Below are positions 1 through 32,619 of a stretch of 32,619 bases of DNA, piece after piece. The position numbers were made by a program, and so were the translations under genes. The first letter of the stretch is position 1; each line of letters begins with the position of its first letter. A model generated the notes under the pieces. The model did no database searches. It saw nothing but the letters and a program-made list of their open reading frames with translations, and had not been told where the DNA came from. This stretch comes from Anaerolineae bacterium. Its GTDB lineage: Bacteria; Chloroflexota; Anaerolineae; Aggregatilineales; J027. The DNA is taken from positions 1 through 32,619 of the forward strand of contig JAJTXY010000041.1 of assembly GCA_021463865.1 (NCBI GenBank), read 5' to 3'.

Positions 1-333
1 AGGGGATTTGCCCGACTTAGCAGATTTCCTTTGGCATAACCCCCATTTTCGGCCTAAGTCAACCGGGGATGGGCTATTGTTCAGATTAGTTTACAAGGAG
101 GTCGCCTACTGCCAATGCTGTCGGGTTCCGCCGATTGATACAGCCTATCCAAGCCGCTGCTGTGTCCAAAGATTAGCTACCTGCAATGTCTAGCCAACCA
201 TTGTCTGCTTTGTGTTCGCGGCTGATTGACCCAAAAACGCTGTACGAGTTTTTGAAAGGAAAAACTACGTGTGAAAAAGTGAGGTAAACGTAGGTGTGCG
301 AGTTTGCTCGGGCTCCGTGCGCTATACTCGCAT

Positions 334-376
334 AACACCCTGTTAGCGGAGTGTTTTGCTTTTATATAGTTGTTAA
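334..376 (+). repeat. direct repeat copy 1 (hairpin plus AT-rich core)
   Basis: The core GAGTGTTTTGC (349-359) followed by TTTTATATAGTTGTTAA (360-376) recurs in the same orientation at 26138-26166 with a single extra A. The arm AACACCCTG just before it is a diverged version of AACACTCTG in copy 2, so the hairpin here is imperfect. The two copies bracket about 25.7 kb. They could be attachment-site-like duplications or copies of a control region that travels with PrimPol genes. Confidence 0.7.
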
Positions 377-402
377 AAGACACGACGTATGGCCCGATCA
401 TG

Positions 403-445
403 CCAAAAATTGGGTCATGCGAAATTTTTGTTTTCCCAATCTTGG
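403..445 (-). terminator. possible hairpin terminator after GH31 operon
   Basis: CCAAAAATTGGG (403-414) and CCCAATCTTGG (435-445) are imperfectly complementary and lie directly downstream of the GH31 stop codon on the minus strand. The loop is about 20 bases and there is no long U tract, so it is a weak terminator at best. Confidence 0.35.
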
Positions 446-449
446 CGGG

Positions 450-2867
450 CTAGAGTCTGACATGGATATGGCGTCTGCCGGACGAATCTATTGAAAGGTC
501 ATCGCTCCCGCGAATCAGACGTTGTTCATGGGGGGGCAGCACAAATTCAATTTGTTGATAGGGCAGATTAAAATCACCGACTACCTCGGCAATTGAAAAG
601 CTGAGGGCATCTGCCGTAAACTCCCCATGCAACGTGACTTGTGTATAGTGGCCCTGCTGATAATCGAGGCTCAGGCCATCATCTTCAATTAAGGTGAAAC
701 TGGCTTGTCCGAGACCGGGAGCAGGAAAAACATAGGCCTGCCGAACATCGTCGGGCTGTTCCCCGAAATGGCGCATTAATCTGCCCATCGGGATGATACC
801 ATTTTCGCGCACCAGCAGAGGGATTTGATGGAGAGGTGCATCAAGTGTAATGGTCTGCCCACCCTCGTACCGCTGACCCGTGTAAAAGTCGTGCCATGCC
901 GAGTTTTCTGGCAGATAAATCGAGCGTGAACGTGCCCCGTCCTCAAACACCGACGCCACTAGCAGATTTGGCCCCACCATAAAATCAAACGATTCTGTCC
1001 AGCAGCGCGGGTCATCGGGGAAATGATACAGCATGGGGCGGATAATCGGCTGACCCGTCCGAGCCGCTTCGAAAAGCAGGGTATAGAGATAGGGGATTAA
1101 GCGATAACGGAACTGAATCGTCTCCCGAATGATAGGCAGCACTTCAGGGTACATCCACGGCTCATTGGCGGTGAAATCGCTGTTCCATGAATGAATGGTG
1201 AAACGCGGGTGGAAAATACCATTTTGTATCCAGCGCACGAATAGCTCCGGCGAAGGCTTTGGCCCCGCAAAACCACTTACATCATGCCCTGTGTTGGGCA
1301 TCCCCGAAAGGCTTAACCCCAAACCCATCGGGATGTTATATTGCAGCGTCTCCCATGAGGTAGTGTTATCACCCGACCATGTTTGGGCATACCGCTGAAT
1401 ACCGGGGCAGCCGCTGCGGGTCAGCAAAAAGGGGCGTTCGTGGGGCTGATATTCTTGCATCGCCTGAAACGACGCCATGCCCATGAGTAAGGTGAGCAGA
1501 GGGCGACCCATGCCGAGCGGCAGCGGCTTGCCAAATCCAGCACACCGCGCTTGATCGTCGGGAAATTCAAATTCGTTGTTATCGTTCCAGACAGCTTTGA
1601 TGCCATATTCTAATAGGGCTTCCCGCACCTGCCGTTTCCACCAATCAAAGGTGATAGGATTGGATAAATCTAGCTGCGATCCCTCATCATATTCATAGAC
1701 TCCGCCGCTCCAAAATTGGGTCATGGCCGGGGTATCGGCCTCCGCCTCTTGAATAAATCCCTGCTGGTGGCGTATCTCCTCATAATAGGGGTGGATAGTC
1801 AGCAGATACGGCTTGATATTGGCAGCGAGGTGGATACCTGCCTGTTTAAAATCGGCTACCATTTGATGGGGATCGGGAATGCGGCTGCGATTCCATGTAA
1901 ACACACAACGCTTCCCATCGGCATTGGTGGTGTAGCCAGACGACAGATGGAACATATCACACGGAATCTCATGGATTTGGCAGAGATCGGCGAACCGTTT
2001 AAGCTGCTCTTGCGCGTTGGGGGCATCGGTATAACTCATGGTCGAGCCGAGATACCCCAGTGACCAGCGCGGCGGCAACATGGGTCGTCCGGTCAATCGG
2101 GTGAACTTTTCGATCACCGCCTCAATGCTTGGGCCATAGATCAAATAATAATCAAGGTCGCCATCTTCAGCTTGATAATAGCGATACGTCCCACCCTTTA
2201 AGCCATTGACCTCTTGGCCCATATCAAAAATACAGGTCGCTAGATTGTCATAAAACAACCCATAGGCAATCTGGAGTTCTGGCACAAACGTGATATAAAA
2301 AGGCCAGTGTTTATATAGGGGATCACTCGACTTAGCACTGTAACCAATCGCATCCAAGTTTTGCATCCGCATTCGCATTCCCCGTTTATCCAACGAGCCT
2401 GCTTTTTCGCCAAACCCATAATAATGTTCGTCGGGGCGCTGCACGAGATAATGAAACACCGATCTGCCGCGCTGGTCATAGGTATAGGCATAGTTGCGCA
2501 GATCACGCGCAAAAACGCGATCACTTGCATCAGCCCATTCGATGCTGAAGTTCGAAAGGTTGATCTTCAAAGACAGTGCTTCGGTGCCGAGAAGCATGAA
2601 CTCTCGTTCGGTTGCTGCGGCATACTGAGGCCGACTAAACGGCGACAAATCATCACGCAGGCGGCCTTCGCGCGGCATCTCACCATCTGGCCCAACCACA
2701 GTCCATGTCCGGTCAAGCCGTGTGACACCATCCGGCAAGTGCTTCACGCGGATCAGGTCTTCTTCCAAAACATACACCTCAAGTTTTTCGCCCCTATCCC
2801 CGGCAAATCGCAAGGAATGAGGGGTGGTTTCAACCAATTTAATATTCTGCGGCGTGGCAAGGCGCAT
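450..2867 (-). CDS. GH31 family alpha-glycosidase
   Basis: An 805-residue cytoplasmic-type glycoside hydrolase of family 31 that should release a sugar from the non-reducing end of an alpha-glycoside by a retaining mechanism. The nucleophile is visible as Asp429 in WNDNNE and the acid/base as Asp500 in WSGDNTTSW; the N-terminal beta-sandwich, the central (beta/alpha)8 barrel (about 265-600) and C-terminal beta domains fit the family's usual length. No signal peptide is seen. The start has GAGG eight bases upstream and lies 3 bases after the preceding gene, so it is the last gene of a four-gene operon. Exact substrate is open: the region IPCDMFHLSSGYT before the nucleophile does not look like the E. 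coli sulfoquinovosidase YihQ as I recall it, so an alpha-glucosidase, alpha-xylosidase or alpha-galactosidase is more likely. Confidence 0.92.
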   Translation of the reverse strand: MRLATPQNIKLVETTPHSLRFAGDRGEKLEVYVLEEDLIRVKHLPDGVTRLDRTWTVVGPDGEMPREGRLRDDLSPFSRPQYAAATEREFMLLGTEALSLKINLSNFSIEWADASDRVFARDLRNYAYTYDQRGRSVFHYLVQRPDEHYYGFGEKAGSLDKRGMRMRMQNLDAIGYSAKSSDPLYKHWPFYITFVPELQIAYGLFYDNLATCIFDMGQEVNGLKGGTYRYYQAEDGDLDYYLIYGPSIEAVIEKFTRLTGRPMLPPRWSLGYLGSTMSYTDAPNAQEQLKRFADLCQIHEIPCDMFHLSSGYTTNADGKRCVFTWNRSRIPDPHQMVADFKQAGIHLAANIKPYLLTIHPYYEEIRHQQGFIQEAEADTPAMTQFWSGGVYEYDEGSQLDLSNPITFDWWKRQVREALLEYGIKAVWNDNNEFEFPDDQARCAGFGKPLPLGMGRPLLTLLMGMASFQAMQEYQPHERPFLLTRSGCPGIQRYAQTWSGDNTTSWETLQYNIPMGLGLSLSGMPNTGHDVSGFAGPKPSPELFVRWIQNGIFHPRFTIHSWNSDFTANEPWMYPEVLPIIRETIQFRYRLIPYLYTLLFEAARTGQPIIRPMLYHFPDDPRCWTESFDFMVGPNLLVASVFEDGARSRSIYLPENSAWHDFYTGQRYEGGQTITLDAPLHQIPLLVRENGIIPMGRLMRHFGEQPDDVRQAYVFPAPGLGQASFTLIEDDGLSLDYQQGHYTQVTLHGEFTADALSFSIAEVVGDFNLPYQQIEFVLPPHEQRLIRGSDDLSIDSSGRRHIHVRL

Positions 2868-2870
2868 GGA

Positions 2871-3758
2871 TTAGTCCTCAGTCAAAAAAGAATGGGTCAA
2901 CTGGTTCAGAGCAGTCTCCGACAACTCACCGTCCACGATGGCGACACGATAGCGCAGGGTCAGAGCCTCATCCGGTGGCAAAAAATAGGCTTGGTCAAAC
3001 ATGAAGGCAAAACAGACCCCCACATATTCCGCGTCCCGCACAAACCATTGATTCGGGAAGCGCAGGTTGGTCGGGTGATCTATAAAAACGAGGGTGGCCC
3101 GCTCATCAGATGCACCGCCGGAATAGGCCAGCCATGCCGCCGATGTGCCCATCACCGCTTGGGAATCTGACAGTTCCGCTAGGCGAATTTGGGGGTTTTG
3201 CCATCCCAGTGGCCCACGCCAGAATAGACCCCCATAGCCCGCATTCGGACGGCCTTGCGTCGTGGGTGAGCCGAATTCAAGCGTTTGACCGCTGACATTG
3301 GTCAATTGAAACTCGAAATCCAAGTGCCAACTGGCATTATTGGTGACAGCAGTGATATGGCGAGTTTCATCAATCCACACCTCACCGCTGGGCCTAATCC
3401 ATGCCAGTCGCTCAACCAATCGGGCCTGCTGATTTTGGCATTCCACCAGCGACCATGTGTTATGTTGAATCTGCCCGTTATTGGGAAGCTGGATATAGCC
3501 CTGCCCATGTACATAACTGGGGCCGCCCCAAAAATTGACTCCTGACAGGTAGGCCATCGTCATGGCAAGCCCGGTGTGCCAGTGATGGTCAGCGGGCCGG
3601 AAATCGGTGACGGTGTGCCCGCGCAGGGTGTTGAGGGGGTGGAAATAAGGTTTGGGTGATTCGATACCGGGTACATCGGGCCGATACACATACCGGAACA
3701 GCAGCCGCCCATCATGGAACAGTTCATAGAAATTGTCGTGTGGATGCAGATCAAGCAT
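2871..3758 (-). CDS. PmoA family protein (DUF6807)
   Basis: A 295-residue protein matching the PmoA/DUF6807 family found in sugar-utilisation clusters; despite the family name it is not a subunit of methane monooxygenase. The conserved histidine-rich stretch RPADHHWHTGLAM at about residues 55-67 and WRGPLGW-like segments support the call. No signal peptide or membrane segment is seen. It sits 16 bases downstream of the flavin oxidoreductase and 3 bases upstream of the GH31 gene, indicating translational coupling in one operon. The biochemical role is not established; the context suggests it acts on or binds the same sugar or sugar derivative as its neighbours. Confidence 0.82.
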   Translation of the reverse strand: MLDLHPHDNFYELFHDGRLLFRYVYRPDVPGIESPKPYFHPLNTLRGHTVTDFRPADHHWHTGLAMTMAYLSGVNFWGGPSYVHGQGYIQLPNNGQIQHNTWSLVECQNQQARLVERLAWIRPSGEVWIDETRHITAVTNNASWHLDFEFQLTNVSGQTLEFGSPTTQGRPNAGYGGLFWRGPLGWQNPQIRLAELSDSQAVMGTSAAWLAYSGGASDERATLVFIDHPTNLRFPNQWFVRDAEYVGVCFAFMFDQAYFLPPDEALTLRYRVAIVDGELSETALNQLTHSFLTED

Positions 3759-3774
3759 ATTTCGCCACCACCCT

Positions 3775-5214
3775 CTACGACTTGATGCTTTGTTTAATTT
3801 CTAGCAGGCGCTCATTTTCGGGACGCGCTTTGTAAAAATCATCCAGCGGATAACACCCCGACACCATGCCATGACGCGGCGCAGTGGTGCAGTCGCTAAA
3901 GGTGCGGCAAAACTGCTTCCGTTGCAATGGGCGACCTGCTAACACATCGGCGGGCAGACTGGGATAGGCCAACACCATTCGCCCCAAACCAACAAAATCC
4001 GCGCCGCCCGTCCGCACCACATATTGAGCAACATGCGGCAGCCATTCTTGCAAATACGAATAGCCCGACCCGACCAAGACCATCTGTGGGTGGGATCGTT
4101 TTAGCTGGCGCACCACCTCAATCTGACGCGCAACCCCCACCAATGGGTCTTCGGGTGGCAGATAACCATCCGATGGTGGAAAGTAGGCCGGACGCTGGAT
4201 GTGTGGATTGTAGTAGGGGCTGCCTGCCGTGATGCACACCAACTTGATCCCTAATGAATCGAGCAAATCCAAAAAGGCACGCGGTTCAGTCAGATCAATG
4301 CCCAAGCCTGTCGCATCCCCACCAAAATTATACGGATAGGTTTTGCCACCCAAATCCTCTGGTTCGCCAAACCCCTCCGCCCCGGCGCGGAACGGCATCC
4401 AATCAAAGGCACTTAGTCGCACACCGATCTGAAGGGTGGGGGCTTGCTGGCGGATGCCCTCAACAATCTCACGCAAAAATCGGGTGCGATTTTCAAAACT
4501 GCCCCCATAACGCCCTGCCCGGTCAACCGCGCTCAAAAATTCATGCCCCAAATAGCCATGACAGTGTTTCACATCCACAAAATGGAAACCCGCCTGCTGT
4601 GCCAAGACCGCCGCACGCACAAAATCGGCGATAAGGACTTGGATTTCATCGTCGCTCATCAGGGCCGAGTCGTCTTGAATGCCAAATTTGCGGTCAAGGA
4701 TGGGGTGGTGATAGAGGATACGCGGCTCCATGCGTTTTTTGTCAACGGGTCGCGCAAATCGTCCCGAATGGGTGAGTTGCAGACCGATCAGCAGGTCATC
4801 ATCGCGCCCGAACTGCTCCCGATGGGCTGTCACCAGTTTTTGCCGCAAAGCCGCCAGATCGCCCACCGTATATTGATTAATCATCAACTGATTGGGATTG
4901 GCACGCCCGCTGGCTTGCACCGCAACTGCCTCACCTCCCCAGATGAGTTTCGCACCGGATATGCCGAAATGTTCCCAGCGGCGGGTGGTTAAATCGCTGG
5001 GGCGTCCATCCGTTGTGCCATCCCACCCCTCCATTGGCAAAACGGCATAGCGATTGCCAATCGTAAATTCACCGACAGTCAGCGGGGTAGACATAGGCGA
5101 TTGTTCACCCGCGAGGAGGGTTTCGTCAAAACCGAGCTGCACTCCTAGCGATTCGAGGTAATGAGCAAACTCTTGGGCCGTTCGTAGGCGGGCCAGCCGT
5201 GTATAAGGGGTCAT
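3775..5214 (-). CDS. NADH:flavin oxidoreductase, OYE family
   Basis: A 479-residue flavoprotein of the Old Yellow Enzyme family, expected to bind FMN in a TIM barrel and reduce an activated double bond or carbonyl with NAD(P)H. Motifs seen: the FMN-binding strand [20 protein letters not shown] (about 44-63), HSGR (149-152), the [10 protein letters not shown] active-site segment (about 217-226), [10 protein letters not shown] and the C-terminal phosphate-binding [13 protein letters not shown]. It stops after the barrel and lacks the second FAD/NAD domain of 2,4-dienoyl-CoA reductases. The first 43 residues are an unusual N-terminal extension. It starts 5 bases after the upstream aldolase gene. 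An OYE enzyme inside a glycosidase operon suggests a sugar-derived enone or an aglycone as substrate; this is inference. Confidence 0.87.
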
Positions 5215-5219
5215 AATGT

Positions 5220-6176
5220 TTATTCAATCGCTTTCAGACGCTCAACAATATCTTGTAAAATGGCGATGTCACTGGCAGGGCGGCTCGGTGCTTTGGGATG
5301 GGGTATATCGTGCTTAATCCACCCCCGCAGTTTCAAAAATTGGGCGGCGCTGTGGCGATAGGCCGGAACAGGTGGGCGAAACGCTAAAAACCCCAAATAT
5401 TGCAGCAGGTCGTTAAGCTCATAAAATCGGGGGTCGCCGGATTCCCAATAGGCGTCGCGCTTGGCGAAATAATCTGGGGCAAACGTACTCAGGCCCAGCA
5501 AATAATCGCTGCCATACATCACCATATCAATCGCAAGATCGTTGCCCGTAAACACCTTAAAATCGGGCCGCTGCTGGTCACGCAGTTGAATCCGCTGCCA
5601 TTCTTTTTCACGGTTGAGCGATGAATGTTTCGCCCCAATACACTGGGGGATGCCCATCAAACCGCTGTAGGTATCGAGATCATAAATTTTGCCAAAGGGG
5701 GCAAACATCGTGCCGAGTTCAAAGCCGATGAACTGTGAACAGGATTGGGCAATCTGGGCATAGGCCGCCACGATTTCCGCCGATCCTTGCCCGGTCAGCC
5801 CATACGACTGAAAAATAATCGGGGTTCCGCCGTACTGCTGAATCAACTCCACTTGGCTTAGATAGGCCGCCGCGTTCCATTTATCGCCCGGCTGATCGCC
5901 CACAAATGCCCCCGCCACAAATGCCCCACCGTTTAAGGTCGCTTGGATTTGGCGCAGCACTTCAATGCGAGTCGCTTGGTCAATGAGATGCACATAGCCC
6001 GTATCCATGTTGACCGCCGGGGTGATGCCGACCTCGGCAGTGCGTTGAATATGCAGACACAAATCGTCCCAATCCACACTGCCATCCGCTTTAAAAGGGA
6101 GCAGGATGGCTGAGATGCCCATAATTTTGCGGTGCGTTCGGATCATGCTTTCGGGCGAAATCTTTAGTGGGTTCAT
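5220..6176 (-). CDS. dihydrodipicolinate synthase family aldolase
   Basis: A class I aldolase or dehydratase of the DapA/NanA superfamily (TIM barrel, about 318 residues). The Schiff-base lysine is Lys183 in CIGAKHSS, and the expected strand pattern and C-terminal helical part are present. I place the start at the internal ATG at 6176 because GAGGA lies about nine bases before it; an in-frame ATG at 6203 has no good ribosome site. Members of this branch usually act on keto-deoxy sugar acids or related 2-oxo acids rather than in lysine synthesis, and the position as first gene of a glycosidase operon agrees. A LacI-type operator lies about 62 bases upstream of the start, shared with the divergent dehydrogenase. 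Confidence 0.86.
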
Positions 6177-6237
6177 GGGGGCAATCCTCAAATAAAGGCT
6201 CATTTTTTCATTGTGCCTATCAGTGTTATCATGATAG

Positions 6238-6251
6238 TGTAATCGTTTACA
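6238..6251. promoter_or_regulatory. LacI-type operator in divergent promoter
   Basis: TGTAATCGTTTACA, a near-palindrome with a central CG as in LacI/CcpA-type operators. The identical 14-mer is present at 14414-14427 beside the lacI gene, and a one-mismatch copy is at 13253-13266. It lies between the minus-strand four-gene operon and the plus-strand dehydrogenase. On the minus strand TTGAGG and TACACT, 17 bases apart, make a plausible promoter that overlaps the operator. Confidence 0.8.
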
Positions 6252-6290
6252 TCAAAACCCTCAAATATAACTTTTTGGGAGTCAAAAATC

Positions 6291-7250
6291 ATGATAGGTC
6301 AGCGTGTGGTGATCGTCAAACCCAGTCAAATCGAGTTAGAAAGTTTTGACACGCCTCCATTAAAAGACAATGAAGTCCTGCTCCGCACCCAAGTATCGCT
6401 CATTAGCCCCGGCACAGAACGGGCCTTCTTCTTGGCCCTGCCCAATACCAATGCCACCTATCCGATCTATCCCGGCTACAGCAACATCGGCGAAGTGCTG
6501 CAAGTGGGCAGTGCCATCGAACATCTCAAAGTCGGGGATCGGGTTGCCTGTACCGCCCAACACGCCTCGCACGTCATCATAGACGCCACTCGTTGCTTAG
6601 TCGTACCCGCCGCAGTCGCCGCCGAACAAGCTGTATTTTTTAATCTGGTCGCCATCGCCATGCAGGGGGTTCGTAAAGCCCATATCGAACTGGGGGATTC
6701 CATCGTGGTCATTGGCAGTGGGCCGATTGGATTATTCGCCCTGCAATTAGCCAAACTCAATGGCGGTATCCCTGTAATTGCCCTTGACCAAGATACCAAT
6801 CGTCTCCAAATCGCCCGTACAGTGGGGGCAGATGACATCGGTGACGATGCGCTTGGGCAGTTGGGCGAGAGCGCATCAGTAGTGATTGAAGTCACAGGCA
6901 GTTCGGCAGGCATTCTACGCGCCTTTCAACTAGCAGCGTTTCGTGGTCGGGTGGTGTTGTTGGGCAGCACCCGCAGCGAGACCGATGGCGTCAATTTTTA
7001 TCGAGATGTCCACCGCAAGGGCCTCACCATTATTGGCGCTCATGAAATTACCCGTCCCCGCCACGAATCGCTGCATGGCTGGTGGACACAGCACGATGAG
7101 CAACGCTTGGCTCTTCAGTTGATGGCAATGAATCGGCTACACATCCAACCCCTGATTAGCCATCGGTTTAGTTGGGAGCAGTTCCCCGCTGCCTATCAGC
7201 TATTAGCAAATTGGGACCCCTCTGTCATGGGTATGGTGATGCAATGGTAG
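6291..7250 (+). CDS. MDR-family dehydrogenase (zinc-type ADH-like)
   Basis: A 319-residue medium-chain dehydrogenase/reductase. The nucleotide-binding Rossmann motif VVIGSGPIGL (about 139-148) and the GVxK-type entry SLISPGTERA (37-46) are clear. The usual GHE catalytic-zinc motif is replaced by GYSNIGEV, and the four-cysteine structural zinc loop is absent, so it belongs to the short BchC-like or sugar-dehydrogenase-like branch rather than classic alcohol dehydrogenases; whether it binds zinc is uncertain. GGGAG lies nine bases before the ATG. It is transcribed divergently from the aldolase operon through a shared LacI-type operator, so oxidation or reduction of the same sugar or its product is likely. 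A hairpin terminator overlaps the stop codon. Confidence 0.85.
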   Translation: MIGQRVVIVKPSQIELESFDTPPLKDNEVLLRTQVSLISPGTERAFFLALPNTNATYPIYPGYSNIGEVLQVGSAIEHLKVGDRVACTAQHASHVIIDATRCLVVPAAVAAEQAVFFNLVAIAMQGVRKAHIELGDSIVVIGSGPIGLFALQLAKLNGGIPVIALDQDTNRLQIARTVGADDIGDDALGQLGESASVVIEVTGSSAGILRAFQLAAFRGRVVLLGSTRSETDGVNFYRDVHRKGLTIIGAHEITRPRHESLHGWWTQHDEQRLALQLMAMNRLHIQPLISHRFSWEQFPAAYQLLANWDPSVMGMVMQW

Positions 7251-7270
7251 GGGGATATCAAAACCCCCTA
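7248..7270. terminator. bidirectional hairpin terminator
   Basis: TAGGGGG (7248-7254) and CCCCCTA (7264-7270) form a perfect seven-pair stem between the convergent dehydrogenase and ABC permease genes, with A-rich loop and T-rich sequence nearby. It overlaps the dehydrogenase stop codon. Confidence 0.7.
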
Positions 7271-7280
7271 AGCCCTTGTT

Positions 7281-8363
7281 TTAGCCTTTTGTCCCTGTCG
7301 TGGCAATCCCCGTGCTGATGAACTGCTGCAAAAAGGCAAATACTAGGGTGATGGGCAGCAGCGTGAGTACGGTCATGGCTAAGACATAATGCCAGGGCAC
7401 GTTGAGTTCACCAAAAAAGGCGTTGAGGCCGACTTGCAGGGTATATTTTTCGCTGCGGCTCAACACAATCAGCGGCCACAAAAAGTCATTCCAGCGCCAC
7501 ATAATCGAGAAGATCGCCAACACCGCCAATGCCGGACGTGCCAATGGTAGAATAACCTGCCAGTAAATACGCCATTCCGATGCCCCGTCAATTCGCGCCG
7601 CCTCGATCAGTTCATCTGGAATCGTTAGCATGTATTGGCGCAGCAGAAATACACCCGTTGGTGTAGCCGCCCCCGGAATAATGATCCCCCACAGGCTGTT
7701 ATTGAGACTCAGTTTGGTAATCACCAAGAAAACGGGGACTAAAATAACCGAGATCGGGATCATCAACGTGCTGATGATAACCACCAAAAATGCGTCCTTC
7801 CCGCGAAACTGGTATTTGCTGAGGGCATAGGCCGCCATACTGTTGACGATGAGTGTAATAATTGTTGCTACCGTCGTCACAATCAGGCTGTTTTTCAAAT
7901 AGGTCATGAAATTAAAGCGGTCTAGCGGTTCGGTATAGTTCTCCCATGCCAACTGGATAGATTCGATTGGCTCAAGGTTTTCGATTCGCACACGATAAAG
8001 TTCATCGGCGGATGGCCTACCCGGTGTTGCGAGGGGTTTGTCGGGATCAATCAGTTGTGATTCGAGGCCAACTCGTCGCACCTGCGCCAATTCACGCACC
8101 TGACCATCTTCCAATGTCACTTTAAAGAGGGGTAGGGGGTTTTCATAGCCTTCGACCTCCACCGTGTTTTGGCTGTAGGGGAGGAAGCGCGGCGGAAATT
8201 CAAACAAAGAGGTTTGGGTTTTAAAGGATGACATCACCACCCAGAGGACAGGCCCAAACATCACAAAAACGCCCGCCACGAGGTACAGATAGGACAGGGC
8301 ATCAGTAATATCCACGCGGTTCTTGCCGTGTTTACGGATAATAAAATTGCGTAGTGTGTTCAT
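7281..8363 (-). CDS. sugar ABC transporter permease, MalG type
   Basis: Inner-membrane subunit of a CUT1-family sugar importer. About six hydrophobic helices are seen, with the EAA loop that docks to the ATPase visible as EAARIDGASEWRIYWQVILPL. I choose the ATG at 8363 (MNTLRNF) because GGGGAG lies eight bases upstream; the in-frame ATG at 8402 would overlap the upstream gene and has no ribosome site. An acidic, soluble-looking insertion of roughly 90 residues follows the first helix (about 60-150), longer than in textbook MalG, and should face outside. It starts 13 bases after the partner permease. No ATPase gene is in the window, so a shared MsmK/UgpC-like ATPase encoded elsewhere is implied. 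Confidence 0.92.
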   Translation of the reverse strand: MNTLRNFIIRKHGKNRVDITDALSYLYLVAGVFVMFGPVLWVVMSSFKTQTSLFEFPPRFLPYSQNTVEVEGYENPLPLFKVTLEDGQVRELAQVRRVGLESQLIDPDKPLATPGRPSADELYRVRIENLEPIESIQLAWENYTEPLDRFNFMTYLKNSLIVTTVATIITLIVNSMAAYALSKYQFRGKDAFLVVIISTLMIPISVILVPVFLVITKLSLNNSLWGIIIPGAATPTGVFLLRQYMLTIPDELIEAARIDGASEWRIYWQVILPLARPALAVLAIFSIMWRWNDFLWPLIVLSRSEKYTLQVGLNAFFGELNVPWHYVLAMTVLTLLPITLVFAFLQQFISTGIATTGTKG

Positions 8364-8376
8364 GTATGCTGCTCCC

Positions 8377-9429
8377 CTAAACCGATTCAGACTTGCGGCC
8401 AAGCCATAATTGGATGAAGGTGAAAATAAACAGCACGCTGCCTAGTACCATTGAAGCCGCTGCTGCCAACCCCCGCCGAGGAATTTGATTGCGCATCCCG
8501 GTCTCGTAAATATATTGCACCATGTATTTGGTAGATGTGCCCGGTCCACCCCCAGTTAACACAAACACTTGGTCAAAGACCTGCACCGCCCGTATCAGGG
8601 CCAAAACCAAGACAACAAACATGGTCGGCATCAACAGAGGCAGCGTAATGAAGCGGAAGCTCTGCCAAGGGCTTGCGCCGTCAATTGACCCTGCCTCGTA
8701 CAACACCCCCGGAATGGATTGCAGGCCCGCCAGCAAAATCAGGGTGAAGAATCCCATTTGCGCCCAGATGCTAATCATAATGACCCAAAAAGTGGGCCAA
8801 TCTCCTTTTAACAAAAACAGCACCGGGTCGGCTTCATATTTAGGGTCAATCTGGGCCAATACCCCATTCACAACGCCATATCGTTGCAAAATCCAGCGCC
8901 ATATCAAACCCACCACCACTGGCGAAAGCAGCACAGGATAAAAATAGACACTTCTGAAAAAGCCTCGTCCCACAATCTCCCGATTCAGCACTAACGCGGT
9001 AATCAGGGCCATAATCACCATGCCACCGACCTGAAAAAACACAAAGACGATGGTGTTGTAGACAGCCCGCCAAAAAAAGTCTTCGTCACAGGAGTTGGGG
9101 TCGGTAAAATCGTCGCAATCCGCTAGGATTTCGTAGTTATCGGTTCCAACAAAGGTGCGGTCTTCGGGGAACAGCGCAACTCCGCTGGTCATCGAATAGT
9201 AGAAATTCAGCAGCATGGGGAAGATGACAAATATCCCAAAAATCGCCATATTGGGGAGTAAAAAGAGATAGGCCATACGCCGGAAGCCGACCCAACGTTG
9301 AATCGGGTTGATGATGATTTCCAACGCGATCATCAGGCCACTATAGATGCCAATCAGCAGGGCCTCAGCCCCGTGTCGGATGGCAGAAATCCATTCTCCA
9401 ATTGAGCGCGGACGGTTGGCTTCCATCAT
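8377..9429 (-). CDS. sugar ABC transporter permease, MalF/UgpA type
   Basis: Inner-membrane partner permease of the same CUT1 importer (350 residues) with about six helices and the EAA loop EAGSIDGASPWQSFRFITLPL. The open frame runs upstream to 9549, but that part is the right end of the IsrB element read in another frame, so the native start is taken as the ATG at 9429 or the adjacent one at 9426. The A of the first ATG is also the last base of the isrB stop codon (TGATG), so the two genes now overlap by one base. No good ribosome site lies immediately upstream; a GGAGA at 10728-10732, on the far side of the insertion, may be the displaced native one. Confidence 0.9.
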   Translation of the reverse strand: MMEANRPRSIGEWISAIRHGAEALLIGIYSGLMIALEIIINPIQRWVGFRRMAYLFLLPNMAIFGIFVIFPMLLNFYYSMTSGVALFPEDRTFVGTDNYEILADCDDFTDPNSCDEDFFWRAVYNTIVFVFFQVGGMVIMALITALVLNREIVGRGFFRSVYFYPVLLSPVVVGLIWRWILQRYGVVNGVLAQIDPKYEADPVLFLLKGDWPTFWVIMISIWAQMGFFTLILLAGLQSIPGVLYEAGSIDGASPWQSFRFITLPLLMPTMFVVLVLALIRAVQVFDQVFVLTGGGPGTSTKYMVQYIYETGMRNQIPRRGLAAAASMVLGSVLFIFTFIQLWLGRKSESV

Positions 9430-10496
9430 CAAATGATAGGCGCGGCTACCCCTGCCTTGCGGGATGGGGAGGAAGCGCCATGCTCCTTTCGGATTCTCCA
9501 ACTGGCAGTGATTAAAATAGTGCAATCCTCTGGTTGGGCGTTTTGACAAAGACGCTTACCTGAATCCATGTCGTGGAGACTCATACGACCCTTGCTTGAG
9601 CCGCCCACGTAACACAGACCGTACTTGGGATGTTTGACCCATGCCCCGCGTTTAATGCCCATACTGAGCGTGCCGCCATAGGGCCGACGTTCGCCGCCTT
9701 TGGCATATTGCAGGGCGTGAAGTTGGCGGCGGTGGAAACGCAGCCGAACGAGATAGAGCATGGCGGTGTTATCCACTTCGACATGACCGCCGACAAACCA
9801 ATTGGCTAAAATCCAACTGTCTACACAATGGGCTTCAAACTTGTCTGACATTTTGTTTTTGCTTTTAATCAAACCAAGTTCGCCGCGCATGGTATAGGTA
9901 TCGAAACCTGATTTTGTCCAGACTTCGCCGAGTTTCCGCAGTTCTTGGTAGAACCAATGTTTGCCGACTTCGAGAGGGCTAAAACGCTTGTTCCACTGGC
10001 GTTTGCCCTGCTTAGTCACAGCAGCAATGTCCTCTACAACAATGGCTTGAACTGGGTAGTAGCGGGCCAGCCAAGTACACAGGCGCAGTTTCCAGCCCCA
10101 TCGGGCACGAGTGGAGGGTGGGAGACGGGTCTTGCCTTGATGACGATTCTGGCGACACTTACGATAACGGGTCTTGCGATAACGTCGTCCACGTCGCATC
10201 ATGGTACTTGTCTCTTCAGCCTCTTTCACCCATGTCACCGCATCGGCTTGGATATTGAGGTAAGTATGCGAGGCTGATTTAACCGTGTAGGCTTCCTTTT
10301 TGGAGCCGGGGTCAATGCCAACGGCAATCGGTTGGATATAGCCATCTTCACGGTCAAGCAGTTGGATATAGAATAAACCTCTGTCAAAGCGCCGCACCGC
10401 ACGGCCCTTAGCAATGAGCTTATTGGCTCGCTTATGGGTCGTGGGCATCAAGGGTTTGCCCGTCCTGCCGACCACTGGTACAAACTTTTGAGACAT
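9429..10496 (-). CDS. isrB: IsrB RNA-guided nickase (HNH-less IscB relative)
   Basis: A 355-residue RRXRR-family protein. It has the N-terminal PLMP motif (15-18), then RuvC-I GIDPGSKKEAY with Asp62, an arginine-rich bridge helix RRGRRYRKTRYRKC (101-114), RuvC-II AIVVEDI with Glu155, and RuvC-III AHCVDSW with Asp226. Only about 65 residues separate RuvC-II and III, with none of the HNH residues that IscB carries there, so this is IsrB. The RuvC triad is intact. Known IsrB proteins nick the non-target DNA strand guided by an omega RNA encoded just upstream; matching RNA signals are present here. AGGA lies seven to eight bases before the ATG. The last about 25 residues are encoded by the element's right-end hairpin, and the stop TGA overlaps the permease start codon. 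Confidence 0.9.
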   Translation of the reverse strand: MSQKFVPVVGRTGKPLMPTTHKRANKLIAKGRAVRRFDRGLFYIQLLDREDGYIQPIAVGIDPGSKKEAYTVKSASHTYLNIQADAVTWVKEAEETSTMMRRGRRYRKTRYRKCRQNRHQGKTRLPPSTRARWGWKLRLCTWLARYYPVQAIVVEDIAAVTKQGKRQWNKRFSPLEVGKHWFYQELRKLGEVWTKSGFDTYTMRGELGLIKSKNKMSDKFEAHCVDSWILANWFVGGHVEVDNTAMLYLVRLRFHRRQLHALQYAKGGERRPYGGTLSMGIKRGAWVKHPKYGLCYVGGSSKGRMSLHDMDSGKRLCQNAQPEDCTILITASWRIRKEHGASSPSRKAGVAAPII

Positions 10497-10719
10497 AGAC
10501 CATTCCTTTGCAGTATTTAACGTCTCTACAGACTATGCAACTGATCCCTTCGCCACTGACCGTGACAGGGAAGACAGACTAGGGAGGCATCCGCCATGTG
10601 TCTTGGGCTACCACGCCCGACGGCTAGTTAAAAGCTGGCTAGTCAACACTTGCGTTGTGGGTTGCAGATTGGTCTTCGCTTCCTCACAAGCCGCCGCCTT
10701 TAGGCGTGGGGTTGTTGAC
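9433..10719 (-). mobile_element. IsrB/omega RNA insertion (IS200/IS605-like, no TnpA)
   Basis: A compact unit of about 1.29 kb made of an omega RNA region and an isrB gene, with no TnpA transposase, so it would depend on one supplied in trans. It is inserted between the binding-protein gene and the first permease gene of one ABC operon. The ends are estimates: the 5' edge is set where GTCAACAACCCC begins (minus strand, 10719) and the 3' edge just after the GC-rich hairpin and a short tail. The bases after the 3' edge read TTGA, which agrees with the NTGA-type motif I recall for a characterised IsrB. Exact borders need an empty-site comparison. Confidence 0.7.
9439..9474 (-). other. right-end hairpin of the IsrB element
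   Basis: On the minus strand TCCTCCCC is followed by a short GC-rich spacer and AGGGGTAGCC, giving an imperfect CCCC/GGGG subterminal hairpin like those at IS200/IS605-type ends. It lies inside the isrB reading frame and ends about six bases before the permease start. Confidence 0.5.
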
Positions 10720-10735
10720 TAAGTAGGTCTCCATC
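10500..10735 (-). ncRNA. candidate omega RNA with 5' guide region
   Basis: The noncoding stretch immediately 5' of isrB has omega RNA hallmarks. Read on the minus strand it begins GTCAACAACCCC, then has the stem ACGCC-TAAA-GGCGG (about 10696-10710), further complementary blocks, the motif GCGGATGCC (10586-10594) that matches the GCGGAUGCC I remember from the OgeuIscB omega RNA, and ends just before the isrB ribosome site. In this family the guide is the host sequence flanking the element at this end, here the bases 5' of 10719 on the minus strand (GGAGACCTACTTA side). Length of about 220 bases plus guide fits. Exact 5' end and secondary structure are not determined. Confidence 0.72.
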
Positions 10736-10821
10736 AATTTTAAAATAATAGTTCAGCGAATTTAATAACATGGGCGGTGGGAAATAGGCACTTTGCGACC
10801 ACCCCCACGTTTATGAAATCA

Positions 10822-10854
10822 CTGGCAATTCCCCCGGCAAGGAAGAACTGCCAG
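10822..10854 (-). other. intercistronic hairpin after binding-protein gene
   Basis: CTGGCAATTC and GAACTGCCAG form a nine-pair stem with one mismatch, 39 bases beyond the binding-protein stop codon. Such stems commonly protect the binding-protein message and limit read-through to the permeases. There is no U tract. The remaining DNA from 10733 to 10821 shows nothing else. Confidence 0.6.
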
Positions 10855-10892
10855 CGAATCAAACAACGTCTTAGGCCAGAAGCCGAAACCCG

Positions 10893-12203
10893 TTAGTTCT
10901 GGGCTTCTGCTAACTGCTCATCAATATCTTCTTGGATACGTGCGATGGCATCATCAAGGCTCAATTCACCCGTGATCGCCTGTGTCAAGCGGTCACGAAT
11001 GGCATTAAATAGTACCGAGTTATAGCGATAGGCCTGCAAATCAAAGGCCAGCGGCTGAATCTTTGGAACCTGAGCCGTCCACATTTCGAGAGCCGCCTTC
11101 GCTACATCAAGGTCAGTCTCGAACTCGACGCCAGTGCTGGCAATCCCGATATGGGCCGGGACAAACAAGGTACGGGCATGGAATTCGCGCAGGACTTCTT
11201 CGCTGGCGAGGTATTCCATAACACGGGCTACTTCTTCGGGGTGTTCGGTGGTGTTGATAGCTACCGTCGCCGCGCCACCGGGCATCCCTGTGCAGCCGCC
11301 GGGGCCACAGGGATTGGGGACAACTTCCCACGTAAAGGCATCACCAATCGTGTTGGCAAACTGCGGAACCTGCCAGCTACCAGACATATAGAAGACCACT
11401 TGGGCATTGGCAAATTCTTCGTTAGGTGCAGCATAACCTGTCGCGCCTGCCCACACGTCGTACAGCATCGTGCCGTCTTGGTTCCAGCCAACGAACAACT
11501 CCGCCATCTGACGGAAGCCTTCATCTTCTAGCAGGGCAGGGTAGCCTTCTTCATCAAAGAAGGTCGCACCGAGGCTGACCGCCGGACCAGCGAAGCGATG
11601 ACCACTGCGATCCATTGCCATCGCGGTGACGCCGGGGCCAACCGCTTCGGCCACTTGGCGGGCGGCTTCGGCCCATTGTTCCCAAGTGACTTCATCAGAG
11701 GTGTCACTGGGGACTTCTACACCCGCCTGTTCAAACAGGGTACGGTTGATGTACGGGCCAGTGATGGTCAGTTGGTTTTGAATCCCATAGATGCCTTCGG
11801 TGTCGCCTTCAGGACGCAGCCATGCCAGATAGGGGCCAAAGTTCTCTTCCCAATAGGCCGGGTCACTAAGGTAGGGGCGCAAATCCAGATAGTATTGCGA
11901 CAGACCACCAAGATTGGTCACACGCGCAATGTCGGGGCCTTCGCCAGCTTCCAACTGGACGGGCAGGTTTTCTTGAATACCAGCGGCATACGGTACGGTA
12001 TCAATCACCACCTTGATGTCGGGGTTTTCGGCTTCAAAACGATCCAGCAGGTCACGCAGGACAGTGCCTTCAATCCCGTCATCATACCAAGTGATACGCA
12101 GTTCAACCGGGTCTTGGGCCTTTGCCTCTCCAGAACTTGCGATAATCGGCAAAACCAATGCAACTAACAAGACTAGCACAAAAATATTTCTCAATTTTTT
12201 CAT
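10893..12203 (-). CDS. sugar ABC transporter substrate-binding protein
   Basis: A 436-residue family 1 (MalE/UgpB-like) extracellular solute-binding protein that captures the imported sugar outside the membrane. A signal peptide is clear: MKKLRN, a hydrophobic stretch to about residue 22, and a likely signal peptidase I site near AKA-Q (about 29-30). There is no lipobox cysteine, so it is not an obvious lipoprotein. The motifs GPDIARVTNLGGLSQY and the hinge-type C-terminal helices fit the family. AGGAG lies nine bases upstream of the ATG. It follows the isomerase gene after 149 bases and precedes the permeases, which are now separated from it by the IsrB element. Ligand cannot be read from the sequence. 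Confidence 0.93.
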   Translation of the reverse strand: MKKLRNIFVLVLLVALVLPIIASSGEAKAQDPVELRITWYDDGIEGTVLRDLLDRFEAENPDIKVVIDTVPYAAGIQENLPVQLEAGEGPDIARVTNLGGLSQYYLDLRPYLSDPAYWEENFGPYLAWLRPEGDTEGIYGIQNQLTITGPYINRTLFEQAGVEVPSDTSDEVTWEQWAEAARQVAEAVGPGVTAMAMDRSGHRFAGPAVSLGATFFDEEGYPALLEDEGFRQMAELFVGWNQDGTMLYDVWAGATGYAAPNEEFANAQVVFYMSGSWQVPQFANTIGDAFTWEVVPNPCGPGGCTGMPGGAATVAINTTEHPEEVARVMEYLASEEVLREFHARTLFVPAHIGIASTGVEFETDLDVAKAALEMWTAQVPKIQPLAFDLQAYRYNSVLFNAIRDRLTQAITGELSLDDAIARIQEDIDEQLAEAQN

Positions 12204-12352
12204 GACCTTATGCTCCTTATTTCCAGCTCTTGTGCCTTTTCAGGCGCGTTCTTATGGAAGTAAACGGAATGCTTCGTTTTATGGATGTCTCCCGTACTCC
12301 TTTCTTTGATGCTGAAACTCTCCAAAACACTAGCTCTAAAATTCAGAGGGAT

Positions 12353-13216
12353 TTATCGTTGTCTTAGGGGTGGCGCGGCTTCGGTGTATTGCAGGTCGGC
12401 CAACAGCTTCCGCAGCGCATTCACCGCATAAGTCATGCCGCCTGCCTTGCTCAATTCGCCCTGACCATCTACCCAGAAGGGGTGGGGTTCTACCGCGAGA
12501 AATCCTTGAAATTCGGCGGCATACAGCGCCTGCAAGAGTTCGGAAATCTGGGCATCTCCCTCGCCCGCCGCCCGCCGTGTATGGTCGGCTGACCGAGCAT
12601 CCTTGATATGGGCAGTGCCAACGAATGGCCCCAACTTGGCCCAGCCATTGGTGGTGGGGTCAGACACGCCGCTTTGCACAAAATTGGCCCCATCCCATGC
12701 GAACCGTAAATGAGGGCTATTGATGGTGCTGAGAATGGCATAACATCGCTCGATAGTGTCACCGACGAGGCCCTCATCATTTTCGAGCATCAGCACCATA
12801 CCCGCTTTTTCGGCTTGGCTCGTCATATAACTTAGGCATGAAGTAGCTGCGTCCAAATAGGTATCTTTGTCGGCCCCTTCTGGGGGATAAAACGAAAAGA
12901 TGCGGATATTTTGGGTGCCGAGTTTCTCCGCCACGACAAACATGCGTTGGAGGACTTGAAGCTCGGTTTCAAATGAATTTTTGATCGGGGTCTTTCCAAC
13001 GGGGCTGCCAATGCCACTGACCGCAATCCCATACTCTTGACAGGTGCGGGAAACGAGGGCAATTTCTTGGTCATCCAAATCTTTGACATTTTTTCCCCAC
13101 GCACTGCGAAATTCGAGGAAATAAACGTTCAAGTCTTGGAGAAGCTGAAGCTGCCGAGACAAGTCTTGGTCAATTTCATCTCCAAATGCACTTAACCGAA
13201 ACTGCATTGAAGACAT
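12353..13216 (-). CDS. sugar phosphate isomerase/epimerase (TIM barrel)
   Basis: A 287-residue protein of the xylose-isomerase-like TIM-barrel superfamily (AP endonuclease 2 fold; includes IolE, IolI and sugar epimerases). Metal-binding residues appear in MLENDEG (Glu and Asp near 143-146), FAWDGANF, GTAHIKDAR (His) and the late glutamate in FLAVEPHPF. AGGGGA nine bases before the ATG supports the chosen start. It is preceded by a LacI-type operator at 13253-13266 and is probably the first gene of the ABC transporter operon, so its product should process the imported sugar or its oxidised form. Isomerase, epimerase or dehydratase activity cannot be separated by eye. Confidence 0.87.
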   Translation of the reverse strand: MSSMQFRLSAFGDEIDQDLSRQLQLLQDLNVYFLEFRSAWGKNVKDLDDQEIALVSRTCQEYGIAVSGIGSPVGKTPIKNSFETELQVLQRMFVVAEKLGTQNIRIFSFYPPEGADKDTYLDAATSCLSYMTSQAEKAGMVLMLENDEGLVGDTIERCYAILSTINSPHLRFAWDGANFVQSGVSDPTTNGWAKLGPFVGTAHIKDARSADHTRRAAGEGDAQISELLQALYAAEFQGFLAVEPHPFWVDGQGELSKAGGMTYAVNALRKLLADLQYTEAAPPLRQR

Positions 13217-13252
13217 TTATAATATTCCCCTAAAAACTAGCCTAGCCTGTAA

Positions 13253-13266
13253 TGTAATCCTTTACA
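13253..13266. promoter_or_regulatory. LacI-type operator upstream of isomerase/ABC operon
   Basis: TGTAATCCTTTACA differs at one central base from the TGTAATCGTTTACA found at 6238 and 14414. It lies 37 bases upstream of the isomerase start, downstream of the lacI stop codon, where it can repress the isomerase and transporter genes. The loss of the central CG may weaken binding. Confidence 0.72.
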
Positions 13267-13359
13267 GTAAAAAACCGAATTGGCAAATTACTGGTACGCC
13301 TAAAATTTTGTCATATTGTAACTTAGATTCAATTCCTCTGCGAAATTTTATTCAAACGT

Positions 13360-14385
13360 TTAACTACTAGGGGCAGCACACGACTCCCGAACCATCAATT
13401 CAACGTCCAGCACAAGGGTGGCGCCATAACTCAAACGCTCATGCCGGATTTGTTTTAAGAGAAATTCCATTGCCAAACGGCCTTCGTCCCGAGCCGGAAT
13501 ATGTACCGTCGTAAGTGGGGGGTCAACATACCGTGATGATAAAATATCATCACACCCGGTCACGGAAAGATCAGCAGGAATATTTAAACCCCGTTCCCGA
13601 CAAACGGCATACACTTGCAGGGCTACTTCATCGTTAAAGGCGACAATGGCAGTCGGCGGCACTTCAAGGTCAAGCAGGGCATGGATTACATCCCGCCAGT
13701 CAAAATTCACATGAGTCGCGCGGTGAACCTCTCTGATAAGCGTAGGATCAGGGCGAAGCCGGAAGTCGGCAAAGGCTTTTTCAAAACCTTCCTGTCGCAT
13801 CCGGGCCGGATAATAATAAGGGGCGTCCAGATTCAGCAAGGCAATTCGCCGATGTCCCAATGACAACAGATAATGGGTAGTCTGGTAGGCCGTACTGACA
13901 TGATCGAACAAAATGCAGGGGGTTTTCGTTTGCTCTAGCCGATAATTGCATAATACTAAGGGCAGACCCCCCTGAGCCAATTTTGAGACCTCTTCGGGGG
14001 CGGCACGCGGCGAAATATACAGCAGGCCATCTACCATTCTTTGCTGAGTCAGCAATCGTGTATAGCCTTTTTCGCGCTCGGTATCGCCACGAGTGCTGCA
14101 CATCAAAAGCGTATAGCCCTCTTCGATTGCCGCATCCTCAATCGCCTCAATCATTTGGTTAATCACCGAGTCAGCAATGGTCGGAATCACCACCGCAATC
14201 GTGCCCGTTTGATTGGTACGCAGCCTTCGCGCTGAAAGATTGACTTTGTAGTCCAGTTTTAGGATGGCATCCAAGACGCGCTGCCGAGCCTCATTGCTCA
14301 CCAAATCGTGATTGTTTAGTACGCGCGAAACGGTTGCCGTTGAAACCTCGGCTAATCGGGCGACATCCTCAATCGTAACAGGCAT
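13360..14385 (-). CDS. LacI family transcriptional regulator
   Basis: A 341-residue sugar-responsive repressor. The N-terminal helix-turn-helix TIEDVARLAEVSTATVSRVL, the hinge helix LSARRLRTNQ (about 51-60) and a periplasmic-binding-protein-like effector domain (61-335) are all typical, as is the length. It is divergent from the Gfo/Idh gene with the operator TGTAATCGTTTACA between them, so autoregulation is likely. The same operator at 6238 and 13253 indicates that it controls the aldolase/GH31 operon, the MDR dehydrogenase and the isomerase/ABC operon. The inducing sugar is unknown. Confidence 0.95.
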   Translation of the reverse strand: MPVTIEDVARLAEVSTATVSRVLNNHDLVSNEARQRVLDAILKLDYKVNLSARRLRTNQTGTIAVVIPTIADSVINQMIEAIEDAAIEEGYTLLMCSTRGDTEREKGYTRLLTQQRMVDGLLYISPRAAPEEVSKLAQGGLPLVLCNYRLEQTKTPCILFDHVSTAYQTTHYLLSLGHRRIALLNLDAPYYYPARMRQEGFEKAFADFRLRPDPTLIREVHRATHVNFDWRDVIHALLDLEVPPTAIVAFNDEVALQVYAVCRERGLNIPADLSVTGCDDILSSRYVDPPLTTVHIPARDEGRLAMEFLLKQIRHERLSYGATLVLDVELMVRESCAAPSS

Positions 14386-14408
14386 CTAAATCTCGTTTGC
14401 AATCGTGT

Positions 14409-14427
14409 TATACTGTAATCGTTTACA
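14409..14427. promoter_or_regulatory. promoter -10 box with overlapping LacI operator
   Basis: A perfect TATACT (14409-14414) shares its last T with the operator TGTAATCGTTTACA (14414-14427). This places the operator over the likely transcription start of the Gfo/Idh gene, an arrangement suited to repression, and close to the lacI start at 14385 for autoregulation. The -35 element is weak. Confidence 0.75.
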
Positions 14428-14468
14428 TTAAAACACAAGACATTTGTTTTTGCAAGTGAGGTCAATTT

Positions 14469-15557
14469 ATGAAAACATTGCGTGTCGCCCTCTTGGGCAC
14501 CGGGGATATTGTCCGCCACCACATTGAGGCGCTGAGATCTGCACCACAAGCCATTGAAATCGTCGCTGCCGTAAATCCAGAGTTGGACAAAGCCCAAGCG
14601 TTCTGCCAAACCCATGCCATCCCACACGCCTATGACAGCACCCCCACCATGTTAGAGGCCATTCAGCCAGACATCGTACATATCTGCACTCCGCCCGGCA
14701 CCCATTATGAGTTGATTATTCCCTGTCTCGAAGCAGGTGCATGGGTAGTCTGCGAAAAGCCCCTGTGTGCGTCGCTGGCCCAAATGCAAGGGATTGATGA
14801 GGCTGAACGCCGCACCGGAAAATATGTCAGCACCATCTTTCAATGGCGTTTTGGGTCTGGCGCTCAACATTTGAAAAATCTGATTACTGCCGGAAATCTG
14901 GGCAAATTTTTGGTGGGGACGTGCCAAACCCTGTGGTATCGAGATTTCACCTACTATCAAACCCCTTGGCGTGGCAAATGGGCCACCGATATTGGCGGCA
15001 CCAGCACGATACACGGCATCCATCTGACCGATCTATTTTTGTGGCTGATGGCGGGCCAAACCGAATGGCAGGAAGTGATGGCGATGATTGGCACATTAGA
15101 TCGGCCCGTTGAATCAGAAGATGTGGCAATGGCAATGGTTCGGTTCGATAATGGGGCGGTGGGCAGCATCACCAATAGCGCAATCTCCCCGCGCCAAGAA
15201 AGCCACCTGCGCCTTGATTTCCAAAAGGTCACAGCCGAGGTCAAAGCCCTATATTATGCAACTAATGAGCATTGGCTCTATACCCTACCCGATCACTCGC
15301 CCGACCAAGCCGCCTTTGAGCAGTGGCGTACTATTCAGGGCAACCACACCGGCAATCACGTCGCGCAAGTGGCCGCTTTCCTCACCAGCATGGAACGCAA
15401 CGAACGCCCTCCGGTCAGTGGCGTAGAAGCCCGACGCATTATCGAATTTCTCGCCAGTCTCTATAAATCCGCCATTACCAAACAACCCGTCATGCGCGGT
15501 TCAATTGGGCCAGACGATCCCTTTTATTATGCCATGAACGGGCAACCCGTGAATTAA
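14469..15557 (+). CDS. Gfo/Idh/MocA family oxidoreductase
   Basis: A 362-residue NAD(P)-dependent sugar or cyclitol dehydrogenase. The Rossmann motif VALLGTGDIVRHH starts at residue 6, the family signature CEKPL (95-99) carries the catalytic lysine, and the GIHLTDL segment (183-189, His185) belongs to the C-terminal active-site domain. GAGG lies seven bases before the ATG. It is driven by its own LacI-controlled promoter and converges on the esterase gene, overlapping it by four bases at the 3' ends. It should oxidise a hydroxyl of the imported sugar or reduce a keto intermediate; the substrate is not determinable. Confidence 0.93.
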   Translation: MKTLRVALLGTGDIVRHHIEALRSAPQAIEIVAAVNPELDKAQAFCQTHAIPHAYDSTPTMLEAIQPDIVHICTPPGTHYELIIPCLEAGAWVVCEKPLCASLAQMQGIDEAERRTGKYVSTIFQWRFGSGAQHLKNLITAGNLGKFLVGTCQTLWYRDFTYYQTPWRGKWATDIGGTSTIHGIHLTDLFLWLMAGQTEWQEVMAMIGTLDRPVESEDVAMAMVRFDNGAVGSITNSAISPRQESHLRLDFQKVTAEVKALYYATNEHWLYTLPDHSPDQAAFEQWRTIQGNHTGNHVAQVAAFLTSMERNERPPVSGVEARRIIEFLASLYKSAITKQPVMRGSIGPDDPFYYAMNGQPVN

Positions 15558-16522
15558 AGGTGTTGGCGGAATCCGGCCAGCATCGCCGCTGCCATGTCGG
15601 GGGTATATTGGTGGGCGACTCCCGCATACAGGCGCAAATCTAGGCGGTCAGGGCCATCGTAAAACCTATAAACCTGTCGGGCAAACTCATGAATTTTTCG
15701 CACCCCTGCCAGTGGGGAAAGGGGGTCACTGTCGCCAATCAGGATGATTTGCGCACGCGGGGCCGCCAGCGCCACTAAAATTTCCATATCGAGGCCGGAC
15801 GCGAGAATACCGGGGACGTAATAATAAATCCCGTGCAGGCTAAAATCCCCTTGCGCCGCATAATCTTGATAGCGGGTCATCTGGGCCACCGGAATCACCA
15901 CCTGAATGCGTTCATCCAACGCCGCCAACCACGTCGCCCGTGATCCGCCTAGGCTCATGCCTGTCGTGCCAATGCGCGTGGCATCCACGTCCTGCCGACT
16001 TGCCAGATAGTTGAGGGTCAATACATCATCACGCACCATCATGCCCCACAGCGTCCGGCCTTCCCAAAGGAATTTTTTGAATAGGGAAAGCTCTGTCGCC
16101 GCCCCTTCTTCACGATTTCCTGCTGGGCCTTGCCAGCGCCGTTCACCAAAGGCATAGGCATCCGTCCCCATGACCACATAGCCCTGCTTGACCAATTCGA
16201 CGCCAAGCGGGGGTACGGTCACGCGGTCTAGGAGCATCTCGTCTTTACCCAAAAAATATTTATTGCCATGATAATGCTGATACAGCACCGCCGGGGCAGG
16301 GGCCTCGAGCGGGTCTGGCACAAGGGTATAGCCATAAATCGTATCCCCGACGCCATTCTCAAATTCAAATTTTTCGACCCGATAACCCTCACGCTGAAGA
16401 GTCATGGTGATGGTGGGGTGTGGGGTAAAGCGAGGCGGCAAATCGCCCAACATCGCCCATAACCGTGCGCGAAGTTCGGGGCGCTGAGTTTCCCATGCCG
16501 CCAATGTTTCGGGTAGATTCAT
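15554..16522 (-). CDS. alpha/beta hydrolase, acetyl-esterase-like
   Basis: A 322-residue alpha/beta hydrolase resembling the acetyl xylan esterase and dienelactone hydrolase group. The triad is visible: Ser190 in GMSLGG, Asp266 in IGDSDPLSP and His304 in GVAHQYT; an oxyanion-side motif YQHYHGNKY is near residue 81. No signal peptide, so it would act on imported, acylated sugars or glycosides in the cytoplasm. Its ATG overlaps the stop codon of the 890-residue gene by four bases (ATGA), which indicates translational coupling. It is the last gene of the five-gene operon. Confidence 0.85.
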   Translation of the reverse strand: MNLPETLAAWETQRPELRARLWAMLGDLPPRFTPHPTITMTLQREGYRVEKFEFENGVGDTIYGYTLVPDPLEAPAPAVLYQHYHGNKYFLGKDEMLLDRVTVPPLGVELVKQGYVVMGTDAYAFGERRWQGPAGNREEGAATELSLFKKFLWEGRTLWGMMVRDDVLTLNYLASRQDVDATRIGTTGMSLGGSRATWLAALDERIQVVIPVAQMTRYQDYAAQGDFSLHGIYYYVPGILASGLDMEILVALAAPRAQIILIGDSDPLSPLAGVRKIHEFARQVYRFYDGPDRLDLRLYAGVAHQYTPDMAAAMLAGFRQHL

Positions 16523-19191
16523 CCAACCACTCGCCCATGTTTCAAATCTAGTATGATTTCCTGCCCAGCATGTTGAATAATCATCTTTTCATCGCCAAGC
16601 CGGGTATTGGTGTAGGCGTTTTCGTAATGCGGAAAATCACTCCAATCTTGGGGTGTGCCATCCACCAGCATTGGCCCTTCCCACCCAAAGGTGATTTGCT
16701 CGTTGGCAGGCGTTGCCCAGCGCACCCCGATTCCCTTCGGCTGCGGGGCATGATGCCGGACTTTGGCACAGAAAGCGGCAAAATCACCATCTTCGGCGGT
16801 CCGTCCGACATGACACAGCCAAACATTTCCCGGCCCTTGACCACGCAGTTCTTGGCCCGTGTGCCGCCCCGATGGCGTCAACACCAAGTCGCCATCACCC
16901 CACAGCGCGACATATCCCTGCCCCACCCGTGCAAATGCCCATGCCCCTTCAATCCGATACTCATCAAATAGTGCGATTGGGAAATAGGCATGGGAAAAGC
17001 CCAAACCGACACGCTCCTCAAAGCGATAGAGGCAAATCACCGTCCGATCAAACATGCCGACGCGGGGCAAACGGGCCGAGCCTGACCAGAAGTTCGGGCG
17101 GGCATTGCCGTGTTCCTGACTGTTACCGGGATAGGTGCTAAACACCACCGCTTCCGGGCCGAGGGTCGCCTGCCATAGATGTTCCTGAATGCCCATTGCG
17201 CCGGGGCGATGATCTACCGCCGCCGAAAGCATCACATCGGGCGTGCGATAGGTTATAGTGGAAACATCCCAATAACCACCGACCATATCAAATTGGGGAC
17301 GAAAAGCCGCCCGTGAACGCGCACGGGTCACAACGGTACTCTGCCAATCCGCGCCAATTTTTTGCAGCACCTCCGGCACTTGGTAACGACGGGCCATTGC
17401 CAAAAGTCCGGTAGCGCGGGTTTCGCCATTCAAAATCCCCATGCCCCACGCGATACGCTGAAGATTAGAGGTGTTTTCGACTCGTGCTGATTTCAACCCC
17501 GCCACATAGCAGCGTCCATGCGTGCTGCCATGTGTACCCCGATACGATTGGCAGGCGATCAGGAAAAAGATTTTGTGCAGCATGGCGGTTGCCATCTCCC
17601 GTAGGCGTTCGCTTTCGGCAAACTCAACCAGTGCCAGCATCGCAAAGGCATCTAGGGCCATATACGCATTCGAATCCCATTCGGAAAAACTGCCCTGCAA
17701 GCGCCGCAAAATCCACGATTCAATCCGTCCCCGCGCTCGTTTTTGCTGTTCCCGGCCTGTCCACCCGCTGTTGGTAAAGACCCAATCGGGCCAGCGCTGT
17801 CCGGCAAGATAGGCGGTCACTTGAAATAGAATCTGGTGGTTTTCGGTAAAGTAACACATGCCATCCAAGCCGGGTTCGTCAATCCAGAACTTGAATCCTT
17901 TAAATAAGGCCTCAACACGGGCTTGGTCAGCAGATTTCAGTGCCGGATGCCCGCCATACCGATAGAGCAGCGCCAGCAGTTGGATGGCATAAAAATCGGC
18001 GCAGTCGTAGCGATTTTCGAGGAAATACGCGGCGGTCATGATGGCATCCGACGGAATGTGATCCGCCCTTCCAATCTCAACCGCCGCCATTGCCGCCAAT
18101 ACGTCATGGGGCATCGCGGCAAGATGTTCGAGCGCCTCCCGACGACGGCTTTCATAATCCCCATAGGGCGTCTGGCTAAACGATTGTTGGCTGGCCCAGA
18201 TTTCCCGATGGATTTCGAGGGGCGTCCCGTCAGCGGGCCGTATCTTTAGACTTAGGCTGTTTTCACCCGGCAGCCCTGCCATTGTGTACAGCACTTCATC
18301 GGTAATCGGCAGCGCGGCGGATTGGCCGGGTTCAACCGTAAGGGTAGCTTTACCAACGGGCAGCACCAGCGCATCCAGTTTGGCCCAAGGCAGGTCAGGC
18401 ACGGCGACGGCGACCTCAGCCTCCACCTTGACGGCTTCTGTTGCCCCCACGTCTAATGCAATCTGGCCGGGCAGCTTCGGGAAAGCAAATTGTTTAATCT
18501 GCAACTGTTCCAACTGCTGCTCGGCGCGTTTCCATTTTTCGGGTGAGACATCCCCCAGCGGTAGGGCAATGCTCACCGGGGGACGCTCCGGTAAAATCAA
18601 CCCCAGCGCCAACCGTGCCTCGCGCCACGCCAGCATTTCGCCATGCAGATACACGGCGTTCAAATCCGCGTCAAGTTTAAGGGTGAGGGGGATAAACATC
18701 GGGGCGACGTAGCTAAACGTTTTAGCGAAATGGAATTGAAGATTCCCATTTACCCACACCCGCGCTGGCCCAATCGTAATAAGTTCGGCCTGAATGGTCA
18801 TGGGGGCATCCGTTTTGAGATAGGCGAATGCCCAACCCTCCATCAAGGACGGGCCAAGATTAAAACGGCTGAAATCAATCACCTGATCTTCTTCGGCAAC
18901 GGCATAACGCCAAGGCTTATTGCCTATACCTGTCGTGTGCGGAGTTGGTGGCTCCCCCGGCTGCCATCGTGAGGGCGGCATCTGGCGGTAGAGCTTCATC
19001 TTCATGGCAACCGAACGGCTGTCCCAAGCCCAATAGTTGAGAATCCAGCGATTGCCCTTACCAAAAGGCGAGCCGCTGGCGGGAATGACAGGATCCAATT
19101 TCAGGGGGGTAGTCACGGTTCCACACGCCAGCCAATGATGCACCGCCGCATCTTGACCCAATGGGTATTCCGCGAAAGATGTTTCGGGCAT
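16519..19191 (-). CDS. large uncharacterised protein, glycosidase-like context
   Basis: I do not recognise this 890-residue family. The N-terminal half (1-330) looks beta-rich, with a galactose-binding-domain-like stretch around ARVWVNGNLQFHF (about 150). The middle (about 340-640) is alpha-helical with paired aromatic and acidic segments such as GFKFWIDEPGLDGMCYFTENHQILF and SFSEWDSNAYMALDAFAML, reminiscent of an alpha/alpha toroid of glycosidases or polysaccharide lyases. The C-terminal third is again beta-rich with SGRHTGQELRG. No signal peptide. GAGG lies six bases before the ATG. It is co-transcribed with GH4, transaldolase, isomerase and an esterase, so a role in cleaving an acylated glycoside is a reasonable guess, not a demonstrated one. 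Confidence 0.75.
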   Translation of the reverse strand: MPETSFAEYPLGQDAAVHHWLACGTVTTPLKLDPVIPASGSPFGKGNRWILNYWAWDSRSVAMKMKLYRQMPPSRWQPGEPPTPHTTGIGNKPWRYAVAEEDQVIDFSRFNLGPSLMEGWAFAYLKTDAPMTIQAELITIGPARVWVNGNLQFHFAKTFSYVAPMFIPLTLKLDADLNAVYLHGEMLAWREARLALGLILPERPPVSIALPLGDVSPEKWKRAEQQLEQLQIKQFAFPKLPGQIALDVGATEAVKVEAEVAVAVPDLPWAKLDALVLPVGKATLTVEPGQSAALPITDEVLYTMAGLPGENSLSLKIRPADGTPLEIHREIWASQQSFSQTPYGDYESRRREALEHLAAMPHDVLAAMAAVEIGRADHIPSDAIMTAAYFLENRYDCADFYAIQLLALLYRYGGHPALKSADQARVEALFKGFKFWIDEPGLDGMCYFTENHQILFQVTAYLAGQRWPDWVFTNSGWTGREQQKRARGRIESWILRRLQGSFSEWDSNAYMALDAFAMLALVEFAESERLREMATAMLHKIFFLIACQSYRGTHGSTHGRCYVAGLKSARVENTSNLQRIAWGMGILNGETRATGLLAMARRYQVPEVLQKIGADWQSTVVTRARSRAAFRPQFDMVGGYWDVSTITYRTPDVMLSAAVDHRPGAMGIQEHLWQATLGPEAVVFSTYPGNSQEHGNARPNFWSGSARLPRVGMFDRTVICLYRFEERVGLGFSHAYFPIALFDEYRIEGAWAFARVGQGYVALWGDGDLVLTPSGRHTGQELRGQGPGNVWLCHVGRTAEDGDFAAFCAKVRHHAPQPKGIGVRWATPANEQITFGWEGPMLVDGTPQDWSDFPHYENAYTNTRLGDEKMIIQHAGQEIILDLKHGRVVG

Positions 19192-19205
19192 GGCGTTCCT
19201 CGTTC

Positions 19206-20615
19206 CTAAGCGAATTGGGGTAAATATTCAGCAAACTCGACTAGGAAATCATCCAAAATCGCCCGCGCCGTATCAATATCCGTCACCATCGGGTCAAGCA
19301 GAAGCGCCTGCAAGGAGAGTTGGCGGTCTCCCGTCGCGGTGGCTTCCACCACCAATGAGGCGAGTTCCAGTTCACGGCGGCACAAGGCGGCAATCCCTTC
19401 CGGCAGGGGTGGGAATGATAGCCCCTGAAAGCCGATGCCGGAAATGATGCCGGGGACTTCCACAATTGCGCCCTGTGGCAGATTGGGGATAAAGCCATTG
19501 TTGGGGATATTCAACTGCTGGTGATAATGATTACTGTTGTACATGACCGCGCCAATCATTTCGGGGATACCCTCATCCAACATATTGTGTCGCCACACAT
19601 CCCGTAAATCATCTACCGGGGTTTTGCCAGAGACAATCGCTTCGGCAAGGGCTTTACGGCTGGCCCGGCGGCGGCGATTGCCATCCCAACTTTGTAATTT
19701 CAGGTCATATTTTTCCCACGGCTTGGTAATGGGGTCATGCACCACCGAGAGGTATTCACACATATGGCTGTCCCCTGCTGTCGGCATCATCCCATAAATT
19801 TCAAAAATTTCGCGGGTCAGGGGTTCAAAATCGCGCCGATAGTGGTTGAGCCAACGCTCACGCAGTTCGGGGTAGAGGTCTTCACCGGTTGTTTTGTCGC
19901 GGATGTCATAGACCCATGAAAAATGGTTAATGCCAGCCGCCTTGATTTCCAGATGTTCCACAGCGGCGCGGGCCACCGGAATGAAGTTGGGCATGTTGTC
20001 GGCATCGGTATGTACATGAAAATGGTCAGGCACTTGGATGCCATAGCGGTCAGCCAAAATCGCCCCCGCCATCGCATAACCCCATAACAACTGATGGCAC
20101 AATCCGACCACCTTGATTTTGGTGTAGCGATGCACGGCGGTTGTTAGGCGAATGAGCGGGTTGGTCAGATTGAGATAGTAGGCGTCGGGGCAAAGCTGCT
20201 CCATATCGCGGGCGATGTCCAAAATCAGCGGTAAATTGCGGGCGGTGTGTGAGAATGCCCCGGGGCCGCCGTTTTCAGCATACGGTTGGTGGATACCATG
20301 CCGCAGCGGAATACGCCAATCCATTTCCCAGACCGTTTCGCGTGGGCCAACCTGTACCGAAACGAGGACAAAATCCGCACCGGGCAGCAGTTCGCGGCGG
20401 TTGGTCGAACTGGAAATGGTGATTTCCGATCCCCACGCATCATTCATCTTGTGGGCCAACGCCGTTACCAATTCGAGGCCGGGTTCATCAACATCACACA
20501 ACGCTAGATGAGCGCCGCGCAACTGTTCACTTTGCATCATCGTGGAGAGCGCACCGAGGCCAAAAATCGCGCTCCCCGCACCAATAATGACAATTTTAGG
20601 AGGTTTGGGTGTCAT
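19206..20615 (-). CDS. GH4 family NAD-dependent glycosidase
   Basis: A 469-residue member of glycoside hydrolase family 4, which uses NAD+ and a divalent metal in an oxidation-elimination mechanism. The N-terminal dinucleotide fold IVIIGAGSAIFG (8-19), NLTNP (149-153), metal ligands Cys173-His174 in GLCHQ, and GINHFSW (229-235) are all present. The Cys-His pair, rather than Cys-Asn, points to a non-phosphorylated substrate, as in alpha-glucosidase, alpha-galactosidase and glucuronidase-type members; the following Gln is not one of the variants I remember. Cytoplasmic. It lies 26 bases after the transaldolase and 14 before the 890-residue gene in the operon. Confidence 0.92.
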   Translation of the reverse strand: MTPKPPKIVIIGAGSAIFGLGALSTMMQSEQLRGAHLALCDVDEPGLELVTALAHKMNDAWGSEITISSSTNRRELLPGADFVLVSVQVGPRETVWEMDWRIPLRHGIHQPYAENGGPGAFSHTARNLPLILDIARDMEQLCPDAYYLNLTNPLIRLTTAVHRYTKIKVVGLCHQLLWGYAMAGAILADRYGIQVPDHFHVHTDADNMPNFIPVARAAVEHLEIKAAGINHFSWVYDIRDKTTGEDLYPELRERWLNHYRRDFEPLTREIFEIYGMMPTAGDSHMCEYLSVVHDPITKPWEKYDLKLQSWDGNRRRRASRKALAEAIVSGKTPVDDLRDVWRHNMLDEGIPEMIGAVMYNSNHYHQQLNIPNNGFIPNLPQGAIVEVPGIISGIGFQGLSFPPLPEGIAALCRRELELASLVVEATATGDRQLSLQALLLDPMVTDIDTARAILDDFLVEFAEYLPQFA

Positions 20616-20641
20616 AGTTTTCTCAACTGCCTATTTTATTT

Positions 20642-21310
20642 CTATTCATCGTAAGGGGTCATATCCCAAAATTCTTGAAACTTGGTCAGGCCCATATCGG
20701 TGTAGGGATGTTCAAATGCGGCTTTATAGACATCATAGCCGCACGTCACCACGTCCGCGCCTGCAATCGCCGCTTCTGCGATCTGGCGACCATTCCGCAC
20801 CGCTGCCACCAAAATTTCGGTCTGAAAACCATAGTTCTGTTTGACTTCGACAATCTCACTGATGAAATGCTCGACTTCTTCGGCATTACTTTCTTTCCAG
20901 CCAATAAAGGGCGAGACAAACTGCGCCCCCATCCGCATCGCTTGGAGGGCCTGTGTCACCGAAAAACAGAGAGTCAAATTGGCGCGAATGCCTTCTTGAC
21001 ATAGGACATAACACGCCTTAAATCCCGCCTCGGTGCAGGGCATTTTGATAACAAAATTGGGCGACAGTTCGGCTAATTTGCGGCCCTCTTCCACAATCGC
21101 TTGGGCGTTGTTGTGGTTGTGTGGATTGGTCTGCACCGAGACAGCCTTGTCCGTCCCTTTGAACAACGCGCCAATTTCCTGAATGACTTTCAAAAAAGGT
21201 TTACCCGACACTTGGACATGGCGTGGATTGGTGGTGACTCCATCAATTTGCCACATATCCAGCGCGGCTTGGATTTCGGATACATGCGCACTATCCAGAA
21301 AAAATTTCAT
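20642..21310 (-). CDS. short transaldolase / FSA-like aldolase
   Basis: A 222-residue class I aldolase of the transaldolase/fructose-6-phosphate aldolase family. Asp6 in FFLDSA, TTNPR (26-30), the Schiff-base Lys89 in FVIKMPCTE and VSPFIGW (132-138) are visible. The short length is typical of FSA/TalC types. Two features are unusual: TTNP is followed by Arg-His instead of a hydrophobic pair, and Trp138 occupies the spot where phosphate-binding FSA enzymes have Arg (SPxxGR), so the acid group recognised may not be phosphate in the standard site. It is directly downstream of a FucI/AraI-fold isomerase, 26 bases away. A sulfofructose transaldolase is a serious alternative to a generic function. 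Confidence 0.9.
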   Translation of the reverse strand: MKFFLDSAHVSEIQAALDMWQIDGVTTNPRHVQVSGKPFLKVIQEIGALFKGTDKAVSVQTNPHNHNNAQAIVEEGRKLAELSPNFVIKMPCTEAGFKACYVLCQEGIRANLTLCFSVTQALQAMRMGAQFVSPFIGWKESNAEEVEHFISEIVEVKQNYGFQTEILVAAVRNGRQIAEAAIAGADVVTCGYDVYKAAFEHPYTDMGLTKFQEFWDMTPYDE

Positions 21311-21336
21311 TGCTTATTTTTCTTCCTTCCCACTCC

Positions 21337-22674
21337 CTATAAACATAAAACAGGCAAATTCAGCATCTTTGCCAGCGCTAACACAGCCGCTACATGATCG
21401 CCATACGTGAGCGATAGGTGGTGTTCCAACCCCTCTGCCATAATCACATCCAAAATCTCGTGGGCAGGTCGTTCAAAACGCAGGACGCCGGATGTTCCCC
21501 CAAAACTCATCGGCGCAGACCGCATTTCTGCTTTGCCAACCACCAACCGATATTCACCTGTCGCCTCACTGAGACGTGCCAGTGTGACGACGCCCGGTTT
21601 CAACGGAAATTCCATAAGCAGGGGCATTCGGCGGTTGGAGTGAATCGTGGCGCGGGGACGCACCGTCGGATCAGCCATCGTCAGCGGCGCAAGACCACAA
21701 TGCCAGATGACCAATTCGTCGGCATCTTTATCCATCGCTACCATGTCGCTGCCAAAAGCAGGCTGCCCGCTGATAGCTTGGAGCATGACCTGTGTGATTG
21801 TGCCATTCACATCCGCCTCACAACTGCACGGGGTCATTTCATCGCTCAACATAGACATCGCGCCACACGCCGCACAGCCCAACTCGGTAAAAAATTCCGG
21901 CCAGCAGCGCACCGCTAAACCAGCGAGGCGTTCCTCTTGGGCCAATCGGCGTAGGGTGGCATAAGTCGCCAGCGAACCCCGCAGCGCGACTTGATCCACC
22001 TCTGCTACCCCTTCAATCGTCTGTTGTAAACGCTCGGCGATGGGCTGAACTATCTCGGCGGGCGTCTGCTCGATTTCTCCGAATACCTGCGTCAGTTCAA
22101 ATTTTTGAACTTCGACTCCTAATTGTTTTTTGAGAGCGGGGGCGTCAAATCGGCAGGTATCAAATCCGGCGGGGTGGTCGCCAATGACGCCGATACGGGT
22201 CTGCCGCAGTTGTTGGAGCGCATGGGCCGCCTGTGCGAGTGCCTGCACTTTCGCTAATGCCGTTGCATCGTCGGTGTCCGCATAAACATAGTCGTACCGA
22301 TAGCCAGCGCGGGTTAGGGCGTGGCCTGCCAAATTGATGCCACATAAAGAATTGGAACGCAGTCGTCCGCCTGTGCGGGCTTCGGGAACGGCCCACAGTA
22401 ATAATGGTGCATCCACCAATTCCGCCAACTTCACCGCCATCAGACTGTCAGCAAAGGTGGCCTGCACAATGATGAGCAAGTCAACCGAGGTGGCTTGAAT
22501 GGGCGGGGCGGCTTCTATCGTCTCCTCAAGTGTGGCAATCGGTTTGGCTGTACCTATGAGATGGAATCCGGCAGTGGTAAGTTGTTGATAGACCGTTTCG
22601 GAATTCTGCACCGCTAAGGTCATATCAAAAGTGGGGCGGGCAATTGCAACAAAACCAAGCGTAATATTTTTCAT
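21337..22674 (-). CDS. FucI/AraI-fold sugar isomerase family protein
   Basis: A 445-residue protein of the L-fucose/L-arabinose isomerase superfamily, which interconverts aldoses and ketoses using Mn2+. Probable metal ligands are Glu260 in RCWPEFF, Glu286 or Asp288 in CEADVNG, and His325 in WHCG; the C-terminal beta domain with the FGGTSG segment follows. The frame opens with a GTG at 22689, but the ATG at 22674 gives the natural N terminus MKNITLGF; neither has a strong ribosome site. It is the first gene of a five-gene operon under a near-consensus promoter at 22712-22739. FucI-fold isomerases include the sulfoquinovose isomerases of the sulfo-transaldolase pathway, and the next gene is a transaldolase. 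Confidence 0.87.
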   Translation of the reverse strand: MKNITLGFVAIARPTFDMTLAVQNSETVYQQLTTAGFHLIGTAKPIATLEETIEAAPPIQATSVDLLIIVQATFADSLMAVKLAELVDAPLLLWAVPEARTGGRLRSNSLCGINLAGHALTRAGYRYDYVYADTDDATALAKVQALAQAAHALQQLRQTRIGVIGDHPAGFDTCRFDAPALKKQLGVEVQKFELTQVFGEIEQTPAEIVQPIAERLQQTIEGVAEVDQVALRGSLATYATLRRLAQEERLAGLAVRCWPEFFTELGCAACGAMSMLSDEMTPCSCEADVNGTITQVMLQAISGQPAFGSDMVAMDKDADELVIWHCGLAPLTMADPTVRPRATIHSNRRMPLLMEFPLKPGVVTLARLSEATGEYRLVVGKAEMRSAPMSFGGTSGVLRFERPAHEILDVIMAEGLEHHLSLTYGDHVAAVLALAKMLNLPVLCL

Positions 22675-22711
22675 ATGAATGCCAATCACAGTAAGTCGGA
22701 ATTATTCGGTC

Positions 22712-22739
22712 AATATATCGCGTTTACCAAAGCTGTCAA
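22712..22739 (-). promoter_or_regulatory. sigma70-like promoter of isomerase operon
   Basis: On the minus strand TTGACA (22734-22739) and TATATT (22712-22717) are separated by 16 bases, 38 bases upstream of the isomerase ATG. A loose inverted repeat GGTCAA-N9-TTTACC overlaps the -10 and spacer. It only partly resembles the LacI operator, so another regulator may act here. Confidence 0.65.
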
Positions 22740-22758
22740 AAAAACCTCCCCGCCACTG

Positions 22759-23472
22759 CTAGAGTTGAGAAATAACAAGGTTCAGACCCACGAGGATCAG
22801 CAGCCCCAAGACTAATATACGAAAGGTGGCTGGATTGATATAGCGATCCAGATAAATCCCCGCGAATAAACCGAGAGCCATCGCCGGAGCAGCTTGTAAA
22901 AAATGTCGCAAGACGTCTGCTGTGTAATGACGACTCAGCAGGTGGATGAAGATCACCATGCTGCTGTTTAGAAGAAAAAATCCCTGCAAATTACCCTTAA
23001 ATTCTTTGGGTTCCCAGCGGCGGCAGTTACCATAGATCACTACAGATGGTCCCGGTGTATTAAAGGCCCCACTCAGCAGCCCGGCGGCAAATCCAAAGCC
23101 ATAGGCCCAATATGGTCCGTCCACTTCTGGCAGTTCAAAATTAAACAGCGCATAAATGGAGTATCCGATGATAATCGCGCCTAAAATGAGCAGGCCAATT
23201 TGTTCATCTACTCGCTGCAAACCATAGACACCCAAGGGGACACCGATCAATGAGGTCGCAGAAAGTCGCCATAATGTTCGGAAATTAAGCTCGGCCCGGT
23301 AACGCACCAAGAGGGTAATCTGAGTGGAGATCGTCATTAGGGCAACCATTGGGGCAGCGATCTCAACGCCGAGGGCCTGCGTAAGAAGGGGCATTGCAAT
23401 TAGGGCCAGACCAAACCCAGTGAGAGATTGTGTAACGGCGGCAAAAAACGCGATGACCATCACGAATAGCAT
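22759..23472 (-). CDS. TauE/SafE family anion exporter
   Basis: A 237-residue integral membrane protein of the TauE/SafE family (permease fold, DUF81), with about seven to eight hydrophobic helices and the family-type N-terminal stretch SLTGFGLALIAMPLL (16-30) plus its internal repeat SGAFNTPGPSVVIYGN (about 133-148). Characterised relatives export sulfite, sulfoacetate or other organosulfonates. A second ATG lies four codons in; neither start has a strong ribosome site. It ends about 20 bases before the isomerase promoter, on the same strand. In sulfoquinovose gene clusters a TauE/SafE member is often the exporter of the C3 sulfonate product, which fits the adjacent isomerase and transaldolase, but the family is broad. 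Confidence 0.87.
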   Translation of the reverse strand: MLFVMVIAFFAAVTQSLTGFGLALIAMPLLTQALGVEIAAPMVALMTISTQITLLVRYRAELNFRTLWRLSATSLIGVPLGVYGLQRVDEQIGLLILGAIIIGYSIYALFNFELPEVDGPYWAYGFGFAAGLLSGAFNTPGPSVVIYGNCRRWEPKEFKGNLQGFFLLNSSMVIFIHLLSRHYTADVLRHFLQAAPAMALGLFAGIYLDRYINPATFRILVLGLLILVGLNLVISQL

Positions 23473-23539
23473 ATATAACTCAAGTCATTAAGTAGGCAAA
23501 ATGACGAAGACACTTCCGAGAGTACCGAACATTCCGGCT

Positions 23540-25975
23540 TCACACAAGTCCAGCCCCATCAAGATGATGCTGGTCGGCTTGAATTTCGCCAGCCACGAGA
23601 TTAACTCGCCGTGACCCACGTTTGGGCTGGGCAGTGAATTCCGGCGGGGCAGGGGCATAGTCACGGAAGGGCGAACGCTGGTAGATGTTGAGCCAAGCGC
23701 CTTTGCAATTGGTCACGAGCAGGGCAACAGGGTTGCGCACTTTGTCACGGCGTCGTTGATAGAGGCGAAGCAGATAATTGACCTGTTTTCGCACGATATT
23801 AGGGCCATAAGTGTCCACCAAACGGCGGGCATTGGGCAGGCTCAAATGGTGGTCGGCTAGGACAATGGCATTGATACGGGTATAGGCATCCTGCGCCACA
23901 CTTTCCAAATCGGGATCGGGCAGGGGCTTACGGAAATATCGCTGCGGACTCATCCGGCGACTGTGGATCTGTTCCACTGGGTCAGTGAAATCCTTGATGT
24001 AGATCGTGGTTGGGGGCATATCCGAAAATTGTGCCGCTTTGCTTGGATTAAGTGTCCCCAATTTGACCACTTTCAGGGGCTTTGACTCTAAGGATGGCTT
24101 GTTTTCCGATGCTCCATTTTTGACCTGTTCGATAGATTTAAAATTAACGCTTCGAGTCTTTGTAAATACCTCTTTCGATGAGTCCTTTTTTCGCTGCTCG
24201 ATAGGAGTAGATATGGGGGTTCGATTATGGGAAAGCTGCCCTTCGATAAGCCGTTTTTTGTGGGGTCGCAGAACGGGCCAAAATTCCAGCTTACGATAGC
24301 CCGTTGGTGGCTCTGGAAGGCGGGTTTCGGCCTCGACCCCGTACCAATAGAAATTGGCTTTCTGTTGCACAAACCAGATAGGCTGACCCGCTTTGCGATA
24401 GCGTTCGGCAATCTCGCGCTTGCAGGGGTAACATTTGCCATTCGCGGCCATCAGAAAACAGCCGCGTGGCTTGTCGAAGTGCCATTCGTCGTTATCAGGG
24501 AGACCGCCTAACAGCACATCATTTACCTGTTTGGCGTGATAGGTCGGGGCAGAATGTAGGTGCGGGTCATTGCGTAGGTAGTTGTAGATGGTGCGCTCTC
24601 CCACATTGAGCCGATGACCGAGCCATGCCTGCGAATAGTGCCCCCGCCGCCGCCGGATCAGCCGTTGATTGAGTGCTTCCCGATAGCTCTTGCTGCTGAT
24701 GAGGTCAGCCCATTGAATCAGGTCGCCATAGGTGGGTTTGATGCCCAGTCGTTCGCATAATTCGTTGCTATCCGGCAGGGTATAGAGCATGGGTGGGCGA
24801 GAATACCCCCTCTCCCTGCCAACCCTCTCCCCCTGCGATGCTGACATAGCCAGAGGGTTAGAGATAGAACTCAGTGAACTTCGTTCTGTCGGAAAATTGG
24901 TCACAAAAGTTGATTTCATGGGGTTTGGGCTAAAAATCAAGTTGTCATCAGGGAGGCGGACGCGCAAGGCTTGGCTAATGCTGTCGCGGCTCATCACCCC
25001 TTGTAACAGACTCTCCGCTTCTCTAATAGTGAATGACGCCCCCGGCTTGAGTTGGGCCAATCCCAAACCCTCTAATAAACGGAGGGCCAATGCCCCGCCC
25101 GAAATGTGCAAAATGGCCTCGCGCAGACTGTTGGGTAAACGATGACCGAGCACGCCGCGTCGAGGTTGGGGGGGACGTTTAAAAGCGCTGGCAATGGTGG
25201 CATGGCCTTCTCGATAGCGTTGCGGCGGTGTTTCGGCAGGATGATTGACCCCGGCAGGATACCACACAAAGGCTTCGAGCAGGGTCTCGGTTGTCCATTC
25301 CTGCGTGTAGCCAATATCGCGCAGTTCGCAAGCCGTCTGATAGAGCGCCTTGTTGCGGTGTCCATGCTGATGTTTGATGTGGGCATGGAAGAGACGCAGT
25401 GCATCTTCAGGCGTATACAGCGGCAGATCATCCGAGGGTAGGGGATTTTCGTTTAGATTCAGCGAGGGGGACAGGAAAGCCAAGACTTCATTCAACTGGG
25501 TTTCGCTGATGGAGGCAATCGGCTGATCTTGAATAATCGTCCACTGCACGCCGCCGATGACCGATCCCGGCCCGACCACATAACCACCATCGCCCTTTAA
25601 ATCCGCGCCGGGGAGATGGCGACCTTGCACGGGAAAATGCGTGCGCCAATAGACATGAAAACCGCGCCGGGACTGCACAATTTGCGTTTGCAGCAGGTGG
25701 GGGAATCGTGCCGCGAAGCTCAGGAATAGGTCGGTATCATCGAAGTCGAGGACGGTGAGGCCGGAAATTTGACCGCAGATAATCCCATAGGCGGAAGGGG
25801 AGTCGAGTTCAAACCACTGCTGAATTTCGACAGACGTGGGCAAGTTCGTCTGGTAATTTTTCCACTGGATCGCAGGTTTTTTGCCATTTGCCAAATCCAA
25901 ACCACCCACCAACGGAATGACACTAAACCCGTTGAATAGAGCGTTTTGTAGCGGATCGGCTAGGCAGGTTTTCAC
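23540..25975 (-). CDS. PrimPol replication protein (bifunctional primase/polymerase)
   Basis: An 811-residue protein. Residues about 8-180 are a bifunctional DNA primase/polymerase N-terminal (AEP-type) domain: VLDFDD with Asp77/Asp79, SRRGFHVYW with His107 and DLKGDGGYVVGPGS (125-138). A helical segment follows (about 185-260), then a winged or homeodomain-like helix-turn-helix (LGHRLNVGERTIYNYL, about 455). The last 130 residues include RNPVALLVTNCKGAWLN, a motif like those in replication initiators. No Walker A helicase motif is seen, unlike many plasmid and phage PrimPols. Start is GTG with AGG five bases upstream. Such proteins usually belong to plasmids, phages or integrative elements, so this gene marks the edge of mobile DNA. 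Confidence 0.83.
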   Translation of the reverse strand: MKTCLADPLQNALFNGFSVIPLVGGLDLANGKKPAIQWKNYQTNLPTSVEIQQWFELDSPSAYGIICGQISGLTVLDFDDTDLFLSFAARFPHLLQTQIVQSRRGFHVYWRTHFPVQGRHLPGADLKGDGGYVVGPGSVIGGVQWTIIQDQPIASISETQLNEVLAFLSPSLNLNENPLPSDDLPLYTPEDALRLFHAHIKHQHGHRNKALYQTACELRDIGYTQEWTTETLLEAFVWYPAGVNHPAETPPQRYREGHATIASAFKRPPQPRRGVLGHRLPNSLREAILHISGGALALRLLEGLGLAQLKPGASFTIREAESLLQGVMSRDSISQALRVRLPDDNLIFSPNPMKSTFVTNFPTERSSLSSISNPLAMSASQGERVGRERGYSRPPMLYTLPDSNELCERLGIKPTYGDLIQWADLISSKSYREALNQRLIRRRRGHYSQAWLGHRLNVGERTIYNYLRNDPHLHSAPTYHAKQVNDVLLGGLPDNDEWHFDKPRGCFLMAANGKCYPCKREIAERYRKAGQPIWFVQQKANFYWYGVEAETRLPEPPTGYRKLEFWPVLRPHKKRLIEGQLSHNRTPISTPIEQRKKDSSKEVFTKTRSVNFKSIEQVKNGASENKPSLESKPLKVVKLGTLNPSKAAQFSDMPPTTIYIKDFTDPVEQIHSRRMSPQRYFRKPLPDPDLESVAQDAYTRINAIVLADHHLSLPNARRLVDTYGPNIVRKQVNYLLRLYQRRRDKVRNPVALLVTNCKGAWLNIYQRSPFRDYAPAPPEFTAQPKRGSRRVNLVAGEIQADQHHLDGAGLV

Positions 25976-25980
25976 TGTTA

Positions 25981-26007
25981 CCTACGTTAAAAGTTGGTAA
26001 ACGCAGG
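25981..26007. promoter_or_regulatory. inverted-repeat operator upstream of PrimPol gene
   Basis: CCTACGTT (25981-25988) and AACGCAGG (26000-26007) are complementary at seven of eight positions and lie directly before the PrimPol GTG start. The decayed copy at 265-293 keeps CTACGT and ACGTAG even though the surrounding bases have drifted, which argues for function such as binding of an autoregulator. Confidence 0.55.
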
Positions 26008-26016
26008 CAAGTGACT

Positions 26017-26045
26017 TTGCTTCTAGATTCAAACTGAGCTATACT
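26017..26045 (+). promoter_or_regulatory. sigma70-like promoter for candidate sRNA
   Basis: TTGCTT (26017-26022) and TATACT (26040-26045) are spaced by exactly 17 bases and point away from the PrimPol gene. In the decayed copy near 322-327 the TATACT box survives but the spacing to TTGCTC is shortened. Confidence 0.6.
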
Positions 26046-26051
26046 AAAGAT

Positions 26052-26158
26052 TGCCATATCTTTAAGTACATTCCGGCTCAGGTTGTTGCCTGCGGTATAA
26101 ATGAGAATGTCACTTGCCCAACACTCTGCTAACTACAGAGTGTTTTGCATTTTATATA
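26052..26158 (+). ncRNA. candidate structured small RNA with terminator
   Basis: About 100 bases lie between a promoter (TTGCTT-N17-TATACT) and a strong terminator, with no coding potential. Visible stems are AAAGA/TCTTT (26046-26063, partly at the start), CAGG-TTGTTG-CCTG (26079-26092) and the terminal AACACTCTG/CAGAGTGTT (26120-26144) followed by TTGCATTTT. Its location, divergent from a replication-type PrimPol gene, is where small control RNAs of replicons sit. I recognise no known RNA family. It could instead be a leader of an erased gene. Confidence 0.5.
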
Positions 26159-26166
26159 GTTGTTAA
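26120..26166 (+). repeat. direct repeat copy 2 with perfect terminator hairpin
   Basis: AACACTCTG, loop CTAACTA, CAGAGTGTT is a perfect nine-pair stem followed by a T-rich tract, so it is a good rho-independent terminator. GAGTGTTTTGC plus TTTTATATAGTTGTTAA (26138-26166) repeats the sequence at 349-376 with one inserted A. From 26167 to 26250 nothing further is recognisable. Confidence 0.75.
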
Positions 26167-26250
26167 GGCAATAAGTCTTGTTAAAAATTCTAAACTTATT
26201 GGTCATATGAGTGTACATGGGAAACCAATCCTCCGCAACTTGTTCATTTC

Positions 26251-26406
26251 TCAAAATTTAGCACACCCCGGCTCGCACATGGCTCGCACCATTAAATCTT
26301 CGTTTGTACTCGCCTCAAACCGCCGCCGCAGTCGCCGCGAAATGGTGTAGATTCGCTGCCGAGAAACACCGAGTATGACGGCAATGGCGGCTTCATCCAC
26401 TCCATA
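26251..26406 (-). pseudogene. truncated helix-turn-helix regulator, C-terminal remnant
   Basis: Only the last 51 codons of a minus-strand gene remain, from just outside the left end of the Tn3 element to the stop at 26251. The peptide contains a sigma-region-4 or LuxR-like helix-turn-helix: DEAAIAVILGVSRQRIYTISRRL. An open frame continues into the transposon, but that part is IR and transposon DNA read backwards, not the native N terminus. The 5' part of the gene is not found on the other side of the transposon, so it was deleted rather than merely split. Confidence 0.65.
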
Positions 26407-26443
26407 GGGGTGAAGGTAGCGAAGGTGTTCTAGACCGCAGCTT
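26407..26443 (+). repeat. Tn3 left terminal inverted repeat
   Basis: Thirty-seven bases starting GGGGTGAAGG and ending CCGCAGCTT, perfectly complementary to 30153-30189. It is followed by TTTAAAG, a motif that also follows the end of the second Tn3-like element at 32150. Confidence 0.95.
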
Positions 26444-26565
26444 TTTAAAGAGAATGTTGAATAGCTTGTCAAAGTCAAAATAGAAGTCAGCGCCCCCCCG
26501 CCGCAAAGGGTGTAGAAATTGGGTAATCTTGCTGTTGATGATTGCAATCAACAGGAGAGCATTTG

Positions 26566-29502
26566 GTGAGACGCAGATGGCATTCGGAGGAACTGATAGC
26601 CAACTTCAGTTTATCGGCTGAGGACAGAGCGTGGTTAAGTGGTCATAGTGCCGCCGTTCAGCTTGGGCGGGCCGTGTTGCTGGCGTGTATGCATTACGAG
26701 GGGCGATTTCCGAATCAAGCGCATGATGTTTCGGTCGTTGTGGTTGAATATCTTGCGCAACAATTAGGATTAGCGGCCAGTGAGTTTGCCCAATACGATT
26801 GGTCAGGCAGGCGTGGTCAGATGGATCGGGAGGCGATCCGCAAGCGGTTGGGTTTCCGGATCATCCGGCGTGAAGATTATGCAGACTTAGCAAGATGGCT
26901 GAGCGATAATCAGTTGCTCCATGAAACACATGAGATGGGCGATCTGCGCAACGCGCTGTTGGATCATCTACGGGGTCAAGGTCTTGAACCGCCATCGGCC
27001 AAGCAGCTTGACCGCCTGATCCGAACAGGACTGCATGAATTTGAGATGCGCCTGTTTCAAAACACGAGTGAGCGATTACCCGCAAAATCTAAAGTTGCGC
27101 TGGATGCTCTCGTGTACACCGATGATGCTGAAGGGGAATATCGTCGCTCGGACATCGCCGAATTGAAAATGGATTCCGGGAAGTTAGGGGTGAAGGGCAT
27201 CCTACAAGAAATTGAGCGTCTGTCGCGATTACAGCAGGTGGAACTTCCGGATGATCTCTTGGCAGAACTGACCCCCAACATCATTGGGAGATATGCCCAA
27301 CGCGTGCTTGCTGAAGCGCCACGCGAGTTACGACGGCACCCATCGGCCGTGCGCTACACGCTGTTAGCCTGCTTTTGTTGGCAGCGAAGGCAGCAAGTCA
27401 CCGACAATGTGGTTCGGTTATTGATCCAGATCATTCACCGTATGAATACGCGTGCCGAAACAAAAGTGAAAAAGACATTCATTGAAGATGTGGTGCGGGT
27501 AACAGGCAAACACCAACTGCTCTACCAATTGGCACAGGCGGCGTTGACTGACCCGGAAGGCTCGGTGCGGGATGTGATTTTTTCGGTCGTGGACGAAGAA
27601 ACACTGCGTCGACTGGTGAAAGAGTTCAAAGCATCGGGAGACTACGAGGAGCAGGTTTACCGTACCCTGCGCGGTTCCTACAGCCAGCATTACCGTCGGA
27701 TGGTTCCCGAAATTCTGAAGGTGTTGACCTTCCGCTCCAACAACCGAGCTTACCAGCCGGTCATTGAGGCCTTGGAATTGATCGAACGCTATGCTAAAAG
27801 CCGCCAGATCACCTACCCGGCACAGGAGGTCGTCCCGATTCGGGGTGTCATTCGGCCCGGTTGGCAATCGATGGTGGTTGAAACCAATGCTGAGGGGCGA
27901 TCCCAGATCAACCGCATCAATTATGAGATGGGGGTGTTGAGTTCATTGCGTGATCGGCTACGCAGCAAGGAAATCTGGGTCGAGGGAGCGGATCACTTTC
28001 GCAACCCGGACACCGACTTACCGCAGGATTTTGAGGCCCATCGGGGACATTACTATGAGACATTGAATCAACCACTGGCAGCAAGCACATTCACCAGCAC
28101 GCTGAAAAGGGCCATGCACCAGTCATTAGTTCAATTCAATGAGCGCTTACCCAACAATCCGTTGGTACAGATTCTGCAACGCCCCTTGGGATGGATCAGC
28201 GTATCACCCCTGCCCGCCCAACCGGAACCCACTCAACTGCGTTATCTAAAGGCGGAAATTGAGCAACGCTGGTCAATCGTCAACCTGCTGGACATGCTCA
28301 AGGAGACGGATTTACGGGTTGGGTTTAGTCTGGAGTTCAAGAGTACGGCTTCGCGTGAGGCCCTTGACCCAGCTACCTTACAAAAGCGATTATTATTGTG
28401 CCTATACGCCTTAGGCACAAATACGGGACTAAAGCAGGTCAGCATGGGCGATCATGGCGAAAGTTACGAGAGCCTTCGGTATGTCTATGAGCGTTATATC
28501 ACCCATGCTTCGTTGAGAAATGCGATTGGTCAGGTGGTGAACGCCACACTGGAGGTACGGCAGCCGCACATCTGGGGGGAAGGCAGCATGGCCTGTGCAG
28601 CGGATGCCCGCAAGTTCGGTACATGGGGCGAAAACCTGAAAACCGAGTGGCACACGCGCTATGGTGGACGGGGCGTGATGATCTACTGGCATGTGGAACG
28701 GGGATCAACAGCCGTTTATTCCCAGTTGAAGTCACCCTCATCATCCGAAGTTGCTTCCATGATTGAAGGACTGGTACGTCACAGCACCGACATGGACCTG
28801 AACCGTACCTATGTCGATTCACATGGGCAAAGTGAGGTGGGTTTTGCCTTCTGCTATTTGCTGGGCTATGACCTACTACCGCGCCTGAAGAATCTTCATA
28901 ACCAGCGATTGTCGTTGCCTGAACGTGGCGAGGGAAGCGCTTACCCCCATCTACAACCGATCTTGACCAAGCCGATTCAGTGGGAGTTGATTCAGCAGCA
29001 GTATGACCAGATGATCCGCTATGCAACCGCCATCCGCTTAGGAACAGCGGAAACGGAAGCAATCCTGCGGCGCTTCACACGGGCGAATGTCCAACATCCA
29101 ACTTATCAGGCACTGGCGGAGTTGGGCAAGGCGGTGAAAACGATGTTTTTATGTCACTATCTGGACTCGGAAGACCTGCGGCGCGAAATCCACGGGGGCT
29201 TGAACATCATCGAAAGCTGGAACAGTGCCAATCGTTTTATCTTCTACGGGAAAACGGTGGAGTTTGGCTCGTCGCAGTTGAAAGTGCAGGAGTTGGGAAT
29301 GCTGGCGTTGCATCTGCTGCAAAACAGTCTGGTCTACATGAACACTTTGATGATCCAGCAGGTGTTGTCGGACAGGGATTGGTATCAACGGCTGACAACC
29401 GCCGATTGGCGTGGCTTGACCCCCCTTTTCCATACCCATGTCAATCCCTATGGGCTAGTCCGCTTGGATATGCGCGAACGATTGCCTTTTTTGGTAGCTT
29501 AA
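26566..29502 (+). CDS. tnpA: Tn3-family transposase TnpA
   Basis: A 978-residue DDE transposase that cuts at the inverted repeats and makes a cointegrate by replicative transposition. The N-terminal DNA-binding region ([16 protein letters not shown]) and the C-terminal catalytic core are intact: the first Asp in CAADARKFG, then [17 protein letters not shown], the second Asp in [29 protein letters not shown], and the Glu in [18 protein letters not shown] choose the GTG at 26566, which has AGGAG eight bases upstream, over a TTG at 26542. Length matches the family (about 950-1010). A distantly related partial copy is present at the window's right edge on the other strand. Confidence 0.95.
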
Positions 29503-29601
29503 TCTCAAAAAGTATACCTTGTGAGCTATTGAAAATTGGGGTCTCATTTCATGTCTCATGCTATATTTCTTATCAGGTCTTAAAGAGAGTGAGACATCCC
29601 T
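29503..29601. promoter_or_regulatory. res-like recombination site
   Basis: The only noncoding gap within the transposon lies between tnpA and tnpR and contains ATGTCTCA (29551-29558) and its exact complement TGAGACAT (29590-29597), plus a further GTCTCAT at 29541. Resolvase genes normally sit beside their res site, and these paired half-sites overlap the tnpR start, so autoregulation is likely. At 99 bases it is shorter than the three-subsite res of Tn3. Confidence 0.6.
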
Positions 29602-30150
29602 ATGGCATTGATTGGCTATGCACGGGTCAGTTCAGTTGGGCAGAATTTAGCGGTGCAACTCGACAAACTCCACGCCTGTGACAAGATTTTTGAGGAGAAG
29701 AAAAGTGCAGCATCCGGCACACGTCCACGTTTGGAAGCCTGCCTGGAATACGTGCGTGAAGGGGATACCTTGGTGGTGACCCGCCTCGACCGACTCGCTC
29801 GCTCGACATTGCACCTAGGTCAAATCGCCGAGGCGTTGCAGCGTAAGGGGGTGAACTTGCGCGTGATCGACCAGCACATTGACACCTCAGATGCCACCGG
29901 GCGGTTGCTGTTTAATATGCTCGGTGCGATTGCTCAATTTGAGACCGAAATCCGCGCCGAACGCCAAGCTGACGGCATCCAGAAGGCAAAAGATCGCGGG
30001 GTTCAATTCGGCGCGAAACCCAAGCTCACGGATGAACAAATTGTTGAACTGCGTCAACGTCGGCAAAACGGGGTACTTATTCGAGAATTGATGCAAGACT
30101 ACCGTATTTCGAAGGCGACTCTCTATCGCTATCTCGACCTATCTTCTTAA
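29602..30150 (+). CDS. tnpR: serine resolvase TnpR
   Basis: A 182-residue small serine recombinase that resolves the cointegrates made by TnpA. Catalytic Ser10 in YARVSSVGQN, the arginine pair in TRLDRLARS (about residues 61-69) and the C-terminal helix-turn-helix LMQDYRISKATLYRYL (162-177) are intact. Length is typical of resolvases. It lies between the res-like site and the right inverted repeat, the stop being two bases before the repeat. Invertase activity is less likely given the Tn3 context. Confidence 0.95.
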   Translation: MALIGYARVSSVGQNLAVQLDKLHACDKIFEEKKSAASGTRPRLEACLEYVREGDTLVVTRLDRLARSTLHLGQIAEALQRKGVNLRVIDQHIDTSDATGRLLFNMLGAIAQFETEIRAERQADGIQKAKDRGVQFGAKPKLTDEQIVELRQRRQNGVLIRELMQDYRISKATLYRYLDLSS

Positions 30151-30152
30151 AC

Positions 30153-30189
30153 AAGCTGCGGTCTAGAACACCTTCGCTACCTTCACCCC
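30153..30189 (-). repeat. Tn3 right terminal inverted repeat
   Basis: Exact 37-of-37 complement of 26407-26443, ending CTTCACCCC. The next bases AAGTA do not repeat the five bases that precede the left end. Confidence 0.95.
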
Positions 30190-30464
30190 AAGTAAAAATC
30201 TCTACAGGGGCTGATGAGATTGACGTTTTTATCAATGGGGAAGTTTGGAAGAACCTTAGTAAAGAGCAACGAGATGGGATCAGGCAACCGCTGAAAGAAA
30301 TTTTTGGCGTTTCGCAAGTTGATTTTTATCAAGAAATAAATCCAACTTGGGCTCCCGGTTATCAACTAAATCCAGCAACCCATGTGCCAGCAGGTTCAAT
30401 TCAGTTTTATCATAATCAAGATATTATTGTGCATACAACCTTTAGTGGTTACATAGAGGAATAG
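30190..30464 (+). pseudogene. 5'-truncated gene remnant of unknown function
   Basis: An open frame without stops continues from the transposon edge to TAG at 30462-30464 and encodes about 90 residues, beginning VKISTGADEIDVFINGEVW and ending TTFSGYIEE. It has no start codon of its own with a ribosome site and is cut at its 5' side by the Tn3 right end. It lies eight bases before the SUMF1-domain gene, so the two were probably co-transcribed. I do not recognise the family. The base composition is AT-richer than the sugar operons. Confidence 0.6.
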
Positions 30465-30472
30465 GGTAACAT

Positions 30473-31375
30473 ATGAAGACGATTATGCATTCCGATTATT
30501 GGGTGGAAATTCCGGCAGGTGAGTGCATTATTGGCATGTCTATGGAACAACGCGAAATCATTTGGGCAAAGTTGCTCGACTTAGCCCATTATGACCGTCG
30601 CCCTCGCCATGAACAGGTCATGATGGAACGTGCGATTGAGAAATATCGGTGCAAGGAGAACCTGAGTCCTCAAGAAGAAGCTGTTTTTCGCCTTGACCCT
30701 TCAATAATTTACAATGCTGATTTGCGGTTTATACCAAGCCAGCAAACGATTTGGCTTGACCGTTTTTACATCACACGATTTCCCCTTACTGATGATCAAT
30801 TCACGATGTTTGGACGCAGAGAAGTAGTATCGGCACGAGACTTGCCTGGTATGTTGGATACCCCTGAAACTGAAAGACGCAAGGACGGTTCTCTCTTATA
30901 CTGTCGCTGTAAAGGCGCAACGGCGGGTGCTGGCGAGGAACTATGCAGCCAGTTAGGTGCACGATTTCCTACCTCAGATGAGTGGGAGAAAGCAGCACGC
31001 GGTACGGATGGTCGGCTGTATCCTTGGGGAAATGAGTGGAATCCCAATGCAGGGTATTTCTATCCCCAGCAGCAATATGCTCGGACTTGTTGGGATGGTC
31101 AGACCGAGGTGAATGCCCATCCTGAAGGGGTGAGTCCCTATGGGCTTTGGGCTATGATGGGGGGACTCCCCGAATTGGTTACCACTATCGTGAAGGGTCA
31201 GTTACTCAAAGTCACACGCGGCTGGCATCCCAAAAACACCACGCCAGAGAGTGCCTTTATTTTATATCTTGCGGCGTCTCATGGCGGAAGCTTTGACCCA
31301 ACTCCAACTGCCCTGCGTCCAGTTTTAGATCAATGGCCTGTACAGCAGTGGCAAGGCGTCGATGTCGAGAAATGA
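30473..31375 (+). CDS. SUMF1/FGE-domain protein
   Basis: A 300-residue protein with a formylglycine-generating-enzyme (SUMF1, C-type-lectin-like) fold. Seen: EIPAGECIIGMS near the N terminus, the family core GARFPTSDEWEKAARGTDGRLYPWGNEW (about 161-188) and SPYGLWAMMGGLPELV, which replaces the usual GNVWEW. A 60-residue helical, charged segment is inserted after the first strand. Active-site cysteines of true FGE are not evident, so a binding or structural role is as likely as sulfatase maturation. AGGG lies six bases before the ATG. The upstream partner gene is truncated by Tn3, so the original promoter may be lost. Confidence 0.8.
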   Translation: MKTIMHSDYWVEIPAGECIIGMSMEQREIIWAKLLDLAHYDRRPRHEQVMMERAIEKYRCKENLSPQEEAVFRLDPSIIYNADLRFIPSQQTIWLDRFYITRFPLTDDQFTMFGRREVVSARDLPGMLDTPETERRKDGSLLYCRCKGATAGAGEELCSQLGARFPTSDEWEKAARGTDGRLYPWGNEWNPNAGYFYPQQQYARTCWDGQTEVNAHPEGVSPYGLWAMMGGLPELVTTIVKGQLLKVTRGWHPKNTTPESAFILYLAASHGGSFDPTPTALRPVLDQWPVQQWQGVDVEK

Positions 31376-31432
31376 GATGGTTACCTCTTAATGGGCTTCC
31401 GAAAACATACCCAAATGAAGTAATCTAAGGGG

Positions 31433-32106
31433 ATGGCAAAAAGACAACTCGAACTCACAGAACAGGAAATCGGGCAGTTGCGGCGTGCAGAAGCGCAAAC
31501 ACGCGATGTGCATGAACTGAAACGCTTACAGGCGGTTCGCTTGTATGGCAGTGGCGTACCGATGGTCACGATTCAAGACATGGTAGGGGCCGGGGAAAGT
31601 AGCATTCGCCAATGGGCGATGACCTACCGGGGGCAAGGGGTGAACGGATTGCGCTCACACTGGACGGGCCAGAACGCCAGCAAACTCACCGATGAACAGC
31701 GCGAGCAGATCAAGCAGCACTTACATCAATATCGTCCGGTAGACTTGCACTTGAGTGATGGGGAGTATTGGACGGTCAATGACTTACGTCTGGCGGTTGA
31801 ACAGTGGTTTGGGGTGGTCTACCAAGATGAGACCAGCTACCAAAACTTGCTGCACTACAGTGGGTTTAGTTACCAACGCACCACCAAAATCTATCGTTCA
31901 CGTCCCAGCGAGGCGACCTTAGCCGAGTTTGAAGCCGACCTCGAAAAAAAGTAACGGACTTCTTGCAAGATCATCCCGACGGGCAGATTATGGCGCTTGA
32001 TGAAATGAGCCTGTATTTTCAGGCGACCACCACCCATGTTTGGGCACCCGCCGGACAAACGCCGGTGGTGCGCGTTAGCCCGCAGCGCGACCATGTGCAT
32101 TATTAG
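31433..32106 (+). pseudogene. IS630-family transposase, frameshifted and 3'-truncated
   Basis: The first frame (31433-31954, 173 residues) carries the paired helix-turn-helix region of IS630 transposases (ELKRLQAVRLYGSGVPMVTIQDMVGAGESSIRQW). It stops just after the heptamer AAAAAAG (31945-31951). Read in the -1 frame the protein continues VTDFLQDHPDGQIMALDEMSLYFQ with the first DDE aspartate and WAPAGQTPVVR, until a TAG at 32104. The heptamer matches the canonical A-AAA-AAG slippery codons, so the shift may be programmed rather than a mutation. The catalytic domain ends after the first Asp because another element follows. No partner end repeat can be seen for the IS. Confidence 0.82.
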
Positions 32107-32111
32107 GCCGT

Positions 32112-32619
32112 AGGGTAACATCCGTGCTACGAGCCGCCACTTTTTTAAAGAAATTTAAAGAATCATCCGTCGCGGTGGTATTGCTGGGCTTTAGGCCGGA
32201 ACTGTCAAAGGGATGCGTTGGGCCATATCCAGCTCAAAGAGGCCATAGGGATTGATATGGCGGAAGAATAAGGGAGTCAAGCCACGCCAATCTTCAAGGG
32301 TCATACGCGCATACCATTGGGGCTGAGTCAAGAGCTGTTGGAGCATCAAGGTGTTGATGAAAACCAAGCTGGATTGAAGCAGATGCAGGGCCAACATAGC
32401 GGTTTCTTGTTCCTCAAAGCGATTGGTCGAAATCTCGCCGGTTTTACCATAGAAAATGAAGTGATTGACGCTGTTCCAGTTCTCAATCACGTTCAAACCC
32501 TCGTGAATTTCGCGCCGCAAGGTCTCATACCAAATTCGGGTAAATAGTAGGTGTTTAAGCATAGGCGGGCCACCAATGAAAACAGGTCGCAGAACGAACG
32601 AGTTCAGGATGGTCTTGGA
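32112..32619 (-). mobile_element. second Tn3-family element, partial (runs off window)
   Basis: The end of another Tn3-like transposon lies in the opposite orientation. The probable inverted repeat starts near 32112 (GGGTAACATCC), and its inner end CTTTTTTAAAG matches the same feature of the first transposon (CTTTTTAAAG), while the rest differs. It interrupts the IS630 transposase gene. The exact edge is uncertain by a few bases. Confidence 0.7.
32191..32619 (-). CDS. tnpA: Tn3-family transposase TnpA, C-terminal part
   Basis: About 140 C-terminal residues of a TnpA, continuing past the right edge of the window. The catalytic Glu region [20 protein letters not shown] and the terminal [21 protein letters not shown] align with the complete transposase at 26566 but with many substitutions, so this is a different lineage, not a recent duplicate. 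The stop codon lies about 80 bases inside the element end. The frame remains open to the last base, but the most upstream 20 residues do not align clearly with the other TnpA. Confidence 0.82.

What the first reader, a model, noticed from the sequence alone, without database searches (positions are those of the whole stretch)
9429..10735. IsrB RNA-guided nickase unit inserted inside a sugar transporter operon
The protein keeps PLMP, bridge helix and all three RuvC acids (D62, E155, D226) but has no HNH insertion, which defines IsrB rather than IscB. A structured noncoding stretch with an omega-RNA-like GCGGATGCC motif precedes it. It carries no transposase and splits a binding-protein gene from its permeases on the same strand, so host transcription would run through it.
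Basis: partly seen in the sequence, partly recalled or inferred. Interest (0 to 1): 0.8.

Follow-up and report, generated by a model that had tools for sequence, protein, structure and literature searches.

The report
IsrB element lodged before start codon
This is a small mobile DNA element carrying an RNA-guided DNA-nicking enzyme related to the ancestors of Cas9; it and many of its relatives sit exactly between a gene's ribosome-binding site and its start codon, and appear to bring a replacement ribosome-binding site so that the gene stays usable.

Summary
Window 9429-10496(-) is IsrB: best solved relative DtIsrB (E 7e-39; fold TM 0.77/0.82), RuvC acids D62/E155/D226 invariant in 36 aligned IsrBs, no HNH. 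A HEARO-type omega RNA lies directly upstream (10495-10719). The element is 9430-10719 (1290 nt), without a transposase. The right end stops at ATGA, and that ATG is the permease start codon. The left flank, which would be the guide, carries the host Shine-Dalgarno (SD). Two sister copies have exact empty sites in relatives: SD|element|ATG. Across 64 distinct insertions in bacteria and phage contigs, 33 lie at start codons (ATGA sites of the same DNA: 3.5%); among non-genic sites 33 of 49 (expected 19%). The right end has a strongly covarying hairpin with an SD just before it (57 of 72; background 5%); skipping the hairpin puts that SD mostly 8-9 nt from the ATG. An isrB-less 322-nt derivative in the same genome keeps recognisably only omega RNA and this SD-hairpin, again between SD and ATG. 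Best reading: an IsrB transposon kept tolerable by a portable ribosome-binding site. Translation from the right end, nicking and mobilisation in trans are inferred, not shown.

The parts
9430..10719 (-). complete IsrB element, 1290 nt, from GTCAAC (left end) to the base before ATGA (right end)
   Evidence: ends aligned with related copies (11 sequences at the left, 10 at the right end, window included); limits agree with exact empty sites of two sister copies; length
9429..10496 (-). isrB gene, 355 aa; its stop TGA (9431-9429) shares its A with the permease start ATG (TGATG)
   Evidence: stop-start overlap read from the sequence
10495..10719 (-). omega RNA (HEARO) scaffold
   Evidence: Rfam RF02033, 34.2 bits, E 6.7e-5, full model 1-211; covariation on 25 sequences
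10720..10739 (-). predicted 20-nt guide = host leader of the permease gene; holds the host Shine-Dalgarno GGAG at 10729-10732, 9 nt before the ATG in the joined site
   Evidence: sequence and flanks; guide length of 20 nt taken from DtIsrB (PMC9581776, passages)
9439..9479 (-). right-end hairpin: outer stem GGCGC (9479-9475) / GCGCC (9443-9439) around TTCC, inner hairpin and a pyrimidine-rich return
   Evidence: covariation in A3
9483..9486 (-). element-borne Shine-Dalgarno GGAG (within GAAAGGAG); 12 nt from the ATG if the hairpin is skipped
   Evidence: also kept in the isrB-less derivative
9426..9429 (-). ATGA next to the right end: predicted target-adjacent motif and start codon of the permease
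   Evidence: NTGA TAM of DtIsrB and ATGA among its tested TAMs (PMC9581776, passages)
8377..9429 (-). host gene at whose start codon the element sits: ABC sugar permease, 350 aa
   Evidence: BPD_transp_1; orthologue without insert in G005
10893..12203 (-). upstream gene of the same operon: solute-binding protein
   Evidence: SBP_bac_1, SBP_bac_8

Best explanation
The locus is a non-autonomous IS200/IS605-type element made of an omega RNA, isrB and two hairpin ends, inserted exactly between the Shine-Dalgarno and the start codon of a permease gene. Host transcription would run through it, so the 5' end of the omega RNA (the guide) is the host's own leader and the TAM ATGA is the start codon plus one base. 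IsrB with this guide would recognise and nick the uninterrupted allele (guide + ATGA) but not the occupied one; I infer that this favours keeping or restoring the element. The gene behind it has had its Shine-Dalgarno moved about 1.3 kb away. The right end replaces it: an SD, a hairpin that can be skipped, and a spacer of about 9 nt ending at the ATG; in this copy the isrB stop also overlaps the start (TGATG), so re-initiation is possible. This makes start codons tolerated sites for the family. Shown by sequence: identity, limits, SD|element|ATG insertion, the enrichment, the conserved SD-hairpin. Inferred: translation from the right end, nicking and homing, mobilisation by a TnpA from elsewhere.
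For: Exact empty sites: own-genome copy 2 (cysteine desulfurase) against orthologues in G001-G004, and the G003 copy (PBP2 gene) against G000, G002, G004; flanks join at SD-spacer|ATG without duplication or loss at the junction. Window: orthologue L171 has a binding-protein-like stop ... GGAG-TCTAAC-ATG without an insert (by eye). Of 65 loci with both ends, 34 at a called start, 16 intergenic, 15 genic; null ATGA sites in the same DNA 84 of 2383 start, 350 intergenic, 1949 genic; p 5e-32 overall, 1e-13 among non-genic sites; after removing one shared insertion 33 of 64 and 33 of 49. Host SD in the left flank: 16 of 33 start, 1 of 16 intergenic, 4 of 15 genic events; random 17-mers 7.7%. Right-end SD before the hairpin 57 of 72 against 5.2%; ATG/GTG 3-18 nt behind the hairpin 69 of 72 against 145 of 360 shifted windows; spacing without the hairpin 8-9 nt in 34 of 56. 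Hairpin covariation score 0.71 against 0.17 shuffled. isrB-less 322-nt copy keeps omega RNA and SD-hairpin, between AGGAG and ATG of a kinase-like gene. 5 of 15 related IscB-like elements instead have GGAGG 6-8 nt before the ATG. The single close PBP2 copy of G003 carries an insert. In six annotated plasmid or phage records with a same-strand gene behind IsrB, the annotated start is at the right end in five (by eye).
Against: 31 of 64 events are not at a called start codon and 15 lie inside called genes. The gene caller is my own simple script. The conserved SD-like motif could be a transposase or RNA-processing signal. Two host genes that looked essential are not single copies: dnaN (four above cut-off in that genome) and ligA (two). 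Predicted start codons are only moderately open (mean unpaired 0.61; above 0.5 in 38 of 55). 15 of 72 right ends have no SD by the strict motif before the stem. In the isrB-less copy the frame is open for 33 codons upstream in the joined site, so its true start is not certain. One of six annotated records does not fit. No RNA, ribosome-profiling or activity data exist here. HEARO scores below its curated threshold in this copy.
Confidence: 0.78

Rival explanations
1. Ordinary IsrB element with an ATGA target; start-codon positions are only what purifying selection leaves after insertions into coding regions are lost, and the right-end motif serves transposition alone.
For: Genic insertions are strongly depleted (15 of 64 against 82% of null sites); IS200/605 ends are known to carry hairpins (recalled); NTGA is a known TAM.
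Against: Among non-genic sites start codons are still enriched (33 of 49 against 19%). An insert between SD and ATG should be as harmful as a genic one unless the right end restores initiation. The SD recurs in a second arrangement, directly before the ATG, in 5 of 15 IscB-like elements and in some copies of the large genomes G457 and G463 (L038, L040-L042).
Confidence: 0.15
2. Active start-site targeting (could hold together with the best explanation): the transposase or its single-stranded substrate prefers translation-initiation regions (AG-rich leader followed by ATGA), and the right-end ribosome-binding site is secondary.
For: 68 of 82 right ends are followed by ATGA, 8 by ATGG, 4 by GTGA; SD in the left flank of 16 of 33 start events.
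Against: By eye no fixed motif is shared by the left flanks apart from the SD tendency; intergenic and genic events end at the same tetramers but have the SD less often (1 of 16 and 4 of 15).
Confidence: 0.2
3. Domesticated regulator: this copy has been kept to control the sugar-transporter operon (by IsrB-omega RNA binding or by the right-end hairpin as a switch).
For: Same-strand position inside the operon and stop-start overlap TGATG; all three RuvC acids kept.
Against: Not conserved at this site: the G005 orthologue lacks it; two other copies in the genome sit at unrelated genes; the catalytic residues are intact, unlike known dead regulators of the TnpB kind (recalled).
Confidence: 0.05

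Closest known systems
IsrB of Desulfovirgula thermocuniculi (DtIsrB, PDB 8DMB; PMC9581776, passages seen)
   Same: PLMP, bridge helix, split RuvC, TAM-interacting C-terminal part, no HNH, about 350 aa, upstream omega RNA, NTGA-type TAM
   Different: 33% identity in the structural alignment; that paper's main text has no occurrence of 'start codon' and the passages seen discuss only the Shine-Dalgarno of isrB itself
HEARO RNA (Rfam RF02033)
   Same: left-end helix, GGATGC core, position before the nuclease gene
   Different: 34 bits, below the curated 83. From recall, not read: the first HEARO report noted insertion at ATGA or GTGA; I do not recall a statement about start codons
IscB-like elements of related genomes (L008-L031)
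   Same: similar right ends, ending at ATG(A)
   Different: 396-448 aa from the match start to the stop and similar to the window protein only over its first half or so, hence called IscB-like; an HNH domain was not tested. In 5 of 15 the Shine-Dalgarno stands directly before the ATG
IStrons (PMC4227781, passages seen)
   Same: IS elements whose insertion is made harmless at RNA level
   Different: they splice themselves out by a group I intron; here the suggested remedy is a replacement ribosome-binding site

Membership tests
IsrB | PLMP domain, bridge helix and RuvC I-III with acids D, E, D | tested here: met
   alignment of 36, fold match to 8dmb
IsrB | no HNH insertion between RuvC II and III | tested here: met
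   355 aa; short RuvC II-III linker as in DtIsrB
IsrB | omega RNA directly upstream with covarying structure | tested here: met
   HEARO hit; 37 of 48 pairs with double change, no shuffle control
IsrB | NTGA-type TAM at the 3' side of the target | tested here: met
   ATGA follows the right end here and in 68 of 82 loci; genomic inference, not an assay
IsrB | RNA-guided nicking of the non-target strand | not testable with these tools
   needs protein and RNA
HEARO RNA (RF02033) | score at or above the curated gathering threshold | tested here: not met
   34.2 against 83 bits
IS200/IS605 element | subterminal hairpins, insertion without target duplication | tested here: met
   hairpins; no duplication at two sister copies with empty sites
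IS200/IS605 element | Y1 transposase in the element or the genome | tested here: not met
   none in the element; G000, G003, G004 have none above cut-off, G000 one weak match at 21.4 of 23 bits; the 12 other IsrB genomes that I chose to test all have one

The most novel reading that the evidence does not exclude
IsrB/HEARO elements are a class of transposons specialised on translation-initiation sites: the TAM is the start codon, the guide is the host leader with its Shine-Dalgarno, the host promoter makes the guide RNA, and the right end carries a portable, structurally presented ribosome-binding site that keeps the invaded gene translated. The guide-loaded nickase would then be pointed at initiation regions by construction. 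The IF3-like PLMP domain reported for DtIsrB (PMC9581776) might be more than coincidence.
Probability: 0.5. Interest if true: 0.9.

Novelty: new variant of a known kind. Interest (0 to 1): 0.74.

Why it matters
If right, it explains how IsrB elements, which in this sample travel without a transposase gene, persist: they use the one spot of a gene where a 1.3-kb insert need not break the protein and may restore translation themselves. It gives a natural reason for an NTGA TAM, predicts natural guides (host leaders), and offers a compact mobile ribosome-binding module. It is testable with a simple reporter and with ribosome profiling of any host that carries such elements. In the papers I could search I found no report of start-codon insertion or of a right-end ribosome-binding site for IsrB or IscB; three key papers (of 2009, by an identifier recalled, 2015 and 2021) were not held, so this is not a claim of absence from print.

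Tried and rejected
A first alignment of ends used loci in mixed orientation and was discarded (redone). Three automatic finders of the ends misplaced some ends; the counts use (threshold 12, with a Shine-Dalgarno term) and, where that term would be circular, (no such term, threshold 10.5; the window copy and copy 2 fall below it). In control windows the finder reaches its threshold in 27 of 490, against 72 of 123 at real ends. The count (73 of 81 right ends with an SD by a looser motif, 8 without) rests on the set and is therefore partly circular; I do not lean on it.

Essential-gene argument from dnaN and ligA: dropped, because those genomes hold further copies. Autonomous IsrB-TnpA unit: a phmmer search with one TnpA (that of L097) over the translated loci, whose flanks reach at most about 3 kb, found it only in L097 itself; there it is an IS200 tnpA followed by a tnpB-like frame (by eye), with the element at the tnpA start codon; rejected. 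Domestication of this copy: no support (site not conserved).

Rows dropped before counts: 13 duplicate loci (126 left); 3 with under 150 nt downstream; 40 without a confident right end and 1 without an ATG/GTG; 14 of 82 without a left end; 3 of those 68 with short flanks. Alignment A3 holds 58 of the 69 loci plus the window; 11 were left out as doubtful ends or because their right ends resemble others kept. Its outer stem was part of the search criterion, so percent paired is inflated there; the count of pairs with a double change (13 of 13) also says little, since shuffles give 11.3; the cells paired (86% against 56%), cells with double change (223 against 66) and covariation score are the informative measures. 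A4 holds 36 sequences; loci with a stop in the matched stretch were removed or given a shorter stretch. Of 16 IscB-like loci, 15 were marked by hand. Of 25 phage and plasmid records with a match, 7 were opened.
Full report
What is there. The ORF at 9429-10496 on the minus strand is IsrB. It matches Pfam RRXRR (E 3.8e-33), reaches the NCBIfam IscB model only over its first half and below cut-off, and its best solved relative is DtIsrB (E 6.7e-39). An AlphaFold model from 36 window and locus sequences (mean pLDDT 82) finds 8dmb first (TM 0.77/0.82, 33% identity), then IscBs. D62, E155 and D226 are invariant in the 36. There is no HNH. Directly upstream, 10495-10719, is a HEARO-type omega RNA: 34.2 bits, E 6.7e-5 in a 1.8-kb search, full model, below the curated 83 bits. 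On 25 relatives, 37 of 48 predicted pairs show a double change (no shuffle control).

Where it sits. Aligning the ends of 11 copies, 10 at the right end, puts the left end at GTCAAC (10719) and the right end just before ATGA; the element is 9430-10719, 1290 nt. The ATG (9429-9427) is the permease start, and the isrB stop TGA shares its A with it. The left flank holds GGAG nine bases before the end. So the insert lies between the permease's Shine-Dalgarno and its start codon, in an operon binding protein - permease - permease. The G005 orthologue (64%) has no insert and reads binding-protein stop ... GGAG-TCTAAC-ATG (by eye).

Exact empty sites. The second copy in the genome (87% identical) sits before a cysteine desulfurase gene (NifS-like). 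Four relatives with 87-96% identical genes have the same leader joined to the ATG without the 1288-nt element. The G003 copy sits before a PBP2-like gene; G000, G002 and G004, 96-98% identical, lack it, and the flanks join with nothing lost or duplicated at the junction, apart from small differences in the leader. This gene has one close copy in G003 (next 33%) and one match in each of six relatives at E 1e-100, so it is probably needed and therefore probably still expressed.

Is it a rule? Homologues came from 101 genomes of kin, the window's own included (7 with a match at E 0.001; G000, G003, G004 and G005 hold IsrB), 400 genomes of the phylum (6 with a match at E 1e-30), one scan of genome contigs (the best 80 of 165 kept) and one of viral contigs (39). 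After removing duplicates 126 loci remained. Of 123 with enough downstream sequence, 83 gave a confident right end and 82 of these an ATG/GTG 3-18 nt behind it: 68 ATGA, 8 ATGG, 4 GTGA, 1 ATGC, 1 ATGT. With both ends located and a simple gene caller run on the joined flanks, 65 loci fall into 34 start (30 exact, 4 near), 16 intergenic, 15 genic. All ATGA sites of the same DNA away from its edges: 84 start, 350 intergenic, 1949 genic. One shared insertion removed: 33, 16, 15 of 64; p about 7e-31 overall and 4e-13 among non-genic sites. By group: Chloroflexota and other phyla 9 of 12, Poribacteria 17 of 37, phage contigs 8 of 16. Host Shine-Dalgarno (GGAG or GAGG) in the 17-nt left flank: 16 of 33 start events, 1 of 16 intergenic, 4 of 15 genic; random 17-mers 7.7%. 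These p-values treat insertions as independent and rest on my caller.

Independent annotation. Of 25 phage and plasmid records with a match I opened seven. In six of them a same-strand gene follows IsrB; its annotated start is at the right end, judged by eye, in five (Leptolyngbya, Stanieria, Dolichospermum, Microcystis phages MaMV-DC and LMM01, the last two being related) and not in one (Calothrix plasmid 1). The seventh (Calothrix plasmid 2) has no same-strand gene behind it. Of ten phage-contig proteins behind the element, five match a PHROG, among them head morphogenesis, DNA polymerase and baseplate hub.

The right end. It is a conserved unit: Shine-Dalgarno-like GGAG, outer stem, TTCC, inner hairpin, pyrimidine-rich return, outer stem, about 8-9 nt, ATG. 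On 59 sequences 86% of pair cells are standard pairs against 56% in shuffles, and the covariation score is 0.710 against 0.171 in shuffles and at most 0.140 when slid (the outer stem was a selection criterion). Found without using the Shine-Dalgarno, 57 of 72 right ends have GGAG, GAGG or AGGA within 10 nt before the stem, against 5.2% in isrB coding sequence; 69 of 72 have an ATG/GTG 3-18 nt behind the hairpin, against 145 of 360 shifted windows; leaving the stem-loop out, the distance from the motif to the ATG is 8-9 nt in 34 of 56. Folding predicts the motif mostly unpaired (46 of 55 above 0.5) and the AUG less clearly (38 of 55). Two other layouts reach the same end: 5 of 15 IscB-like elements of related genomes with GGAGG 6-8 nt before the ATG, and copies in the large genomes G457 and G463 with GGAG about 5 nt before it (L038, L040-L042, by eye). 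Of the 15 IscB-like loci whose end I marked by hand, 9 have an open frame of 60 codons or more from that ATG.

A natural deletion experiment. The genome holds a third, isrB-less copy of 322 nt (G000:C31; a fourth, 30-nt match at C57 was not pursued). Its similarity to the window element covers the omega RNA (element 1-208, 87%) and then only element 1229-1289 (82%), that is, from the Shine-Dalgarno through the hairpin to the end. It lies between AGGAG and the ATG of a 252-codon frame with histidine-kinase matches (HATPase_c just above, HisKA below its cut-off); the frame is open for 33 codons further upstream in the joined site, so this start is likely, not certain. On this reading all three copies of the genome sit before start codons.

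How it most likely works. Shown: identity, limits, SD|element|ATG insertion, enrichment, conserved right end. Inferred: host transcription supplies the omega RNA with a guide that is the host leader; IsrB would nick the empty allele, whose guide match is followed by ATGA, matching the NTGA TAM of DtIsrB (passages of PMC9581776); the right end lets ribosomes start at the old ATG, by its own Shine-Dalgarno or by re-initiation after isrB. Mobilisation must come from elsewhere: no Y1 transposase above cut-off in G000, G003 or G004 (one weak match in G000), but one or more in each of the 12 other IsrB genomes I tested. The copies here may therefore be immobile now.

Against it. About half of the events are not at starts. 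Selection against genic insertions explains part of the pattern, but would not make SD|ATG gaps better than plain intergenic sites unless initiation is restored. The SD-like motif might serve transposition. dnaN and ligA, which looked like strong cases, have further copies. Nothing here shows RNA or protein.

Known or new. The protein and RNA are known kinds. From recall, the 2009 HEARO paper reported ATGA/GTGA insertion; it and the 2015 and 2021 papers were not held under the identifiers tried. Eight literature searches listed no paper whose title or abstract start reports start-codon insertion or a right-end ribosome-binding site for IsrB or IscB; the passages of PMC13180657 and PMC9755519 that I saw do not mention it. 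PMC9755519 notes that only a few HEARO nucleases stand near TnpA. IStrons are the nearest idea of a harmless IS insertion (passages of PMC4227781).

Noticed in passing
L233 (G000:C31:37360-37681): isrB-less 322-nt derivative with omega RNA and right end, between AGGAG and the ATG of a kinase-like frame: an orphan omega RNA that could use IsrB from the other copies.
   Followed up: partly
L222:1160-1330 and L225:1226-1330 (Microcystis phages MaMV-DC and LMM01): Several tandem copies of the left-end motif (GTCACTAACCCCGCCCTAAAGGCG and variants) with short unlike stretches between them, just upstream of the omega RNA; array-like.
   Followed up: no
L097:4052 onward: IsrB element inserted at the start codon of an IS200 tnpA (NCBIfam match), with a tnpB-like frame behind it: one RNA-guided element inside another.
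   Followed up: partly
G005 (family member): 18 IsrB/IscB-like matches in one draft genome, including fragments of the C-terminal part only.
   Followed up: no
window 26542-30150: Tn3-family transposase (986 aa) and a serine resolvase; a further Tn3-like C-terminal frame at 32191-32562 (by eye).
   Followed up: no
window 23540-25975: Primase-polymerase (Prim-Pol) protein of 811 aa on the minus strand near the Tn3 genes.
   Followed up: no
right ends, alignment A3: The conserved TTCCTCC inside the hairpin is complementary to the GGAG before it, so an alternative fold hiding the Shine-Dalgarno is possible (a switch?); seen by eye.
   Followed up: no
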